Assembly: GCF_000328705.1 (NCBI RefSeq) | Contig: NC_019673.1 | Span: 8,195,501-8,259,500 of the forward strand | DNA length: 64,000 nucleotides | Source: Saccharothrix espanaensis DSM 44229 | GTDB lineage: Bacteria > Actinomycetota > Actinomycetes > Mycobacteriales > Pseudonocardiaceae | Direction of reading: 5' to 3' | Notes under the pieces: generated by a model | Seen by the model: only the letters and a program-made list of their open reading frames with translations | Told to the model about the DNA's origin: nothing | Database searches by the model: none | Shown: in pieces, positions 1-64,000 of the stretch | Layout: every line of letters starts with the position of its first letter | Numbering within the stretch: position 1 is the stretch's first letter | Translations under genes and position numbers: made by a program

Positions 1-842
1 CGCCGGACCGCCCGCTGCTGGCGAGCCTGCTGCGCGCGCTGCCCGCCGGGCTCCTGCTGCTCGTGGTGGTCCGCCGACTGCCCACCGGCGACTGGTGGTG
101 GAAGTCGCTGGTACTGGGCGCGCTGAACATCGGCACGTTCCTGCCGCTGCTCTTCCTGGCCGCCTACCGGCTGCCGGGCGGCGTGGCCGCGACGGTCGGC
201 GCGGTCCAGCCGCTGGTCGTGGCCGGGCTCGCGGCCGGGTTCCTCGGGCAGCGGATCACGCTGCGGGTCGCGCTGGCGGCCATCGCCGGGGTCCTCGGGG
301 TGAGCCTGCTCGTGCTGCGGGCCAACGCGCAGCTCGACTGGCTGGGCGTGGCCGCGGCCCTCGGCGGCGCGGTCGTGATGGCCGCCGGGACCGTGCTGGG
401 CAAGCGCTGGGCGTCGCCGGCGCCGCTGCTGGCCACCACCGGCTGGCAGCTGGTGGCCGGCGGGCTGCTGCTCCTGCCGGTCACGTTCCTGGTGGAGGGC
501 CCGCCGCCGGCGCTGACCGGGGCCAACGTGGCCGGGTACGCGTACCTCGCGCTGATCGGCGCGGCGCTGTCCTACAGCCTGTGGTTCCGCGGCGTGAAGC
601 TGCTGGCGGCGACCGAGGTGACCTTCCTCGGCCTGCTCAGCCCGGTGGTCGCGACGACGGTCGGCTGGCTGGCGCTGGGCCAGGACTTGACGGTGGCGCA
701 GGTGCTGGGCGCCGTGATCGTGCTCGCCGCGCTGGTCGTGGCGCAGACCAAGGGGAGGAACAAGGATGAGGATCACCGTGTTCGGGGCGGCCGGGGGCGT
801 CGGCAGCCGGGTGGTGACCGAGGCGTCGCGGCGCGGGCATGA
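1..842 (+). CDS. EamA/DMT-family transporter, 5' end missing
   Basis: The reading frame is open from the first bases of the window, so this is the C-terminal part of a gene that begins upstream. It encodes about seven hydrophobic helices typical of the EamA (drug/metabolite transporter) family. The second EamA half is clear, with the late motif LALGQDLTVAQVLGAVIVLA. Such proteins are inner-membrane exporters of small metabolites; the substrate cannot be told. After the last helix the frame runs on into a charged Arg/Gly-rich tail because the stop (840-842) lies 77 nt inside the next gene. The true functional end is probably near the KGRNKDE stretch. Confidence 0.85.
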   Translation, partial: PDRPLLASLLRALPAGLLLLVVVRRLPTGDWWWKSLVLGALNIGTFLPLLFLAAYRLPGGVAATVGAVQPLVVAGLAAGFLGQRITLRVALAAIAGVLGVSLLVLRANAQLDWLGVAAALGGAVVMAAGTVLGKRWASPAPLLATTGWQLVAGGLLLLPVTFLVEGPPPALTGANVAGYAYLALIGAALSYSLWFRGVKLLAATEVTFLGLLSPVVATTVGWLALGQDLTVAQVLGAVIVLAALVVAQTKGRNKDEDHRVRGGRGRRQPGGDRGVAARA

Positions 843-1374
843 GGTCGTCGCGGTCTCGCGGTCGGTCCGCGACGGGTTCACCGTCGGGGACGCGGGCGTG
901 GCGGCGGACGTCACCCGGCTCAGCGCCGGCCGGGACGTCGTGATCGGCGCGACCCGGCCGGTCGACGGGCGGGAGCACGAGCTGGCGGCGACCGCCAAGG
1001 CCCTGCTCGACGGCGTGCGGCCGACCGGTGCGCGGCTGCTGCTGGTCGGCGGCGCGAGCAGCCTGACCCGGCCGGACGGGGTGCTGGTGCAGGACGCGCC
1101 GGACTTCCCGGCGTTCCTGCGGCCGATCGCGCTGGCCTGCACCGCGCAGCTCGACGTCGTCCGGGCCGAGTCCGAGGTGGACTGGACGTACCTGAGCCCG
1201 CCGATGTCGCTGGAACCCGGCACCCGCACCGGCGCGTACCGGCTCGGGCTCGACGGACTGGTGGTGGACGGGCAGGGGAACTCCGCGATCTCCCTGGAGG
1301 ACTTCGCGGTGGCCCTCCTGGACGAGGCCGAACGGCCCCGGCACAGCAGGAGCCGGTTCACCGTCGGCTACTGA
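766..1374 (+). CDS. NAD(P)-binding reductase, atypical SDR
   Basis: A 202-aa protein starting with a Rossmann fold: beta strand MRITVFGA followed by GGVGSRVVTEASRRGHEV, the glycine-rich dinucleotide loop of the NmrA/NAD(P)H-binding family. A later beta strand, ARLLLVGGASSL, is the usual family feature before the substrate-facing half. No SDR Tyr-x-x-x-Lys pair is evident, which is normal for this atypical group. The start ATG overlaps the 3' end of the EamA exporter frame by 77 nt, so the two are likely co-transcribed. Substrate unknown; probably a small NADPH-dependent reductase or NAD-responsive regulator. Confidence 0.85.
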   Translation: MRITVFGAAGGVGSRVVTEASRRGHEVVAVSRSVRDGFTVGDAGVAADVTRLSAGRDVVIGATRPVDGREHELAATAKALLDGVRPTGARLLLVGGASSLTRPDGVLVQDAPDFPAFLRPIALACTAQLDVVRAESEVDWTYLSPPMSLEPGTRTGAYRLGLDGLVVDGQGNSAISLEDFAVALLDEAERPRHSRSRFTVGY

Positions 1375-1413
1375 GGTGCGGGGTGGGCCCGGTGAGCCGG
1401 GCCCACCCTTTCG

Positions 1414-4020
1414 TCACGTCAGCTCGGAACACGTTCTGGCGTCGGGATCCCGGGCCGCCTTCGGCACCCACCGGACGTTCGCGAACGACGCCTGGAACGC
1501 GCCCTCGGTGTAGACGAGGAACGGCGTGTTGACGTTCTCCAGGTCCAGTCCTCGGGACGCGAAGCACGCCACCGGGATCTTCACCGTCGCCTTCGATCCC
1601 GCCGGCAGGCCGCCGAACAGGGTGGTGGCGTCGACTTCCGCCGAGCACGGGTACACGCAGTGCGCGCTCACCACCGTCCGCGCCGCCGGTGGCCGGTGCA
1701 CGACAACGTCGAACACCAAGGCCGCGTCGGCGTTGAGGTAGCCGCGCAGGTCGTTGCCGCCGGCCGGGTTCTGGAGGTAGAGCTGGCCCGTGCCCGTCCA
1801 CGTGGTCCTGAGCGCGTCACCCTGCACGTTCACGTCCGCCGGCCGCACGGTGATCGTGCTGTGCGCGGCCTCGCCGTCGGGACCGATTTCAGTGCCGCTC
1901 CAGTTGTCCGGCGACCCGATGAAACCCCTGTACGGCGCGATGTCCTGCCGGTTGAACAGCTCCAGGTCCTCGGTCGCGGTGCCACCACCGCCGTCGCCGG
2001 AACAACTGGCGGGAGCGGTCTCGTCCAGCTTGCCGACGCGCCCGGTCTGCCACGACCTCAGGCCGTAGCCCGGCTTGAACAGCGGGTCGTAGCCCGCTTG
2101 GCCGGGGTTGAGCGGCGTCTGGCACGCGCTGCGCGGCCACGAGTAGGACAGGGTGCCGGTGAAGCCCGGGTACGTGTGACGTCCGCGCACCAACAGGTCC
2201 GCGACGCCGCCGCCCTCGGTGCCGGGCAGCCACGACGCCACGAACGCGTCCGAGCGGTTCAGCTCCTTGTTGACGTGCAACGGCCGGCCGGACACGTACA
2301 CCGTCACGACCGGCGCGCCGCGACCCCGGACCTTGTCCAGCACCGCCAGGTCACGCGGGTACAGCTTCGCCGCCTCCAGACTGCGCCGGCCCAGGTCGCC
2401 GGTCCCTTCGGCGTACGGGGTTTCGCCGATCACCGCGATCACCGCGTCGAACCCCGCCGGGTCCACGTCACCGGTCTCGGAGAACACGACGTTCTGCGCT
2501 CCCAGCGCTTCGCGCAGCCCGCCGAGGATCGTGGTGCCGTTGGGGAAGTCCGCGTTGGTGTTCCCGGTGCCCTGCCAGGACAACGTCCAGCCGCCGGTCT
2601 GGTTCTGGAGGCTGTCCGCGCTCTTGCCGACCACCAACACCTTCGAGCGCGGCTTGAGCGGCAGCACCCGGTTGTCGTTCTTCACCAGCACCTGGGACTT
2701 GCGCACGGCCTCGCGGGCGAGTCTGCGCGCTTCCAACGCCTTCGCCGAGCCGGCGTGCTCCCGGGCGGAGGGCTTCGCACCGTCCAGCACACCCGCGCGC
2801 AGCTTGACGCGCAGGATCCGGGTCACCGCGTCATCGATGCGGGACAACGGGATCTGCCCGCTCTCGACCTGGGCGACAGTGTTGGCGATGAACGCCTTCC
2901 AGTCGTTGGGGACCATCACCACGTCGATGCCGGCGTTGATCGCCTGCGGGCAGCCGGCGTTCGTGCAGCCGGGGACCTGGCCGATGCCGTTCCAGTCCGA
3001 CACCACCAGGCCGTCGAACCCGATCTTGCCCTTGAGGATGTCGTTCACGGCGAGCTTGCTGCCGTGCAGCTTGCCCTCCTTGATGCCGAGGTCGGCGTTT
3101 GTCCAGCTGTTGAACGACACCATGACGGTCTGCGCGCCGGCCGCCAGTGCGCCGTAGTAGCCCTGGCCGTGCAGGTTGATCATCTCGGCGGTGGAGGACG
3201 GCGTGACGCCCTGGTCCTTGCCGCCGAGCGTGCCGCCGTCGCCGATGAAGTGCTTGGCGGTGGCCAGCACGTCCACCCGGCGGCGACCGTCGCCCTGCAA
3301 GCCACGCACGGCCTCGTAGCCGTAGGCGCGGGTGATCCTCGGGTCTTCGGAGAAGCCCTCGTACGTGCGGCCCCAGCGGTCGTCGCGGACCACGGCGAGG
3401 GTCGGCGCGAACGCCCAGTCCTGGCCGGTGGCGCGGATCTGCTCGGCGGTGGCCTCACTGACGTCGCGGACCAGGCAGGGGTCGTGCGCCGCGCCCAGAC
3501 CGATGTTGTGCGGGAAGACCGTTGCGCCGTAGACGTTGTTGTTGCCGTGCACGGCGTCGATGCCCCACAGCACGGGGATCTTCGCGCGGGTGGCCTTCGA
3601 GGCGTCCCAGTAGGCGTCGGCGAGCGACAGCCAGTCGCGCACGGCGGCGTGCTTGTCGCGGTCGGGCCAGGAGCCGCCGCCGTTGAGGACGCTGCCGATG
3701 CCGTACTGGCGGACCTCGTCCGGGGTGATGGCGGCGATCTCGGGCTGGGTCATGTGGCCGACCTTCTCGGCCAGGGTCAGGGAGCCGACGATCTTCGCGA
3801 TCCGCCGCTCGTCGGCGGGGTCGCCGTGGACGCGGCTGCGGACCCGTGGCCAGTCGGCGTAGGTCGGCAGGGTCGGCTCGATCCGGGCGCAGCCGTGGTC
3901 GGTGCGGGGTTCGCCGACCACCACCGGTCGGGTCGGCGAGGGGTCCGCGCCCGCGATCCCGGTGGTCAGACCGGTGGCGAGCAGCACGGCGAGTGCGGTA
4001 CCCAGGTGTCTGCGGGACAT
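1414..4020 (-). CDS. Secreted glycoside hydrolase family 3 beta-glucosidase (ExoP-type)
   Basis: An 868-aa protein that hydrolyses terminal beta-linked glucose from cello-oligosaccharides or related glucans outside the cell (family knowledge). Residues 1-26 form a Sec signal peptide (SRRH, hydrophobic ALAVLLATGLTTGIAGA). The GH3 N-terminal barrel covers about 60-390, with KHF-type binding motif at 256-258 and the nucleophile Asp342 in VVSDW. The GH3 C-terminal alpha/beta sandwich follows, then a C-terminal galactose-binding-like ExoP domain (about 690-868). This start was chosen because it gives the signal peptide; the frame stays open upstream without homology. A CebR-like box sits 84-97 bp upstream, so cellobiose-type induction is likely. 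Confidence 0.93.
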   Translation of the reverse strand: MSRRHLGTALAVLLATGLTTGIAGADPSPTRPVVVGEPRTDHGCARIEPTLPTYADWPRVRSRVHGDPADERRIAKIVGSLTLAEKVGHMTQPEIAAITPDEVRQYGIGSVLNGGGSWPDRDKHAAVRDWLSLADAYWDASKATRAKIPVLWGIDAVHGNNNVYGATVFPHNIGLGAAHDPCLVRDVSEATAEQIRATGQDWAFAPTLAVVRDDRWGRTYEGFSEDPRITRAYGYEAVRGLQGDGRRRVDVLATAKHFIGDGGTLGGKDQGVTPSSTAEMINLHGQGYYGALAAGAQTVMVSFNSWTNADLGIKEGKLHGSKLAVNDILKGKIGFDGLVVSDWNGIGQVPGCTNAGCPQAINAGIDVVMVPNDWKAFIANTVAQVESGQIPLSRIDDAVTRILRVKLRAGVLDGAKPSAREHAGSAKALEARRLAREAVRKSQVLVKNDNRVLPLKPRSKVLVVGKSADSLQNQTGGWTLSWQGTGNTNADFPNGTTILGGLREALGAQNVVFSETGDVDPAGFDAVIAVIGETPYAEGTGDLGRRSLEAAKLYPRDLAVLDKVRGRGAPVVTVYVSGRPLHVNKELNRSDAFVASWLPGTEGGGVADLLVRGRHTYPGFTGTLSYSWPRSACQTPLNPGQAGYDPLFKPGYGLRSWQTGRVGKLDETAPASCSGDGGGGTATEDLELFNRQDIAPYRGFIGSPDNWSGTEIGPDGEAAHSTITVRPADVNVQGDALRTTWTGTGQLYLQNPAGGNDLRGYLNADAALVFDVVVHRPPAARTVVSAHCVYPCSAEVDATTLFGGLPAGSKATVKIPVACFASRGLDLENVNTPFLVYTEGAFQASFANVRWVPKAARDPDARTCSELT

Positions 4021-4103
4021 CTGCTGATCCGTTCGTCGGCGGAGGGCGGCGGCGGGTTCCCGCCGATCCTGACCGGGCGGCGGTGGGCCGGTCAAGACTT
4101 TCG

Positions 4104-4117
4104 TGAGAGCGCTTCCG
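4104..4117. promoter_or_regulatory. CebR-like operator upstream of GH3 gene
   Basis: The 14-mer TGAGAGCGCTTCCG matches 11 of 14 positions of the palindrome TGGGAGCGCTCCCA bound by the LacI-family cellobiose repressor CebR in streptomycetes. It lies 84-97 bp upstream of the beta-glucosidase start, a sensible operator position. CebR control of beta-glucosidase genes is established in Streptomyces; its use here is inferred. Confidence 0.5.
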
Positions 4118-4218
4118 TGCAGGTCGGGCCGCTGCTCCGGTCGGCGGACAAAGCCGCCGCACGACGCGGACCGGCACACTGGGCGCAACACAGGTCTCCC
4201 AGGCGGGCACGAACGGGC

Positions 4219-4806
4219 ATGACGACCGAAGACGACCGCGCGCTGTGGGCCCGCGCCGCGGCCGGCAGCGGCGCCGCGTTCGGCGTGCTGTTCGACCGGC
4301 ACGCCAAGGCGGTGTACAACCACTGCTTCCGGCTCACCGCGTCGTGGTCCGCCGCCGAGGACCACCTCCAGTCCACGTTCCTGCTGGCGTGGCGCAAGCG
4401 GACCCGGCTGCACCTGGAGAACGAGTCGGCGCTGCCGTGGCTGCTCGCCGTGGCCACCAACGTGGTGCGCAACGAGCGGCGCACGTTCGCGCGCAGGCTG
4501 CGGCTGGCCGGCCGCGTGCCCGCCGAGCCGCCCGTGCCCGACCACGCCGACCGGGTCGCCGACCGCGTGGACGACCAGCGGCGGATGGCCGTGCTGCTGG
4601 CCGCCGTCGAACGGCTGCCGCGCGGCGAGCGCGAGGCGCTGGCGCTGTGCGTGTGGTCGGGCGTCTCGTACGCCGACGCCGCCGCCGTGCTCGGCATCGC
4701 CGAGGGCAGCGTGCGGGCGCGGGTCAGCAGGGCCAAGTCCCGGCTGACGACGCTGCTCGGCACGCGTCCCGTCCCGCTGACCCCGCTCGCCGTGGAGGAC
4801 CGATGA
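4219..4806 (+). CDS. RNA polymerase sigma factor, sigma-70 (ECF) family
   Basis: A 195-aa ECF sigma factor. Region 2 spans about 10-85 (GAAFGVLFDRHAKAVYNHCF and the DHLQSTFLLAWRKR recognition segment); region 4 spans about 118-175 with helix-turn-helix ALCVWSGVSYADAAAVLGIAEGSVRARVSRAKS. It would direct core RNA polymerase to a small regulon. The ATG at 4219 was chosen because it gives the normal family length; the frame stays open far upstream as antisense of the GH3 gene. Its stop overlaps the next ATG (ATGA), so it is coupled to a membrane protein that may sense the signal. Confidence 0.9.
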   Translation: MTTEDDRALWARAAAGSGAAFGVLFDRHAKAVYNHCFRLTASWSAAEDHLQSTFLLAWRKRTRLHLENESALPWLLAVATNVVRNERRTFARRLRLAGRVPAEPPVPDHADRVADRVDDQRRMAVLLAAVERLPRGEREALALCVWSGVSYADAAAVLGIAEGSVRARVSRAKSRLTTLLGTRPVPLTPLAVEDR

Positions 4807-5636
4807 CCACCGCCCCGCCCCCCGCCCGCGACCTGCCGCCCGGCCGGCACAGCGCGATCCGGGACGAGATCGGGCGCGCGATCACCGGGCCACGGCCGTT
4901 CCGGTACGCGCCGCTGGTGGCCGCCGCCGGCGTGGTGGCCCTGGCCCTCGGCCTGTCGGTGCTCGCGCCGTGGCAGGCACGCGACACCGCCGGCCCGGCG
5001 GACAGCGCGCCCACGGCCGACATGTCGGACCTGACGCCGCAGCGCATCGCGGAGATCGAGGCCGGCTGCGCGGAGTCGGCGATGGTCGACCAGCAGGCGA
5101 GGCTCTACCAGTACCGTGAGGACCGGGCGGGCAAGTACGCGCTGCTGTTCACCCCCGACTACCTGCTCCCGTGCGCCGTGGACGACTGGCACGCGCCGTT
5201 CAACTCCCCCGTCCTGAACCTCTCCGCGCTCGACTGGCTGCCCGGCCACTTCTCGGTGGACCACACCGGTGGCCTGGGCGGCGGGGAGGCACCCGGCGTC
5301 CGGCCGGTGCGGCCGGGTCGGGCGGGGTGGCGGGTGGCCGCCGGCCGGGTCGACGCCGAGGTGGCCAGGGTGACGTACAGCTTCGCGGGCACGACCGTCG
5401 ACGCCACCGTCGTCAACGGCACCTACCTGGCCCGCATCGTGTACCCGCCGCAGTGGGCGCTCCCGTACGACGGCACCACCGGCGAAGTCCGCGCGTACGA
5501 CAAGAACGGCAAGGTGCTCGGTACCAGCCTCGACATCAAGCGGCAGTGCTACCTGAGGCCGGACGGGGCCGTCGTGTACGGCGGCCAGTTCTCCTCCGAC
5601 CCGTCGACGTGCCTGCCGGCCGTGCCGTGGCGGTAG
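4803..5636 (+). CDS. Membrane-anchored hypothetical protein coupled to ECF sigma factor
   Basis: A 277-aa protein beginning inside the stop codon of the sigma-factor gene (ATGA overlap). It has a short Pro-rich cytoplasmic N-terminus (about 1-40), one membrane helix (YAPLVAAAGVVALALGLSVL, about 38-58) and a long extracytoplasmic domain of unrecognised fold with three cysteines. This layout is the usual one for proteins encoded after actinobacterial ECF sigma factors, often acting as anti-sigma factors or sensors. No zinc-binding anti-sigma motif (HxxxCxxC) is visible, so an anti-sigma role is only inferred from position. Confidence 0.8.
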   Translation: MTTAPPPARDLPPGRHSAIRDEIGRAITGPRPFRYAPLVAAAGVVALALGLSVLAPWQARDTAGPADSAPTADMSDLTPQRIAEIEAGCAESAMVDQQARLYQYREDRAGKYALLFTPDYLLPCAVDDWHAPFNSPVLNLSALDWLPGHFSVDHTGGLGGGEAPGVRPVRPGRAGWRVAAGRVDAEVARVTYSFAGTTVDATVVNGTYLARIVYPPQWALPYDGTTGEVRAYDKNGKVLGTSLDIKRQCYLRPDGAVVYGGQFSSDPSTCLPAVPWR

Positions 5637-5637
5637 G

Positions 5638-6093
5638 TCAGGCGGGCGGGCGTCCGCCGATCCCCCGGTACGGCATCGTCTGGCTGTAGACGATGTTCGT
5701 GGTGGTGCTGCCGAACGCCGTCAGGTCGTTGACCACCTTCTCCAGGTGCGCCATCGAGCCGGCGGCGACCTTGAGGGTGTAGCAGTCCTCGCCCGTGGTG
5801 CGCAGGCACTCCAGGATCTCCGACCGCTCGGCGAGCAGCGCGTGCAGCGGCTCGTGCCGGTTGCCGGGGTACTTGAGGCGCACCACGGCGAGCACGCCGT
5901 AGCCGACCTTGTCCAGGTCGACGGTGGCGCGGTACCCGCTGATCACGCCGGCCTGCTCCAGCCGCTTGACCCGCTCGGTCGTCGCCGACGCGCTGAGGTT
6001 GACCCGGCGACCCAGCTCGGTGAGCGCGATCCGGCCGTCCTGCTGCAACTCGGCCAGGATCGCCCAGTCCGTCGCGTCCAGGGTCTCGGTCAT
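5638..6093 (-). CDS. Lrp/AsnC-family transcriptional regulator
   Basis: A 151-aa regulator. The N-terminal winged helix (about 5-55: ILAELQQDGRIALTELGRRV, then NLSASATTERVKRLEQAGVI) is the standard AsnC DNA-binding unit. The C-terminal RAM domain (about 65-145) binds amino acids and forms oligomers; it contains ECLRTTGEDCYTLKVAAGS, the ligand-loop region. It is divergent from the LLM oxidoreductase at 6187 with a 93-bp gap, so it probably controls that gene and itself. The ligand is unknown. Confidence 0.93.
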   Translation of the reverse strand: MTETLDATDWAILAELQQDGRIALTELGRRVNLSASATTERVKRLEQAGVISGYRATVDLDKVGYGVLAVVRLKYPGNRHEPLHALLAERSEILECLRTTGEDCYTLKVAAGSMAHLEKVVNDLTAFGSTTTNIVYSQTMPYRGIGGRPPA

Positions 6094-6173
6094 CCGGCCA
6101 ATCTACCGGGGAATCCACGGCGCGAGCCGGTCGATGCCGCGAGGAACCTCTTCAAGGTTGCCGGTCCGGGACC

Positions 6174-6179
6174 TAGCCT
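6174..6179 (+). promoter_or_regulatory. -10 box of probable leaderless transcript
   Basis: TAGCCT fits the actinobacterial -10 pattern TANNNT and ends 7 nt before the GTG start of the LLM oxidoreductase. No Shine-Dalgarno sequence precedes that GTG, so transcription probably starts at or next to the start codon. Confidence 0.45.
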
Positions 6180-6186
6180 TGGACGC

Positions 6187-7017
6187 GTGTTGATCGGTGT
6201 GAACGTCCCCAACTTCGGCCCCGGCACGTCCCCGGCGGTGCTGCGCGACTGGGCGCGGACCGTGGAGGGGCTGGGGTTCGACCTGCTGATGGTGTCCGAC
6301 CACCTGGCGGTCACCCCCGACGTCGCGGAGCAGTACCCCGCGCCCTTCTACGAGCCGTTCACGACGCTGTCGTGGCTGGCCGGCGTGACCGAGCGGATCT
6401 CGTTGGGCACCACGGTGCTGATCGCGCCGTACCGGCACCCGCTGCTGGTCGCCCGGATGGCGGCGAACCTGCACCAGCTCAGCGGCGGGCGGTTCGTGCT
6501 CGGGGTCGGCGTCGGGTGGGCGCGCCAGGAGTTCGAGGCGCTCGGCGTGCCCTTCCGGCAGCGCGGGAAGCTGACCGACGAACTGCTCGTGGCGCTCCGG
6601 GAGGCGTGGCGGGACGAGGCCGACTACGGTCCGGGGCGGATCCCGATCTGGGTCGGCGGGCACAGCGACGGCGCTCTGCGACGGGCCGTGCGGCACGGCG
6701 ACGCGTGGCACAGCCTGCGGTTGACGCCTGCCGCGTGGCGGGAATCGTTGTCCCGCTTGGCGGAGATCGCCGAACAAGAGGAGAAACCGTTGCCCGCGTT
6801 GACTCCGCGCATCCTGCTGCGGATCACCGATCGCCCGCTCGCGGAACGCCGGATGGGCGAGGGCGATGTCGGGCAGGTGGTCGGCGACCTCGTGTCGTTG
6901 CGCGAGCAGGGCGCGCACGCGGTCGTGCTGGACCCGTTCGTCGGCGACCCGGCCGAGACGCTGGACCCGGAAGTGGCGTGGCACGCGCTCGCCACCGTGC
7001 GAAAGGAATTCCGTTGA
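6187..7017 (+). CDS. LLM-class F420-dependent oxidoreductase
   Basis: A 276-aa luciferase-like monooxygenase fold protein (TIM barrel). Diagnostic segments are FDLLMVSDHLAV (about 35-46), the ISLGTTVLIAPYRHP strand-loop and the LSGGRFVLGVGVGW loop that cradles the deazaflavin/flavin phosphate. Length and sequence fit the F420-dependent TIGR03619-like group rather than FMN monooxygenases. The GTG at 6187 is chosen for the conserved N-terminus LIGVNVPNFG; a TTG follows directly. The deaminase gene overlaps its stop (TTGA), so both form one operon next to the divergent Lrp regulator. Substrate unknown. Confidence 0.9.
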   Translation: MLIGVNVPNFGPGTSPAVLRDWARTVEGLGFDLLMVSDHLAVTPDVAEQYPAPFYEPFTTLSWLAGVTERISLGTTVLIAPYRHPLLVARMAANLHQLSGGRFVLGVGVGWARQEFEALGVPFRQRGKLTDELLVALREAWRDEADYGPGRIPIWVGGHSDGALRRAVRHGDAWHSLRLTPAAWRESLSRLAEIAEQEEKPLPALTPRILLRITDRPLAERRMGEGDVGQVVGDLVSLREQGAHAVVLDPFVGDPAETLDPEVAWHALATVRKEFR

Positions 7018-7430
7018 ACGAGCAGCACTTGCGGCGCGCGATCGCGCTGGCCACCGAGGCCCGCGCGGGCGGCAACCCACCGTTCGGCTCGCTCCTGGTC
7101 GGGCCGGACGGGGCGGTGCTGGCCGAGGAGCGCAACAGCAGCCTCAGCGACGGCGACATCACCGCCCACCCGGAGCTGAAGCTGGCCCGGTGGGCGGCCC
7201 GCGAGCTGTCGCCCGAGGTCGCCGCCGGGACGACGATGTACACCAGCTGCGAGCCGTGCGGCATGTGCGCGGGGGCGCTGGCGCGGTCCGGGCTCGGGCA
7301 CGTGGTGTTCGCCCTGTCCGCCGAGCAGCTCAACGGCCTCAAGACCGGCGGCGGGTTCGCGGACGTGCCGACCGAGGGCCCGGCGCTCTACGACGAGGCC
7401 GCCGCCGCGGTGGCGGGCTACTACCCCTAG
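7014..7430 (+). CDS. Nucleoside/cytidine-type deaminase
   Basis: A 138-aa zinc deaminase of the CMP/dCMP-guanine deaminase superfamily. The zinc site is visible: ITAHPE supplies the His ligand and the catalytic Glu, and TSCEPCGMC supplies the two Cys ligands (PCxxC). It would hydrolytically deaminate a purine or pyrimidine base or nucleoside in the cytoplasm. Translation likely begins at the TTG that overlaps the LLM oxidoreductase stop, so the two are translationally coupled. The exact substrate is not deducible. Confidence 0.9.
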   Translation: MNEQHLRRAIALATEARAGGNPPFGSLLVGPDGAVLAEERNSSLSDGDITAHPELKLARWAARELSPEVAAGTTMYTSCEPCGMCAGALARSGLGHVVFALSAEQLNGLKTGGGFADVPTEGPALYDEAAAAVAGYYP

Positions 7431-7893
7431 ACGGGCAAGGCCGCGGTGCGGGTGGTGTCCGGGCGTGGAATAACCGGCGACAAGTGCAACTATTCCACGC
7501 CGGACCGGACCCGGCACACTCCGCGACGCCATTCAGGTCGCAGGCGGATAACGAGACGCGGTCAATGTGGTGAACCAGAGCCTTGTGTATCGACAAACGC
7601 TACTGTTGTCGGGATCAAGCCCGTTTCCCGCGATCACGTGACGTGTCGGACCACGATCGAGTTCACCTGCAGGGGCGACGTTGCTCAAGGCGGAAGTCCC
7701 CGGACGGGGGAATTGGTCTGCACAAAGCGATCGTTCTCGGCATCCGGAAAGAATCCGTCGGTATCCACCACTCGGCGGAATGAGACGGGTCAGCCGAACG
7801 GCTTCGATGACCGTCGGACCGCATTCTGACGGGTGCATTCCGCGAAAGCGCTGCCACCATGTCCCTCGACGGCGGGGAAGGCGGGGATACCGG
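7431..7893. other. Intergenic region with inverted repeat
   Basis: This 463-bp gap is less GC-rich than its surroundings and shows no convincing coding sequence on either strand. It holds a perfect 10-bp inverted repeat, gcgtggaata (7463-7472) and tattccacgc (7491-7500), with an 18-nt spacer, just after the deaminase. The repeat has no T-run, so it may be a weak terminator or an operator. The rest probably contains the promoter of the ESX locus that follows. Confidence 0.5.
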
Positions 7894-8676
7894 GTGACGA
7901 CGGGGATGGTGTGCTCATTCGCCGAACTCGACGCGCTCGGCGAAGCCCTGGGCCTCGACGTCCGGCGGTTCCCGTTCGCCATCGGCCACCACGGGTCGAC
8001 CCGGGAGGAACGGCTCGCCGTGGTGGCGCGGGCGCACCGCGACCTGGCCGACCGGGGCCTGGTGCGCGGCGCGGAGTTCGCGCCCGAACTCGTGGCCACC
8101 CTGCGCCTGTTCGCCACCGGCCCGGTGACGGCGGCCCTGGTCGGCACGGTGGGCGAACAGCGCCCGCTGGCGCTGGCCGTGCTGGACGACCGGGCGGCGC
8201 TGCTCGCCGTGGGCGGCGACGCGTCCGTCACGTTCCACCGCCGGCACCCGGACACCGCGCTGGACGCGTTGGTCGGTCTGCTGCCCGAGGTCCGCCCGGG
8301 ACCGGGCGCGTCGGTGACCGTGACCGACCCGGCGGCACCGCGCCGGACCCCGGACGAGGACTTCTCCGACTTCCGCTTCACCCGCGCGCTGCGCCCGGCC
8401 GCACCCTCGGCGCGGGCGGCCGTCGAGGAGGTCCTGCGCCGGCCCAGGCTCGGCGCGGGCTACTTCGCGGTGACCGCGGCCGGCGCGGACCGGGGCACGC
8501 TCGGCTTCCTCGACACCGACGCCGGCGGGTACGCGATCGTCCCGGGTCCGGTCGAGGGCGGCGCGCCGTCGGCCACCTGCACCCCGGCCGACCGGCCCGC
8601 GCTCGCCCGGCACCTGTCCCGACTGGCCACGACCGGACCCGAGGTCCTCCGGGAAGGGAGATCACCATGGCGGTAG
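7894..8676 (+). CDS. EspG-family type VII secretion chaperone (locus 1)
   Basis: A 260-aa protein of the ESX secretion-associated EspG family, cytosolic chaperones that bind PPE proteins and hand them to the type VII system. Family landmarks are the N-terminal AELDALGEALGL helix, the central beta sheet with PLALAVLDDRAALLAVGGD, and the C-terminal RRPRLGAGYFAVTAA...GTLGFLDTD segment (about 185-225). GTG 7894 has a GGGGA ribosome site 6 nt upstream; an ATG at 7906 is an alternative. It opens a four-gene run with a PE-like protein (10-nt overlap), a DUF3558 lipoprotein and a PPE-like protein, its likely client. Confidence 0.85.
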   Translation: MTTGMVCSFAELDALGEALGLDVRRFPFAIGHHGSTREERLAVVARAHRDLADRGLVRGAEFAPELVATLRLFATGPVTAALVGTVGEQRPLALAVLDDRAALLAVGGDASVTFHRRHPDTALDALVGLLPEVRPGPGASVTVTDPAAPRRTPDEDFSDFRFTRALRPAAPSARAAVEEVLRRPRLGAGYFAVTAAGADRGTLGFLDTDAGGYAIVPGPVEGGAPSATCTPADRPALARHLSRLATTGPEVLREGRSPWR

Positions 8677-9074
8677 GCGGTTTCTTCAGCGGCATCGACG
8701 GCATGTCCACCGCGGTCCAGGGCTTCCGCGCCGCCACCGCGGCGGGGTTCACCATCAGCGCCGATCGCGGCCAGGCGCTCCTGACCGCGATCGGCGACAT
8801 GCAACTGGTGCTGGAAGCCGCGATCGCCAAGTCGTCGGTGATCACCCAGGAGCCACCGCTGGGCACCACGCCGGCCGCGCGGGTCTACCGGCCCTTCCTC
8901 GCGACCATCGCGAGCGATCCCGCCCAGGGCTTCCTGCCGGCGGTCAAGAAGCTCTCCGAGGACCTGACGCGACTGGCAGCCGACGTCCGGCAGTCGATGG
9001 GCGTCTACGGGACCGCGGAGGACCAGAACACGCACGGGATCACCACCGCCGGCGGCCCCATCCACAGCGCCTGA
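8667..9074 (+). CDS. PE-like/ESX substrate partner, hypothetical (locus 1)
   Basis: A 135-aa largely helical protein without signal peptide. Two long helices (about 20-60 and 78-115) flank a conserved loop around PPLGTTPAARVYRPF. The same plan occurs in the protein at 61597 (PLGANPVG loop, then helical SVRSAIRNF), and both sit beside an EspG and a PPE-like gene. I therefore infer that they are the PE-like partners of the PPE-like proteins. No YxxxD/E-type tail is sure, although VYGTAED near residue 117 resembles one. The gene overlaps the EspG frame by 10 nt. Confidence 0.65.
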   Translation: MAVGGFFSGIDGMSTAVQGFRAATAAGFTISADRGQALLTAIGDMQLVLEAAIAKSSVITQEPPLGTTPAARVYRPFLATIASDPAQGFLPAVKKLSEDLTRLAADVRQSMGVYGTAEDQNTHGITTAGGPIHSA

Positions 9075-9090
9075 TCGACCGGGAGCACTC

Positions 9091-9642
9091 GTGACCTCTC
9101 GACTCCGCGTGGCCTGCCTGACGACCGCGCTGCTCGCGCTCGGCGCGTGCAGCCAACCGACCACCGGCGTCGCCAGACGGGGGTCGACCACCTCGGTCGG
9201 GCCGAGCGCCGGCACGACCGCGACGACCGGCACGACCTCCTCGAGCAGTGGCGCCGGGCTGGAAAGCGTGGACCCGTGCGCCCTGTTCACCCGGCAGGAG
9301 GCCGAGAGCGCGCTAGGCCGGCTCCGCCGGGAACCCGAGACCGGGAAGCTCGGCTCGGCGATCACCTGCCAGTACTCGCCGCAGGTCGCCACGGTCATCA
9401 TCGGGGTGCGGACGAACGTGGGCCTCGCGGGCCTGCAGCCCAACGGGGGCGAGATCAAGGAGACCTCCGTCGGCGGCCGCCCCGCCCGGGAACTGCTGGA
9501 CGCCGGCGGCAGTTGCGGGATCTACCTCGGGGTCGGCGAGAAGTCGCGGGTCGACGTCGTGGTGAACGCGTCGAGCAGCGGCCGGGAACCGTGCGCCATC
9601 GCGGGCCAGGTCGCCGGAGTGGTCGAGCCGAGATTGCCGTGA
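9091..9642 (+). CDS. DUF3558-family lipoprotein
   Basis: A 183-aa exported lipoprotein. The signal peptide ends in the lipobox LALGAC, with Cys as the acylated residue (about 19). A Ser/Thr-rich linker (about 25-55) leads to the DUF3558 domain, marked by VDPCALFTRQEAESALG and a second pair of cysteines. DUF3558 lipoproteins are common next to ESX genes in Pseudonocardiaceae; their role is unknown. It starts with GTG 16 bp after the PE-like gene, and its stop lies just before the PPE-like gene. Confidence 0.88.
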   Translation: MTSRLRVACLTTALLALGACSQPTTGVARRGSTTSVGPSAGTTATTGTTSSSSGAGLESVDPCALFTRQEAESALGRLRREPETGKLGSAITCQYSPQVATVIIGVRTNVGLAGLQPNGGEIKETSVGGRPARELLDAGGSCGIYLGVGEKSRVDVVVNASSSGREPCAIAGQVAGVVEPRLP

Positions 9643-9680
9643 CGACCAGCCCGCGTCGGCGGGCGACGAGGGGGTCGGAG

Positions 9681-11204
9681 ATGGAGCACGACGCTTCGGG
9701 ACAGGAGCGGAACCCGTACCAGGACTACGGGTTGAATCACCGGGCGGCGGCGCACACCGACCGGGAACTGCTCGACCAGGTGGCGCGCGAGCAGGGGCTG
9801 GGACCGGTGAGCGGGCCGTTCGCCCGCTACATCACCGAGATCCTGCACCCGGGCGAGGTCGACGACCGGCTCGACCACCAGGCCGTGCGGCTCAAGGAGG
9901 GCGTGACCCCCAGGTCCGCCCCGTCCGAACCCGGTGCCTACTACCCCGGGATCCCGCACGAGGAGCTGCACCGCAGCGTCAACACCGAGGTCGATCCCGG
10001 TGTGGTGGGCGAGATCGCGACCACGTGGACCGACCTCGGGAACGCGTTCACCGGCTTCACCCAGTCGATCGCCGAGGCGATCACCGCCAGCGAGGCGGAC
10101 TGGGTGGGCACCGCCGGGGACGGGGCCCGGCAGGCGCTGGCCGACCTGGGCAACCGCGCCGGGGAGACGGGGGTCTCGGCGCAGTTGGCGGGCACGCTGT
10201 TCACGCAGCAGTCGCGGGCGTTGGCCGACGCCCGGAACAGCGTGCCTCCGCCACCCGAGCGACCGTTCGACGTGCGGGAGGCCAACGACCGGCTGTTGCG
10301 GATCACCGACCCGCTCGAACTCGTCCGGCAGGCGGCGGCCGACCGGGAGGCGTTCGAGCAGCAGCAGGAGGCCCACCGGGAAGCGGCCCGGGTGGTCGAG
10401 ACGTACGACCGGACCGTGGCGCAGACGGCGGCGGCGCAGCCCGCGTTCGCGCCGCCTCCCGTTGCCGTGCAACAGCAATCCACGGCGGAGACGCCGGTCG
10501 GGACGGGCGAGGCGTCCTCGCGTCGAGGTGCGCCGGTCAGCGGAGTTCCCGAGGTCGCCGGTGTTCCCGGGATTTCCGGCACGACCGGTACGTCCGCGAC
10601 GCCGTCCGCCGGGCAACCCGGTGCGGACAAGGGGGATCCGGTCGGTCGGGTGCCGGGCGGCGGGGTCACCCAGCCCAGTGCCGGGAGCGGTCCGGTGGCG
10701 GAACCCTTACCCGGGCGGCACACCAGCGGGCCCGGCGGCGGGGTGCCCGGTGGTGGTGCCGGGGTGGGTGTGGTGCCGGGTGGGCGGGCCGGCGGGACGT
10801 CCGGTGGTGGCGGGAAGTCCGGTGGTGCGGCAGCCGGACGCGGTGGTGCGCCGCGGATCGGCGGGCCGGGAGCAGGTGGCCCCGGGGTCGGCAAGCCAGG
10901 AGTCGGCGGGCCTGCGGTCGGTGGGCCTGCGGTCGGTGGGCCTGGTGGTGGGTCCGGGGTCGGGGCTCCGGGGAGTTCGACGGGCGCGCGGGGCAGCGGC
11001 ACGGGTGGCGCGGGCGGTGGGCGTGGTCCGGGCGGGGTGGGCGGGGCGGCCGGGCTGGGCGGGGTCGGCGGGGTCGGTGGCGCGCCTCGGGAGGAGGACG
11101 TCGAGCACCGGACGCCGTCCTACCTGGTGGAGCCCGACCCGGACGACGTGTTCGGCGCGTCCGGGGCCAGTGCGCCGCCGGTCATCGGCGACTGGGACCA
11201 GTGA
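9681..11204 (+). CDS. PPE-like, glycine-rich ESX substrate (locus 1)
   Basis: A 507-aa protein. The helical N-terminal domain (to about 235) contains the WXG turn in SEADWVGTAGDGARQAL. It is followed by a Pro/Gly-rich low-complexity region (about 260-470, many GGP and GVGG repeats) and a conserved acidic tail EHRTPSYLVEPDPDDVFG...APPVIGDW. The tail matches that of the PPE-like protein at 62046. Such WXG/PPE-like proteins are exported through type VII secretion with a PE-like partner and an EspG chaperone, both encoded just upstream. ATG 9681 has a GAGGGG ribosome site; a GTG at 9639 overlapping the lipoprotein stop is an alternative. Confidence 0.8.
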   Translation: MEHDASGQERNPYQDYGLNHRAAAHTDRELLDQVAREQGLGPVSGPFARYITEILHPGEVDDRLDHQAVRLKEGVTPRSAPSEPGAYYPGIPHEELHRSVNTEVDPGVVGEIATTWTDLGNAFTGFTQSIAEAITASEADWVGTAGDGARQALADLGNRAGETGVSAQLAGTLFTQQSRALADARNSVPPPPERPFDVREANDRLLRITDPLELVRQAAADREAFEQQQEAHREAARVVETYDRTVAQTAAAQPAFAPPPVAVQQQSTAETPVGTGEASSRRGAPVSGVPEVAGVPGISGTTGTSATPSAGQPGADKGDPVGRVPGGGVTQPSAGSGPVAEPLPGRHTSGPGGGVPGGGAGVGVVPGGRAGGTSGGGGKSGGAAAGRGGAPRIGGPGAGGPGVGKPGVGGPAVGGPAVGGPGGGSGVGAPGSSTGARGSGTGGAGGGRGPGGVGGAAGLGGVGGVGGAPREEDVEHRTPSYLVEPDPDDVFGASGASAPPVIGDWDQ

Positions 11205-11216
11205 GCGGCAGGTGCG

Positions 11217-12491
11217 TCAGACCAGGCCCAGGTGGTCGCGCAGGGTCGGCCCGGTGTAGTCGGTCCGGAACACCCCGCGCTCCTGGAGCAGCGGCACCAC
11301 GGTGTCGGCGAACACGTCGAACCCGCCCGGTGTCACGTGCGGCACCAGGATGAACCCGTCACTGGCGTCGGCCTGCACGAGGTCGTCGATCTGACCGGCG
11401 ACGGTGGCGGGCGAGCCGATGAACGTCTGTCGCGCGGTCTGCTCGATGATCAGGTCGCGGATCGAGAGGTTCTTCGCCGCCGCGAGCTCCCGCCACTCCC
11501 GCGCGGTGGCGAGCGGGTCGCGGTGGCTGCGCACGCCGGCCCGTCCCTTGGCGATGGTGTGCTCCCCCACCAGCGGGTCGACCTCGGGCAGCGGCCCGTC
11601 CGGGTCGTGGTCCGACAGGTCGCGGTTCCAGACCTGCTCCAGGAACTTGATCGCGGTCTGCCCGCTCACCTGCTGCCGGCGGACCTCGTGGGCCAGTTCC
11701 CGCGCCTCGGAGTCGTTGTCGCCCAGCACGAACGACGCCGCGGGCAGCACCTTGAGCTGGTCGGGCGTGCGCCCGTACTTGGCCAGCCGGCCCTTGACGT
11801 CGGCGTAGAACGCCTTGCCCTCCACCAGGGTCGCGTGCCGGCTGAAGATCGCGTCCGCCTTGGCCGCGGCGAACTCGCGGCCCTCGGCGGAGTCGCCGGC
11901 CTGCAGGACGACCGGCCGGCCCTGCGGCGAGCGGGGCAGGTCGAACCGGCCGGAGATGTCGAAGAACTCGTCCCGGTAGGCGAAGACGCCGTCGTCGCGC
12001 CACGAGTCGAACAGCGCGGTCGCCGCGTCGAGGAACTTCTTCGCCCGCTCGTAGCGCTGCTCCTCCGGCAGGTAGCCGCCGCGCCGGAAGTTCTCGCCGG
12101 TGAAGGCGTCCCACGAGGTGACGACGTTCCACGCGGCGCGCCCGCCGGACAGGTGGTCCAGCGAGGTGAACTGCCGGGCCACCTCGAACGGTTCGTTGAA
12201 CGTGGAGTTGATGGTGCCCGCCAGGCCCAGGTGCGTGGTCACCGCCGCGAGGCCCGCGAGGACGGTGAACGTGTCCGGCCGGCCCACCACGTCCAGGTCG
12301 TAGATCAGCCCGTTCTGCTCGCGCAGCCGCAGGCCCTCGGCCAGGAAGAAGAAGTCGAACTTGGCCCGCTCGGCGGTCTGCGCGAAGTGCGCGAACGACG
12401 AGAACTCGATGTGGCTGCCCGCCCGCGGATCGCTCCACACCGTCGTGTTGTTCACGCCGGGGAAGTGCGCGGCGAGGTGGATCTGCTTCAT
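11217..12491 (-). CDS. LLM-class FMN-dependent monooxygenase, NtaA/SnaA/DszA type
   Basis: A 424-aa bacterial-luciferase-fold monooxygenase. The family signature is strong: KFDFFFLAEGL, LDHLSGGRAAWNVVTSWDAFTGENF and GRPVVLQAGDSAEGREFAA. Members use FMNH2 from a separate reductase and O2 to oxidise chelators, sulfones or xenobiotics. It overlaps the preceding homologue by 4 nt (ATGA), so the two form an operon transcribed leftwards. No reductase is next to it; the truncated FMN reductase at 63870 is far away. Substrate unknown. Confidence 0.92.
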   Translation of the reverse strand: MKQIHLAAHFPGVNNTTVWSDPRAGSHIEFSSFAHFAQTAERAKFDFFFLAEGLRLREQNGLIYDLDVVGRPDTFTVLAGLAAVTTHLGLAGTINSTFNEPFEVARQFTSLDHLSGGRAAWNVVTSWDAFTGENFRRGGYLPEEQRYERAKKFLDAATALFDSWRDDGVFAYRDEFFDISGRFDLPRSPQGRPVVLQAGDSAEGREFAAAKADAIFSRHATLVEGKAFYADVKGRLAKYGRTPDQLKVLPAASFVLGDNDSEARELAHEVRRQQVSGQTAIKFLEQVWNRDLSDHDPDGPLPEVDPLVGEHTIAKGRAGVRSHRDPLATAREWRELAAAKNLSIRDLIIEQTARQTFIGSPATVAGQIDDLVQADASDGFILVPHVTPGGFDVFADTVVPLLQERGVFRTDYTGPTLRDHLGLV

Positions 12492-13555
12492 CTCGCGTCC
12501 TCTCGGGCGGCGTAGCGGTTGGCGGGTCGGGGCAGTCCGAGGTGGCCGCGCAACGTCGTGGCCTGGTAGGCGGTGCGGAACGCCCCGCGCCGCTGGAGTT
12601 CGGGCACCAGCTCGGAGGTGATCGCGACCAGGTCGTCGGGCAGGTGGGCGGGCCGCAGCCGGAAGCCGGCCGCGCCGGCCTCGTGCCACTCCAGCAGCCG
12701 GTCGGCGAGCGCGGCCGCGTCGCCGGCGAACACGTGCGCGTCGGAGTCGATCCCGCCGGACTCCTCGGCGCGCGCCTTGCGGTCGGCGTCGAAGAACACC
12801 ACGACATCCGCGAAGTGCTTCAGCCCTGGGACGTCCGCGTCGATCGCGCGCAGGTCGTCGGTGCTGTGCGGGGTGGTGAAGACGATGTCCGACGACCGGC
12901 GCGCCAGCTCGTGGATCGGGGAACCGTGCGACAGCACCGAAACCGGTGGCCGGCCCTGCGGCGGGCGGGGTGTGATCGACGGGCCCTTCACGCTGAACCA
13001 GTTGCCCGTGAAGTCGATGTAGTGCAGCTTGTCGCGGTCGATGAACCGGCCGGTGGCGGCGTCGCGGATCTCCGCGTCGTCCTCCCAGCTGTCCCACAAC
13101 CGCCGCAACACCTCGACGTAGTCGGCGGTCTCGTCGATCGCGTCGGCGAGCAGCGCGTCGTCCGGCGCGTCCGGGAACGTCCGCCGGCCGAAGTGCCGGG
13201 CGTGGTCGGCGGCGACGCTGCCGCGCACCCGGACGCCGGCCCGGCCGTTGCTCACGTAGTCCAGGGTGGCGATCGCCTTGGACAGGTGGAACGGCTCGGT
13301 CAGCGTGCTGACCACGCTGGGCACCAGCCCGATGTGCGTGGTCAGCGGCGCGACCCGGGACGCCACCAGCACCGAGTCCAGCCGGCCGACCGGCCCGAGG
13401 TCGTCCTCGAACGTGACGAAGTCCAGCAGGCCGCGCTCGGCCTCCCGCACCAGGTCCACCCAGTACCCCGGGGTGAACCGCGCGGGATCGCACGGCGCGG
13501 CGGGGTGCCACCCGGTGGCGTCCAGCGCCACGGCCAGGTGCAGACCAGCTCCCAT
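12488..13555 (-). CDS. LLM-class flavin-dependent monooxygenase
   Basis: A 355-aa luciferase-family oxidoreductase, shorter than and diverged from its downstream neighbour. It shows LLDFVTFEDDLGP, LDYVSNGRAGVRVRG (the flavin-phosphate loop) and GRPPVSVLSHGSPIHELARRS. It is first in a two-gene leftward operon (4-nt overlap with the gene ending at 11217). Two adjacent LLM enzymes plus the flavin amine oxidase upstream suggest a catabolic cassette for an N- or S-containing compound; that is inference from context. Confidence 0.88.
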   Translation of the reverse strand: MGAGLHLAVALDATGWHPAAPCDPARFTPGYWVDLVREAERGLLDFVTFEDDLGPVGRLDSVLVASRVAPLTTHIGLVPSVVSTLTEPFHLSKAIATLDYVSNGRAGVRVRGSVAADHARHFGRRTFPDAPDDALLADAIDETADYVEVLRRLWDSWEDDAEIRDAATGRFIDRDKLHYIDFTGNWFSVKGPSITPRPPQGRPPVSVLSHGSPIHELARRSSDIVFTTPHSTDDLRAIDADVPGLKHFADVVVFFDADRKARAEESGGIDSDAHVFAGDAAALADRLLEWHEAGAAGFRLRPAHLPDDLVAITSELVPELQRRGAFRTAYQATTLRGHLGLPRPANRYAAREDAR

Positions 13556-13636
13556 GTTCGGGCTCCCTTCGACCTCTCCGGCGATTCTGCGGCAGCGCCG
13601 GGCCCGGTCGGAGGGGCGACCATCCTGTGGGAAGCC

Positions 13637-14707
13637 TCAGGTTTTCCCGGTCCGACCGGGAATATCCGCCGCGAACCGCCGATCGCCGCCGGGCCCGGAG
13701 GTGGCGAGGTCGGCCAGCACCCGGCCGACCGCCGGGACGAACTTGAACCCGTGGCCCGCGAACCCGGCGGCGAGCACCAGCGGCCCGTTCCGGTCGAGCA
13801 CGAAGTCCGAGTCCGGCGTCGAGGTGTAGGTGCAGCTGATGGGAGCGAAGTCGTCCGGGTCGACGCCCGGCAGCCACTCCCGGGCGTACTGCCGCAACGC
13901 CGCCAGCCGACCGGCCTCGGGCCGGAAGTCGCGGGCGTCCGGGTCGACGACCGGGCCGCCGCCGTGCGCACCGACCTTGATCCCCTCACCCGGTGTCGCG
14001 AGCCCGTAGACCGCGCCGGGGCGGCGGTGGATGAACGCGGGCCACTCGGTGGCGTCGACCGGCGCGAAGTGCGCGGGCTGCTCCTGGGTGACCGTCAACG
14101 GCGGCAGCGCGACCAGCCCGTCGAGCAGCTTCGCCGTCCACGCGCCGACCGCCACCACGACCCGTCGCGCCCGGTAGACCTCCTGGTGCGTCACGACTTC
14201 CACCCGGTCACCGACCCGCAGCCCGAGCACCGGGGTCTCGTGCCGCACCACGCCGCCGAGCGCGGTCGTCAAGTCCTGCAACAGGTCCACTGCCCGGTCG
14301 GCGTGCAGACGGCCGGACCGGGGGTGGAAGAAGACGTCGCCGTCGAACCGCAGACCGGGCCACCGCTCGCGCGCCGCGTCGGCCGGCAGCACTTCGCCGG
14401 GCGACCCCGCCGCCGCGAGCGCCTCGGGCAGCCCGGTGATGTCGCCGTGGTCCACGCCGCCGGTCTCGGTGAGCAGCCCCGCGCCGAGTTCCCGCCACAG
14501 CGCGAGCGCCTCCGCCGCGAACCTGACGTACACCGGGTCCGGGTAGACCAACCGGAAGATCCGCGACGCGCCGTGCGAGGCACCGAACACGTGCCCGCGC
14601 GCGAACCGCTCCAGCAGCACCACCTCCACCCCTCGGGAGGCGAGTTGCCACGCCGCCGCCGACCCCATCGCACCGCCGCCGACCACCACCACGTCCACAT
14701 CGGTCAC
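13637..14707 (-). CDS. FAD-dependent sarcosine / N-methyl amino acid oxidase-like enzyme
   Basis: A 356-aa member of the MSOX/MTOX group, which oxidises secondary N-methyl amines to imines and reduces O2 to H2O2. The N-terminal FAD loop VVVVGGGAMGSAAAWQLASR (about 4-23) and the GASHGASRIFR segment typical of MSOX are clear. ISCTYTSTPDSDFVLD contains the Cys at the place used for covalent FAD attachment in monomeric sarcosine oxidase. GTG 14707 is chosen for the family N-terminus; the frame stays open upstream. It ends 81 bp before the LLM monooxygenase operon in the same direction. Confidence 0.9.
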   Translation of the reverse strand: MTDVDVVVVGGGAMGSAAAWQLASRGVEVVLLERFARGHVFGASHGASRIFRLVYPDPVYVRFAAEALALWRELGAGLLTETGGVDHGDITGLPEALAAAGSPGEVLPADAARERWPGLRFDGDVFFHPRSGRLHADRAVDLLQDLTTALGGVVRHETPVLGLRVGDRVEVVTHQEVYRARRVVVAVGAWTAKLLDGLVALPPLTVTQEQPAHFAPVDATEWPAFIHRRPGAVYGLATPGEGIKVGAHGGGPVVDPDARDFRPEAGRLAALRQYAREWLPGVDPDDFAPISCTYTSTPDSDFVLDRNGPLVLAAGFAGHGFKFVPAVGRVLADLATSGPGGDRRFAADIPGRTGKT

Positions 14708-14959
14708 GCCGCCAGGGTCACCGCGCGGGTCGGGGCTGTCCAGGCTTCCCACCTGGCGGATGGCGGGCGGGTCGCCCTCTACGAGGATCGCGCGGGGGGC
14801 CGGCGCGTCGCGCAGGGCAGGCGGGTGCGGGACCAGCGTGCGGGTGCGGCGCGGCGCAGCGGGTAGGCCGCGCTGGGCGTCGACGACCCCCACCCGGTGC
14901 CCCGGTCGCGACGATCGCCGCCCCGACCCGCCCCCTGAGCCCGTGACCTGCGGAAACAA

Positions 14960-15012
14960 AAAGTTCGAGAAAGTTCGAGGACCGTGTCGATCCGGCACCG
15001 GGCCCGTTCGTC
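14960..15012 (+). promoter_or_regulatory. ECF42-type promoter and tandem 10-bp operator-like repeat
   Basis: Two abutting copies of aaagttcgag (14960-14969 and 14970-14979) repeat at one helical turn. They are followed by TGTCGA (14985-14990), an 18-nt gap and CGTC (15009-15012). From memory, ECF42 sigma factors recognise TGTCGA in the -35 region and CGA/TC in the -10 region, so this fits autoregulation by the sigma factor encoded at 16021. The doxX start is 33 bp downstream. Confidence 0.5.
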
Positions 15013-15044
15013 GCGTAGGCAAGACGACAGCGAAGGGACCGAAG

Positions 15045-15467
15045 ATGACCACCACCGCCCCCGCCACCACCGAGGCCCGCACCGGCCGCCGCCACGACCT
15101 GATGCTCGCCGCGTTCCGGGTCGTGGTCTCGTTCCTGTTCTTCTGCCACGGCCTGCAGGGCTTAGGCTTTCTCGGCGGCATCGACGGGCAGGGCACCGGC
15201 GTCCCGCTCGGATCGTTCCCCGGCTGGTGGGGCAGTGTCATCGAACTCGTCGGCGCGCTGCTGGTGGCCCTCGGGATCACCGCCCGCGCGGCGGCCCTGG
15301 TCTGCTCCGGCGCGATGGCCTTCGCCTACTTCGTCGTGCACCAGCCCACCGGTTTGCTGCCGCTGCACAACATGGGCGAGCTCGCCGCCCTCTACTGCTG
15401 GGCGTTCCTGCTGATCGCGGTCGTGGGCCCCGGCTCGTACACGGTGGGGCGCGCGTTGCGCCGTTGA
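15045..15467 (+). CDS. DoxX-family membrane protein
   Basis: A 140-aa protein with four membrane helices; the first is FRVVVSFLFFCHGLQGLGFL, with the DoxX-type HGxQ/GL motif. The loop PLGSFPGWWGSVIELVGALLVALG is also typical. DoxX proteins are small integral membrane proteins linked to thiol and redox stress in actinobacteria. It is the first gene of a run with a YciI/DGPF protein and an ECF42 sigma factor, and has an ECF42-like promoter. The ATG was chosen for the GAAGGGACCGAAG ribosome-site region just upstream. Confidence 0.88.
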   Translation: MTTTAPATTEARTGRRHDLMLAAFRVVVSFLFFCHGLQGLGFLGGIDGQGTGVPLGSFPGWWGSVIELVGALLVALGITARAAALVCSGAMAFAYFVVHQPTGLLPLHNMGELAALYCWAFLLIAVVGPGSYTVGRALRR

Positions 15468-15528
15468 CCTCCGTCTTACCGCTACACAAGCCACAATGGC
15501 ACCAAACACTCCGAAAGGGACTACCGAG

Positions 15529-15960
15529 ATGCGTTTCATGGTGATCGTCAAGGCCACGAAGGACAGCGAAGCCGGCACCATGCCCAGCGACGAGGAGCTG
15601 CGCGCCATGGGCGAGTTCAACGAGGAGCTGGTCAACGCCGGCGTCCTGCTGGCCGGCGAGGGCCTGCACCCCAGTTCGAAGGGCGCCCGGGTGTTCTTCG
15701 ACGGCGACCAGCGGTCCGTGGTGGACGGTCCGTTCACCGAGACCAAGGAGCTGATCGCGGGTTTCTGGCTGCTGGAGCTCAAGTCGCTGGAAGAGGCCGT
15801 CGAGTGGGTGAAGCGGGTGCCGAACCCGACCGGCGACCAGTCCCAGATCGAGATCCGCCAGGTGTTCTCGCCCGAGGACTTCGCCGACGCCTCCCCCGAG
15901 GTGCTCCAGCAGGAGGAGGAGCTGCGGGCCCGGGCCGCCGCGCAGCGCGAGGCCCAGTAG
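15529..15960 (+). CDS. YciI-like DGPF-domain protein
   Basis: A 143-aa ferredoxin-like-fold protein. The diagnostic DGPF motif is in VVDGPFTETKELIAGFWLLE (about 65-84). DGPF/YciI proteins are the hallmark partners of ECF42 sigma factors and are thought to act as small enzymes or ligand sensors; their reaction is unknown. The ATG at 15529 follows a GAAAGGGA ribosome site 9 nt upstream and gives the conserved MRFMVIVKA start; an in-frame ATG at 15496 would add an unrelated tail. The C-terminus is a charged Gln/Glu/Arg-rich helix. Confidence 0.9.
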   Translation: MRFMVIVKATKDSEAGTMPSDEELRAMGEFNEELVNAGVLLAGEGLHPSSKGARVFFDGDQRSVVDGPFTETKELIAGFWLLELKSLEEAVEWVKRVPNPTGDQSQIEIRQVFSPEDFADASPEVLQQEEELRARAAAQREAQ

Positions 15961-15990
15961 GCCCCGCGACGCCCACCCCCGCTTGCCGCC

Positions 15991-16039
15991 GCGCATCGGA
16001 AGCTGATCTGATCTCGGGTCGTGACAGCTTCCGATGCGC
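15991..16039. repeat. Perfect 14-bp inverted repeat around the sigma-factor start codon
   Basis: gcgcatcggaagct (15991-16004) and agcttccgatgcgc (16026-16039) are exact reverse complements separated by 21 nt. The spacer carries the end of the upstream gap and the GTG start at 16021; the right arm lies within codons 2-7 of the sigma-factor gene. In RNA this could form a stable hairpin that presents or hides the start codon; in DNA it could be an operator. Confidence 0.85.
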
Positions 16040-17253
16040 GGCGTGCTGTCGAGGCGGTCTGGCGGATCGAGTCGGCACGGTTGATCGCGGGCCTGGCCCG
16101 GGTGGTCCGGGACGTGGGCCTGGCCGAGGAACTCGCCCAGGACGCCCTGGTCAGCGCGCTCGAACAGTGGCCGGAGAGCGGCATCCCGCGCAACCCGGGC
16201 GCGTGGCTGATGACCGCCGCGAAGAACCGGGCGATCGACCAGATCCGCCGCCGGCAGAACTACCAGCGCAAGCTGGCGGAGATCGGCCGCGACCAGGAGT
16301 CCGACCACGCGCCGGACGCGGGCGAGGGCGTCGGCGACATCAAGGACGACCTGCTGCGCCTGGTCTTCACCGCGTGCCACCCGGTGTTGTCCACGGAGGC
16401 CCAGGTCGCGCTCACCCTGCGGATGCTCGGCGGGCTGACCACCGACGAGATCGCCCGCGCGTTCCTGGTCGCCGAGTCGACCGTGGCGCAGCGGATCGTG
16501 CGGGCCAAGAAGACGCTGGCCAAGGCCGACGTGCCGTTCGAGGTCCCGGCGGAGAACGAGCGCGACGCCCGGCTGTCGAGCGTGCTCGGCGTCATCTACC
16601 TGATCTTCAACGAGGGCTACTCGGCGACCGCCGGCGACGACTGGATGCGCCCCGCCCTGTGCGCGGACGCCCTGCGCCTGGCCCGCGTGCTGGCCGGTCT
16701 GATGCCCCGTGAACCCGAGGTGCACGGCCTCGTGGCGCTGCTGGAGATCCAGGCGTCCCGCTCGCGCGCCCGCACCGGCCCGAACGGCGAACCGGTGCTG
16801 CTGATGGACCAGAACCGGGCGCTGTGGGACCAGCTGCACATCCGGCGCGGACTGGCCGCGCTGGAGAAGTCGGGCCGTGGCCCGTACTCGATCCAGGCCC
16901 GGATCGCCGCGTGCCACGCCCGCGCGCGCACGCCCGAGGACACCGACTGGACGTTGATCGCGGGCCTGTACGAGACGTTGGCGCTGGTCGCGCCGTCGCC
17001 GATCGTGGCGTTGAACCACGCGGTGGCGATCGGCATGGCGTTCGGCCCGGCGACGGCGCTGGAGCTGGTGGACGAGCTGGTGGACGAGCCGGCGCTGAAG
17101 GACTACCACCTGCTGCCGAGCGTCCGCGGCGACCTGCTGGCGAAGCTGGGGCGCACGGACGAGGCCCGGACGGAGTTCGAGCGTGCGGCGTCGATGACCC
17201 GCAATGCGCGGGAGCGGACGTTGCTGCTGGACCGCGCGGCGGCGTGCGGCTGA
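16021..17253 (+). CDS. ECF42-type RNA polymerase sigma factor with C-terminal extension
   Basis: A 410-aa sigma factor. The N-terminal ECF core covers about 1-185: region 2 with AEELAQDALVSALEQWPESG and AWLMTAAKNRAIDQIRRRQ, region 4 with LRMLGGLTTDEIARAFLVAESTVAQRIVRAKK. The remaining 220 residues (DARLSSVLGVIYLIFNEGYS, later helical repeats) are the TPR-like extension that defines ECF42, replaces an anti-sigma factor and is needed for activity in this group. Linkage to DoxX and DGPF genes supports the class. It starts at GTG with no clear ribosome site, inside a long inverted repeat. The next gene overlaps its stop. Confidence 0.92.
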   Translation: MTASDARRAVEAVWRIESARLIAGLARVVRDVGLAEELAQDALVSALEQWPESGIPRNPGAWLMTAAKNRAIDQIRRRQNYQRKLAEIGRDQESDHAPDAGEGVGDIKDDLLRLVFTACHPVLSTEAQVALTLRMLGGLTTDEIARAFLVAESTVAQRIVRAKKTLAKADVPFEVPAENERDARLSSVLGVIYLIFNEGYSATAGDDWMRPALCADALRLARVLAGLMPREPEVHGLVALLEIQASRSRARTGPNGEPVLLMDQNRALWDQLHIRRGLAALEKSGRGPYSIQARIAACHARARTPEDTDWTLIAGLYETLALVAPSPIVALNHAVAIGMAFGPATALELVDELVDEPALKDYHLLPSVRGDLLAKLGRTDEARTEFERAASMTRNARERTLLLDRAAACG

Positions 17254-17768
17254 TGCACCATGGAGATGTGGATCTCCGCTACCGACCGCTGACGGCTGAC
17301 GACGTGCTCGATCTGGACGACACCTTCACCACCGACGTCGTGTTCTCGGTGTCCAGCGGCCCGCTCGCCTTCTCCTTGACGCCGGTCCCGGTGTCGCCCC
17401 GGACCAAGACCTTCCCCCCGGACGACGACCCGCTCCCGCAGGAGGGGTTCGCCGCGGAGGACTCCGGACTACGCGGGTTCATCTCGGTGGAGATCGCCGA
17501 CTGGCACTCCCGCCTGGTGATCCGGCAGCTCACGGTCGCTCCCGAGTACCGGGGGCGCGGGGTCGGGCGTCGGTTGATGGAGCTGGGGGTGCAGTGGGGG
17601 CGTGAGCGCGGGGCGCGGACGGCGTGGCTGGAGACGTCGAGCGTGAACGTGCCGGCGGTGCGCGCGTACCAGCGGATGGGGTTTGCGCTCTGCGGCCTGG
17701 ACACGACGCTGTACCGGGGGACGCCGTCGGAAGGCGAGGTGGCGCTGTACATGGGGCGCGAGCTGTAG
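17253..17768 (+). CDS. GNAT-family N-acetyltransferase
   Basis: A 171-aa acetyltransferase. The acetyl-CoA pyrophosphate loop is QLTVAPEYRGRGVGRRLM (about 90-107), and the C-terminal VNVPAVRAYQRMGF segment is the usual motif B. The N-terminal 60 residues, with a DDDPLPQ acidic loop, are specific to this protein. The ATG overlaps the stop of the sigma factor (TGATG), so it may be translated with it; a GTG at 17268 with GGAG nearby is an alternative start. The acceptor substrate is unknown. Confidence 0.88.
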   Translation: MHHGDVDLRYRPLTADDVLDLDDTFTTDVVFSVSSGPLAFSLTPVPVSPRTKTFPPDDDPLPQEGFAAEDSGLRGFISVEIADWHSRLVIRQLTVAPEYRGRGVGRRLMELGVQWGRERGARTAWLETSSVNVPAVRAYQRMGFALCGLDTTLYRGTPSEGEVALYMGREL

Positions 17769-17775
17769 ACCGACG

Positions 17776-17865
17776 CGTCTCCCCGCACGGGCGGGGGTGG
17801 TCCGAACTCGTCGCCCGTTCCCCACCACGCGATCACGTCGTCCCCGCGTGCGCGGGGGTCAGGTC
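17776..17865 (+). CRISPR. Two-repeat, type I-E-like CRISPR remnant (tentative)
   Basis: Two copies of the hairpin core CCCCGC-N4-GCGGGGGT start at 17781 and 17842, exactly 61 nt apart, the standard type I-E period (29-nt repeat plus 32-nt spacer). Repeat 1 (17776-17804) keeps the TGGTCCG 3' end and repeat 2 (17837-17865) keeps the GTCGTCCCCGC 5' end seen in actinobacterial I-E repeats. The last repeat is degenerate at its 3' end, as terminal repeats often are. The spacer would be 17805-17836. No cas gene is in the window. The alternative is a pair of terminator hairpins between convergent genes. Confidence 0.4.
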
Positions 17866-18569
17866 GACGCGGCCATGCGCGGTGCGTCCTCCGCTGCCGC
17901 CGACACGTCGTGGCACGGGGTCGCGTCCGGGTAGCGGCCGGCGGCGAAGGCGCCGGGGGTGATCCCCATCGCGGCGCGGAACTCCGCGCTCAGGTGGGCT
18001 TGGTCGTAGTAGCCCAGGTCGTGGGCCAGGCGGGCCCACGACCCCGTCGCGCCCGACGCCACCACGCGGCGCACCCGGTCGATTCGGGCGTACTGCTTCG
18101 GGGACAGGCCGACCGCGTCGCGGAACAGGGTCCGCAGGTGGCGTTCGCTCACGTGCAGTGCGCGCGCCGCCCCCGCCACCCCGAGTTCCGGCACGGTGCG
18201 CACCGCTTGCGCCACCACCGCGTCACGTCCGAGCTCCGCCGTGGCGAACCGTTCCGCCAGCCTCTTGCGAAGCCCGTCGAACCCCCGGACCGGTCCCCAC
18301 ACGTCGCGCAGGGGCACGACCGTGTCCACCAGTTCGTGGGCCGCCACGCCCAGCAGCGCACGGGCCCGGCCTGGGCGCAGACGTACCTTCAGCCGGTGTG
18401 CCGGCACGGTGTCGAAGTACGTCCCGCGGGTGCGTGGTCCCACCACGAACGCTTCCTCCGACGCCGAGCACAGCACCAGCGAGGTCGCCCCGTCCGGCGG
18501 CAGCGCCTGGGTCCCGGTCGGTGTGAACGACTCGACCTTCATGTCCGTCACCCACGCGCGCAGCTCCAC
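17859..18569 (-). CDS. AraC-family transcriptional regulator
   Basis: A 236-aa regulator with a C-terminal AraC double helix-turn-helix (about 135-230): GVAGAARALHVSERHLRTLF, then the second-helix region WARLAHDLGYYDQAHLSAEFRAAMGITP, the classic family signature. The N-terminal half contains LPPDGATSLVLCS as in DUF6597-type sensor domains. The start is uncertain: GTG 18569 keeps the ELRAW segment; GTG 18551 and ATG 18542 are alternatives. The stop lies within the second CRISPR-like repeat. A 20-bp palindrome separates it from the divergent DUF6328 gene and is its likely operator. Confidence 0.88.
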   Translation of the reverse strand: MELRAWVTDMKVESFTPTGTQALPPDGATSLVLCSASEEAFVVGPRTRGTYFDTVPAHRLKVRLRPGRARALLGVAAHELVDTVVPLRDVWGPVRGFDGLRKRLAERFATAELGRDAVVAQAVRTVPELGVAGAARALHVSERHLRTLFRDAVGLSPKQYARIDRVRRVVASGATGSWARLAHDLGYYDQAHLSAEFRAAMGITPGAFAAGRYPDATPCHDVSAAAEDAPRMAAST

Positions 18570-18620
18570 ACCAGGTGACAACAGTCCTCGCCGCCGGGAA
18601 AGTCCGTAGGCCGACCGATG

Positions 18621-18640
18621 TCTCCGCACCAGTGCGGAGA
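18621..18640. promoter_or_regulatory. 20-bp palindrome between divergent genes
   Basis: tctccgcac (18621-18629) and gtgcggaga (18632-18640) are a perfect 9-bp inverted repeat with a 2-nt centre. It lies 13 bp before the DUF6328 start and about 50-80 bp upstream of the AraC start, so it could control both. A dimeric regulator site is likely; which protein binds is unknown. Confidence 0.55.
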
Positions 18641-18653
18641 GCACGGTGGGACG

Positions 18654-19295
18654 ATGACCACCGACCCCGTACGAGACGAGACCCCCGCCCAGCGGATGGA
18701 CCGGAACTACGCCGAGATCCTCCAGGAGATGCGGGTCGCCCAGACCGGAGTCCAGCTGCTGTTGGCGTTCCTGCTCACGTTGGCCTTCACGCCTCGCTTC
18801 GGCACGCTCGACCTCTTCCAGCTCCGGGTGTACGTGCTCAGCCTCGTGCTCGGCGCGACCGCCACCGCCCTGCTGATCGCGCCCGCCCCGTTCCACCGGC
18901 TGGTGTTCCGCCGCCGGCTCAAGCTGGAACTCGTGCGCACGTCCAGCAAGCTCCTGCTGGCGGGCCTGGTGCTGCTGAAGCTCGCGCTGGCCGCCGCGCT
19001 GCTGCTGATCCTCGACGTGGTGCTGGGGCTGTGGCCGGCCGTCTGGATCACCGCGGGCCTGGTGCTGTGGTTCGGGTTCTGGTGGTTCGTGCTGCCGCTG
19101 CGGTACCGGGCGCGGTCGGCGCGGCAGGCGGCCCGAGCGGTAGCAGCCCAAGCGGTGTCGGTCCAAGCGGTGTCAGTCCAAGAAACGGCGGTCGAAACGG
19201 TGGCAGGCGACGCGGTATCAGCCGACGCGGTGCTGGATCGCCTCGCGGGCGATGTCGGTGCGCGACCGGACCCCCAGTTTCGCCAGCACGTGTGA
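18654..19295 (+). CDS. DUF6328-family membrane protein with pentapeptide-repeat tail
   Basis: A 213-aa integral membrane protein. The cytoplasmic N-terminus (QRMDRNYAEILQEMRVAQTG) and four helices (about 33-150) match DUF6328 proteins of actinobacteria, whose function is unknown. The C-terminal 50 residues are unusual: six imperfect pentapeptides of type V-x-x-x-A/T, encoded by a 15-bp tandem repeat (19140-19229). The gene overlaps the convergent LAL regulator gene by 78 bp at their 3' ends, so part of the tail may be an expansion or run-on rather than family sequence. Confidence 0.8.
   Translation: MTTDPVRDETPAQRMDRNYAEILQEMRVAQTGVQLLLAFLLTLAFTPRFGTLDLFQLRVYVLSLVLGATATALLIAPAPFHRLVFRRRLKLELVRTSSKLLLAGLVLLKLALAAALLLILDVVLGLWPAVWITAGLVLWFGFWWFVLPLRYRARSARQAARAVAAQAVSVQAVSVQETAVETVAGDAVSADAVLDRLAGDVGARPDPQFRQHV
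19140..19229 (+). repeat. 15-bp imperfect tandem repeat, six copies
   Basis: Six consecutive 15-bp units of the form gtgtcggtccaagcg encode the pentapeptide tail of the DUF6328 protein. Units 2 and 3 are nearly identical; units 1 and 4-6 have drifted. The last unit overlaps the stop region of the convergent LAL regulator gene. Confidence 0.8.
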
Positions 19296-21896
19296 CACGT
19301 GGGTGGCCACCGTCCGACCGGACAGGAACAGGCGTTCGCCGATCTGCCGGTTGGACAGGCCGGTCACCACCAGCTCGGTGACCTTGAGCTCCATCGGGGT
19401 CAGGCTCTCCCAGCCGTGCGTGGCCCGCCGGTGCTTGGCGTGCGGGCCGCGCCGGATGCCCAGTTCGCGCAGGCGCGCCAGCAGCAGGGTCGCGTCCCAG
19501 TCCGCGCCCAGCGCCGTGAGCACGTCGACGGCGTGGCTCAGCGCGGCCCGCGCGGACGTCCGGTCGCCGGACGACGCGAACAGCACCGCCGCCGCGCCCA
19601 GCGCCTTGGCGCGGGACAGCGGGCGCGCCGCCGCCCGGTACTCGTCGGCGGCGTGCAGCAGCCCCACCGGGTCGTGGTCGACCAGGGCGCGGCAGTAGGC
19701 AGCGGACGCCCGGCGGTGCGGCACGTCGAGTTCGGCGGCCAACCGCTCGGCCCGCGCCACGGCCGCGGCCGGGTCCTCGCCCAGCTCCACGGCCAGCCGC
19801 ACGGCGTCGGGCAGCAGGTCCTCCACCGACTCCATGCCCGCCACCAGCACGGCCAGCGCCTCGCGGGAGTGCCCGGCCTGTTCCAGTTCCAGCGCGGTGG
19901 CCAGCGCGAGCGGGCCGACGACGTGCCCCTCGACCTCCGCGCCCGCGGCGTCCAGGTGCCGGCGCGCGCCCTCGGCGTCGCCCCGGTGCAGGTGGACGAG
20001 CGCGGCCACACCGTGGTCGCAGCGCGACACCATGGGGTGCTTGAGGTCGTCGGCGAGCAGGTCGACGTCGACCAGCGCCTCGTCCCAGCGGCCCGCGTCG
20101 TACAGGAGCTGACCGAGGGCGCTCTGCGACTGGGCGAGCCGGACCGTGTTGCCGGTCTGGTCGGCGGCGTGCCGGACGACGCTCGCGGACGCGATCGCCT
20201 CGTCGCCCCGGTCCAGTTCGCCGAGCGTCACGGCCTGGTTGATCTGCAGCAGCAGCCGCAGGTCGGCGGTCTCCGGGTCGCCCATGGCCACGGCCAGCGC
20301 CCGGTCGAACAGCGGCAACGCCTCGGCCATCCGACCGCGCGCCATGGCCACGATGGTGCGCACGTGCAGCGCCCAGCTGGTCGCCGTGCGGTCGCCGGTC
20401 TGCCGCGCGCTGCCCTCGGCGACGTCGGCGAGCCGTTCGGCGTCGTCCAGGTCGCCCACGTCCCAGTGCGCGCGGGCGGCGAGCACCAGCAGCCGGGCGC
20501 GGTCGCGCTCGGTGAGACCGGGGCGGGACAGCGCCCGGTCGAGCTCGACCAGGGTCTCGGCCGAGCGGCCGGTCATGGACCTGCACTGGGCGAGGGTCCA
20601 GTGCAGGTCCACGAGGGTGCCGTGTTCGAGCCCGGCCAGCGCCACGGTCTCCGCGCCGTGGTGGTCGCCGAGCCGGAACCGGGCTTCGGCCAGGTGGGCC
20701 AGCAGCACGCCGCGCCGGGCGGTCGCGTGCGGGGTGACCACGACCCGGCCGAGCAGGTCCACGGCGGCTTCGGGGGCGTGCGCGACGAGGGTCGCGCCGT
20801 GCTCGTCCAGCCAGTCGGTGACCCAGGCGGGCACGCGGTCGTCGGCGGCGAGCAGTTGCCGGGTGACCCGGTCTACGCCCGCGCCGCTGTCCGCGAGCGC
20901 CCGCGCGGCCTCGCCGTGCCACGCGCTGCGCGCGCTCTCCGGCACCTCGTCGTAGAGGGCGGCGCGGACCAGCGGGTGGCGGAAGCTCAGGCCGATCCGC
21001 CCGTCCTCCAGGACGCCGGCGACGGTGGCGTCCTGCACCGCGGGCAGCAGGTCGACCACCCGGGTGCCGAGCACGGCGGCCAGGTCGGCGACCGGGAAGC
21101 CGACGCCGAGCAGCGCGGCGGCGACCAGCACCCGCCGCACGTCGGCGCTGAGGAACCCGATGCGGTCGGCGATGGCGGCGGACAGGCTGGCGGGCAGGTC
21201 GGTCTGGGTGAGCCGGGCGGTGCCGTCGGCGTCCACCGCGACGGCCCGGCCGCGGATCAGCGCTTCGACCAGTTCGACCAGGTAGAGGGGGTTGCCGCCG
21301 GCGTCGGCGGCGAGCCTGGCCAGGGCGTCGTCGGGGGTGCCGCCAGCCAGCGCGCCGACCAGTTCGACCACCGCGGCCTCGCCCAGGGCGGGCACGGTCA
21401 GCCGCTCGACGCCGCTGCGCAGCGCGGCCAGGTCGTCCCGGCGCGGCAGCGGGCGCAGCACGCCGACCAGCAGCAGCGGCAGTTGCGGGACCAGCCGGGC
21501 CAGCCGCTTCCACACCGCGACGGTGGCGGCGTCGGCCCAGTGCAGGTCGTCCAGGACCAGGACCACCGGGCCCAGCGCGCACAGGTCGTCGACGCGGGCC
21601 AGCAGGCGTTCGGCGGTGGCCGTCGCGCCGGAGTCGGACCGGGCCGCGGCCAGCGCGTCGAGCAGGGGCAGCAGCGGCAGTGAGCGGCCGAGTTCGTCGC
21701 CCGCGCCCTTGCAGACCCGGAACCCGCGCCCGGCGGCGGCCTCGCAGAGGGCCTTCACCAGGGCGGTCTTGCCGATGCCCGGCTCGCCCTCGACGACCAG
21801 CGCGGCACCCCGCCCCTCGGCCAGGGCGTCGACCCGGGACAGGAGGCGGGTCAGCTCACGCTCGCGGCCAACGAGACGCAGGGTGACGGCGCGCAC
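19218..21896 (-). CDS. LuxR-family LAL regulator with AAA+ ATPase domain
   Basis: An 892-aa large ATP-binding regulator. The N-terminal ATPase (about 1-330) has Walker A GEPGIGKTALVKAL and Walker B VVLVLDDLHWAD. The long middle is a TPR-like helical region. The last 70 residues are a LuxR helix-turn-helix: LTPMELKVTELVVTGLSNRQ and GRTVATHVSHVLAKLGVRSR. LAL proteins activate clustered genes in response to small ligands and ATP. GTG 21896 is preferred because the sequence just upstream becomes AT-rich and promoter-like; ATGs at 21938 and 21995 are alternatives. It is divergent from the 31-codon peptide ORF at 22082. Confidence 0.9.
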   Translation of the reverse strand: MRAVTLRLVGRERELTRLLSRVDALAEGRGAALVVEGEPGIGKTALVKALCEAAAGRGFRVCKGAGDELGRSLPLLPLLDALAAARSDSGATATAERLLARVDDLCALGPVVLVLDDLHWADAATVAVWKRLARLVPQLPLLLVGVLRPLPRRDDLAALRSGVERLTVPALGEAAVVELVGALAGGTPDDALARLAADAGGNPLYLVELVEALIRGRAVAVDADGTARLTQTDLPASLSAAIADRIGFLSADVRRVLVAAALLGVGFPVADLAAVLGTRVVDLLPAVQDATVAGVLEDGRIGLSFRHPLVRAALYDEVPESARSAWHGEAARALADSGAGVDRVTRQLLAADDRVPAWVTDWLDEHGATLVAHAPEAAVDLLGRVVVTPHATARRGVLLAHLAEARFRLGDHHGAETVALAGLEHGTLVDLHWTLAQCRSMTGRSAETLVELDRALSRPGLTERDRARLLVLAARAHWDVGDLDDAERLADVAEGSARQTGDRTATSWALHVRTIVAMARGRMAEALPLFDRALAVAMGDPETADLRLLLQINQAVTLGELDRGDEAIASASVVRHAADQTGNTVRLAQSQSALGQLLYDAGRWDEALVDVDLLADDLKHPMVSRCDHGVAALVHLHRGDAEGARRHLDAAGAEVEGHVVGPLALATALELEQAGHSREALAVLVAGMESVEDLLPDAVRLAVELGEDPAAAVARAERLAAELDVPHRRASAAYCRALVDHDPVGLLHAADEYRAAARPLSRAKALGAAAVLFASSGDRTSARAALSHAVDVLTALGADWDATLLLARLRELGIRRGPHAKHRRATHGWESLTPMELKVTELVVTGLSNRQIGERLFLSGRTVATHVSHVLAKLGVRSRTDIAREAIQHRVG

Positions 21897-22081
21897 ACCG
21901 AGAGAATACAAGGCAAACACCGGGTTAACAAGACGCATCCGAATTTCAAACAAACGCGGCGTTCGCAGCGTTCGCCGTTTGTTCACCGAAATCACCGCGG
22001 TGTTTCACCCGCTACTGCCACGGTAACCGCGGCGCCGAATTCCCTTGTAATTTACTCCGATCTCCCGTGACTGGAGCGCAC
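21897..22081. promoter_or_regulatory. Divergent promoter region between LAL regulator and small peptide gene
   Basis: This 185-bp stretch is conspicuously AT-rich for the window (for example gttaaca, gaatttcaaacaaac, ttgtaatttact). It contains an imperfect dyad around 21951-21981 (caaacgcggcg against ttcgccgtttg) with two gcgttcg copies inside. The dyad is a candidate LAL binding site. The segment at 22042-22055 could hold the -10 box for the peptide gene. Confidence 0.45.
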
Positions 22082-22177
22082 ATGCGAATCGGACGAGTCC
22101 TGATCGCCGTCCTGCTGGTGGCCGTCTTCACGACCGCCGCCCAGGTGGCCCCGTTCGGTGGAATGCCCTACAACTGA
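22082..22177 (+). CDS. 31-aa exported/membrane small peptide
   Basis: An ATG with a GGAG ribosome site 5 nt upstream (22073-22076) opens a 31-codon frame ending in TGA. The N-terminus is MRIGR, followed by a strongly hydrophobic core IAVLLVAVF, then TTAA and an 11-residue tail QVAPFGGMPYN. This is the build of a minimal signal peptide with a type I cleavage site after TTAA, or of a one-helix membrane protein. It is divergent from a LAL regulator and overlaps the convergent monooxygenase gene by 10 bp. I know no family for it; a peptide signal or small membrane component is inference. Confidence 0.55.
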   Translation: MRIGRVLIAVLLVAVFTTAAQVAPFGGMPYN

Positions 22178-23358
22178 CCCTTCCGCACCTGGTCCTCCGC
22201 CGCTTGACCGGACCCCGGACGAGCCGGCACCGAATGACCGAACGCCGAATGACCGAACGCCGAATCATTGACCACCGATCCATTCCACTCGATGTGGTGT
22301 CGGTAGAACGACTCCGAGTCCGCCGAACGGTCCGCGCCCACTCTCGCGCTCATCGACACCAGCGCTTCCACCCGAACCCGGCGCAACCGCTCGTAGTGCT
22401 CGAACGCCGCACGCGGCTCGGAGCAGTCGCGTAGACACATCGCCAGGACAACGCCGTCCTCCAGCGCCATCGACGCGCCTTGACCCGCTGCCGGGGACGC
22501 GGCGTGCGCCGCGTCCCCGACCAGCACCAGCCGCCCGTCGTGCCACACCGGCGTGGACGGCACGTCGTAGGCGTTGCCACGCCGGACCTCCCCGCTCGCC
22601 CGGACGATCCGCGCGGCCGGCGTGTCGTCGTCGGCGAACGCCCCGGCGGCCTGCTCGACCCACTCCGCCGGCGTGCCGCCGTGCGACTCGTCACCGGCCA
22701 CGCGGGCGAACCACCAGGTCCGGCCGTCGGGCGCCGTGGTGTGCCCGAAGAACGCCCGACCGCCGGTGATCATGTGGTACCGGCCGGGCTCGGTGGTCGG
22801 CGCGATGCCCTCGGTGTAGCCGTAGAAGATGTTCAGGCCCGTGTAGCGGGGTTCCGGCGCGGCCGGGTCGAGGAGCCGGCGGGTTGTCGAGTGCAGGCCG
22901 TCGGCTCCGACCAGGACGTCCCCCTCGGCCCGGGTGCCGTCTGCGAACGTCGCCCGCACCCCGTCCCCGGTGTGCTCCGCGTGGACCAACCGCTTGCCGT
23001 GCCGGATTTCCACGCCCCGGCGCGCGGCCTCGTCGTGCAGCGCCCGGTACAGGTCCGACCGGCGCAACGTGCGCGGCCCGGTGATGTCGGTGTGCCAGCG
23101 GGTCTCGGCGACCAGCGCGCCGGTCCCGTCGTAGAGGTTCAGGCCGTCGGCGGCGAACGAGTTGTCGGCCACGACCTGGTCGAGCCCGATCGCGCGTAAC
23201 GCGTCCACACCGTTGTGCATGATCGTCAGGAATGCGCCGATGTCGTCCGCACCGACCGCGTATGCCTCGTGCACCACGGCCTCGATCCCGGCTTCGCGCA
23301 ACGCCGTCGCGGTCACGGGTCCGGCGATGCCACCACCGATGATCAGCACTTTGGTCAT
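22168..23358 (-). CDS. FAD-dependent aromatic-type monooxygenase
   Basis: A 396-aa class A flavoprotein monooxygenase. The FAD-binding loop is VLIIGGGIAGPVTATALREA (4-23). The DG motif occurs as VLVGADGLHSTTRRLL, and the GD motif is LVLVGDAAHAASPAAGQGAS with MALEDGVVLA after it. Such enzymes use NAD(P)H and O2 to hydroxylate aromatic or polyketide substrates. The C-terminus ends in two copies of AFGHS encoded by a short 15-bp duplication. It is divergent from the 174-aa membrane protein at 23396 with a 37-bp gap. Substrate unknown. Confidence 0.9.
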   Translation of the reverse strand: MTKVLIIGGGIAGPVTATALREAGIEAVVHEAYAVGADDIGAFLTIMHNGVDALRAIGLDQVVADNSFAADGLNLYDGTGALVAETRWHTDITGPRTLRRSDLYRALHDEAARRGVEIRHGKRLVHAEHTGDGVRATFADGTRAEGDVLVGADGLHSTTRRLLDPAAPEPRYTGLNIFYGYTEGIAPTTEPGRYHMITGGRAFFGHTTAPDGRTWWFARVAGDESHGGTPAEWVEQAAGAFADDDTPAARIVRASGEVRRGNAYDVPSTPVWHDGRLVLVGDAAHAASPAAGQGASMALEDGVVLAMCLRDCSEPRAAFEHYERLRRVRVEALVSMSARVGADRSADSESFYRHHIEWNGSVVNDSAFGHSAFGHSVPARPGSGQAAEDQVRKGQL

Positions 23359-23395
23359 GCCGATCACGCTAGCGGGTGAACTACGCTGCGGACTC

Positions 23396-23920
23396 GTGGC
23401 GACGGACGCGACCCGTGGCGCCGTGCGCGTGGTGCGCTGCGGCGCGGTCGGGCTGTCCTCCGGGCTGCTCGCCGTGGTGGCGCACGCCGGGGCGGGCGGG
23501 CACCTGCCGCCCCTGCCGCACGTGGTGGTGTTCGCGGTCGCCGTGGCCTGGGTGTGCGGGCCGCTCACCGACCGCCGGCTGGGGTTCGGCGAGATCCTCG
23601 GCCTGGTCGGCATGGTCCAGGTGACCGTGCACGCGTTCCTCGCGCTGGTCACCCGGCACCCGCACGAACTGCTGCCCACGCCGTCGATGCTGACCGCGCA
23701 CGTGCTGTCCACCGGGGTCGTCGTCGCGGCCCTGGCCGGCGCGGAAAGGGCCGTGTTCCGGCTCGCCGCCGCGCTGGCGTCCGTCCTGCCGCGCAGGCTC
23801 GTGCCGACGCCGGCGTGCGCGCCGCTGGCCATCCCGATCGCCGCGCACCCGCAGCAGCCGCTGTCGGAGGTGCTGCGCCGCCGCACGCTGCCCCGTCGCG
23901 GGCCGCCGCTCTGCTCCTAG
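23396..23920 (+). CDS. Hypothetical membrane protein upstream of PepSY gene
   Basis: A 174-aa protein with about four hydrophobic segments (VGLSSGLLAVVAHAG, VVVFAVAVAWVCGPL, a helix near ILGLVGMVQVTVHAFLALV and one near LSTGVVVAALAGAERAVF). It ends in a basic tail (RRRTLPRRGPP). I do not recognise a named family. The same order, a small membrane protein followed by a PepSY protein, suggests a metal (often copper) handling context, which is inference. GTG 23396 is the first plausible start after the divergent monooxygenase. Confidence 0.7.
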   Translation: MATDATRGAVRVVRCGAVGLSSGLLAVVAHAGAGGHLPPLPHVVVFAVAVAWVCGPLTDRRLGFGEILGLVGMVQVTVHAFLALVTRHPHELLPTPSMLTAHVLSTGVVVAALAGAERAVFRLAAALASVLPRRLVPTPACAPLAIPIAAHPQQPLSEVLRRRTLPRRGPPLCS

Positions 23921-23987
23921 ATCGCCTTCCCCACCACCGATCCCCGATGGGACCGGTGGCACTCCCCTGCATCTAGGAGCTTTCGCC

Positions 23988-25259
23988 ATGACAGAGTCCT
24001 GGCGCGGCCTCGTGCTGCGCTTCCACTTCTACGCGGGCGTGCTGGTCGGCCCGTTCGTGCTGATCGCCGCCCTGACCGGCGTGCTGTACGCCGCGACACC
24101 GCAACTGGAGTCGTGGATCTACTCGGACAAGCTGCGGGTGCCCGGGTCCGAGCAGACCGTGCCGTTGTCGCGGCAGGTCCAGGCCGCCGTCACGGCCGGA
24201 GGAGGCGGCGCGCCGGTCGCCGTGCGGCCCGCACCCGAGCCGGGCGCGACCACGCGCGTGCTGTTCTCCTCGCCCGACCTCGGCAGCTCCGAGCAGCGCG
24301 CGGTGTTCGTGGACCCCGGGACCGGCGAGGTCGTCGGGGACCTGGTGACGTACGGGTCGAGCGGCGTGCTGCCGTTGCGGACCGCGCTGGACAAGATCCA
24401 CGCCAACCTGCTGCTGGGCGAGCCCGGCCGGCTCTACAGCGAGCTGGCCGCGTCCTGGCTGTGGGTGGTCGCACTGGGCGGCGTGGTCCTGTGGTTCTCG
24501 CGGCGGCGCGCGGTCAAGCCCAGGCCGGCCACCCGGCGGCACGCCGTGATCGGCCTGTGGGTGCTGGTGGGCGCGTTGTTCCTGTCCGCCACCGGGTTGA
24601 CCTGGTCGACCTACGCCGGGGAGAACGTGGCCGACCTGCGCAAGGCGTTCGGCTGGACCACGCCCGCGTTGGACGTCGCGGGTTCCGGCGACCACGCCGG
24701 GCACACCGCCGGCACGCCCACGACTGGTTCACCGTCCGAAGTGGACGGTGTGCTGAGCGTGGCGCGGTCGGCCGGGATCGACGCGAAGGCGGTGGAGATC
24801 GGCTTCCCGAAGGCCGGCGGGGCGTGGAAGGTGGCCGAGGTCGAACGCGGGTTGCCCACCCAGGCCGACGCGGTGGCCGTGCGCGGCGGCGCGGTCGTGG
24901 ACCGGGTCGACTTCGCGGACTTCCCGCTGGTCGCCAAGCTCAGCCGATGGGGCGTCGACGCGCACATGGGCGTGCTGTTCGGGTGGCTCAACCAGGTGCT
25001 GTTGCTGCTGCTCGGGCTCGGGTTGGCGGCCATGGTCGTGCTCGGCTACCGGATCTGGTGGCTGCGCCGGCCGACCCGGGGCTTCGGCCGGCCGGTGCCG
25101 CGCGGGCAGTGGCGGAAGGTGCCGCGCGGGCAGTTGGCGGCGGTGCTCGTGCTCGCCGCGGGCATGGGCTGGTTCGTGCCGCTGTTCGGGCTGAGCCTGG
25201 TCGCCTTCCTCGTGGTGGACGCCCTGGTCGCGCGGCGGCGGGTGGCCGAGCCGGTGTAG
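23988..25259 (+). CDS. PepSY-associated transmembrane-domain protein
   Basis: A 423-aa membrane protein of the PepSY_TM family (iron-regulated/copper-linked membrane proteins). Visible features are the first helix FHFYAGVLVGPFVLIAALTGVLYAATPQLE, the paired periplasmic PepSY modules, the helix near LAASWLWVVALGGVVLWFSRR, the HMGVLFGWLNQVLLLLLG helix and a final helix pair. Family members sit with metal uptake or ferric reductase systems. A good AGGAG ribosome site lies 9 nt upstream of the ATG. It follows a small membrane protein in the same direction by 67 bp. Confidence 0.9.
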   Translation: MTESWRGLVLRFHFYAGVLVGPFVLIAALTGVLYAATPQLESWIYSDKLRVPGSEQTVPLSRQVQAAVTAGGGGAPVAVRPAPEPGATTRVLFSSPDLGSSEQRAVFVDPGTGEVVGDLVTYGSSGVLPLRTALDKIHANLLLGEPGRLYSELAASWLWVVALGGVVLWFSRRRAVKPRPATRRHAVIGLWVLVGALFLSATGLTWSTYAGENVADLRKAFGWTTPALDVAGSGDHAGHTAGTPTTGSPSEVDGVLSVARSAGIDAKAVEIGFPKAGGAWKVAEVERGLPTQADAVAVRGGAVVDRVDFADFPLVAKLSRWGVDAHMGVLFGWLNQVLLLLLGLGLAAMVVLGYRIWWLRRPTRGFGRPVPRGQWRKVPRGQLAAVLVLAAGMGWFVPLFGLSLVAFLVVDALVARRRVAEPV

Positions 25260-25262
25260 GCC

Positions 25263-25340
25263 GCGGTGAATGGTCGCGGTGGATGGTCGCGGTGGATGGT
25301 CGCGGTGGATGGTCGCGGTGGATGGTCGCGGTAAATGGTC
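25263..25340 (+). repeat. 13-bp tandem repeat, six copies
   Basis: Six head-to-tail units of gcggtggatggtc fill the gap after the PepSY gene. The four inner copies are identical; the first has gaa and the last taaa variants at the same place. It is non-coding. Outer-unit divergence with identical inner units is typical of a slippage-driven, length-variable repeat. Confidence 0.9.
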
Positions 25341-25458
25341 GCGGCGGTCGGGCCGCGTGGGGTTAGGCTGGGTCATGCCTTTCGGTTGACGCCCGGTACC
25401 GCCCCCGGCCCGGCCGCTGGCCCGACTGTTCGTCGGGTGGGCGCTGCTGGCCGACGTC

Positions 25459-26523
25459 GTGCCCATCTACCCCCTGTACGCGCTGCTGTTCGCGGACAAC
25501 GGGATGTCGGACGGGCAGATCTCCGCGCTGTTCGCCATCTGGTCCACGGTGGCCGTCGTCGCGGAGATCCCGTTCGGAGCGCTCGCCGACCGGTTCTCCC
25601 GGCGGTGGTCGCTCGTCGCGGCGGGCGGGTTGCAGGCGGCGGGGTACGCGCTGTGGACGGCCGTGCCCGGTTTCTGGTCGTACGCGGCGGGGTTCGTGCT
25701 GTGGGGCCTGGGCGGCGCGCTCGTGTCGGGCGCGATGGAGGCCCTGCTGCACGACGCCCTGACGGCGGTCGGCGCGGGCGAGGAGTTCGGCCGGCTGCTC
25801 GGCCGGGTGACGGCGGTGGGCCTGCTGGCGCAGATCCCGGCGGCCCTGGCGGCGACCGCGCTGTTCTCGACCGGCGGGTACGCGCTGGTGGGCTGGGTGA
25901 GCGTGGCGACCTGCGCGGGCGCGGGCCTGCTCGCGACCAGGCTGCCCGAGACCCCGCGCGGCGAGCCGGAGAGCTACCTGGCGACCCTGCGCTCGGGCCT
26001 GGTCGAGACGGCGGCGGTGCCGGCCGTGCGCCGGGCCGTGCTGGTGGTGGCGCTGCTGCTGGGCGTGGACGCCCTGGAGGAGTACTTCCCCTTGCTGGCC
26101 CGGGATTGGGACGTGCCGGCGGCGCTCGTCCCACTGGCCGTGCTGGCGATCCCGTTGGCGGGCGCGGCCGGCGCGGCGCTCAACGCGACCCGCGTGCCAC
26201 TCGTGGTGTCGCTGGCGCTGTCGGCGCTCCTGCTGGGCGGAGCCGGGCTGCTGCACCACCCGGCGGGCCTGGCCCTGGTCGCCTTGTCGTACGGCCTGTA
26301 CCGAATGGTGCTGGTCGTGGCGGAGACCCGCTTGCAGGAACGGATCACCGGTTCCGCACGGGCCACCGTCACGTCGGTGGCCGGCCTGGGCAGCGAGGTC
26401 GCGGCGTACGGCGTCTACGCGGCGTGGGTGGTCGGCGGGGTCTCGTTGCTGTCACTGGGAATCCTGGCCATCGCCCTGCTGCTGCCGTGGGCGTTGCGCT
26501 CGCGCGTCCCGGCGCGGCGTTGA
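25459..26523 (+). CDS. MFS transporter, start region disrupted by an in-frame TGA
   Basis: A major-facilitator protein of about 10-12 helices. Motif A-like AIWSTVAVVAEIPFGALADRFSRRW lies between helices 2 and 3. Annotated from GTG 25459, it is 354 aa and lacks part of helix 1. The protein-like frame continues upstream (RPLARLFVGWALLADVV) to a TGA at 25387, and the only upstream ATG in frame (25375, five bases after a TAGGCT -10 box) precedes that TGA by four codons. So the original start is probably ATG 25375, and a nonsense change, a sequencing error or re-initiation separates it from the body. Substrate unknown. Confidence 0.75.
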   Translation: MPIYPLYALLFADNGMSDGQISALFAIWSTVAVVAEIPFGALADRFSRRWSLVAAGGLQAAGYALWTAVPGFWSYAAGFVLWGLGGALVSGAMEALLHDALTAVGAGEEFGRLLGRVTAVGLLAQIPAALAATALFSTGGYALVGWVSVATCAGAGLLATRLPETPRGEPESYLATLRSGLVETAAVPAVRRAVLVVALLLGVDALEEYFPLLARDWDVPAALVPLAVLAIPLAGAAGAALNATRVPLVVSLALSALLLGGAGLLHHPAGLALVALSYGLYRMVLVVAETRLQERITGSARATVTSVAGLGSEVAAYGVYAAWVVGGVSLLSLGILAIALLLPWALRSRVPARR

Positions 26524-26585
26524 CCTCTTCACAGTTGTCCAGCAGCGGGTGCGAACCACGGCGTCGGCCGACGCGCGGCCGGCAC

Positions 26586-27872
26586 CTACAGCTCGGACAG
26601 CCGCTGCACCTCGTCGTACCCGGGAACCTCGCCCACGGGGGCACCGTCGCGCACCGCCTGCGCGGTGGCCACGGTCGCGTGCAGGGCGGCGCGGAACAGC
26701 AGTGAGCCGGTGCTGACCCGCCGTACGCCCAGTTCTGCCAACTCGCGGATGTCACGCTGTGCCAGCACGTTCAGCGGCACCGGCACCGCCGCGACCACCG
26801 CCGTGATCTCCGCCGGATCGACCAAACCCGGCACGAAGATCCCGTCCGCCCCCGCCTCGACGTACCGCAGCGCGCGTTCCACCGTGCTCCCCTGGTCCAC
26901 GTGCAGCCAGTGCGTGTCCACGCGGGCGTTGACGAAAAGATGGGGCGCGGTCTCCTTGAACGCGCGCACCAGCTCCGCCTGTTCCACCGGGTCCGCCAGG
27001 CCGTCGCCGCGCCCGTCCTCGATGTTCACGCCCGCCACCCCGAGGTCGGCCAGTTCCGCCGCCAGCCCGCGCACGTCGCCGAACCCGGCCTCCACGTCGA
27101 CCGTCACCGGGACCGGCAGGCGCACCAGTTTCCGGGCCAGGGCGAGGGTTTCCTCGCGTGCCACGCCGGCCGCGTCCGGGATGCCGGCCGCCGACGCGAC
27201 GCCGAGGCTGGTCGTGCCGATGGCCGTGAAACCGGCCTGCACCAACGCTGCCGCCGACGCGAAGTCCCACGCGTTGGGCAGCACCAACGGTTCCGGGCCG
27301 TGGTGCAGGCGGTGGAAGGTCCCCTCGGCCAACGCCTGAGCGTGCTCGCGCGCGGGACACCCGTGCCGGCCCGCACCGAACGGGACCTCCGCCAGGTCCA
27401 CGAGCACCTCCGCTCCGTCCGGCGCGATCCGGCGGGTGGCCGGCACCGGCGGCTCCTTGCCCGCGATCAGTGCCTCCATCGCGGCGCTGGCCTGCACCAG
27501 CAACCCGATCAGCGCGGCGGTCTCCTCGTCCCACGCCCCGCCGCACACGGCGACCAACCGCCGCACGGCCTCGTCCGCGGCGTCGGTCACCGGCGTGTGC
27601 GGCTGGTACGACCGCGCCACCACGGCCACGTCCGGCACGACCGTGCGCGGCAATCCCAACGCGCAAGCCAACTTCGCAACCGCGTGCCCTGGGCGTCGCA
27701 ACGCAGCAAGATCCACAGTGGACAATCGGGACACCGCCAGATCGCGTCGCCGCACATGGTCGGCACCCTCGCTGAACCGGGCCACGTGGAAGCGCAACCA
27801 CGCCACGCCACGCTCGGCGTACGGCACGGGCGGGACGGTGTGGGCCGGGTCGAGCAGCACCTCGTGTTCCAT
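26586..27872 (-). CDS. P450-like / isocitrate lyase-PEP mutase fusion protein
   Basis: A 428-aa two-domain protein. Residues 1-184 resemble a shortened cytochrome P450: ARFSEGADHVRRR near 31-43 and a heme-ligand-like FGAGRHGCPAREHAQAL at 165-181 with Cys172, but the middle of a P450 (I-helix, ExxR) is missing. From about 188 a complete ICL/PEP-mutase barrel begins (LVLPNAWDFASAAALVQAGF), with metal-site motifs VTVDVEAGFGD and GVNIEDG and the FVNARVDTHW strand. Normally these are separate proteins. A divergent ArsR-type regulator with an inverted repeat lies upstream. The reaction is unknown; C-C or P-C bond chemistry on a 3-carbon acid is the family norm. Confidence 0.85.
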   Translation of the reverse strand: MEHEVLLDPAHTVPPVPYAERGVAWLRFHVARFSEGADHVRRRDLAVSRLSTVDLAALRRPGHAVAKLACALGLPRTVVPDVAVVARSYQPHTPVTDAADEAVRRLVAVCGGAWDEETAALIGLLVQASAAMEALIAGKEPPVPATRRIAPDGAEVLVDLAEVPFGAGRHGCPAREHAQALAEGTFHRLHHGPEPLVLPNAWDFASAAALVQAGFTAIGTTSLGVASAAGIPDAAGVAREETLALARKLVRLPVPVTVDVEAGFGDVRGLAAELADLGVAGVNIEDGRGDGLADPVEQAELVRAFKETAPHLFVNARVDTHWLHVDQGSTVERALRYVEAGADGIFVPGLVDPAEITAVVAAVPVPLNVLAQRDIRELAELGVRRVSTGSLLFRAALHATVATAQAVRDGAPVGEVPGYDEVQRLSEL

Positions 27873-27891
27873 GCCGCCACCGTAGGCGCGG

Positions 27892-27917
27892 GACGCTTCG
27901 GTGTGCGCCGAAGTGTC
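27892..27917. promoter_or_regulatory. Inverted-repeat operator for ArsR-type regulator
   Basis: gacgcttcgg (27892-27901) and ccgaagtgtc (27908-27917) form a 10-bp inverted repeat with one mismatch and a 6-nt spacer. It lies in the 64-bp gap between the divergent fusion gene and the winged-helix regulator, the expected place for shared autorepression. Confidence 0.5.
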
Positions 27918-27936
27918 CGGCGCGCACAATGGGTCC

Positions 27937-28644
27937 ATGGCCGCCGACGAACTAGCGAACCTGGCCGGGCTGCTCGCCGACCGCACCCGCGCGCGGTTCC
28001 TGCTGACCCTGATGGACGGCCGCGCCTGGACCTCCGGCGAGCTGGCCAAGGCCGCCGACGTCTCCCAGTCCACCGCGAGCGAGCACCTGAGCCGGTTGGT
28101 GCGGGCGGGCGTGCTCACCGAGCGCCGCCAGGGCCGGCACCGCTACGTCCAGCTCGCCGGCCCGCGCGAGGCCGACCTGCTGGAGCACCTGCTGGCCTAC
28201 CTCGGCCCGGTCGCGCCCGAGCGGGGCCTCAGGGCGGCGACCGCGTCGGCGGCGCTGGCCCGGGGCCGCACCTGCTACGACCACCTGGCCGGGCGCCTGG
28301 GCGTGGCCATCACCGACGCCATGGTCGGCCGCCGGCTGCTCGACGAGTCGTTCGCGCTCACCCCGGCGGGCTCGGCGTGGCTGAACGGGCTCGGCGCGGA
28401 TGGCGGCACGGATGGCTGCAAAGACTTCGGCGCGGACTTCGGCACCACCCGCCGGCCGCTCGCGAAGGCGTGCCTGGACTGGACCGAGCGCCGCTCGCAC
28501 CTGGCCGGCGCGGCGGGCGCGTACCTCTGCGCCCACCTGCACGACCGGGGCTGGGTCCGCCGGTCCGGCACGGGCCGCGCGGTCGCAGTCACCGACACCG
28601 GCCGCGACGCCCTGGCCGACCTGCTGGGGCTCTCAGCCCTGTAG
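27937..28644 (+). CDS. ArsR-family winged-helix regulator
   Basis: A 235-aa regulator. The N-terminal winged helix (about 5-80: DRTRARFLLTLMDGRAWTSG, then VSQSTASEHLSRLVRAGVLTERRQGRHRYVQL) is ArsR-type. The C-terminal 150 residues are a helical extension with two cysteines (RTCYDHLAGRLG and CLDWTERRSHLAG), seen in long ArsR proteins of actinobacteria; effector unknown. ATG 27937 is preferred; GTG 27901 would extend it through the operator. It is divergent from the P450-like/PEP-mutase gene and its 3' end overlaps the convergent phosphatase gene by 12 bp. Confidence 0.88.
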   Translation: MAADELANLAGLLADRTRARFLLTLMDGRAWTSGELAKAADVSQSTASEHLSRLVRAGVLTERRQGRHRYVQLAGPREADLLEHLLAYLGPVAPERGLRAATASAALARGRTCYDHLAGRLGVAITDAMVGRRLLDESFALTPAGSAWLNGLGADGGTDGCKDFGADFGTTRRPLAKACLDWTERRSHLAGAAGAYLCAHLHDRGWVRRSGTGRAVAVTDTGRDALADLLGLSAL

Positions 28645-29382
28645 CCACTGGGGCAGCCACGACGCGTTGCCCTCCGGCAGCACGTCCACGACCACGCAGG
28701 TGATGTTGTCCGGCCCGCCGCCGGCGTTGGCGGCGTCGATGAGCGCCCGCACGGTCAGGTCGCCGTCCGGTTCGGCGGTGAGCAGCGCGCCGATCTCGGC
28801 CGGGCCGACCACGTCGGAGAGCCCGTCCGAGCAGATCAGGTACCGGTCGCCGGCGGCGACCTCGTGGAAGAACAGGTCGGCGTCGTGCGAGCTGCCCGCC
28901 TGCAGCGCCCGCATCAGCATCGACCGGCCGGGGTGCTCGGCGGCCTGCTCGGCGGCCATCCGGCCGTCGTCCACGAGCGCCTGGACCATGGTGTGGTCGC
29001 GGGTGAGCTGGGTCAGCTCGCCGTCGCGGACCAGGTAGCACCGGGAGTCCCCGATGTGCCCGACCGCGAACCGCTCGCCGTCCCACAGCAGCGCGGTGAG
29101 CGTGGTGCCCATCCCGCGCATGTCGAAGTTCTCCTCGGCCAGGTCGGTCAGCCGGATCGCGATCTCCCGGGCCGCGCCGGCCAGCGCCGACAGCGGGTCG
29201 TCGGTGTCCACGTCGAGGTCGGCGAGCACCGCCACCGCGATGGAGCTGGCCACCTCCCCGTACGCGTGACCACCCATCCCGTCGGCTACTGCGTACAGGC
29301 GCTCGCTGAAGTACACCGAGTCCTCGTTCGCCTCACGGCGCAGGCCGGGGTCCGTCCCGACGGCGTGGCGGAGCGCATACAT
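28633..29382 (-). CDS. PP2C-family serine/threonine phosphatase
   Basis: A 249-aa cytoplasmic protein phosphatase of the PPM/PP2C class, which removes phosphate from Ser/Thr with two metal ions. Motifs are complete: REANEDSVYF, VADGMGGHAYGE (metal-binding DGxGG), FAVGHIGDSRCYLVRDGEL, ICSDGLSDVV and GGPDNITCVVV. It has no membrane segment, unlike PstP linked to PknA/B. ATG 29382 gives the standard start (MYALRHAVGTDPGLRREANED). No kinase gene is near; the target is unknown. Confidence 0.93.
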   Translation of the reverse strand: MYALRHAVGTDPGLRREANEDSVYFSERLYAVADGMGGHAYGEVASSIAVAVLADLDVDTDDPLSALAGAAREIAIRLTDLAEENFDMRGMGTTLTALLWDGERFAVGHIGDSRCYLVRDGELTQLTRDHTMVQALVDDGRMAAEQAAEHPGRSMLMRALQAGSSHDADLFFHEVAAGDRYLICSDGLSDVVGPAEIGALLTAEPDGDLTVRALIDAANAGGGPDNITCVVVDVLPEGNASWLPQWLQG

Positions 29383-29437
29383 GCCGGATAGTGAATCACC
29401 CGCACGTGTGCCCCTGAGCAGCACTGTCCGAAATCGG

Positions 29438-30478
29438 TTACCGGGGACGCCCGTAGAACTCGCTCAGGACGAGCATCGCCGCCCCCGCCGCCACCACGTC
29501 ATCGGCCAACGGGGTGACGCCGACCGCCACCGGCAGCCACTGCGCGGTGGGCAGCGCGGCCCGCACGCCGGCCAGGTACGCCTCGGGCTCGGCGAGCACC
29601 GCCCGACCGGCCAGCACGACGTGGTCCACGTCCAGGAGCTGCACGAGGTCGGCGACCGCCGTGCCCACGACGGCCGTCGCGGCGGCCAGGTCGCCGGCCC
29701 GCGCGGCCAGGTTGTGCACGGCCTCGACGCACCCGGTCCGCCCGCACACGCAGCGCGGCCCGTCGAGCCGGATGGTGGTGTGCCCGTACTCGCCGGCGTT
29801 GGTCCGCGCGCCCCGGTGGACCCGGCCGTCGAGCAGCAGGCCGACGCCGACGCCGGTGCCGACCAGCACCAGGACGGCGTCGCGCCACTCCTCGCCGCGC
29901 CGCCACGACTCGGCCACGATCGCCGCGTTGGTGTCCTTGTCGACCACGACCGGCAGCCCGAGGCGGTGCTCGGCGAGTTCGCGCAGCGGCACGTCGTGCC
30001 ACTTCGGCAGGGCCGTGGCGTCGTGGACGACGCCGGTGCGGTGGTCCAGCGGCCCGACGAACCCGATGCCGACGCCGAGCAGCCGCTCGTCGCGCAGCGG
30101 GTCGACCAGCCGGGCCAGCTCCGCGACGAAGGTCTCCGGGGCGAAGTCGGCGGGCAGCGGCGCGACCGCGCGGTCCAGCACGTCGCCCGCCAGGTCGGTG
30201 AGCACGACCCGCAGTTCGTCCCGCTCGACCTGCGCGCCGAGCGCGAGCCGGCTGTCGGCCACGAGTTTGAGCAGGGTGCGCGGCTTGCCGACGCCGACGT
30301 TGCGGGTGCCGGACTCGACCAGCAGGCCGTCGGCGATCAGCCGGCCGACGACCTTGGACACCGCCTGGGGCGTGAGCCCGCTGCGCTCGGCGAGGTCGAC
30401 CCTGGTCACGGCACCGGACCTGGCCAGGCCCAGCACCACCGCGTCGTTGTAGCCGCGCAGGAAGCGCAAGTTCGGCAC
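29438..30478 (-). CDS. ROK-family transcriptional repressor / sugar kinase homologue
   Basis: A 346-aa ROK protein. The N-terminal winged helix (about 5-65: AVTRVDLAERSGLTPQAVSKVVGRLIADGLL) makes it a regulator. The ROK domain follows, with the phosphate loop GVGVGLLLDGRVHRG, the NAGEYGHTTI segment and the zinc signature CVCGRTGCVEA. ROK repressors respond to sugars or their phosphates. GTG 30478 gives the normal N-terminus (PNLRFLRGYND); ATG 30544 would add 22 residues. The decayed Gfo/Idh/MocA gene upstream may once have been its divergent target. Confidence 0.9.
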   Translation of the reverse strand: MPNLRFLRGYNDAVVLGLARSGAVTRVDLAERSGLTPQAVSKVVGRLIADGLLVESGTRNVGVGKPRTLLKLVADSRLALGAQVERDELRVVLTDLAGDVLDRAVAPLPADFAPETFVAELARLVDPLRDERLLGVGIGFVGPLDHRTGVVHDATALPKWHDVPLRELAEHRLGLPVVVDKDTNAAIVAESWRRGEEWRDAVLVLVGTGVGVGLLLDGRVHRGARTNAGEYGHTTIRLDGPRCVCGRTGCVEAVHNLAARAGDLAAATAVVGTAVADLVQLLDVDHVVLAGRAVLAEPEAYLAGVRAALPTAQWLPVAVGVTPLADDVVAAGAAMLVLSEFYGRPR

Positions 30479-30539
30479 CGCCGCATGATGGCACGACCGC
30501 GCATTACCGAACGGCGTTGTGTCAAGCCCTCCGCGCGGG

Positions 30540-30946
30540 CGCATCGGCTACGGCATCGCCGGAACCAGCCCCTGGTGCTGTTCGGCCGAGTCACGTCGGT
30601 CTACGCCGAGCCGGCCCGACGACGCGAGCGCGCGGTGTCGGCCGTGGCGTCGCAGCACGAACCACGCCTGCTCGGGCCGGAGGCCGCCTACGTGAGCCAC
30701 GGGCTGCCAGCGGCGACGGGGCAGCCCGTTGGCGATTTGTCGACACACGGCACGCTCGGCGTCAGCCCGGACGCGGTCGAGGTGCCCGGCCTGTCCGGCG
30801 CGCACGCCGGGTTCTACCGTCTGCTGGTCGAGGCGCTGACGGCCGGCGGCCCGCTGCCCGTGGGCCCCGCCGACGCCGTGCGCGCGCTCGACGTGATCGA
30901 GGCGGCGTCCACGTCCGCCCGGACCGGAGAGGTGGTGGCCCTGTGA
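30540..30946 (+). pseudogene. Remnant of Gfo/Idh/MocA-family oxidoreductase
   Basis: The region begins with a sequence that can read RIGYGIAG, like the family's Rossmann start, and ends with about 120 codons that match the family C-terminus. These include VTSVYAEPARRRE, EAAYVSHGL, GTLGVSPDAVEVP and AGFYRLLVEALTAGGPLPV, then DVIEAASTSARTGEVVAL. The catalytic core (EKP motif and most of the substrate domain) is gone. Two or more internal deletions explain this. Its stop still overlaps the GTG of the next gene, so it may survive as a translated leader. Family assignment rests on pattern recall. Confidence 0.6.
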
Positions 30947-31425
30947 CTGGTGCCGCGAGTGGCGCGGTGAGCCTGCTGGACGAGCTGGCCGGGCAGGAGG
31001 CCCGGCTGGTCTTCCGCTCGTTCACCAACGAGGACGCCCTGGCCCTGGGCCTGTTCCTGGTCGACGCGGCCCGCGCGCGGGACCTGCCGATCGCGATCTG
31101 CGTGCGGCGCGGGCAGCAGCGCCTGTTCCACGTCGCGCTGGCCGGCACGTCCGCCGACAACGACGAGTGGCTGGACCGCAAGAGCCGGGTGGTGGACCGC
31201 TACGGCCGCAGCTCGTTCCGGGTCGGCGAGACGTTCCGGTCGCGCGGCCAGACGTTCGAGGCCCACTCCCGGCTGGACCTCGACCGCTACGCCGCGCACG
31301 GCGGCGTGTTCCCGGTGCTCGTCGAAGGGGTCGGGATGGTCGGCACGGTCGGCGTCTCCGGTCTGCCCCAGGCCGACGACCACGCGTTCGTCGTGGCGCA
31401 GCTGGAGCTGTTCCTGAACCGCTGA
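30943..31425 (+). CDS. Heme-degrading-domain (HbpS/UPF0303-like) protein
   Basis: A 160-aa cytoplasmic protein of the HbpS-like alpha/beta family (UPF0303). Recognisable stretches are RLVFRSFTNEDALALGLFLVDAAR, PIAICVRRGQQRLFHVALAGTS and the C-terminal PVLVEGVGMVGTVGVSGLPQADDHAFV. Homologues bind heme, cobalamin or small organics; the exact role is unclear. GTG 30943 overlaps the stop of the Gfo/Idh/MocA remnant (GTGA), so it was the downstream gene of that operon. Confidence 0.88.
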   Translation: MTGAASGAVSLLDELAGQEARLVFRSFTNEDALALGLFLVDAARARDLPIAICVRRGQQRLFHVALAGTSADNDEWLDRKSRVVDRYGRSSFRVGETFRSRGQTFEAHSRLDLDRYAAHGGVFPVLVEGVGMVGTVGVSGLPQADDHAFVVAQLELFLNR

Positions 31426-31469
31426 GCGCCGCCGGGCGGGGGTCTGGTGACCCCCGACCGGCGCGCGGA

Positions 31470-32576
31470 TCAGCAGAACACCTCGGTGAGCACCTCGTCC
31501 CAGCCCTGGCCGTTGCCCTCCTCGGGCGACTGCGTGAAGGACGCCTGCAACCGGGTCTTGGTGTCCTTCGTGCTGCCCATGAAGCTGGAGTAGCCCGGGA
31601 TCCCGCCGCCGTGGCCGTAGACGGTCACCCCGCACGGGAGCACGTTCTGCTCCAGCCCGAGGCCGTAGCCCCGGCTGAACGGCAGCGCCTTGTGCAACTC
31701 GGCCTGCTGGGCGGGCTTGAGCAGCCGCCCGTCGAGCAGGGCGTCGATGAACCGGTCCAGGTCGGCGGTGCTGGAGATCAGCTCGCCGGACCCGTAGGCG
31801 ACCGACGGGTTCAGCCTGGTGACGTCCACGACCTCGCCGGCCACGGAGTAGTAGCCGTGGGCGTGCGGGCCGGGGATGTCCAGCCGGTGCCCCGGCAGGG
31901 ACGTGGCACGCAGCCCGAGCGGGCGCAGGATGCGCTGCGACACCGCGTTCTCGTAGGGCTTCCCGGTGATCTTCTCGACCAGCAGGGCCGCCACGGCGTA
32001 GTTGGTGTTGGAGTAGTTGAAGGCGGTGCCGGGCGGGAAGTCCAGCGGTTTTGAGGTCGCGATCGCGAGGATTTCCTGCGGCGTCCACCGCTGGTAGCGG
32101 ATCGTCTCGAACCCGGCCGGGTCCAGCGGCAGCGAGGCCGTGTAGTTGTACAGCCCGCTGGTGTGCTGCAACACCATCCGCACGGTGATCTCGTCACCGT
32201 CGGGCAGCAGGCCCGGCAGGTACCGGCCGACCGGCTGGTCCAGCCCCACCCGGCCTTCGCCGACCAGTTGCAGCACGACGGTCGCGACGAACGTCTTGGT
32301 GATGCTGCCCGCCCGGAACCGCCCGTCGGCCGGCACCGGCTTGGTGGTGCCCCACTCGGCCACGCCGGCCCGCGCGGTGAACCGGTCCCGACCGTCCACG
32401 ACCCGGATCTGGACGCCCGCCGCGCCGCCCTCACCGGCCATCTTCTCCGCCGCGCGCTGCACGACCTGCCGATCGACCCCCGGCCCGGCGGACGCGGGTT
32501 CCGCGACCGCCGTCCCCCCGATGCCCAGCCCGGCCAGTCCCGCGACCGCGGCCAGGGCGATGCCCCTCTTGCCCAT
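31470..32576 (-). CDS. Secreted serine beta-lactamase-fold hydrolase / D-Ala-D-Ala carboxypeptidase-like
   Basis: A 368-aa exported protein. The signal peptide (1-25) ends near GTAVAEPASA. The beta-lactamase (class C/DD-peptidase, S12) fold shows SITK as the catalytic S-x-x-K (about 92-95), YSNTNY as the Y-x-N motif and HGGGIPG in place of K-T-G. It likely acts on cell-wall peptides or small esters outside the membrane. The upstream 560-bp gap holds one copy of a LacI-like element that is repeated before the divergent chitinase gene. Confidence 0.92.
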   Translation of the reverse strand: MGKRGIALAAVAGLAGLGIGGTAVAEPASAGPGVDRQVVQRAAEKMAGEGGAAGVQIRVVDGRDRFTARAGVAEWGTTKPVPADGRFRAGSITKTFVATVVLQLVGEGRVGLDQPVGRYLPGLLPDGDEITVRMVLQHTSGLYNYTASLPLDPAGFETIRYQRWTPQEILAIATSKPLDFPPGTAFNYSNTNYAVAALLVEKITGKPYENAVSQRILRPLGLRATSLPGHRLDIPGPHAHGYYSVAGEVVDVTRLNPSVAYGSGELISSTADLDRFIDALLDGRLLKPAQQAELHKALPFSRGYGLGLEQNVLPCGVTVYGHGGGIPGYSSFMGSTKDTKTRLQASFTQSPEEGNGQGWDEVLTEVFC

Positions 32577-32684
32577 CAGTGCTTCCTCCCGGTAGACGTC
32601 GAAAGGATCGAGTCTGGTCAGGCCGGACGTCAGCGGGCGACCACCCTCAGGGGGACGGCCATGTCGACTTAAGGTGCTGCGCCC

Positions 32685-32738
32685 CTAGTGGTCGTGCGGT
32701 CGTGAAAACGTTTGCACTGCCCGAAATCCACTAGCCCG
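32685..32738. promoter_or_regulatory. LacI-like operator element, copy A
   Basis: The element starts with agtggtcgtgcggtcgtg (32687-32704), identical in copy B. Its core gtgaaaacgtttgcac (32702-32717) fits the LacI/CcpA-type dyad TGnAAnCGnTTnCA. The flanks ctagtgg (32685-32691) and ccactag (32728-32734) are inverted repeats of each other. It lies about 110 bp upstream of the serine hydrolase start on the minus strand. Confidence 0.6.
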
Positions 32739-32995
32739 CCCGGCGTAACGGTCAGCCGGGCAGCTTGGCCGAGCAGGCCCGCGGGACCCTCACCGGCCAT
32801 GCGGTCCGGCACCCGCTGCGCGGCCCCACGACCGCGCCGGCGTGAAGTCCTCCCGACCATCGCGGCGCCCTCCCCGCCGACGCCGGGGGCACCGGGTCCG
32901 CCGGCTCCGTGATGAGCGGGCGACGGACTCCGGGAAGGCCCGCCGACCAGCCCCGGGGGCGGGCCGGGACGTCGTCCCGCGGTGATGCGACGCCC

Positions 32996-33045
32996 AGTGG
33001 TCGTGCGGTCGTGGAAACGCTTTCACGGCCCGATCCGCTAGTCCG
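32996..33045. promoter_or_regulatory. LacI-like operator element, copy B
   Basis: Second copy of the element, 309 bp from copy A. The core gtggaaacgctttcac (33011-33026) is a near-perfect LacI/cre-type dyad (TGGAAACGCTTTCA). It ends in cgctagtccg, matching the cactagcccg end of copy A. It lies about 100-145 bp upstream of the chitinase start, just before the DasR-like sites. Confidence 0.6.
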
Positions 33046-33059
33046 TTCGAGTGACACAG

Positions 33060-33094
33060 TGGTCTAGACCTTGACCGTCAAGTGGTCTGAACCA
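33060..33094. promoter_or_regulatory. Two DasR-like (dre) sites over the chitinase promoter
   Basis: tggtctagacct (33060-33071) and tggtctgaacca (33083-33094) match the 12-bp chitinase direct repeat TGGTCCAGACCT and the dre palindrome bound by the GntR-family regulator DasR in streptomycetes. They are 23 bp apart. TTGACC (33071-33076) could be a -35 box with acatgt (33094-33099) as a poor -10 at 17-bp spacing, so site 2 would lie inside the promoter. N-acetylglucosamine-responsive repression is therefore likely. Confidence 0.7.
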
Positions 33095-33139
33095 CATGTT
33101 CTTCTCAACCCTGCACTCCTTTCCCTGACGAGGAGCACG

Positions 33140-34792
<1,653 letters not shown>

Positions 34793-34829
34793 AACGCCGG
34801 AATCAGGGGTACGGCTCGACACCAACCCC

Positions 34830-35231
34830 TCACTGAACGGGCCCCTGCGGGCGTCTCCCCCGCAGGGGCCCGTTCGGCTTTCCGGGAAGCTGGTCGACGA
34901 CCGCGGCGGCCACCGTGAAGCACCCGGCGAACACGAGCGGCGCGAACGCCGTCGGCAGCCACCCGTGCCCGAACGCCCCGGCGAACAGCACCAGGCCGAT
35001 CGACACGCCGGCCGTGAGCCCGGGTCGGCGCACGGTGTAGCGGCGCAGGACCAACCACGACACCACCCCGCTGCCTGCCGCCCACACCAGGCTGAAGCCG
35101 AGGGCGTAGTAGAAGAGGGCGGCGCGCTCGCCCACCGCCCGGACGAACGTGCCGAGGCAGAGAAGCCAGGCCATGCCGAGAACCAGGCCCAAAGCCGGAG
35201 CGAGCAGGTAGCGACTGTCACCACGGTCCAT
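34830..35231 (-). CDS. Hypothetical four-helix membrane protein
   Basis: A 133-aa membrane protein with helices near YLLAPALGLVLGMAWLLCLG, ALFYYALGFSLVWAAGSGVV, GVSIGLVLFAGAFGHGW and AFAPLVFAGCFTVAAAVVD. I recognise no family. Its last codons (PNGPLRGRRPQGP) are encoded by the chitinase terminator hairpin, so the gene has run into that structure and the original stop may have been elsewhere. ATG 35231 is preferred over the longer frame because it begins just before the first helix. Confidence 0.65.
   Translation of the reverse strand: MDRGDSRYLLAPALGLVLGMAWLLCLGTFVRAVGERAALFYYALGFSLVWAAGSGVVSWLVLRRYTVRRPGLTAGVSIGLVLFAGAFGHGWLPTAFAPLVFAGCFTVAAAVVDQLPGKPNGPLRGRRPQGPVQ
34835..34875. terminator. 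Strong bidirectional terminator hairpin
   Basis: Perfect 17-bp arms, gaacgggcccctgcggg (34835-34851) and cccgcaggggcccgttc (34859-34875), with a 7-nt loop, followed by ggcttt. It stands 43 bp after the chitinase stop and inside the 3' end of the convergent membrane-protein gene, so it may end both transcripts. Confidence 0.85.
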
Positions 35232-35462
35232 CGACCGATGATGGGGCACCACCGCGCTGAGCCGGCCCGGTGACCGGCTTCGCATCCCGCGCGGAGTCCA
35301 GGCGACCGGCGCGGCCAACCGGTTCCACCACCCCGGGTTTCGTCCCCGAATCGTCGGCCGGTGAGCCGCGCCTCGGACAACCGTCAGCGCACGACCGTAC
35401 GACCGCCCACGGTGCGTGCCAGCACCGTGGACGGTCGTCTGTCGGCCTTCAGCGGGGCCCGA

Positions 35463-37220
35463 TCAGGTGGTCAGGCTCCACGAGTCGATGTAGCCGGTGT
35501 CGGACGAGTACACGTCCTGCACCTGGAGCTTCCACGCGCCGTTGCGCACCTCGGTGGAGGCGTTCACGGTGTAGGTGGTGTCGATGTTGTCCGCCGAGTC
35601 GTTGTTCGACGGCTTCAACCGGTACGCCGTGCCGTCCGGCGCGACCAGGTCGAGCACCAGGTCACCCCGGTAGGTGTGCTTGACGTGCACCTCGACCTGG
35701 GTGGTCGCCGAGGCGTTGCCGGTGCAGCCCGAGACGTTGATCGTGCTGGACACGGCCGCGCCGGCGTCCGGGATGTTGACGTCGCCGTCGTTGGTCGCCT
35801 TCGCGCACGTGCCGGGCGTGGCGCCGCCGTACGGGTTGGCGGCCTTCTTCGCCGAGTACATCAGCATCGGCTTGACCTTCGGCCAGAAGGTCGACGCCTG
35901 GCAGGAGTACGCCGGGTGGAACCCGCTGCACGAACCGGAGCCCGGCCCGATCTCCCACACGAACGACGCGACGCCCAGGTCGTCGTACACCCAGTCGTCG
36001 GTCGCGCCGGAGGCGTTGTAGAGCACCTCGCCGGGCTGGCCGTACTGCCAGCCGCCCGCGATCGACGCCATCTCCCGCGCCATGCCGCGCAGCGCGGTGT
36101 CGTTGCCGGTCTTGTACTGCGTCGTCCAGCCCCACGGGAACAGCACGAGGTTGGAGTAGCTGTGCATGGAGATCACGACACCGGTGGTGTCGGCCGGCGC
36201 GGCGTCGGTGTTGCCGGTGCCGCGGCGGTCCTTGTACAGGTTGCGCCACAACGCCTGCAGCGCCCGGGTCTCGACCTCCGAGTTGGCTGACGGGCCCTTG
36301 TAGGTCTCGGCGCACGGCTGCGCGGACGTGCCCTCGCCGCCCCAGTGCGAGTTGGTGTTGCGGTTCAGGTCGATGCCCACGTGCGAGCCCGACGTGCCCG
36401 AGCAGTTCGAGCCGTTCGTGGTGTTGGCGTTCTTGCGCTGGAAGCGCGGCGTGTTGCCGCCCTGCTGCACGATGTTGACGCCGTCCGGGTTGGCGATCGG
36501 CACGACCCACACCTCGGTGGAGTCGAGCAGCGCGGTCACCTCCGGGTCGCTGCCGTAGCCCTGGGTCAGGTGGTCGATCCAGCGGTACGCGACGTCACCG
36601 GTGGTCAGCTCGCGGGCGTGCAGCTGGCCCATCACGAAGAACCGGGGCTTGGGCGCGGTCGAGCTCAGCGCGCAGTCGCCGGCGTTCTTCTTGGTGATGC
36701 AGATGGCCCGCAGGTCGTAGCCGCCCGCGCCCTGCGTCTTCTTCCACGAGTCGCCGTAGTCGACGGCCTGGGTCAGGTTCGGGTACTGCGACGCGACCGC
36801 GTCCAGGTGCGCGAACTGCGCGTTGACCGTGCGGTAGCCGCCGTAGTAGGTCTCCTCCAGCGCGCCCGCGTCGAGCTGCTGCGACTTGCGCGACGGCGGG
36901 GTCCACTGCGGGGCGGGCAGCACCTCGTCGATGACGGAGGTGAAGCCCTCGCTCTTGAGCTTCTGGCCCGCGGCGGAGTCGCCGAGGACGAACAGGTAGT
37001 CGCCCTCGCGCTGCTCTAGGACGTCGAACCCGCGTGAGAGCAGGTTCTGCGCGGCCTTGCCGAGCGGGGCGTGCACCTTGTAGACGTACGTCGGGCCGGC
37101 CTGGGCCGCGGCCACCTCGGGTGCAGGGCCCGCGGTGCCCGGAACGCCGCCGTTGATCACCGCAGCGGCGGTGACACCGGCTATCGCCAGGGTCACCAGT
37201 GAACGTCTGGTCGACTTCAC
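35463..37220 (-). CDS. Secreted M14 zinc carboxypeptidase with P-domain
   Basis: A 585-aa exported metallopeptidase that trims C-terminal residues from peptides. The signal peptide is 1-30 or so. A propeptide follows to about 120. The M14 catalytic domain spans about 125-450: zinc ligands in GQLHARE (HxxE) and in VISMHSY, RNTNSHWGG substrate loop, and the catalytic Glu in FVWEIGPG. The C-terminal 125 residues are a proprotein-convertase P-domain (GDLVLDLVAPDGTAYRL, ending DTGYIDSWSL). GTG 37220 is supported by GGAGGAG 7 nt upstream. It would be active outside the cell, matching the protease and chitinase theme. Confidence 0.93.
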   Translation of the reverse strand: MKSTRRSLVTLAIAGVTAAAVINGGVPGTAGPAPEVAAAQAGPTYVYKVHAPLGKAAQNLLSRGFDVLEQREGDYLFVLGDSAAGQKLKSEGFTSVIDEVLPAPQWTPPSRKSQQLDAGALEETYYGGYRTVNAQFAHLDAVASQYPNLTQAVDYGDSWKKTQGAGGYDLRAICITKKNAGDCALSSTAPKPRFFVMGQLHARELTTGDVAYRWIDHLTQGYGSDPEVTALLDSTEVWVVPIANPDGVNIVQQGGNTPRFQRKNANTTNGSNCSGTSGSHVGIDLNRNTNSHWGGEGTSAQPCAETYKGPSANSEVETRALQALWRNLYKDRRGTGNTDAAPADTTGVVISMHSYSNLVLFPWGWTTQYKTGNDTALRGMAREMASIAGGWQYGQPGEVLYNASGATDDWVYDDLGVASFVWEIGPGSGSCSGFHPAYSCQASTFWPKVKPMLMYSAKKAANPYGGATPGTCAKATNDGDVNIPDAGAAVSSTINVSGCTGNASATTQVEVHVKHTYRGDLVLDLVAPDGTAYRLKPSNNDSADNIDTTYTVNASTEVRNGAWKLQVQDVYSSDTGYIDSWSLTT

Positions 37221-37614
37221 GGTTGTTCTCCTCCTATGCAGGGTTGAGCAGGAGAATGGGCCAAAACCCGACCCGTGCACACCCTCCGACCGGCCATACC
37301 TCGCGCTGGTGGGCGAAGGTTGGACCGCCCGGCCCTGACCTGACCTCCGGCCGGTTGCACCGATCATCCGTACGGAACCGATACGGACGGCGGATACCGC
37401 CGTCGAGCGGCCCACCGGGGCACGTGACGGCACGTCGAGCGGACATCGGACCCCCCCGGGCGCGGCCCCGCCTGCGGGGCGGACTTCGCTACCCCGAACA
37501 GCGTGCGCGACTACGGTCGTCCGGGGCACCCCCGCCACGCATTCGGGTGACGAGGGCCCGCTTGACCCTGCCCCTGGGGCACGTTCCAAGGTCATCCCCG
37601 TGGAGGAGGTGCGG
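37221..37614. other. Divergent intergenic region
   Basis: Between the carboxypeptidase and the MerR regulator lie 394 bp without a convincing gene. It holds the ribosome site of the carboxypeptidase, a small hairpin ccccgcctgcgggg near 37471, and the MerR-type promoter at 37562-37595. The middle shows cgtacgg and gatacgg copies that could be operator half-sites. Confidence 0.45.
37562..37595 (+). promoter_or_regulatory. MerR-type promoter/operator
   Basis: TTGACC (37562-37567) is followed by the odd palindrome tgcccctggggca (37569-37581) and an aaggtcat end (37588-37595). MerR-family regulators bind dyads placed in over-long promoter spacers like this. It is 19 bp before the MerR start, so autoregulation is likely; exact -10 placement is uncertain. 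Confidence 0.45.
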
Positions 37615-38427
37615 ATGGACCGGCTGCTCGGCATCGGCGAGTTCTCCCGCCGGACCCGGCTCTCGCTCAAGGCGCTGCGGCTCTACGAGCGCCAGGGCCT
37701 GGTCGTGCCGGCCGAGGTCGACCCGTTCAACGGCTACCGCCGCTACCGGGAGGACCAGATCGCGCACGCGCGCCTGGTGCGACTGCTGCGCCGGATCGAC
37801 ATGCCGCTGACCGTGGTGGACCGGATCGTCACGGCCCCGGCCGGCGAGCGCGCGGCGCTGCTGGGCGAATACTGGGACGAGGTCGAGCAGCGGTTCGCCG
37901 TGCAGCGGCACCTGGCCGCGTACCTCCACGTGGTGATGTCCGGAGGAGAGGGGTTGTCGGAGATGTTCAAGGTGGAGCAGCGGGACGTGCCCGAGCACGT
38001 CGTGCTGACCGAGCAGCGGCACGTGCTGCAACCCGCGCTGACCGACTGGATCCGCGAGGCCATGGACCGGGTGATGGCGGCGACCGCCGCGTTCGGCGGC
38101 ATGTCGGCGCCCGGCCTGGTGATCTACCACGGCGAGGTGACCGAGGACAGCGACGGGCCGGTGGAGATCGCCCTGCCGATCGCCGTCGACGCGCCGCCGG
38201 CCGGCGTGGCGGCGCGGGTCGAGCCGGCGCACCGCGAGGCGTACGTGCGGCTCAAGAAGCGCGAGGTGCAGTACCCGCAGATCCTGGGCGCGTACGACGC
38301 CGTGTTCGCATGGGTGGAGTCGAACGGCCTGACCGCGGCCGGCGCGCCGCGTGAGGTGTACTTCGCGGACTGGTCGACGATCGGGCCCGAGGACGACGCC
38401 TGCGACATCGCGTTCCCGATCAAGTAG
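37615..38427 (+). CDS. MerR-family regulator with GyrI-like effector domain
   Basis: A 270-aa regulator. The N-terminal MerR helix-turn-helix (1-70) shows GIGEFSRRTRLSLKALRLYERQGLV and NGYRRYREDQ. A dimer helix follows, and the C-terminal 150 residues are a GyrI-like/multidrug-sensing domain (EQRHVLQPALTDWIREAMD, EALPI-type strands, ending EDDACDIAFPIK). It resembles BmrR/TipA-like sensors of hydrophobic drugs. ATG 37615 has GGAGGAGG 6 nt upstream. A hairpin terminator follows directly. No efflux gene is adjacent, so its target is unknown. Confidence 0.93.
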   Translation: MDRLLGIGEFSRRTRLSLKALRLYERQGLVVPAEVDPFNGYRRYREDQIAHARLVRLLRRIDMPLTVVDRIVTAPAGERAALLGEYWDEVEQRFAVQRHLAAYLHVVMSGGEGLSEMFKVEQRDVPEHVVLTEQRHVLQPALTDWIREAMDRVMAATAAFGGMSAPGLVIYHGEVTEDSDGPVEIALPIAVDAPPAGVAARVEPAHREAYVRLKKREVQYPQILGAYDAVFAWVESNGLTAAGAPREVYFADWSTIGPEDDACDIAFPIK

Positions 38428-38441
38428 GCGGGTCCGCAGCC

Positions 38442-38477
38442 GACTGGCGTGCTTCCGGGCCCGGAGGCACGCCAGTC
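38442..38477. terminator. Hairpin terminator after MerR gene
   Basis: Arms gactggcgtgc (38442-38452) and gcacgccagtc (38467-38477), with the inner palindrome tccgggcccgga (38454-38465) extending the stem. It begins 15 bp after the MerR stop. No T-run follows, which is common in actinobacteria. Confidence 0.75.
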
Positions 38478-38539
38478 GAGCCCAGCGGGGCGCTGGCCGA
38501 GCCCAGCGGCGCGCTGATCGAGCCCAGCGGGGTGCTAGT
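38477..38539 (+). repeat. 21-bp tandem repeat, three copies
   Basis: Three units of the type cgagcccagcggggcgctgg plus one base follow the terminator directly, with a partial fourth (cgagcc). The first 11 bp are identical in all three; the ends vary. It is non-coding on the plus strand and runs up to the stop codon (38535-38537) of the gene remnant on the minus strand. Confidence 0.85.
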
Positions 38540-38789
38540 CGAGCCAGCCGAGGGTGTCCACGATGAACGGGATCGGGTTGCCGGCGGCGACCTGGCCCAG
38601 CAGGACCCCCTCCCGCAGGGCGTTCTCGACGGTCAGCGGCCGGACGCGGGTCTGCGTGACACCGGCCTCCACCCCGACGCCGCCGGCACCGGCGATGACC
38701 GTCGTGGAGTGGGTGCCGTCCCCCCAGTCTGCCGAGAGGACGGACCAGCCAGGACGATCCGGCAGCTTCCGGCCGGCGAGCCGCCCGAC
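38535..38789 (-). pseudogene. 3' fragment of an unidentified gene
   Basis: Directly after the stop of the second DUF397 gene, and in the same frame, lie about 84 codons that look coding (balanced composition, ending ENALREGVLLGQVAAGNP and FIVDTLGWLD then TAG). No start codon is available before a GTG giving only 46 residues, so this looks like the tail of a gene cut by insertion of the DUF397 cassette. I do not recognise the family. A short real gene from that GTG is the alternative. Confidence 0.4.
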
Positions 38790-38972
38790 TCAGCGCAGCC
38801 CGGCGAGGAAGCTGCGGAACGCCCGAGCCGGCACCCTGACCAGCCCACCAGCCCGATTCTTGGTATCCCGCAACGCGAAGAACCCCGGAACCACCGCCAC
38901 CTCGACGCAGGTCCCGTTGTCCTCGGTGTGGGTGGACGTCTTGAACTGGGCGGCCGAGAAGTCCGGGATCAT
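38790..38972 (-). CDS. DUF397 protein (copy B)
   Basis: A 60-aa DUF397 protein: CVEVAVVPGFFALRDTK and the SFLAGLR end are typical. DUF397 proteins are encoded after Scr1-type HTH/DUF5753 regulators and act with them in an antitoxin-like, BldB/WhiJ-type pair in streptomycetes. It is about 83 percent identical to copy A at 39213. The regulator that should precede it is reduced to a remnant. ATG 38972 is preferred; GTG 38984 is possible. Confidence 0.85.
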   Translation of the reverse strand: MIPDFSAAQFKTSTHTEDNGTCVEVAVVPGFFALRDTKNRAGGLVRVPARAFRSFLAGLR

Positions 38973-38993
38973 AGCGGGGACCACCTTCCCGGC

Positions 38994-39176
38994 TCAGGCG
39001 TACTCCCGAGCCGTGCGCTGGACGAACCTCCTCGATTGTCCCACTCCGAGGGAGTTCGCCGTCAGGTTCACCCAGCACCTGACGTAGTCGGCCAGCTTGA
39101 GGCGTAGTCGGCCCGTTGCTCCATCCGCACGGCTGCCCGGTGCCCCGACCACCTGCCGCGCGGACTGCGGTTCGCC
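38994..39176 (-). pseudogene. Deleted copy of the HTH/DUF5753 regulator
   Basis: 38994-39092 aligns with the 3' end of the intact regulator (39417-39514), including a readable C-terminus LGVGQSRRFV like LGVEQSRRFI. 39102-39176 aligns with 39973-40047, the region encoding RGRWLGHRATVPMEQR. About 460 bp between these blocks, and everything 5' of the second block, are missing. So a tandem copy of the regulator has been lost by internal deletion while its DUF397 partner persists. Confidence 0.75.
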
Positions 39177-39212
39177 GAACGGCCGCTCCCGATCGTGAGT
39201 CGGGCTCAGCGT

Positions 39213-39395
39213 TCAGCGCAGCCCGGCGAGGAAGCTGTAGAACGCCCGAGCCGGCACCCTCACCAACCCACCGGACCGGTTCTTGGTGTCCCGCACCGCG
39301 AAGAACCCCGGAACCACCGCCACCTCGACACACGTCCCGTTGCCGTCGGTTCGGCTGGGCGTCTTGAAGGTGGCCCCTGAGAAGTCCGGTGTCAT
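39213..39395 (-). CDS. DUF397 protein (copy A)
   Basis: A 60-aa DUF397 protein, 18-21 bp after the intact HTH/DUF5753 regulator and surely co-transcribed with it. It shares CVEVAVVPGFFAVRDTKNRS and VPARAFYSFLAGLR with copy B. Family members partner the upstream regulator in development or toxin-antitoxin-like circuits. ATG 39395 follows GAGAGGTGG at a workable distance; GTG 39407 is an alternative. Confidence 0.87.
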   Translation of the reverse strand: MTPDFSGATFKTPSRTDGNGTCVEVAVVPGFFAVRDTKNRSGGLVRVPARAFYSFLAGLR

Positions 39396-39416
39396 GGCGG
39401 GGACCACCTCTCCAGA

Positions 39417-40289
39417 TCAGGCGAAGTCCTGGGCGATCCCCAGGATGAACCTCCTCGATTGTTCCACTCCCAGGGCGTCTGCGGTGAGACTGCCCCACAG
39501 GTCCGCGTAGTCGTTGACCTCCTGCTTGCCGTCGAGGTAGTCGGCGTCGTGCAGGTTCTCCACGTAGACCATCTCCAGGTCGGCGGCGGACTCGGCCGGC
39601 GCGGGGATGCGCAACATGGTGAAGCTGAAGGGCGTTCCCCCGCTCACCCGACCCTCGAACGGCAGGACGTGGATCCGCACGTTCCTCCGCCGGCTCAGCT
39701 CTTCGAGGTGCAGCGCCTGCTCGTGCATGATCGCGTTGCCGCCGAAGACCCGGCGCAGGCAGCTCTCGCTGATCACGAACACGGCGGTCACCGGCACCCG
39801 GCGGAACAGGACCTCCTGCCGTTCCAGACGGGTGGCCACGATGTCCTCGACGCTCGCCGCATCGATCCTGAAGTGCCTCTCCAGGGCCGACCGCATGTAG
39901 CGCTCGGTCTGCAACAGGCCCGGGACCATCTCCATGCCGTAGTGGCGGATCCGGTTCGAGTCGACCTCGAAGTCGTAGTAGGGCCGTTGCTCCATCGGCA
40001 CGGTCGCCCGATGCCCCAGCCACCGGCCGCGCTGGCTGCGGGTCCGGGCGAGTTCTACGATCTCGGCCTTCTGCTCCTCGGTGTGCACGGCGTAGCGGTC
40101 CAGCAGCATCTTCGCGTCGCCGGGCGTCAACCCCTCCTTGCCGCGCTCCATCTTCGTGACGCGGGTGGTGTCGCGCCCGAGCAGTTTCGCGACCTCCTTC
40201 GGCTCGACACCGGCCTTGAGACGGGCTTCGCGCATGTAGATCGACAAGAACTTCAGCCGCACCGTGGGGGTCAAGGGCATCCGCGTCAT
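39417..40289 (-). CDS. Scr1-type HTH regulator with DUF5753
   Basis: A 290-aa regulator. The N-terminal XRE helix-turn-helix covers about 15-70 (MREARLKAGVEPKEVAKLLGRDTTRVTKMERGKEGLT). The rest is DUF5753 (YYDFEVDSNRIRHYGMEMVPGLLQTERYMRSAL and later IMHEQALHLEEL). This is the Scr1/WhiJ-like antitoxin-type family paired with DUF397 proteins and common in Streptomyces and Pseudonocardiaceae. ATG 40280 may be the true start instead (PLTPTVR). A small divergent gene at 40407 shares its AT-rich promoter region. Confidence 0.9.
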   Translation of the reverse strand: MTRMPLTPTVRLKFLSIYMREARLKAGVEPKEVAKLLGRDTTRVTKMERGKEGLTPGDAKMLLDRYAVHTEEQKAEIVELARTRSQRGRWLGHRATVPMEQRPYYDFEVDSNRIRHYGMEMVPGLLQTERYMRSALERHFRIDAASVEDIVATRLERQEVLFRRVPVTAVFVISESCLRRVFGGNAIMHEQALHLEELSRRRNVRIHVLPFEGRVSGGTPFSFTMLRIPAPAESAADLEMVYVENLHDADYLDGKQEVNDYADLWGSLTADALGVEQSRRFILGIAQDFA

Positions 40290-40406
40290 CCGATCAGGTC
40301 AATTGCTTTACAGCAGTTGCAAACTAGAGCTGCCTAGGTCCACGCTAGCAAGCAATCGAGCGCATTCCGCCCGCGTAGTTCCGCTACCACCCGAAGGGGG
40401 ACGACC

Positions 40407-40691
40407 ATGTCCACGATCACCCGCGATGCCGGTCATGATCAGTGCCATCCGCCGCGCGAGTGGCTGGTGCGCTGCTCCGACGACGCCCACCGGCCGGCTG
40501 TCTGCTCGATCGCCGTCACCAACGGCACCGTGGAGGTCTGGCTGGACGAGCGCACCATGATCAGCCTCGACGGCTCCGAGGTCGCCCTGTTCCAGACCGC
40601 CTTCGCCGACGCGGCCGAACTCGCCACCACCGACCGCGCCACCACCGACTGCGAGGCCACCGACCGCGAGGCCAGGACCACTCAGCCCTGA
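40407..40691 (+). CDS. Small hypothetical protein divergent from HTH/DUF397 genes
   Basis: A 94-aa soluble protein with an AGGGGG ribosome site 6 nt before ATG. The N-terminal 70 residues (VTNGTVEVWLDERTMISLDGSEVALFQTAFADAAE) look like a small beta-alpha fold. The last 25 residues are a degenerate Thr-Asp repeat (ATTDRATTDCEATDRE). Small proteins of this size are often found divergent from Scr1-type regulators; none has a known role to my knowledge. Its 3' end overlaps the convergent RecD2 gene by 10 bp. Confidence 0.75.
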   Translation: MSTITRDAGHDQCHPPREWLVRCSDDAHRPAVCSIAVTNGTVEVWLDERTMISLDGSEVALFQTAFADAAELATTDRATTDCEATDREARTTQP

Positions 40692-42856
40692 CTCAGCCGG
40701 TAGTCCAACGCGGTGTGCCGCCGCCCCGCCCCCACCGTGCGCACGGCCTGCCCGATCGCCTTCCGCGACCCCACCAGCACGACCAGCTTCTTCGCCCGCG
40801 TCACCGCCGTGTACAGCAGGTTCCGCTGCAACATCATCCACGCGCTGGTCGTGATTGGAATGACCACGCACGGGTACTCACTGCCCTGTGAGCGATGAAT
40901 CGTCATGGCGTAAGCGTGGGTCAGTTCGTCCAGTTCGCCGAACTCATAGTCCACGTCCTCGTCCTCGTCCGTCTTCACGGTCAACTTCTGCTCCACCACG
41001 TCGATGGACGTGACCACGCCCAACGTCCCGTTGAAGACGCCGTTCACACCCTTGTCGTAGTTGTTCCGGATCTGCGTGACCTTGTCCCCGACCCGGAACA
41101 CCCGCCCGCCGAAGCGCCGTTCCGGCAGGTCCTTCACCGCCGGGGTCAACGCCTCCTGCAACACCACGTTCAACGCGCCCGCGCCGGCCAGCCCCCGGTG
41201 CATCGGCGCGAGCACCTGGATGTCCTTGCGCGGGTCCAGGCCGAACTTGCGCGGGATCCGTCGCGCCACCACGTCGACCGTCAGCGCGGCGGCGTCCTCC
41301 GCCTCCTCCGCCGGGAACAGGAAGAAGTCAGCCAGGCCCTGCACGAGCGGGTAGTCGCCGGAGTTGATCCGGTGGGCGTTGGTCACCACGCCGGACTGCT
41401 GCGCCTGCCGGAAGATGTGCGTCAGCCGCACGTTCGGCACGGGGCTGTCGGCCGCCAGCACGTCCCGCAGCACCTCCCCCGCCCCCACCGACGGCAGCTG
41501 GTCGACGTCACCCACCAGCAGCAGGTGCGCTCCGGGCGGCACGGCCTTGACCAACTTGTTGGCCAGCAACAGGTCCAGCATCGACGCTTCGTCCACCACG
41601 ACCAGGTCCGCGTCCAACGGGCGGTCGCGGTCGAACGCCGCGTCGCCGCCGGGCCTGAGCTCCAGCAGCCGGTGCACGGTCCGCGCCTCGTGGCCGGTCA
41701 GCTCCGCCAACCGCTTGGCCGCCCGGCCGGTCGGCGCGGCGAGCACGACCTTGGCCCGCTTGGCCATCGCCAGCTTCACGATCGACCGGACCGTGAAGCT
41801 CTTGCCGCAGCCTGGCCCGCCGGTCAGCACGGCGACCTTCCTGGTCAGCGCCAACCGCACGGCGTCGCGCTGCTTGTCCTCCAGCGACGCGCCCAGCCAC
41901 CCGAACGCCCGGTCCCAGTCGACGCCCTCGAACGCGGGCAGCCGCTCCTCGCCGGTCCGCAACAGCCGCAGGAGCTGCCCCGCCAGTGAGATCTCCGCGC
42001 GGTGGAACGGGATCAGGTAGACGGCGGGCTCGCCGTCGGGCATCACCTCCCGCACCACCCCCTCCTCCGCGACCAGCTCCGCCAGGCAGTCGATGACCAG
42101 CCCGGCGTCGACCTGGAGGATCTTGATGGCCTCGCCGATGAGCTGGTTCTCCGGCAGGAAGCAGTCGCCGCCGCCGGTCGCCTCGGACAGGGTGAACTGC
42201 AGGCCGGCCTTGATCCGCTGCGGGCTGTCGTGCGGGATGCCGACCGCCTTGGCGATGGTGTCGGCGGTCCGGAAGCCGATGCCCCACACGTCGGTCGCCA
42301 GCCGGTACGGCTCGGTGCGCACGACGTCGATCGACTTGTCGGCGTACTGCTTGAAGATCCGCACCGCCAGCGACGTCGAGACGCCGACGCCCTGGAGGAA
42401 GACCATGACCTCCTTGATGGCCTTCTGCTCCTCCCACGCGGCGGCGATCAGCTTCGTCCGCTTGGGCCCGAGCTTGGGCACCTCGACCAGCCGCTGCGGG
42501 GTCTGCTCGATGACGTCGAGCGCGTCCACGCCGAAGTGCGTGACGATCCGGTCGGCGAGCACCGGGCCGATGCCCTTGATCAGGCCCGACCCCAGGTAGC
42601 GGCGGATGCCCTGGATGGTCGCGGGCAGCACGGTCGTGTAGTCGTCCACGTGGAACTGCTTGCCGTACTGCGGGTGCGACCCCCACCGGCCGCGCATCCG
42701 GATCGACTCGCCGGGCTGCGCGCCTAGCAGCGCGCCGACCACGGTGACCAGGTCCGCACCCCGCCCGGTGTCGACGCGGGCGACCGTGTAGCCGGTCTCC
42801 TCGTTGGCGAACGTGATCCGCTCCAGCACCGCTTCCAGGACCGCCTCCGCCACCAC
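40682..42856 (-). CDS. recD2: RecD2-type ATP-dependent DNA helicase
   Basis: A 724-aa SF1B 5'-3' helicase acting in DNA repair independently of RecBC. The N-terminal OB-like and helix-hairpin-helix regions (GLIKGIGPVLADRIVTHFG, VWGIGFRTADTIAKAVGIP) are RecD2-specific. The motor has Walker A LTGGPGCGKSFTV, motif II VVVDEASMLD, motif III LVGDVDQLPSVGAG, and the C-terminal UvrD-like end with TIHRSQGSEYPCVV and LLYTAVTRAKKLVVLVG. Length fits the family. It stands alone, 115 bp from the divergent two-component system. Confidence 0.95.
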   Translation of the reverse strand: MVAEAVLEAVLERITFANEETGYTVARVDTGRGADLVTVVGALLGAQPGESIRMRGRWGSHPQYGKQFHVDDYTTVLPATIQGIRRYLGSGLIKGIGPVLADRIVTHFGVDALDVIEQTPQRLVEVPKLGPKRTKLIAAAWEEQKAIKEVMVFLQGVGVSTSLAVRIFKQYADKSIDVVRTEPYRLATDVWGIGFRTADTIAKAVGIPHDSPQRIKAGLQFTLSEATGGGDCFLPENQLIGEAIKILQVDAGLVIDCLAELVAEEGVVREVMPDGEPAVYLIPFHRAEISLAGQLLRLLRTGEERLPAFEGVDWDRAFGWLGASLEDKQRDAVRLALTRKVAVLTGGPGCGKSFTVRSIVKLAMAKRAKVVLAAPTGRAAKRLAELTGHEARTVHRLLELRPGGDAAFDRDRPLDADLVVVDEASMLDLLLANKLVKAVPPGAHLLLVGDVDQLPSVGAGEVLRDVLAADSPVPNVRLTHIFRQAQQSGVVTNAHRINSGDYPLVQGLADFFLFPAEEAEDAAALTVDVVARRIPRKFGLDPRKDIQVLAPMHRGLAGAGALNVVLQEALTPAVKDLPERRFGGRVFRVGDKVTQIRNNYDKGVNGVFNGTLGVVTSIDVVEQKLTVKTDEDEDVDYEFGELDELTHAYAMTIHRSQGSEYPCVVIPITTSAWMMLQRNLLYTAVTRAKKLVVLVGSRKAIGQAVRTVGAGRRHTALDYRLSQG

Positions 42857-42957
42857 GACACCCTAAGCCGTCGGCCGGCCGCGCTGCGTGCGGGAGCGCG
42901 GAGGTTGTCTCCACAGGACGTTCACAACTCTCCCCGTTCGTCTCCACCGGTCGGCCA

Positions 42958-42963
42958 TAGAGT
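42958..42963 (+). promoter_or_regulatory. -10 box of leaderless response-regulator transcript
   Basis: TAGAGT ends 7 nt before the ATG of the response regulator and fits TANNNT. There is no ribosome site, so a leaderless mRNA is likely. Confidence 0.5.
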
Positions 42964-42970
42964 CGTCGGC

Positions 42971-43636
42971 ATGACTCGTCGGGTTCTGGTGGTCGAGGAC
43001 GACCTCACCATCGCTTCGTCCGTGGCCGCGCGGTTGCGGGCCGAGGGGTTCGACGTCGACCTGGCGCACGACGGGCCGTCGGCCGTGGCCAAGGCAGGCA
43101 ACGCCGACCTGGTCGTGCTGGACGTGATGCTGCCGGGCTTCGACGGGCTGGAGGTGTGCCGCCGGATCCAGGCCGAACGGCCGGTGCCGGTGCTGATGCT
43201 GACCGCGCGGGGCGACGAGACCGACCTGCTGGTGGGGCTGGCGGTCGGCGCGGACGACTACCTGACCAAGCCGTTCTCCATCCGCGAGCTGGCCGCCCGG
43301 GTGCACGCGCTGCTGCGCCGGGTGGAGCGCTCGGCCGCGCCGCCCACCCGGATCTCGGTGGCCGACGTGGAGATCGACCTGGCCGAGCGGCGGGTGCTGC
43401 GCGCGGGCGAGGAGGCCCACCTCACGCCGACCGAGTTCGAGCTGCTGGTGCACCTGGCCGAGCGGCCGCGCGCGGTGCAGTCCCGGGAACGGCTGCTCAG
43501 CGCGGTCTGGGGGTGGCCGGACGGCACCGGCACGCGGACCGTGGACAGCCACATCAAGGCGTTGCGGCGCAAGCTCGGCACGGACCTGATCCGGACCGTG
43601 CACGGCGTCGGCTACGCCCTGGAGGTGCCCCGGTGA
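42971..43636 (+). CDS. OmpR/PhoB-family response regulator
   Basis: A 221-aa two-component regulator. The receiver domain (1-115) has the acidic pair VVEDD (8-11), phospho-acceptor Asp51 in VVLDVMLPG, and the conserved Lys in DYLTKPFS. The winged-helix DNA-binding domain (about 128-220) has EEAHLTPTEFELLVHLAERP and RTVDSHIKALRRKLG. It overlaps the histidine kinase gene by 4 nt (GTGA), so both are made together. The stimulus is unknown. Confidence 0.95.
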   Translation: MTRRVLVVEDDLTIASSVAARLRAEGFDVDLAHDGPSAVAKAGNADLVVLDVMLPGFDGLEVCRRIQAERPVPVLMLTARGDETDLLVGLAVGADDYLTKPFSIRELAARVHALLRRVERSAAPPTRISVADVEIDLAERRVLRAGEEAHLTPTEFELLVHLAERPRAVQSRERLLSAVWGWPDGTGTRTVDSHIKALRRKLGTDLIRTVHGVGYALEVPR

Positions 43637-44679
43637 CCGCGCGGTCGGCGTTCACGGCGGTGCTGGAGTTCCTGCCGCGACCGCTCGACCCGGTCCGCTC
43701 GATCAAGCTCAAGCTCGGCATCCTGCTGGTCGCGTCGGGCGCGACGGGCCTGTCCTACTTCTGGTGGCAGATGAAGTGGCTGCCGGTCGGGACGACGATC
43801 GGCGCGCTGACCGCCGCGCTGTTCACCTCGCAGGTGCTGGCGCACGGCATGACCAGGCCGTTGCGCGAGATGACGACCGCCGCCCGCGCGATGCGGCGCG
43901 GCGACTACAGCCGGCGGGTGCGGGCCACCGCGCGGGACGAGGTGGGCGAGCTGGCCGGGGCGTTCAACCAGATGGCGGCCGACTTGGCCGCCGCCGACCG
44001 GCAGCGCCGGGAGCTGATCGCCAACGTGTCGCACGAGTTGCGCACGCCGATCACCGCGTTGCAGAACGTGCTGGAGAACGTGGTCGACGGGGTGGCCCAG
44101 CCGGACGGGACGACCATGCGCACCGCGCTCGCGCAGACCGAGCGCCTCGGGCGGCTGGTGACCGAACTGCTGGACCTGTCCCGGATCGACGCCGGGGCGC
44201 ACCGGCTGGAACTGGCCGAGTTCCCGGTCGGGCCGCTGCTGGACGAGGTGGTGGCGGAGGCCTCGGTGACCGATCGAGGGGTTCGGTTCACCGTGGACGT
44301 CCAGCCGCCCACCGCGACCATCACGGCCGACCGCGCCCGGCTGCACCAGGTGGTGGTCAACCTGCTGGACAACGCCGCGCGGCACGGCCCGGCGGGCGGC
44401 GAGGTGCGGCTGGCCGCACGGGTCGGCACGAACCTGGTGCTGGAGGTGTCCGACGACGGTCCGGGCATCGCGCCGGAGGACCGCGAGCGGGTGTTCGAGC
44501 GGTTCACCCGGGGCGAGCGGGCGGGTGGCGGCGGCACCGGGCTGGGGTTGAACATCGCCCGCTGGGTGGTCGACCTGCACGGCGGCACGATCGCCGTGGT
44601 CGACGGCGGTCCGGGCTGCCGCATCCGGGCCACCGTGCCCGTCACGCCACGCGTGCCCGCCACACCGGACCCCGGCTAG
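43633..44679 (+). CDS. Sensor histidine kinase (HAMP, two membrane helices)
   Basis: A 348-aa membrane kinase that phosphorylates the adjacent response regulator. Two helices (LKLGILLVASGATGLSYFWW and TIGALTAALFTSQVLAHG) lie close together, leaving almost no extracellular sensor loop, so it may sense the membrane or an internal cue. A HAMP domain follows (MTRPLREMTTAARAMRRGDY), then HisKA with NVSHELRTPITAL and HATPase with NLLDNAARHG, DDGPGIAPEDRERVFERF and GTGLGLNIARW. GTG 43633 overlaps the regulator's stop. The C-terminal Pro-rich tail borders a tandem repeat. Confidence 0.95.
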   Translation: MTARSAFTAVLEFLPRPLDPVRSIKLKLGILLVASGATGLSYFWWQMKWLPVGTTIGALTAALFTSQVLAHGMTRPLREMTTAARAMRRGDYSRRVRATARDEVGELAGAFNQMAADLAAADRQRRELIANVSHELRTPITALQNVLENVVDGVAQPDGTTMRTALAQTERLGRLVTELLDLSRIDAGAHRLELAEFPVGPLLDEVVAEASVTDRGVRFTVDVQPPTATITADRARLHQVVVNLLDNAARHGPAGGEVRLAARVGTNLVLEVSDDGPGIAPEDRERVFERFTRGERAGGGGTGLGLNIARWVVDLHGGTIAVVDGGPGCRIRATVPVTPRVPATPDPG

Positions 44680-44716
44680 CACCACCTCCCTGCCCTGCCT
44701 CACTTCGCCGCCCTGT

Positions 44717-44790
44717 CGCACCTCCCTGCCCCGCTTCCCACCCGGCCGCACCTCCCTGCCCCGCTTCCCACCCGGCCGCACCTCCTTGCC
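44717..44790 (+). repeat. 30-bp tandem repeat, about 2.5 copies
   Basis: Two full 30-bp units starting cgcacctccctgccccgct (44717-44746 and 44747-44776) are identical, followed by a diverged partial copy. Shorter related pieces (cctccctgccctgcc) precede it. It fills the 202-bp gap between the histidine kinase and the DUF4173 gene and appears non-coding. Confidence 0.85.
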
Positions 44791-44881
44791 CGGCGCTGGT
44801 TCGCCGCCCGGCACCACATCCCTGACAGCCGGTCGCCCCAGAGGCGGCGCGGCTCGCTGACGCACGCCCTGGAGGGCTCCG

Positions 44882-46216
44882 ATGTCTCCCCAACGTGTCC
44901 TGCTGACCGGTGCCGTCGCGGGGGCCGCGGCCGCCGTGCTGGTGCCGCTGGACCGGCCCGGCCTCGGCTGGCCACTGCTCGCGCTGGTGGTGTTCTGCCT
45001 GGTGAAACGGGTTCGGCCGGGGTGGGCCACGCTCTCGTTGCTGCTGTTCGGCACCGGCGCGGTGAACGCCTCGACCGAGTTGTTCCCGGTGTGCGTGCTG
45101 GCCGGGTGCGCCGCGGGGTCGCTCGCGGTGGTGGGCGGGCGCACCGCGCGCGGGCTGGCGTTCGGCTCGGCGGCGGCCGTCGTCGGGGCGGGGCGCGCGA
45201 TGCCGTGGCTGGCCGCCGAGCTGCGGCACAGCGGGGTGCGCCGGCTGTCGCGGCCGGTGCTGCTGACCGGTCTGGTGCTGGTGGTGTTCGTGCCGCTGCT
45301 CGCCGGGGCGGACGCGGCGTTCGCCGAGCTGATCGGCTCGATGGCGCCGGACGACTCGTTCGGACCGTCGCTGTTCCTGTTCGCGCTGGTCGGGCTGGGC
45401 ACGGTGGGGTGCCTGTTCCAGCTGCACCACCCGTCGGCCGGTCTGGACGGCGCACCGACCCTGCGGCGGACGCTGGCCCGTCGGGACTGGGCGTTCCCGG
45501 TGGGCACGCTGGTGCTGGTGTTCGCGGTGTTCGTCGGGGTGCAGATCAGGGTGTTGTTCGGCGGCGACGACTACGTGCAGCGGACCGCGAACCTCACCTA
45601 CGCCGAGTACGCGCGGCAGGGGTTCTGGCAGTTGCTCTTGGTCACCTTGCTGGCGCTGGGGATCGTCGCGGCGATCGCGCGGCTGGCCCCGGTGGAGACC
45701 GGTGCCGACCGGAACGCGCTGCGGGCGCTGCTCGGGGCGTTGAGCGTGTTGACGCTGGTCATCGTGGCGTCGGCGCTCGCCCGGATGTGGTCCTACCAGC
45801 AGGCGTACGGGTTCACCGTGCTGCGGATCGTGGTCGCGGCGTGCGAGCTGTGGCTCGGCGTGGTGTTCCTGCTGGTGATCGCGGCCGGGGTGAAGCTGGA
45901 CGGCCGGTGGCTGACGCGGGCCGTGGTCGGCTCCGGGTTCGCCGCGCTGGTCGTGCTGGGGCTGGTCGACCCGGACCGGCTCACCGCCGAGGGCAACGTG
46001 GCGCGGTGGCGGGAGACGGGCCGGATCGACGTCGCCTACCTCGCCCGGCTGTCCGACGACGCCGTGCCCGCCATCGCCTCCCTGCCCGCCGACGTGCGGC
46101 GGTGCGTGCTCCAGGCCCGCACGATCAGGCCCGACGACTGGCGGTCGTGGAACCTGGCTCGGAGCCAGGCGCGGGAGGCGGTGTCGGCGTTGCCGCCGCA
46201 GGGCTGTGCCCGGTGA
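44882..46216 (+). CDS. DUF4153/DUF4173-family membrane protein
   Basis: A 444-aa protein with about ten membrane helices, a GGDDYVQRTANLTYAEYARQGFWQLL segment characteristic of DUF4173, and a C-terminal soluble part (WRETGRIDVAYLARLSDDAVPA, PDDWRSWNLARS). Such proteins are often next to histidine kinases in actinobacteria; their activity is unknown. It follows the two-component system in the same direction after a repeat-filled gap. The last 92 bp overlap the convergent hydrolase gene, so one of the two 3' ends is likely extended. Confidence 0.88.
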   Translation: MSPQRVLLTGAVAGAAAAVLVPLDRPGLGWPLLALVVFCLVKRVRPGWATLSLLLFGTGAVNASTELFPVCVLAGCAAGSLAVVGGRTARGLAFGSAAAVVGAGRAMPWLAAELRHSGVRRLSRPVLLTGLVLVVFVPLLAGADAAFAELIGSMAPDDSFGPSLFLFALVGLGTVGCLFQLHHPSAGLDGAPTLRRTLARRDWAFPVGTLVLVFAVFVGVQIRVLFGGDDYVQRTANLTYAEYARQGFWQLLLVTLLALGIVAAIARLAPVETGADRNALRALLGALSVLTLVIVASALARMWSYQQAYGFTVLRIVVAACELWLGVVFLLVIAAGVKLDGRWLTRAVVGSGFAALVVLGLVDPDRLTAEGNVARWRETGRIDVAYLARLSDDAVPAIASLPADVRRCVLQARTIRPDDWRSWNLARSQAREAVSALPPQGCAR

Positions 46217-47033
46217 CGTGGTCGGCGACCAGCAGCGCGATGGCGCGAGCGTGGGTGACCGGGGCCCAGTGGCCGGCGTCGAGCACGCGGCGGCGCAGGT
46301 CCGGGGCCCAGCGGTGCACGTCCCGCAGGACGCCGGCCGTCACGTAGTTGTCCTTGAGCAGGTGGACGAGCTGCACCGGGATGTCGGTCTTGCGGACGCG
46401 CGGAGAGCGCATCCGTGGGATGAAGTTGGCCCGGTACAGGGACATTCCGTGCACGCCGTCGTCCACAATGGAGCCTGACACGTGAGCCTGCGCGCCTTCG
46501 AGGCGGCGCAGGATCGCGCCCCAGCGCGGGCCGATCAGCCTGCGCCACCCGAACGGCGCGAGGAACGGCAGGTGGAACGCCACGACGTACCAGGAGTGCA
46601 GCAGCTGCCGCAGGTGCGCGAGGGTCGGCCGGCCGCGCATCCAGTGGCCGACGTGGTCCAGGCACGGCCCGGAGATCGAGGTGTAGGAGGCGATCCGCGC
46701 GCCCGGCGTGGTCACCGCCTCCCACGCCTGGATCGAACCCCAGTCGTGCGCCACGACGTGCACGGGCTCGCCGGGGCTGACCGCCTCGGCAACCGCGAAC
46801 AGGTCACGGGCCAGCGCGGGCAGCCGGTAGGCGGCGAGTTCGCGCGGCTTGTCCGACGCGCCGGCCCCGCGCACGTCGTAGGTGACGACGTGGAACTCCT
46901 CGGCCAGCACGTCCACGACCCCGTCCCACACCCGGTGCGTGTCCGGGTAGCCGTGCACCAGCACGATGGTCGGTGCGGACCGGTCTCCCCGCTCGTACAC
47001 GGACAGCCGCACGCCATCGGATTCCACGAACAC
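46125..47033 (-). CDS. Alpha/beta-fold hydrolase (epoxide hydrolase/dehalogenase-like)
   Basis: A 302-aa hydrolase. VLVHGYPDTHRVWDGVVD carries the oxyanion HG motif (about 25), VTYDVRGAGASDKP is the next strand, and VVAHDWGSIQAWEA gives Asp as nucleophile in the G-x-D-x-G position, which fits epoxide hydrolases or haloalkane dehalogenases rather than serine esterases. The final His is in LDAGHWAPVTHA. GTG 47033 has GGAGG close by. The Pro-rich tail overlaps the convergent DUF4173 gene by 92 bp. It lies behind a 53-aa ORF and a TetR-type operator, so TetR control is likely. Confidence 0.9.
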   Translation of the reverse strand: MFVESDGVRLSVYERGDRSAPTIVLVHGYPDTHRVWDGVVDVLAEEFHVVTYDVRGAGASDKPRELAAYRLPALARDLFAVAEAVSPGEPVHVVAHDWGSIQAWEAVTTPGARIASYTSISGPCLDHVGHWMRGRPTLAHLRQLLHSWYVVAFHLPFLAPFGWRRLIGPRWGAILRRLEGAQAHVSGSIVDDGVHGMSLYRANFIPRMRSPRVRKTDIPVQLVHLLKDNYVTAGVLRDVHRWAPDLRRRVLDAGHWAPVTHARAIALLVADHVTGHSPAAATPTPPPAPGSEPGSTTASRRA

Positions 47034-47065
47034 GATTCCTCCGCTACAGGTCGAGCACGAGCCGA

Positions 47066-47227
47066 TCACCGGCCGAGCCGCTGAACGCGGTGACCCCGCG
47101 CAGGGAGATTCATCAGTGCGCCGCCGGCGACCACGCCAGGCAGGCCACCGCCTGGCGTGGTCGAGCCCTCCCGCTTCGGGTGGTAGCGGGGGTGGCAGTA
47201 GCGCAGCACGAGGGTGTGGCGTTCCAT
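47066..47227 (-). CDS. Candidate 53-aa small protein, first gene of TetR-controlled operon
   Basis: An ATG with GGAGG 5 nt upstream opens a 53-codon frame that starts 19 bp from the TetR operator and ends 32 bp before the hydrolase start. The protein is basic (MERHTLVLRYCHPRYHPKRE at the N-terminus, then a Gly/Pro-rich middle) with no membrane helix and no known family. A 13-bp inverted repeat lies inside it, so the region could instead be a structured untranslated leader. Confidence 0.4.
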   Translation of the reverse strand: MERHTLVLRYCHPRYHPKREGSTTPGGGLPGVVAGGALMNLPARGHRVQRLGR

Positions 47228-47245
47228 CACGACCTCCGCCAATTA

Positions 47246-47284
47246 CTACGCCAGCGTAGCTTTGTGAAAGCTACGCCACCGTAG
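47246..47284. promoter_or_regulatory. 39-bp dyad, TetR-family operator
   Basis: The core gcgtagcttt (47254-47263) and aaagctacgc (47267-47276) is a perfect inverted repeat with a 3-nt centre; adding ctacgcca at one end and ccaccgtag at the other gives 18-bp arms matching at 16 positions. Each side is itself a CTACG-n4-CGTAG palindrome. It sits 12 bp before the TetR start and 19 bp from the divergent small ORF, so it can repress both. Confidence 0.75.
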
Positions 47285-47296
47285 CAACATGGTGGG

Positions 47297-47914
47297 GTGA
47301 GCACAACGCGCCGCAAGTACGCCCCGCGGCTGCCTCCCGGGCAGCGCCGCGACCAGCTGCTGGACGGCGCGCTGGCCCTGATCGCCGGGGGCGGGTTCGA
47401 CGCGCTGACCATGGAGGCGGTGGCCCGTCGCTCGGGCGTCACCAAACCGGTCGTCTACGAGCTGTTCGCCAACCGCGCCGAGGTGATCGCCGCCCTGCTC
47501 ACCCGGGAAGCCGAACGCGCCACCGACCAGGTGCTGGAAGCCGTCCCGCCGGGCCTTGACGACCGCTCCCCGGAAGACCTCTACACCGACGCCGTGCGCG
47601 CGTTCGTCAACGCGGTCGTGGCGACCCCGGACCGCTGGCGGCTGGTCCTGCTCCCGCCGGAGGGCACGCCCGTCGAGTTCCGCCGGCAGGTCGAACTGGT
47701 CCGCACCCAGATCACCGAACAGGTCAACGCCTTGGCCGACCTGGGCCTCAAAGCCCTGGGCAGCCACGAGATCGACGCCGAGCTGCTCGGCCACACCATG
47801 CTCGCCCTGGCCGAGATGGCGGGCCGGCTCGCGATCACCGACCCCGAGCGCTTCACCGCCGACCGGCTGGTCGCGTTCGTCGGCAAGATGGCCCACTGCC
47901 TGCCCGACGGCTGA
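47297..47914 (+). CDS. TetR-family transcriptional regulator
   Basis: A 205-aa repressor. The N-terminal helix-turn-helix (about 15-65) reads RRDQLLDGALALIAGGGFDALTMEAVARRSGVTKPVVYELFANRAEV, typical of TetR. The C-terminal ligand domain is helical and shows no named signature. It starts at GTG 12 bp after a 39-bp dyad that it most likely binds, and is divergent from the small ORF and alpha/beta hydrolase, which are the probable targets. Confidence 0.93.
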   Translation: MSTTRRKYAPRLPPGQRRDQLLDGALALIAGGGFDALTMEAVARRSGVTKPVVYELFANRAEVIAALLTREAERATDQVLEAVPPGLDDRSPEDLYTDAVRAFVNAVVATPDRWRLVLLPPEGTPVEFRRQVELVRTQITEQVNALADLGLKALGSHEIDAELLGHTMLALAEMAGRLAITDPERFTADRLVAFVGKMAHCLPDG

Positions 47915-47928
47915 CCCGCACCCGGCGG

Positions 47929-48597
47929 CTACCCCAGGGAAAGCCCGATCCACGCCGCGCCGGCCTGGTGGTCGTTGAAGCAGCCGGCACCGACGAACCG
48001 CGCCTCCAACCGCACCCGCAGCGCGTTCGTCACGTCCACCTCGACGTCCCGCACCTGGCCGAGCCCGACCTGGGTGGTCGCCGAGGAGACCGGCTGCCCG
48101 TCCACCAGCACCCGGAACTCGGCGCTGGAACCGCTCTTCGAGCCGTCCGACAGCCCCACCTTCATCTGCAACCGCTGGTACTTGCGGTCCAGGTGGTACT
48201 CGCGGAACGCCTGCTCGCCACGCTTGCCGCACGCGCCCAGCCACGCCGTCACGGCGCGCGGGTACTCCTTGGTGTCCACCTTCTGCAACGAGACCGTGAA
48301 GTAGCCGTACTCCTCGACGGTGTTCAGGTCCAGCAGCGACGCCCCACCGTTCGCCGCCCTGGTGGGCGCGGCGGGATCGGACGAGCCGCTCGGCGGTGCC
48401 GTCGCCGTCGAGACCACGGTCTGCACGACGGTGACCGTCTGCGCGGCGGCCACACCTTCCTTGCGCCCGGCGAAGTACGCGCCCACGCCCGTCGCCGTCG
48501 CGGTGATCAGGGCCGCCAGCACCGCCGCGAGCAGCGCGCCGCGCCGCGTGATGTGCGCGGCCTGGATGGCGGGGTCGACCGGCGGTGGCGGTGTCAC
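47929..48597 (-). CDS. Membrane-anchored protein with NPCBM-like domain
   Basis: A 222-aa protein: short Pro-rich cytoplasmic part, one membrane helix (LLAAVLAALITATATGVGAYFAG, about 24-46), a Ser/Thr/Val-rich linker and an extracellular beta domain (about 85-222) of NPCBM/NEW2 type (QRLQMKVGLSDGSKSGSSAEFRVLVDGQPV). Such domains bind carbohydrate or cell-wall ligands. Two cysteines (GACGKRG and VGAGCFND) may form a disulfide. GTG 48597 is chosen to give a short cytoplasmic leader. It converges on the TetR gene with a 14-bp gap. Confidence 0.78.
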   Translation of the reverse strand: MTPPPPVDPAIQAAHITRRGALLAAVLAALITATATGVGAYFAGRKEGVAAAQTVTVVQTVVSTATAPPSGSSDPAAPTRAANGGASLLDLNTVEEYGYFTVSLQKVDTKEYPRAVTAWLGACGKRGEQAFREYHLDRKYQRLQMKVGLSDGSKSGSSAEFRVLVDGQPVSSATTQVGLGQVRDVEVDVTNALRVRLEARFVGAGCFNDHQAGAAWIGLSLG

Positions 48598-48779
48598 GGA
48601 TCGACTCTGCCGGCCGCGGCACGATCGTCGGTGCCGGATCCGCGCGATGACACCGTTCGGCCGCGCGCGACTCACCCTGCCGGCCGAACCCGCGCGGACG
48701 TGACAAATGTCCTGCCGGCGAATGGGCGTTCCGCCCGGTGGGTACGGCAGGTGGACGTGTCTACGAAGAGGAGGGGTCT

Positions 48780-49913
48780 GTGCTCGTCGCTGTGCTCACG
48801 TTCGCCGGGTCGGTGCTGGTCGCGTTGGTGGCCGTGGCGCTCGTGCACCGGGTGGTGCGGCGGATCGGTCGCCGGTCCGCCCTGTTCGCCGGGCTGGCCC
48901 GGCACGCGCACAAACCCGCCCTGCTGGTGGCCGTGCTGGTGGCGGTGCAGTTCTCGCTCGGGGTCGTGGCGCGCGGCGAGTGGCGGCCGGCGGTGGTGCA
49001 CGGCGTCGGGATAGCGCTCATCCTGGCCGGCGCGTGGCTGCTCGGGGCGCTGCTGGTGGTCGCCGAGGACGCCACGCTGGCGCGGATCCGGGTCGACGTC
49101 TCCGACAACCGGCACGCGCGGCGGGTGCACACCCAGATCACGTTGGTGCGGCGGGTCACCGTCGTGGTGGTCGGGTTGCTGGCCGCCTCGGCGGTGCTCA
49201 TGACGTTCCCGGCGGCGCGGGCGGCCGGCACGAGCTTGCTGGCGTCGGCCGGTGTGATCGGTGCCATCGCGGCGCTGGCGGCGCAGTCGTTGCTGGGCAA
49301 CGTGTTCGCCGGGGTGCAGATCGCGTTCTCCGACGCGTTGCGGCTCGACGACGTCGTGGTGGTCGAGGAGCAGTGGGGGCGGGTCGAGGACATCACGCTG
49401 ACCTACGTCGTGGTGCACCTGTGGGACGACCGGCGGCTGATCCTGCCCACCGCGTACTTCCTCAAGACCCCGTTCGAGAACTGGACGCGGACCCAGTCGG
49501 CGCTGCTCGGGACGGTGGAGCTGGACGTCGACTGGAACGTGCCGGTGGAGGACCTGCGGCAGGAGCTGCGGCACGCGGTGGAGACCGTGGACCTGTGGGA
49601 CGGCCGGGTGTGCGTGGTCCAGGTGACCGGCGCGGTCGGCTCGTTCGTGCGGGTCCGCGCGCTGGTCAGCGCCACCGACGCGGGCCGGCTGTGGGACCTG
49701 CGGTGCGTCGTGCGGGAGCACCTGGTGGCGTGGCTGCGGACCCGTCACCCGGAGGCGCTGCCGCAGGTGCGGGTCCGCGACCTGCCGCCGCAGCGGGCCA
49801 CCCGGGACAGCCCGGCGTCCGGGTCGGACAACCGGGTGTTCGGCGAGAGCGCCGACGGCGAGGAGCGGGTGCACGCGTTCAGCGGTCCGGAGGCAACCAA
49901 CCGGGGCAGTTGA
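48780..49913 (+). CDS. Small-conductance mechanosensitive channel (MscS family)
   Basis: A 377-aa membrane channel that opens under membrane tension to release osmolytes. Helices cover about 1-25, 45-65, 80-102 and 130-160. The pore-lining helix TM3 is ASAGVIGAIAALAAQSLLGN, followed by the beta domain RLDDVVVVEEQWGRVEDITLTYVVV and the conserved LPTAYFLKTPFENWTR. The start GTG has a GAGGAGGGG ribosome site. The C-terminal 45 residues are a charged tail. A lipoprotein gene follows 37 bp later in the same direction. Confidence 0.93.
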   Translation: MLVAVLTFAGSVLVALVAVALVHRVVRRIGRRSALFAGLARHAHKPALLVAVLVAVQFSLGVVARGEWRPAVVHGVGIALILAGAWLLGALLVVAEDATLARIRVDVSDNRHARRVHTQITLVRRVTVVVVGLLAASAVLMTFPAARAAGTSLLASAGVIGAIAALAAQSLLGNVFAGVQIAFSDALRLDDVVVVEEQWGRVEDITLTYVVVHLWDDRRLILPTAYFLKTPFENWTRTQSALLGTVELDVDWNVPVEDLRQELRHAVETVDLWDGRVCVVQVTGAVGSFVRVRALVSATDAGRLWDLRCVVREHLVAWLRTRHPEALPQVRVRDLPPQRATRDSPASGSDNRVFGESADGEERVHAFSGPEATNRGS

Positions 49914-49950
49914 TCCGTCCAGGTGTCAGAACACCTCGGGAGGGGTACGG

Positions 49951-50412
49951 ATGAAGCGACCAGTGCTGGGTCTGCTGTGCTTGCTGGTCGCCGGCTGCGC
50001 GTCGCCGGTCATCGACCACGGTCCGGCCTCGACACCCCCGTCGTCGACACCACCGTCCTCGACCGCCACCGCGACGGCCTCGACCAGTACCGCGACCCCG
50101 ACCACCCCGCCGCCGCCCACGGAGGTGCCAGTGCCCGCCAAACTGAGCCCGCACGGCAAGGACGTGCTGGCCAAGGCCCAGCGCGACGGCGTGACGAACG
50201 TGGTCCTGGTGATCTCCACGGAAGCCGGCGCGACCGAACGGACAGCCACCACCCTGCGCGAACTGGGCGCGACCGTCGAGGCGACGGACACGTCGATCGG
50301 CTACCTCCGGGTATCGGTGCCGGTGGGCGACGTGGGCCGGGTGACCGCAGTGGAGAGCGTGCGACAGGTCGACGTGGACGAACCCATCAGCCGCCCGGAC
50401 CCGACGCCTTGA
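49951..50412 (+). CDS. Lipoprotein consisting of a free-standing subtilase propeptide (I9-like) domain
   Basis: A 153-aa exported lipoprotein. The signal peptide ends in LLVAGC (Cys16 lipidated), followed by a Ser/Thr/Pro linker (about 20-62) and an 80-residue domain. That domain aligns without gaps to the propeptide of the subtilase encoded at 50692-53937 (31 of 81 identical by my hand count), sharing LAKA, GYLRVSVP-like and VDVDE-like stretches. Propeptides fold and inhibit subtilases, so this may be a membrane-tethered inhibitor or folding helper. It follows MscS by 37 bp and converges with the protease gene. Confidence 0.75.
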   Translation: MKRPVLGLLCLLVAGCASPVIDHGPASTPPSSTPPSSTATATASTSTATPTTPPPPTEVPVPAKLSPHGKDVLAKAQRDGVTNVVLVISTEAGATERTATTLRELGATVEATDTSIGYLRVSVPVGDVGRVTAVESVRQVDVDEPISRPDPTP

Positions 50413-50641
50413 CGATGGCGCGCACCGGCGTGGCGCGCGCTCGCCGCCTGCGAGGTGTCGGTCCAGCCTGGCCGTGACGTCGTCGGTCGGGACGTGCCGG
50501 CAGCCCGAAGCCCAGGCCCGGCACCGGACCGATCCGCAGCGTGTCGGGGCGGGGATCGCCCCCCGGACGGCGTGCCGCAGATCGCGGTAGCTCGCCCGGC
50601 ACGCACGGTCGGATGAGGCCGCTCGCCCGTTCGACATGCAG

Positions 50642-50675
50642 CAGGGCCACCCCCGGCGAACCGGGGGTGGCCCTG
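50642..50675. terminator. Perfect 15-bp terminator hairpin
   Basis: cagggccacccccgg (50642-50656) and ccgggggtggccctg (50661-50675) pair perfectly around a CGAA tetraloop. It lies 17 bp after the subtilase stop on the minus strand and 230 bp after the lipoprotein, so it mainly ends the protease mRNA. The rest of the 279-bp gap has no gene I can support. Confidence 0.88.
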
Positions 50676-50691
50676 TGTTCGATCAGGGTGA

Positions 50692-53600
50692 TCAGACCAC
50701 GTTCTGGACGATCACCGCGCTGCGCCCGACCACAGCGCCCTCACCGGTCTGCACGGTGAGTTCGCCGCGCAGGACGCGGCCGGAGCCGGCCTGGCCGGTG
50801 GCGGTCACGACGCCCGGGACGGTCCACGTGGCGCCGGCCGTGCGGTCGGCGTTGGTGTCGGTCACGGTCACGGTGCCGAGACCGGCCACCGCGTACACGT
50901 CGATGTAGTCGTACTCCGTCGTGCCGGACGGCACGGCGTAGCCGTCGACCTGGATGCGCCAGGCACCCGCGGCCGGGTTGTTCACCGTGAACGACTCCTC
51001 GGAGTCACCGTCGGCCGTCTGCCCGAACAGCACGCACGTGCCCGTGGTGCAGTTGTAGACGAACAGGTCGAGGTCGGCCGAGATGTCGCTCGGCCGGCCG
51101 ATGGTCGCCCGCAGCGAGGTGGAGCCCGCCGGGACGGTCACGTCGTAGAGCTGCGAGACGCCCTCGGCGATGGCGGGACGGCCGATCTTGGCGCTGGACA
51201 GCTCGCCGCCGACGAGCCGGCCGTTGAACGCCGCGAGGGTGTTCTTCACCGTGTAGCTGCGCTCGATGCCGACGCCCGCGGTGGCCGACGCGATGGTGTC
51301 GGGGTCGGGGCTGACCGACGTGCCGAGCACCGACGCCGTCACGGTGTAGGGGGCGTTGTCCGCGTCCGAGGTGCGACGCGCCTCGACCACGATCTCCCAC
51401 ACGCCCGGGATCGGGTTGGCGACCGTGCGGCTGGTGGGCGTGCCACCGGCGCAGCCCGCGCCCGCGTCCGGGTTGTAGCAGTTGGTCGTGGTGGTGGTGT
51501 CCGCCGGCACGCCGTACGGGTCGTAGCGCAGGAACCGGACCTGGCCCTTGCCCGCCTCGGTGCCGCCGCCCGCCAGGTCGACCTTCAGCGCGCTGGTGCC
51601 GACCGGCACCTTCACGAAGAAGCTCTGCGACTGGTTGCGCGCGATGGTGCCCGTCTTGGTCACCGCGAACTTCTTGGCCTCGACGAACTCGTCACCGGCG
51701 AAGACCGTGTTCAGGGTGAACACGTCGATGCCGCGGGTGTTCGGGTTGTCCAGCTTCAGCACGGCCGAGTGCGCGCCCGCCTTGGTGGGCTTGACCTTGA
51801 CGTCGAACTTGACCGGCGTGTTCAGCGGCAGGCTGACCAGGGACTTGGACGAGAACGTCCCGTCGTTGCCCTGCCAGTTGACCAGGAACTGCTGGTTGCG
51901 GTTCGGGCCCGTGGTGCGGGTCAGGGTGTACGTGCGCACGTACTCCTTGCCGATGGTCACGCCCTCGCGGTCGTGGATGCCCACGCCGGTGTTGGGGGTC
52001 GGCAGCAGGGCCGACAGCGCCGTGTTGACGGTGACCGAGGTGGTGACGTTCTGCACGTTCGGGTGGGCGTTGAGCTGCTGCCACGAGCGCTGCACGTCGA
52101 ACAGGCCGGCACCCTGCTCGTAGGCCTTGAGCGAGGAGACCCACTTGGCGCCGGAGTGGATGGCGTTGCGCAGCTCCAGCACGGTCGGGCGCTCGCCGTT
52201 GTGCTCGGCCTTGAACGCGCTGACGAGCAGCGCCGCGGCACCGGTCGCCTGCGGGGAGGCCATCGACGTGCCGTTGAACATGGCGTAGCCGGGCGGCAGG
52301 TCGTAGGTGCCGGCCACCGGGCCGGGCACCTGCCACTGCGGCACGGTCGAGATCGCCGAGCCGGGCGCGACGATGTTCGGCTTGAAGCCGCCATCCTCAC
52401 GCGGGCCGCGCGACGAGAAGCCGTGCAGGTTCTCCTTCTGCGCGGTGACCGAGCCGTAGTTGGACAGCCAGGTGTCCCTGGTGATGTACGAGCCGACGCT
52501 GATCGCGTCCGTCGTCACCGAGGGGTCGCCGACGGTGTTCGCGCCCGCGCCGCTGTTGCCCGCCGAGATGAAGATCTGCATGTTGTACTCGGCGATGGTG
52601 CGGTTGTAGAGCTCCGACCGCGCGTTGTTGCCGTCGTTGAGGGCCGGCAGGCCGCCGATCGAGATGTTGACGACGTCCGCGCCGTTGCGCGCGGCGTAGA
52701 GCACGCCGTCGATCAGGCCGGAGGAGGTGCACGACGGGGTCGACAGGCAGACCTTGACCGCCATCAGCTTCGCGCCGGGGGCCGCGCCGGTGGCCTTGCC
52801 GCCGAACAGCTTGTTGGCGGCGGTGATGCCGGCGACGTGCGTGCCGTGCGCGGCGGCCGAGATGCCGATGTTGACGTACGCCTGGCCGGCGTTGTCGTAG
52901 ATCGAGCGGTCGGTCTGCACCACGAACGCCACGGTGTCCAGCACCGGGGTGCCGGGGTTGTCCGCGCCGAAGTGGCCGACGTCCTTCTTGACCTTGTAGT
53001 CGATCATGGCGCGCTCGTCGGTGAAGTCGCCGTCACCGTCGACGTCCACCCGGACTTCCTTGGTGGTGATGTCCTGCAGCACGCCGAACGCGTCCACGCG
53101 GTCGCCGTCGCGGTTGATGTCGCCGCCGGTCTCGCTGGCCGCCAGGCCCAGGTCGCCCGCGGTCTCGCGGAACAGGCCGAAGCTGAACGGGCCGCCGGTC
53201 GCCGGGGCCTTGTAGGCCACGCCGCCGTTGCTGAACGGGCCGTTGTAGCGGCCGCCGACCTGCACCCACGTGCCGTCGCCGGAGTTGGTGGCGTTGGCGT
53301 TGTACCAGTCGACGATCTTGCGCTCACCGGTGGACGTGGTGGCCAGCGCCGGGTGGTCCAGGTCGATGCCGCTGTCCAGGATGGCGATCGTGGTGCCGCG
53401 GCCGTCCCAGTTGCGGTGCTCGTCGGTGAACTGCGCCGCCTTGGTGTCCTGGATCGGCATGTACGGGTTCTTCTTGGGCGTCTTCGGGCCCGGCGCGGTC
53501 TGCGGCAGCGGCGTGGTCGCGCCGTCCGGGCGCGGGTTGTCCAGCGCCACCAGGCCGTCGACGTCGATCGCGTTCACCGAGGCCAGCTTGGCGGCCTTCT

Positions 53601-53937
53601 CGGCGTTGCCGCGCGGCACGGAGACCTTGAGGTACTCGACGTCCCGCTCGGTCGACTCGACGACGCCGCCGAGGGCCTTGAGGTCGTTCGCCGCGGAGTC
53701 CAGCTTGCCCGGTTCGGCGGCGACCAGCAGCGTGACGTTGTCCTGGCCGGCCTTCTCGGCCTTGGCCAGCTGGTCGCGGTCCTGCTTGTCCAGGCCCTTG
53801 TCGGTGGAGGTGGGGGCGTTCGGCGCTTCCTGCGCGACGGCCGGAGCGGCGGCGAAGCCGAACCCAGTCGTGCCCAGTACGGCGGCCAGCAGGGCCGCAC
53901 TGGTGCGGTGTCTCCACCGGCTTCCTGAGTTGATCAC
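50692..53937 (-). CDS. Large secreted S8 subtilisin-like serine peptidase
   Basis: A 1081-aa exported protease. The signal peptide (1-35) ends near AAAPAVAQ. The I9-like propeptide follows (about 45-130). The catalytic triad is visible as Asp in IAILDSGIDLDHPAL, His in AHGTHVAGI and Ser in MFNGTSMASPQATGAA. A long insertion with Asp-rich, possibly calcium-binding loops (RDGDRVDAFG, DVDGDGDFTDE) separates Asp and His. The C-terminal 450 residues are beta-sandwich and PPC-like domains (AWRIQVDGYAVPSGTTEYDYIDVY). GTG 53937 gives the signal peptide. A homologue of its propeptide is encoded as a separate lipoprotein nearby. Confidence 0.95.
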   Translation of the reverse strand: MINSGSRWRHRTSAALLAAVLGTTGFGFAAAPAVAQEAPNAPTSTDKGLDKQDRDQLAKAEKAGQDNVTLLVAAEPGKLDSAANDLKALGGVVESTERDVEYLKVSVPRGNAEKAAKLASVNAIDVDGLVALDNPRPDGATTPLPQTAPGPKTPKKNPYMPIQDTKAAQFTDEHRNWDGRGTTIAILDSGIDLDHPALATTSTGERKIVDWYNANATNSGDGTWVQVGGRYNGPFSNGGVAYKAPATGGPFSFGLFRETAGDLGLAASETGGDINRDGDRVDAFGVLQDITTKEVRVDVDGDGDFTDERAMIDYKVKKDVGHFGADNPGTPVLDTVAFVVQTDRSIYDNAGQAYVNIGISAAAHGTHVAGITAANKLFGGKATGAAPGAKLMAVKVCLSTPSCTSSGLIDGVLYAARNGADVVNISIGGLPALNDGNNARSELYNRTIAEYNMQIFISAGNSGAGANTVGDPSVTTDAISVGSYITRDTWLSNYGSVTAQKENLHGFSSRGPREDGGFKPNIVAPGSAISTVPQWQVPGPVAGTYDLPPGYAMFNGTSMASPQATGAAALLVSAFKAEHNGERPTVLELRNAIHSGAKWVSSLKAYEQGAGLFDVQRSWQQLNAHPNVQNVTTSVTVNTALSALLPTPNTGVGIHDREGVTIGKEYVRTYTLTRTTGPNRNQQFLVNWQGNDGTFSSKSLVSLPLNTPVKFDVKVKPTKAGAHSAVLKLDNPNTRGIDVFTLNTVFAGDEFVEAKKFAVTKTGTIARNQSQSFFVKVPVGTSALKVDLAGGGTEAGKGQVRFLRYDPYGVPADTTTTTNCYNPDAGAGCAGGTPTSRTVANPIPGVWEIVVEARRTSDADNAPYTVTASVLGTSVSPDPDTIASATAGVGIERSYTVKNTLAAFNGRLVGGELSSAKIGRPAIAEGVSQLYDVTVPAGSTSLRATIGRPSDISADLDLFVYNCTTGTCVLFGQTADGDSEESFTVNNPAAGAWRIQVDGYAVPSGTTEYDYIDVYAVAGLGTVTVTDTNADRTAGATWTVPGVVTATGQAGSGRVLRGELTVQTGEGAVVGRSAVIVQNVV

Positions 53938-54193
53938 GGCGCAAACCCTTCGTGGGGAAAGATAGGCGCAAGCACATCTGTCCGGGTCTTCCACGACAAT
54001 CAGACGAACAGCCCAATAAAGATGTCCACATTGGACTGAACGGGGTATTGCGCACCCGTGCGCGAAGCGCCGCGCCGGTTCCGGACCGGGGCGACACCTC
54101 CAGTCAAGAGCCGACCGGCCGGAATGTCAAACACTGTCAACGGTGAAACCCTGGACGTCGTCCTGGACGGGTAACAAATCGCACATCAACACG

Positions 54194-55027
54194 ATGACGA
54201 GCACACTGGTGGACATCGTGGACGCGGAACCGATCGACCGGGTAGCCGACGAGCTGTACGCGCTCGCGCCGGCGCGGTTCGTCGCGGCCCGGGACGCCCA
54301 CGCGCGGGCCGCCCTGGAGCACGGTGACAAGGACCTGGCCAAGGAGATCGCCGCGCTGCGCAAGCCCACCGCGTCGGCGTGGGCGCTCAACCGGCTGGCC
54401 CGGTTCGGGGCCGCCGAGCTGGCCGACGCGGTGGCTCTGGGTGATCAGCTGCGGGCCGCGCAGGAGGAGCTGCGGGGTGGCGCGCTGCGCGAGCTGGGTG
54501 CCCGGCGCCGGGTCGTGCTGGGTGCGCTGGTGCGGCTCACCGAGGACCTCGCGCGCGACGCCGGGACCCCGCTGGGGCCGGACGCCGTGCAGCAGGTGCG
54601 GTCCACCCTGACCGCCGCGATGGCCGACGCCGTGCTGGCCGCGCGGATCCGGGCCGGGCGGCTGGTCAAGCCCGTCGACCAGTCCGGGTTCGGACCGCTG
54701 GCCGAGACCGGAACGCCGGTCCGCGACGACCTCGCACCCCGCCGTGAGCAGCGGCGGGAGCGGAAGCTGGCGGAGGCGCGGGACGACATCACGCACGCCC
54801 ACACGGAGGTGGGGTCGGCGGACGCGGCGGTCGGCGAGGCGGAGGCCGCGCTGGTCGAGCGGGAGGACCACGCGGCAGCGCTGCGCACCGAGCTTCGCCG
54901 GGCGCAGCAGGCCGAGCAGGAGGCCGCGACGCGGGTCCAGCGGGCTCAGCGCAAGGCGGTTGCGGCACGTGACCGGCTGGCCGCCGCCGAACGGAGGATG
55001 ACCGAGCTCCGCGGCGACTCTGTGTAG
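54194..55027 (+). CDS. Conserved hypothetical coiled-coil protein
   Basis: A 277-aa soluble protein. The N-terminal part (DELYALAPARFVAARDAHARAA, EIAALRKPTASAWALNRLAR) matches a conserved actinobacterial hypothetical family whose role is unknown. The last 100 residues form a long Arg/Glu/Ala-rich coiled coil (REQRRERKLAEARDD to AERRMTELRG). ATG 54194 was chosen as the start of the conserved part; an upstream ATG at 54143 adds 17 unlikely residues. It is divergent from the subtilase. Confidence 0.75.
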   Translation: MTSTLVDIVDAEPIDRVADELYALAPARFVAARDAHARAALEHGDKDLAKEIAALRKPTASAWALNRLARFGAAELADAVALGDQLRAAQEELRGGALRELGARRRVVLGALVRLTEDLARDAGTPLGPDAVQQVRSTLTAAMADAVLAARIRAGRLVKPVDQSGFGPLAETGTPVRDDLAPRREQRRERKLAEARDDITHAHTEVGSADAAVGEAEAALVEREDHAAALRTELRRAQQAEQEAATRVQRAQRKAVAARDRLAAAERRMTELRGDSV

Positions 55028-55668
55028 TGACCCTGGACACCCCGGGAACACCTGTGCTATATCGCCCGTTGTACGGGTGGTCGGCGCGCGGATGCCGCCC
55101 GGACGTCAGGGTCACCGAAGCCCGTTCCCCCCATCGGGCGCGGCGGATCCTCTCCCCGAGACGTCTCCGGTGCGCCCGCGCGACCCGGCCGCCGTCGGCC
55201 GGGCGGAACCCCCTCACCGAACGGCCGGCGGCCCCGACCGAATCGACCGCGCGCTCCTGGTCCCCCCGCCGAACGCGCGCGGTCGATTCGCTCTTTCCCG
55301 GCCCCGGCGGCCGGTCGTCCACCGACACCTACCCGCGGTATGCCGTGCGCCGAACCGTGCCGGATGCCCGCCCGGAACCATGACGGGTGGTAACCGATTC
55401 CGCTGGACCGGAAAACGTTCGTGACCGGAATTGAGTGGTTGGCCGGGCGGGTTCGGAGATCATCCGCGAAGGCTTCGGCGAACCGCTCGGCGACACCGTC
55501 GGCACTCCCGGTCGAGACCGCCGTCGGTGCCGCCCGAGCGCGGCCGTCGGTGCCGCGCGCGAGCAACGCCCGTGCGGGCATCCGGGTGAACGGGTGACCC
55601 GTCCGGCGCGAAAGTGAATCTTCTTCAAGTCTCATGCCCGATCAGGACATTGGACCTAGACTCGCCCG
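55028..55668. other. Long intergenic region
   Basis: 641 bp without a gene I can support. It holds a perfect 16-bp inverted repeat (55239-55290) that may terminate the upstream gene, repeated gtcggtgccg-type words near 55520-55555, and the promoter of the FAD dehydrogenase at its right end. Frames on both strands are open in places but have no family resemblance. Confidence 0.5.
55239..55290. terminator. 16-bp inverted repeat with 20-nt loop
   Basis: cgaatcgaccgcgcgc (55239-55254) and gcgcgcggtcgattcg (55275-55290) are perfect complements, followed by ctctttccc. It could end transcripts from the coiled-coil gene 210 bp upstream, though the large loop and distance leave an operator role open. 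Confidence 0.55.
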
Positions 55669-57324
55669 ATGGCACAGGACGCGGATGTCATCGTCGTCGG
55701 TGGCGGCCTCGCGGGGCTCGTCGCGACCGCCGAGCTCGCCGACGCGGGTCGCAGGGTGATCCTGCTCGACCAGGAGCCGGAGGCGTCCCTGGGCGGCCAG
55801 GCGTTCTGGTCGTTCGGCGGGTTGTTCCTGGTCGACACGCCCGAGCAGCGCCGGCTCAAGGTCAAGGACACCGCCGACCTGGCGTTGCAGGACTGGCTGG
55901 GCTCGGCCGGGTTCGACCGCGACACCGACCACTGGCCGCGCAAGTGGGCCGAGGCGTACGTGCACTTCGCCGCCGGCGAGAAGCGGCGGTGGCTGCACGA
56001 CCTGGGCATGCGCTGGTTCCCGTTCGTGCAGTGGGCCGAGCGCGGCGGCTACCTGGCCGACGGGCACGGCAACTCGGTGCCCCGGTTCCACGTCACGTGG
56101 GGCACCGGTCCGGCCGTCGTCGAGCCGTTCGAACGCCGCATGCGCGCCGCCGCGGCCCGCGGTCTCGTGCAGCTCAGGTTCCGGCACCGGGTCACCGGGC
56201 TGACCACCACCGGCGGCGTCGTGGACGGCGTGCGCGGCGAGGTGCTGGAGCCCAGCGCGGTCGGCCGGGGCGAACCCAGCTCCCGCGTCAGGGCCGAGGA
56301 CTTCGAGCTGCGCGCGCAGGCCGTGATCGTCACCTCCGGCGGCATCGGCGGCAACCACGAGATGGTGCGCCGCAACTGGCCCGCCCGGATGGGCACGCCG
56401 CCCGAGCACCTGCTCTCCGGCGTGCCCGACCACGTCGACGGCAAGATGCTCCAGGTCGTGCAGGGCGCGGGCGGTGGGATCGTCAACGAGGACCGGATGT
56501 GGCACTACCCCGAGGGGATCGCGAACTTCGCGCCGATCTGGAGCCGGCACGGCATCCGCATCCTGCCCGGCCCGTCGTCGCTGTGGCTGGACGCGACCGG
56601 GCAACGCCTGCCGATCCCGCTGTTCCCCGGTTTCGACGCGCTGGGCTCGCTGGAGCACATCGTGAAGACCGGCTACGGGTACTCGTGGTTCGTGCTCAAC
56701 CAGCGGATCATCGGCAAGGAGTTCGCCCTGTCGGGGTCCGAGCAGAACCCGGACCTGACGGGCAAGGACGTCAAGCAGGTGCTCAAGCGCGCGCTGCCCG
56801 GCGCGGTCGCGCCCGTGGAGGAGTTCGCCAATCGGTCCAGTGAGTTCATCTCGGCGCGCAGCGTCGCGGAACTGGCGGCGGGCATGAACGAGCTGGCCGG
56901 CTCCGACCTGATCGACGCGGCGGCGCTGCACCGGGTCATCGTGCAGCGCGACCGGCAGGTGATCTCCGGGCTGGGCAAGGACATGCAGGTCAACGCCATG
57001 CGCGAGGCCCGCAGGTTCCTGACCGACAAGCTGATCCGGGTGGTCGAACCGCACCCGCTGCTGGACCCGAAGGCCGGCCCGCTGATCGCGGTGCGCCTGT
57101 CGGTGCTGACCCGCAAGACGTTGGGCGGCCTGCACACCGACCTGTCGGGCCGGGTGCTCAGGGAGGACGGCACCGTGCTCGCCGGGGTCTACGCGGCAGG
57201 CGAGGCGGCGGGCTTCGGCGGTGGCGGCATCCACGGCTACCGCGCCCTGGAAGGCACCTTCCTCGGCGGCTGCCTGTTCTCCGGCCGCGTCGCGGGCCGC
57301 GCGGCGGCCGACGCCGTGAGCTGA
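55669..57324 (+). CDS. FAD-binding dehydrogenase (fumarate reductase/KstD-like)
   Basis: A 551-aa flavoprotein of the FAD_binding_2 family. The dinucleotide loop is VIVVGGGLAGLVATAELADAG (5-25), FAD contacts recur in VIVTSGGIGGNHEMVRRNWP, and the C-terminus closes the fold with GVYAAGEAAGFGGGGIHGYRALEGTFLGG. These are the marks of a 3-ketosteroid dehydrogenase/flavocytochrome-c-like dehydrogenase of the type annotated as FAD-binding dehydrogenase; substrate unknown. A TAGACT box ends 6 nt before the ATG, so the mRNA is probably leaderless. Two small membrane-protein genes follow. Confidence 0.92.
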   Translation: MAQDADVIVVGGGLAGLVATAELADAGRRVILLDQEPEASLGGQAFWSFGGLFLVDTPEQRRLKVKDTADLALQDWLGSAGFDRDTDHWPRKWAEAYVHFAAGEKRRWLHDLGMRWFPFVQWAERGGYLADGHGNSVPRFHVTWGTGPAVVEPFERRMRAAAARGLVQLRFRHRVTGLTTTGGVVDGVRGEVLEPSAVGRGEPSSRVRAEDFELRAQAVIVTSGGIGGNHEMVRRNWPARMGTPPEHLLSGVPDHVDGKMLQVVQGAGGGIVNEDRMWHYPEGIANFAPIWSRHGIRILPGPSSLWLDATGQRLPIPLFPGFDALGSLEHIVKTGYGYSWFVLNQRIIGKEFALSGSEQNPDLTGKDVKQVLKRALPGAVAPVEEFANRSSEFISARSVAELAAGMNELAGSDLIDAAALHRVIVQRDRQVISGLGKDMQVNAMREARRFLTDKLIRVVEPHPLLDPKAGPLIAVRLSVLTRKTLGGLHTDLSGRVLREDGTVLAGVYAAGEAAGFGGGGIHGYRALEGTFLGGCLFSGRVAGRAAADAVS

Positions 57325-57333
57325 CCCACGCCG

Positions 57334-57852
57334 GTGCGGTCCATCGACTACCGGGACGCCTGGGCGGCGTGGTGGGCCGGGCGGAAGGTCGACGGCTTCC
57401 AGTTCTGGGGCCTTCCGATGGTCTGGTGGGGCCGCATCGGGAAGGTGGTGCATTCGTGGGGGCATCGGCGGCGGGCGGACGACCTGAAGCTCGCCAACCT
57501 GCCGCACGACAAGCTCGAAGCGGTCCTGTCCGGAATGCCCACGGAGGAGGTCGAACGACTCTGGGACGTGCGCAGACGATCTGTCCGCCGCGTGCGCAGA
57601 GTGCTGAAGGTCGTGAATTACGCACTCCTGCCCGTCTACGTACTGGGCTCGGCGACGGTTCCCCAGCCGTTGGCCCTGATCAAGGATCGCGGTGTGCGGA
57701 TGGTCGTCTTGGCCGCGTTCAGCGCACCGGTCGTTTCGGCACTCTTCTTCTTCGCCGTGACCAGAAGGGCCACCCGACCCGTTGGGCGGCGTTCCTCCTG
57801 GTTGTCAGCGGCTTCCACTTCGACCTGCCCGCGTCCTGGTCGCGCCGGCTAG
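57334..57852 (+). CDS. Hypothetical membrane protein, probable frameshift near its end
   Basis: A 172-aa protein with a Trp-rich N-terminus (RDAWAAWWAGRK), a basic middle and two membrane helices (VVNYALLPVYVLGSATVP and VVLAAFSAPVVSALFFFAV). No family recognised. After the second helix the annotated frame becomes Arg/Ser/Thr-rich, whereas a neighbouring frame from about 57765 reads RWAAFLLVVSGFHFDLPASW, a plausible third helix with higher third-position GC, ending at 57857. So a frameshift, real or from sequencing, is likely. It starts with GTG 10 bp after the FAD dehydrogenase. Confidence 0.6.
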   Translation: MRSIDYRDAWAAWWAGRKVDGFQFWGLPMVWWGRIGKVVHSWGHRRRADDLKLANLPHDKLEAVLSGMPTEEVERLWDVRRRSVRRVRRVLKVVNYALLPVYVLGSATVPQPLALIKDRGVRMVVLAAFSAPVVSALFFFAVTRRATRPVGRRSSWLSAASTSTCPRPGRAG

Positions 57853-57860
57853 GATGAGGC

Positions 57861-58670
57861 GTGACCGTCGCCGAAGACTGGTACGTCTCGTCCACCTTCT
57901 GGGCGATCGCGGCGGTGGTCGTCGCAGTGGTCGCGACGCCGATCATGATCTTCGTGACCTACAACGCCTCCGGTCCCAGAAGACGGCTCTTCTTCGGGTT
58001 GTACAAGGTCGAGGAACTTCCCGTGGTCAAGAACAGTGACCTCGGGGACGGCTGGCCCATAGTGGAAAAAATGATGGAGGACATCGGGATAGAGCACTAC
58101 CGCGACATCGTGGAATCTCCGTTCGAAACGCCTCACTACGTCACCGTCAGGCTGGCGACGCGGGGGCAGCGGGACATCGCGAGCAGTCATTACGACGGCG
58201 GTCGGCCGATAGTCTTCGACCTCGGCGTGCCGATCGGCCACGTCGTCAAGGCGGAGCCACGACCGAAGCACGTCACCACGTCCGTACCCGATCTCGTCAT
58301 CGACGGCACGAAGCTCCTGATCGGCCCTGGCCTGCTCACGAGGAAGTACGAGCTCTACGTCCTCCTCCACGTCGACGGACCGCCGAAGCTCACCGGCTAC
58401 CTCAACCTGGTCGACGTGGACGTGCGCCGGATCGACAGCCACGGCGAGTGGCACAGGAAGGTCTGGACGTCACGCGGCGAGAAGATCGCGGTGCTCACCT
58501 TCTCCTGGTTCTGGTCCTTGTCGGGCGCGTGGCTGATAACGCTGGCGGCGCAAGCCGGCGCGGCCGACCACAACCGACAACTGGGCTACTTCGACGTAGC
58601 CCTGCCGCTCGGGGTGTGGAATCTCGTGATCAACGCCTTCTTCATCTGGAAGTGGAAGTCGAAAAGCTGA
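57861..58670 (+). CDS. Hypothetical membrane protein
   Basis: A 269-aa protein with one N-terminal helix (FWAIAAVVVAVVATPIMIFV, about 13-32), a soluble domain of some 170 residues (about 40-205) and two C-terminal helices (ending with a Lys-rich tail). Base composition is lower in GC than its neighbours, especially in the middle, hinting at later acquisition. No family recognised. GTG 57861 lies 5 nt after a TAGGAT box, suggesting a leaderless mRNA. Confidence 0.7.
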   Translation: MTVAEDWYVSSTFWAIAAVVVAVVATPIMIFVTYNASGPRRRLFFGLYKVEELPVVKNSDLGDGWPIVEKMMEDIGIEHYRDIVESPFETPHYVTVRLATRGQRDIASSHYDGGRPIVFDLGVPIGHVVKAEPRPKHVTTSVPDLVIDGTKLLIGPGLLTRKYELYVLLHVDGPPKLTGYLNLVDVDVRRIDSHGEWHRKVWTSRGEKIAVLTFSWFWSLSGAWLITLAAQAGAADHNRQLGYFDVALPLGVWNLVINAFFIWKWKSKS

Positions 58671-58684
58671 CCGCCGGGCGGACG

Positions 58685-61420
58685 TCAGGTCGTGACGACG
58701 TTCGGGTCGAGTTTGCGGGCCACGTCGTCGGCGTCGGCCAGGCGGAGGTCGCGGTAGAGCTGGAGGGCCGCCAGCCAGTGCGGCACGGCCGCGTCCAGGC
58801 CCTCGGTCTTCTCCAGCACGTCGCCGATCTCCCGGTGGCACAGGGCTTCCTGGTACCGGTCGCCCAGCCGCTCGGCCAGCGCCAGCCCCGCCCGGTAGGA
58901 CTCCAGTGCCTCGTCCAGCCGGCCGAGCTGCAACGACGCCGTGCCCACGGTGTGCAACGTGGCCGTGTGCGCCTTCGACGGCGCGACCGCCGTGAACAGG
59001 GTCAGCGCTTCCGCCGCGTACCGCAGCGCCTCCTCCGGCTGGTGCTTGCGCAGCAGCACGTTCGCCAGGTTGTTCTGGACGCTGGCCTGCGACCGCTCGT
59101 CGCCCACCTCGCGGGCGATCTCCAGCGCCTCCAGGATGGTCGCCTGCGCCCGGTCCAGCTGGTCGTCCGCCATCAGGCAGTAGCCCAGGTTCGCCAGCGC
59201 CGCCACGCCCAGGTGCCGGTCGTCGCCCGCCAGTTCCGCGGCCCGCGTGCAGGTCTGGATGGCCTCCTCGATCCGGCCCAGCTCGGCCAGCGTGGAACCC
59301 AGCCGCAGCAGGAAGGTCGCCTCCGCGTGCGCGTCGCCCAGGTCGTGCGCCGCCGCGGACCCGATGCGGCACAGCGCCAGGCGGTCCAGCCGGTTGCCGC
59401 GCCGGAAGTGGAAGGCGTCCAGGCACAGCGCGAGCTGCCAGGTCCGCTCGCGCTGCCCGCTGTTGAGCGCGATGTCCAGCGCCAGCCCCAGGTTCGCCTC
59501 CTCCAGCGTGAACCAGTCCAGCGCGGCGGCGTGCGAGGACAGCTCCGGGAAGCTCGCGGGCCGGTGCTCGCGCGGGCCGAACGGCCGCACGTGGTCCGAC
59601 AGGTGCGCCCGGCCGGAGTCCGCGACGTGCAGGTAGTAGTCCAGCAGCCGGGAGGTCGACTCGGCGGTATCCACTTCGGACTCGCCGGCCGCCAGGTGGT
59701 GGGTGAACAGCCGCACCAGGTCGTGCCGCGAGTACCGGTCGGGCGTGGACTCGTGCAGCAGGTTGGCGTAGGCGAGCGTGCGCAGGTGGGTGCGCGCGCT
59801 GACGACGTTGATGTCCAGCAGCGCGGCGGCGGTGTAGCTGTCCAGGTCGGTGCCGGGGTGCAGGCCGAGTCTGCGCAGCAGCCGCGCGGCGCCCTCGGGC
59901 AGTTCCCGGTAGCTCACGGCCAGCGCCGCGTGCACGCCCCGCCCGGCCTCGGGCAGCTCCAGCGCGGACAGCCGGTGCTGCTCGTCGCGCAGCTCGTCCA
60001 CCAGCGACTGGATCGTCCAGCGCGGCCGGGACGCCAGCCGCGCGCCGGCGATCCGCAGCGCCAGCGGCAGCCGGTCGCACAGCTCGGCCAGCTCCGCGAC
60101 GGCCTCGGGCTCCTGGTCGATCCGGTGCCGGCCCAGCACGGCCGCCAGCAGGCTCTCCGCGCTCTCCTCGGGCAGCGTCTGGACGTGCAGCGCGGACGCG
60201 CCCTCGGTCACCACGAGGTCGTCGAGCCGGTGCCTGCTGGTCACCAGCACCAGGCACCCGGCCGAGCCGGGCAGCAGCGGCCGGACCTGCTCGGCCGACC
60301 GGGCGTTGTCCAGCAGGACCAGCACCCGCCGCCCGGCCAGCAGCGACCGGTACTGCGCGGCCTGCGCCTCCAGGTCGCCGGCGATCTGCGAGTCGGCCAG
60401 GCCGAGCGCGCGCAGGAAGCCGACCAGCGCGGTGCGCGGGTCCAGCGGCTCGGTCTCGTCGAACCCGCGCAGGTTCACGAACAGCTGCCCGTCCGGGAAC
60501 TCCGCGGCCACCCGGTGCGCCCAGCGCAGCGCCAGCGCCGTCTTCCCGACCCCGGCCGGACCCACCAGCAGCCCGATCGCCGAGTCGCCGCCCAGGCTCT
60601 CGGCGAGGTCGCACAGCTCCGGCTCGCGGCCGACGAACCCCCGGTGCTCGCGGGGCAGCTGCGCGGGCACCGGTCCCCGTTCGACCGGCTTGGGCGCGGT
60701 GTCGCCGGCCAGCACGGTCTGGTAGGCGTCGCGCAGCTCGGGGCCGGGGTCGACGCCCAGCTCCTCGGCCAACTCGCCGCGGGTGTGGTGGAACAGCTCC
60801 AGCGCCTCGGCCTGCCGCCCGGTCCAGTGCAGCGCCAGCACCAGCCGGGCCACCAGCGGCTCGCGCAGCGGGTGCTCGGCGACGGCGTCGCGCAGCCCGG
60901 ACACCGCCTCGGCCGCCCGGTCGAGCCGGAACAGCCGGGTGGCCAGCTCCTGCACGGCGACCAGCCGCAGCTCGTCGAGCTTCGCGGTGACCGCCTCGCG
61001 CACCTCCGCGCCCGGCACGTCGGCCAGCACCGGGCCGCGCCACAGCGCCAGCGCGCCGGTCAGCAGGCCCACCGCGACCTCGTCGGCGGCGTCGCGGGCG
61101 GTGGCGACCAGGTCCTCGAACCGGAACACGTCCACCGCGTCCCGGTCCCCGGTCAGCACGTAGCCGGGCGCCCGGGTGATCAGCGCCACGCCGTCCGCCA
61201 GCACCTTGCGCAGTTGGGCGATATGTCCTTGAAGGGCGGCTTTGGCCTGCGGCGGCGGTGAGCCGTCCCACACCAGCGAGAGCAGCCGGTCGCCCGACAC
61301 CACCCGGTTGAGTTCCAGCGCCAACGCCGCCAGCACCGCCCGGCGCTTCGCCGCGCCCAGCCGGACAGCCCCGCCATCTGCGGAAACGAGCTCAACAGGG
61401 CCGAGCAGGTTCACCCGCAT
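58685..61420 (-). CDS. AfsR/SARP-family regulator (BTAD, NB-ARC, TPR)
   Basis: A 911-aa pathway-type activator. The N-terminal OmpR-like helix-turn-helix (about 1-95: AKRRAVLAALALELNRVVSGDRLLSLVWDG) and BTAD domain (about 100-245: ELRLVAVQELATRLFRL, ALELFHHTRGELAEELGVDPG) form the SARP unit. An NB-ARC ATPase follows, with P-loop LLVGPAGVGKTALALRWAHR and LVLLDNARSAEQV. The last 300 residues are TPR repeats (ALANLGYCLMADDQLDRAQA and similar). Family members activate secondary metabolism or development genes. The start ATG follows AAAGG at 8 nt. No biosynthetic cluster is adjacent in this window. Confidence 0.95.
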   Translation of the reverse strand: MRVNLLGPVELVSADGGAVRLGAAKRRAVLAALALELNRVVSGDRLLSLVWDGSPPPQAKAALQGHIAQLRKVLADGVALITRAPGYVLTGDRDAVDVFRFEDLVATARDAADEVAVGLLTGALALWRGPVLADVPGAEVREAVTAKLDELRLVAVQELATRLFRLDRAAEAVSGLRDAVAEHPLREPLVARLVLALHWTGRQAEALELFHHTRGELAEELGVDPGPELRDAYQTVLAGDTAPKPVERGPVPAQLPREHRGFVGREPELCDLAESLGGDSAIGLLVGPAGVGKTALALRWAHRVAAEFPDGQLFVNLRGFDETEPLDPRTALVGFLRALGLADSQIAGDLEAQAAQYRSLLAGRRVLVLLDNARSAEQVRPLLPGSAGCLVLVTSRHRLDDLVVTEGASALHVQTLPEESAESLLAAVLGRHRIDQEPEAVAELAELCDRLPLALRIAGARLASRPRWTIQSLVDELRDEQHRLSALELPEAGRGVHAALAVSYRELPEGAARLLRRLGLHPGTDLDSYTAAALLDINVVSARTHLRTLAYANLLHESTPDRYSRHDLVRLFTHHLAAGESEVDTAESTSRLLDYYLHVADSGRAHLSDHVRPFGPREHRPASFPELSSHAAALDWFTLEEANLGLALDIALNSGQRERTWQLALCLDAFHFRRGNRLDRLALCRIGSAAAHDLGDAHAEATFLLRLGSTLAELGRIEEAIQTCTRAAELAGDDRHLGVAALANLGYCLMADDQLDRAQATILEALEIAREVGDERSQASVQNNLANVLLRKHQPEEALRYAAEALTLFTAVAPSKAHTATLHTVGTASLQLGRLDEALESYRAGLALAERLGDRYQEALCHREIGDVLEKTEGLDAAVPHWLAALQLYRDLRLADADDVARKLDPNVVTT

Positions 61421-61596
61421 CCTGAAACCTTTCAGCGTTGTCACCCTGTAGTCGGAGAGTTTCGCATAGTGCCCGACCTCCTCGGATCCGCCGACGCGGC
61501 GTGATCGCGGCGGGCGTTGGCCGCGCGTTGGGCGGGCGTTGGAGGCGAGGGTGACCCTGGGTTCAGTCCAGCAGGCTGCCTCCGCGAGGGAATCCG

Positions 61597-62034
61597 ATGT
61601 ACATCGCCGAACCAGGGAATGAAGAGGCCGAGGCGGGCCGTCCCGCCCGTGACGCCGCGGACCCCAAGAAGGTCGACGGCCAGGTCCTCGCGTTGCAGGA
61701 GACCGTGAACTCCGGGCGGGTGATGCTCGACCCCGCGACCGGCGAGGACATGCGCAAGATGCTCCAGGAGCAGATCGACCAGGTCGACTCCTGGCTGGAG
61801 CGCGCCGGCCGGTTGGCGCGTCCCGCCCCGCTGGGCGCGAACCCGGTCGGCGACAAGATGGCCCAGAAGTTCGAGGCCCGCGCCGAGGGCGACGAGCTGT
61901 CCTTCGTCTCGGTGATGACCGCCTACCGCGAGGTCCTCCAGCAGACGCACGACTCCGTGCGCAGCGCGATCCGCAACTTCCTGGCGGTCGACGAGGAACA
62001 CCGCGCCGAGCTGACCCGCCTGAGCGGGAACTGA
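61597..62034 (+). CDS. PE-like/ESX substrate partner, hypothetical (locus 2)
   Basis: A 145-aa helical protein without signal peptide, immediately before a PPE-like gene (11-bp gap). It shares with the protein at 8667 a two-helix plan around a PLG-x-x-P loop (PLGANPVGDKMAQKF) and a following helix (REVLQQTHDSVRSAIRNF). The N-terminal 30 residues are charged and acidic. From context it is the likely dimer partner of the PPE-like protein for type VII secretion; direct family recognition is weak. Confidence 0.65.
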   Translation: MYIAEPGNEEAEAGRPARDAADPKKVDGQVLALQETVNSGRVMLDPATGEDMRKMLQEQIDQVDSWLERAGRLARPAPLGANPVGDKMAQKFEARAEGDELSFVSVMTAYREVLQQTHDSVRSAIRNFLAVDEEHRAELTRLSGN

Positions 62035-62045
62035 GAGGGCGAGCG

Positions 62046-62963
62046 ATGGCTGACCAGAGGATCGACCTCGTCCTGACCGACACCCAGAACTGGGCGTCCC
62101 GGTCGCACCAGGAGCTCTACGAGTCGGTGCACAACAACAACGACCCCGGCCAGACCGGCGAGATCGGCGCGGAGTGGGGCCAGTTCGGCACTGAGCTGAC
62201 CGAGTCCGCGCGGGTCATCACCGAGCGGGTGGCGGCCACCGAGACGGGCTGGACCGGCGAGGCCGCGGACGGCGCGCGCGCCGCCGTGAAGCTGCTCGCC
62301 GACTGGGTGACGCAGACCGCGGCGACCGCCGTCGAGGTGGGCAAGCGGGTCGACGACCAGAGCCACATCATGGAGAACGCGCGGGCGAGCATGCCCGAGC
62401 CGATCGCGTTCGACTGGGACCAGGCCACCGGCGCGTTCACCGCGGGCGGCATCCAGGGCTTCCTGAACTCGGCGACCGACGTGCAGGCGGCCAACGACCA
62501 GTCCCGCGCGGCGCACGAGCAGGCCGTCGCGGTGATGACCACCATGGAGAACGAGTCGCGCGCGGTCGACGAGACCACCCCGCTGTTCACCGCGCCGTTC
62601 AACCCGGTCACCGGCCGGGTCGAGGAGCCGCAGCCGCTGATGATGGCGACGGCGGGCGCGCCCACGCTGGCCGACGCGCAGGTCGCGAGCGCCCCCACCG
62701 GCACGACCCAGGCGGCGTCCGCGGTGATGGCCCCGATGGCGCCGGGGTCCACCGGCTACACCCCGCCCAGCGGTCCCGGCGGCGGTGGTGCGGGTGGCGG
62801 CGGTGGCGGTTACGGCGGCGGTGGCGGCCACGGCGGCGAGGACAAGGAGCACCGGTCCGCGGCCTACATCCGCGGCGAGGACATCTTCGAGGTGCCCGGC
62901 GAGAACCTGCCCCCGTCGGTGATCGGCGGCACCAAGCCGAAGAAGAAGGGCGGCGACCAGTGA
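62046..62963 (+). CDS. PPE-like, glycine-rich ESX substrate (locus 2)
   Basis: A 305-aa protein. The N-terminal helical domain (about 1-185) has the WXG turn in ATETGWTGEAADGARAAV and the DDQSHIMENARASMPEP helix end. A Gly-rich stretch (about 240-270) leads to the tail EHRSAAYIRGEDIFEVPGE...LPPSVIGG, matching the locus-1 PPE-like protein. It lies between the PE-like and EspG genes and overlaps the latter by 4 nt (GTGA-type). It should be exported by a type VII system encoded elsewhere. Confidence 0.82.
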   Translation: MADQRIDLVLTDTQNWASRSHQELYESVHNNNDPGQTGEIGAEWGQFGTELTESARVITERVAATETGWTGEAADGARAAVKLLADWVTQTAATAVEVGKRVDDQSHIMENARASMPEPIAFDWDQATGAFTAGGIQGFLNSATDVQAANDQSRAAHEQAVAVMTTMENESRAVDETTPLFTAPFNPVTGRVEEPQPLMMATAGAPTLADAQVASAPTGTTQAASAVMAPMAPGSTGYTPPSGPGGGGAGGGGGGYGGGGGHGGEDKEHRSAAYIRGEDIFEVPGENLPPSVIGGTKPKKKGGDQ

Positions 62964-63727
62964 TCGAGCCGCAGTTCGTGCTCAGCCCCCGGGAGCTGGA
63001 CGTGCTGTGGCACGACCAGGGCCTGGGCCGGCTGCCCTACCCGCTGGACGTGCCGAGCGTCGGCACGACCGCCGAGGAGCGCGCCCGGCTGCGGGCGCAG
63101 GTGCTGGCCGAGTACGGCGAGCCCGACCCCCGCCTGGTCGACCTGCTGCGCCTGCTCGCCGACCACCGGGTCGCGGTGGACGCGGTGGCGCACGTCGACC
63201 GCCCGGTGCGGGCGGTGGCCGCCGCCGACGGTCGGCGGGCCGTCCTCGCGGTCGTGGACAGCGGCAAGATCGGCGTGCTGGAGATCCGGCCGACGGCGCT
63301 GGCGCGGTCCATCGTGGAGGTGCTGCCGCGCGGCACGGCCGGGCCGGGCAGCGCGCTGTCGGTGCGGCTGGAGACGCTCAGCGAGGCCGTCGCGCTCCAG
63401 CAGGAGCAGCAGGAGGACGGCGACGGCGACGACCCGTGGGGCGGCGGTGAGCTGGACGAGCGCGAGGCGTTGCAGAAGGCCGGCCTGTCCCGCGAGGACG
63501 CCGCCGCGATCGGCGAGCTCGCGACCGGCCGGGTGGCCGGCGGCCAGTTCGGCGTGACCACCGGCGGCGGCTTCCGGGCGACCCGGGCGGGCGTGCTCAT
63601 CACCTGGTTCGACACCACCCAGGGCCGGTACCTGATGGTGCGCGAGAACGGCTGGCTCAGCCTCGCCCCGACCGACAACGACCGGATCGCCACCCGGATC
63701 GACTCGGTGCTCTCCTCGGTCGCCTGA
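62960..63727 (+). CDS. EspG-family type VII secretion chaperone (locus 2)
   Basis: A 255-aa EspG protein. The start LSPRELDVLWHDQGLGRLPYPLDVPSVG is the conserved N-terminus of the family. The middle strand RAVAAADGRRAVLAVVDSGKIGVLEI and the C-terminal RATRAGVLITWFDTTQGRYLMV are also typical. It binds the tip of its cognate PPE-like protein, here most likely the one encoded just upstream with a 4-nt overlap. It is clearly a different paralogue from the EspG at 7894. A hairpin terminator follows. Confidence 0.92.
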   Translation: MIEPQFVLSPRELDVLWHDQGLGRLPYPLDVPSVGTTAEERARLRAQVLAEYGEPDPRLVDLLRLLADHRVAVDAVAHVDRPVRAVAAADGRRAVLAVVDSGKIGVLEIRPTALARSIVEVLPRGTAGPGSALSVRLETLSEAVALQQEQQEDGDGDDPWGGGELDEREALQKAGLSREDAAAIGELATGRVAGGQFGVTTGGGFRATRAGVLITWFDTTQGRYLMVRENGWLSLAPTDNDRIATRIDSVLSSVA

Positions 63728-63755
63728 CACCGGCCGGCGGCACGACGTCCGCCCC

Positions 63756-63792
63756 CTCGGCCGGCGGCCCCTCACCGGGGTCGCCGGCCGAG
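63756..63792. terminator. Terminator hairpin after EspG gene
   Basis: ctcggccggcg (63756-63766) pairs with cgccggccgag (63782-63792); the inner gcccc/ggggt bases extend the stem. It stands 28 bp after the EspG stop and is followed by ttctag. Confidence 0.75.
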
Positions 63793-63869
63793 TTCTAGCA
63801 CCACCGTGGGGGTGTCCCGCCCGTTGGACGACCTTGAGGGCCGCCCACGACGTTGGAATGCTCGGGTGC

Positions 63870-64000
63870 ATGACCCAGCCACTCGTCGTCGGCGCACTGG
63901 TCGGCAATCCGCGCCCGGCCTCCCGAACGTTGAACGCGGCGCTGGCCTTGCGCGAGGCCGTCCGCCGGTCCCTCACCGAGCAGGGCCACGAGGTCGCGCC
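63870..64000 (+). CDS. NAD(P)H-dependent FMN reductase, 3' end outside window
   Basis: The first 43 residues are visible. VVGALVGNPRPASRTLNAAL is the phosphate-binding start of the flavodoxin-like NADPH:FMN reductases (SsuE/MsuE type), which supply reduced FMN to two-component monooxygenases. No strong ribosome site precedes the ATG. The LLM monooxygenases at 11-13.5 kb are possible users but are 50 kb away, so a partner just outside the window is more likely. Confidence 0.75.
   Translation, partial: MTQPLVVGALVGNPRPASRTLNAALALREAVRRSLTEQGHEVA

What the first reader, a model, noticed from the sequence alone, without database searches (positions are those of the whole stretch)
49951..53937. 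Stand-alone subtilase propeptide made as a lipoprotein beside its homologous protease
The C-terminal 80 residues of the lipoprotein at 49951 align gap-free with the I9-like propeptide of the S8 protease at 50692-53937 (31 of 81 identical by hand). The lipoprotein has no protease domain. Propeptides are known to fold and inhibit subtilases, so a membrane-tethered trans-acting inhibitor or chaperone at the exit face of the membrane is a plausible new protease-control pair. The two genes are convergent, so they could be expressed at different times; the lipoprotein follows MscS.
Basis: partly seen in the sequence, partly recalled or inferred. Interest (0 to 1): 0.75.

Follow-up and report, generated by a model that had tools for sequence, protein, structure and literature searches.

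The report
Membrane-tethered stand-alone subtilase propeptide
A soil actinobacterium makes a separate, membrane-anchored copy of the "safety catch" of a secreted protein-cutting enzyme, from a gene beside the enzyme's own gene, and relatives keep the two genes together, so it probably holds that one enzyme in check at the cell surface.

Summary
Observation confirmed. The 153-aa lipoprotein at 49951-50412 (+) ends in a 92-residue domain aligning without gaps to the propeptide of the convergent S8 protease at 50692-53937 (-): 31 of 81 and 33 of 92 identical, E 3.8e-14 genome-wide. AlphaFold gives a subtilase-propeptide fold. The stand-alone occurs in 25 of 25 sampled genomes of the genus (Saccharothrix) and in 23 of 189 other sampled genomes of the family. 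In 47 of these 48 it lies next to such a protease; in the 48th both genes are at contig ends. A lipobox pattern is present in 45 of 47, the acidic pair equated with helix-capping residues in 44 and the Pro-x-Pro tail in 46. dN/dS is 0.14-0.60 in 19 chosen pairs. None was recognised outside the family, within the limits. Most likely it is a dedicated membrane-tethered inhibitor of the neighbouring protease; binding and inhibition are untested. Stand-alone propeptide inhibitors named in the papers I saw are eukaryotic, so this is a new variant of a known kind.

The parts
49951..50412 (+). stand-alone propeptide lipoprotein, 153 aa
   Evidence: orthologues
49951..49998 (+). lipoprotein signal peptide with lipobox V-A-G-C16
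   Evidence: sequence; permissive lipobox pattern in 45 of 47 orthologues; no signal-peptide predictor was available
49999..50133 (+). S/T/P-rich linker of 45 residues; in the 45 orthologues with a lipobox its length is 1 to 54, median 27
50134..50409 (+). [quoted passage not shown]
50371..50379 (+). D141-V-D143, acidic pair equated with the helix-capping acids of known propeptides
   Evidence: both acidic in 44 of 47 stand-alones; role taken from PMC6993865 passages, register inferred
50380..50409 (+). C-terminal tail EPISRPDPTP; its Pro-x-Pro end parallels NPRP of the protease propeptide
50692..53937 (-). secreted S8 protease, 1081 aa
   Evidence: secretion inferred from the N-terminal sequence
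53527..53802 (-). the protease's own propeptide, residues 46-137, homologous to the stand-alone domain
52147..53403 (-). S8 catalytic domain, residues 179-597, with D, H, N and S motifs present
50941..51156 (-). PPC domain, residues 928-999
50642..50675 (.). 15-bp perfect hairpin between the convergent genes; possible shared terminator (no T-run)
   Evidence: -39.7 kcal/mol for 61 nt, z -5.8; not listed by the terminator scan
48738..49913 (+). mechanosensitive-channel gene 37 bp upstream; clade-specific neighbour, probably not part of the pair

Best explanation
The lipoprotein is a dedicated, membrane-tethered inhibitor of the neighbouring secreted S8 protease. Shown by computation: it has the propeptide fold; of the genome's S8 proteases examined, its clear homology is to this one's propeptide; it carries a lipobox, lacks a catalytic domain, is under purifying selection, and keeps its place beside the protease. 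Inferred: after export it is lipidated at Cys16 and displays the domain on a flexible linker outside the membrane. There it docks on the mature protease where the protease's own, already removed propeptide used to sit: the D-x-D pair caps surface helices, an aliphatic residue at D+3 fills S4, and the Pro-rich tail lies in or across the active-site cleft. Protease near the cell that made it is thereby blocked or held at the surface, while protease that diffuses away, or whose tethered inhibitor is lost, is active. The protease's own propeptide remains the folding chaperone.
For: Homology. Fold: the six leading Foldseek/PDB matches are subtilase pro-forms or prodomain chains (3afg E 1.5e-3, probability 1.00, TM 0.65 on the query; 4i0w; 4jp8; 2z58_B; 8c4z), and free propeptide chains such as 1spb_P follow; the call does not show which residues of the long chains align, and no match reached E 1e-3. 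Helices and strands of the lipoprotein model match those of the protease's own propeptide at an offset of 9, within one residue (not independent, since alignment A3 held both kinds). Linkage: 47 of 48 stand-alone genomes have it next to the protease, gap 0-2677 bp; the 48th is at contig ends. In 200 family genomes: both 34, stand-alone only 0, protease only 47, neither 119 (counted by me; 3 genomes with weak matches only are in 'neither'; Fisher 2.6e-16, not corrected for kinship). Linkage survives rearrangement: 43 convergent, 3 tandem lipoprotein-first, 1 tandem protease-first. Lipobox 45 of 47. dN/dS 0.14-0.60 in 19 of 19 chosen pairs (pairs share sequences). Acidic pair 44 of 47, aliphatic D+3 46 of 47, Pro-x-Pro 46 of 47. 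Proteases with a related propeptide but no lipoprotein are common (47 genomes; others), so the lipoprotein is not needed by that class in general. Catalytic motifs intact in 66 of 66 fetched proteases. Precedent: SUB1-ProM, a stand-alone propeptide-like protein encoded beside subtilase genes, is a potent selective inhibitor (PMC6993865, passages).
Against: No binding or inhibition data, and no complex model: the protease model failed. Two of 47 stand-alones (L093, L094) lack a signal peptide and lipobox and have lost both acids of the capping pair; a third (L095) has lost the first. The tail position that would be P1 is variable in the stand-alones (R, I, D, P, G, A, K and others) but Asp or Glu in 62 of 66 propeptides, so it is not a simple product mimic. 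Covariation is inconclusive: within Saccharothrix the partial correlation of lipoprotein with parts of the protease (0.26-0.36) is not clearly larger than with MscS (0.34). Support for a single origin is weak.
Confidence: 0.6

Rival explanations
1. Trans-acting folding chaperone: the lipoprotein sits at the exit side of the membrane and helps the large protease fold as it leaves Sec, in the manner of membrane-bound lipase foldases (recalled, not looked up), adding to its own propeptide.
For: Lipobox and inferred membrane placement; propeptides are known chaperones as well as inhibitors (PMC10580911, passages); strict linkage to the protease.
Against: All 66 fetched proteases keep a propeptide of their own, better conserved than the lipoprotein, and many related proteases exist without any recognised lipoprotein (47 family genomes; others).
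Confidence: 0.17
2. Surface anchor or receptor: the lipoprotein uses the propeptide fold mainly to hold the protease on the cell surface without blocking it.
For: The tail is not a clean product mimic: the inferred P1 is variable and four residues extend beyond it. Linkage would fit this equally well.
Against: The acidic pair and Pro-x-Pro tail are conserved as in the propeptides, and stand-alone proteins of this fold described in the papers I saw passages of are inhibitors.
Confidence: 0.12
3. It regulates something else, for example the MscS-type channel upstream or a different protease.
For: In 24 of 25 Saccharothrix loci the channel gene is 37-122 bp upstream on the same strand. Two other S8 loci match the propeptide model weakly (E 4e-5, 8e-5).
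Against: The channel gene is within 122 bp in 28 of 47 loci, whereas the protease is adjacent in 47 of 47 fetched loci. Of 30 S8 loci examined, none but the neighbour matches the stand-alone model better than E 0.019.
Confidence: 0.07
4. Relic or passenger: a duplicated N-terminal gene fragment without present function.
For: The domain evolves faster than the protease's propeptide (mean distance 0.83 against 0.29 in 30 genomes), and two members lack a signal peptide.
Against: dN/dS below 1 in 19 of 19 chosen pairs, presence in 25 of 25 genomes of the genus, conserved lipobox, and one side of the tree rather than repeated fresh copies (support only 64/93).
Confidence: 0.04

Closest known systems
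Plasmodium SUB1-ProM (PMC6993865, passages seen)
   Same: Stand-alone subtilase propeptide-like protein with a signal peptide, encoded next to subtilase genes in a conserved syntenic locus; conserved acidic capping residues and C-terminal tail; potent selective inhibitor of SUB1.
   Different: Eukaryotic; no predicted transmembrane domain or GPI anchor according to the paper; tail one residue shorter than that of the SUB1 propeptide, whereas here the tail extends four residues past the inferred P1.
MEROPS I9 stand-alone inhibitors: Pleurotus peptidase A inhibitor 1, yeast peptidase B inhibitor, Arabidopsis SPI-1; also Toxoplasma TgMIC5 (as listed in PMC6993865)
   Same: Small independent gene products that mimic the propeptide fold and act on subtilases.
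   Different: Eukaryotic; the first three are described there as lacking significant sequence similarity, whereas this one is clearly homologous to its neighbour's propeptide. That they are not lipoproteins is recalled.
Propeptides of Tk-SP (3afg), Tk-subtilisin and subtilisin BPN' (1spb)
   Same: Similar predicted fold.
   Different: Made as the N-terminal part of the enzyme and cut off, not by a separate gene.
Streptomyces subtilisin inhibitor, SSI (recalled, not tested)
   Same: Secreted actinobacterial protein inhibitor of subtilisins.
   Different: Recalled as an unrelated fold and family.

Membership tests
Stand-alone subtilase-propeptide inhibitors (MEROPS I9 type) | Separate gene product without a protease domain | tested here: met
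   153 aa, no Pfam protease domain
[quoted passage not shown]
   AlphaFold pLDDT 81.9, pTM 0.67; leading PDB matches are subtilase pro-forms and propeptides, none at E 1e-3 or better
Stand-alone subtilase-propeptide inhibitors (MEROPS I9 type) | Acidic residues that cap catalytic-domain helices | tested here: inconclusive
   An acidic pair (D141/D143 in the window) is kept in 44 of 47, but its role is equated with E209/D211 of PfSUB1 by motif only, without a complex
Stand-alone subtilase-propeptide inhibitors (MEROPS I9 type) | C-terminal tail in the non-prime side of the active site | tested here: inconclusive
   Aliphatic D+3 (inferred P4) in 46 of 47, but the inferred P1 varies and the chain runs at least 4 residues further
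Stand-alone subtilase-propeptide inhibitors (MEROPS I9 type) | Inhibits a subtilase | not testable with these tools
   needs purified proteins
Pfam Inhibitor_I9 (PF05922) | Sequence profile match | tested here: not met
   No match in P0001 or P0002 nor in the list for the 26 members of A1, E up to 1. There DUF4265 is the most frequent weak match (10 of 26, best E 0.0019); the only propeptide family is Fervidolysin_NPro-like PF22148 (4 of 26, best E 0.023)
Bacterial lipoproteins | N-terminal signal peptide ending in a lipobox Cys | tested here: met
   VAGC16; permissive lipobox pattern in 45 of 47, with start codons chosen by script to fit it; lipidation itself not testable

The most novel reading that the evidence does not exclude
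A bacterial surface-safety device: a lipid-anchored, non-cleavable propeptide mimic that catches the mature secreted protease at the membrane. Its tail runs across the scissile position (aliphatic P4, variable P1, Pro at P2' and P4') and so would not be turned over like the natural propeptide. The cell is protected and keeps a surface store of inactive protease that is released when the lipoprotein is shed or degraded.
Probability: 0.25. Interest if true: 0.78.

Novelty: new variant of a known kind. Interest (0 to 1): 0.6.

Why it matters
This genome has 37 S8-domain matches. How such bacteria protect their own surface and control each enzyme once its propeptide is gone is, to my knowledge, poorly understood. 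A one-enzyme, membrane-tethered propeptide would be a simple genetic solution, and the pair is small enough to test directly. It would also be, as far as the eight searches of the held library show, a first bacterial counterpart of the eukaryotic stand-alone propeptide inhibitors, and a natural, possibly selective inhibitor scaffold.

Tried and rejected
AlphaFold of the protease N-terminal 600 residues: low confidence (pLDDT 41), probably because only 14 close rows were supplied; only its propeptide was modelled well.

PDB search with profile A1 gave mostly ankyrin/DARPin and other chance matches; Tk-subtilisin propeptides appear only at E 0.11 or worse, so this is not used as evidence. PDB search with the protease propeptide alone found one irrelevant match.

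Covariation (mirror-tree) test: suggestive over 30 genomes (partial correlation lipoprotein-catalytic domain given MscS 0.53), not specific within the 24 Saccharothrix used. Treated as inconclusive.

Stand-alones outside the family: 397 genomes of the order (some of them of the family) and 396 of the phylum were searched with A1. Strong hits outside the family lie in frames of 660 aa or more, not each checked for an S8 domain, with one exception: a 275-aa frame in G288 (L162) that looks like a partial propeptide fragment and was not counted. Only 10 first-look candidates were scored per genome in those two calls, so divergent copies could be missed. Weak hits (E about 1e-5 to 1e-3) in other frames were dropped; many cover mainly the signal or linker region. 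One short-frame Pfam-I9 match (182 aa, G244, L164) among 61 order genomes lies at the start of a subtilase whose frame is broken, not in a stand-alone.

Profile scoring (47 of 47 and 66 of 66 assigned to the right model) is circular, since the models were built from those sequences.

The cut-out patterns partly fix some of the conservation. The propeptide pattern demanded D at D-2, D/E/H at D0, a residue of V/I/L/A/E/M at D+3 and P at D+8 (no protease failed it). The stand-alone pattern demanded a P-x-P/S end. In one search one of the 19 propeptide comparisons (L074-L077) pairs paralogues and is meaningless; the stand-alone values are not affected.

My first extraction scripts used wrong catalytic-Ser patterns (lost one locus, misassigned all) and were replaced; one search missed most proteases and was redone. 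In some searches start codons were chosen to favour a lipobox.

Literature: eight searches listed no bacterial stand-alone propeptide lipoprotein; the family-name term matched nothing, so it adds little. The library is open-licence PMC only, so this is weak evidence of novelty.
Full report
What is there. The lipoprotein gene runs from 49951 to 50412 (+) and the S8 protease gene from 53937 back to 50692 (-); they face each other with 279 bp between them. A strong 15-bp hairpin lies between them at 50642-50675; it has no T-run and the terminator scan does not list it. The lipoprotein has a signal peptide ending in VAGC, a linker of 45 residues rich in Ser, Thr and Pro, and a 92-residue C-terminal domain. 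The protease has a signal-like N-terminus, a propeptide, an S8 catalytic domain and a PPC domain.

The similarity is real. In the 9.36 Mb genome the lipoprotein finds only itself and this propeptide (E 3.8e-14, 150 of 244 candidates scored). The genome has 37 S8-domain matches. I held DNA with 1.5 kb flanks for 30 of them: with the stand-alone model only this protease matches (E 4e-22, next 0.019); with the propeptide model it scores 5e-41 and two others 4e-5 and 8e-5. The genome's 17 Pfam-I9 domains all lie in frames of at least 399 residues, so none of those is a second stand-alone.

The family. Searching 25 genomes of the genus gave the stand-alone and the protease in 25 of 25. Contig lengths shared identify the genus as Saccharothrix and another lineage (g8) as Lentzea. 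In 200 family genomes (11 of the genus, 189 others), 34 have both, 0 the stand-alone only, 47 the protease only and 119 neither; I made this count by hand, putting three genomes with weak matches only in 'neither' and counting as protease one genome (G176) whose frame is only 484 aa. Altogether 48 genomes have the stand-alone (25 of the genus and 23 others). Forty-seven loci were read: 43 pairs are convergent, 3 are tandem with the lipoprotein first and 1 is tandem with the protease first; the gap is 0 to 2677 bp. In the 48th (G198) the two genes sit at the ends of two contigs. Five loci of one genus (g17) have two tandem proteases. Thirteen protease-only loci were checked within the fetched stretches for a missed stand-alone and none was found. 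Outside the family, 397 order genomes (some of them of the family) and 396 phylum genomes gave no recognised stand-alone, with the limits stated in Tried and rejected.

It is a maintained gene. A lipobox pattern is present in 45 of 47. dN/dS of the domain is below 1 in 19 of 19 chosen pairs, 0.14 to 0.60. In a tree of 113 domains all 47 stand-alones lie on one side of a branch and all 66 propeptides on the other. Its support is only 64 (bootstrap) and 93 (SH-aLRT), with several long branches, so one origin is the simplest reading and not a proof. The stand-alone evolves faster than the propeptide (mean distance 0.83 against 0.29 in 30 genomes).

Fold. AlphaFold of residues 54-153 gives pLDDT 81.9 and pTM 0.67. 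The leading Foldseek matches in the PDB are ProN-Tk-SP, the CspB entry 4i0w, pro-forms and propeptides of Tk-subtilisin and ProteinT protease; rank 7 is an unrelated chaperone, NapD. The best E-value is 1.5e-3, so none passes 1e-3, and the call does not show which residues of the long chains align. The protease model failed overall (pLDDT 41), but its propeptide is well modelled and its elements match those of the lipoprotein at an offset of 9, within one residue. This last agreement is not independent, because A3 held both kinds of sequence. Pfam does not recognise either as Inhibitor_I9.

Docking residues. In PfSUB1 the propeptide acids E209 and D211 cap catalytic-domain helices, V214 is P4 and D217 is the last residue, taken as P1 (PMC6993865, passages). 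Equating that motif with D141-x-D143 is my inference. On that register both acids are kept in 44 of 47 stand-alones and in 66 of 66 propeptides; D+3 (P4) is aliphatic in 46 of 47 and 66 of 66; Pro-x-Pro at D+8 and D+10 is kept in 46 of 47 and 62 of 66. Part of this is fixed by the patterns used to cut out the domains: for propeptides D at D-2, D/E/H at D0, the residue class at D+3 and P at D+8; for stand-alones the P-x-P/S end. No protease failed its pattern. D+6 (P1) is Asp or Glu in 62 of 66 propeptides but variable in the stand-alones. Forty-one of the 47 stand-alones end exactly at x-Pro-x-Pro; five have about nine more residues and one ends in GPPS.

How it most likely works. The protease's own propeptide folds it and is then lost. 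The lipoprotein, anchored outside the membrane, would bind mature protease at the vacated site and block it near the cell that made it. I prefer inhibitor to chaperone because every fetched protease keeps its own, better conserved propeptide, and because the same protease class lives without a recognised lipoprotein in many genomes. The step from conserved docking residues to inhibition is inference, supported by precedent only.

Against it. There is no binding evidence. Two members (L093, L094) lack signal peptide and lipobox and have lost both acids of the pair; L095 has lost the first. Covariation with the protease is not clearly stronger than with the channel gene within the genus. The MscS-type channel gene is a close upstream neighbour in 28 of 47 loci, so a link with osmotic response in Saccharothrix is possible, but it is not part of the constant pair.

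Compared with what is known. Stand-alone propeptide inhibitors are known in fungi, plants and apicomplexans (listed in PMC6993865). SUB1-ProM is the closest in genetic layout. Eight literature searches listed no bacterial lipoprotein of this kind. I saw passages of PMC6993865 and PMC10580911, and of all other papers only the search listings. It plausibly works like an I9 stand-alone inhibitor. By fold it belongs with them; by Pfam profile it does not, and inhibition is untested.

Noticed in passing
window genome G000: 37 S8-domain matches in one 9.36 Mb genome, several in clusters (for example around 2.640-2.646 Mb and 1.932-1.936 Mb).
   Followed up: partly
L093:6242-6499 (-) and L094:6480-6752 (-): In genus g21 the stand-alone domain has no lipobox, no signal peptide was seen in the three forward frames of the 400 bases upstream, and both acids of the capping pair are gone; it may be cytoplasmic or decaying.
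   Followed up: partly
L074, L075, L077, L078, L080: In genus g17 two tandem proteases with different propeptides lie beside one lipoprotein, whose C-terminus carries about nine extra residues after DPTP.
   Followed up: no
L095:6582-6911 (+): A same-strand arrangement with the stand-alone 84 bp downstream of the protease frame; its tail (GGPPS) and first capping acid have diverged.
   Followed up: no
window 48738-49913 (+): The MscS-type channel gene 37 bp upstream may be co-transcribed with the lipoprotein; this layout (gap 37-122 bp) holds in 24 of 25 Saccharothrix loci.
   Followed up: partly
L164:3040-5539 (+): A subtilase whose frame is broken after the propeptide, in another family of the order; it looks like a stand-alone I9 in a profile search but is not.
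   Followed up: yes
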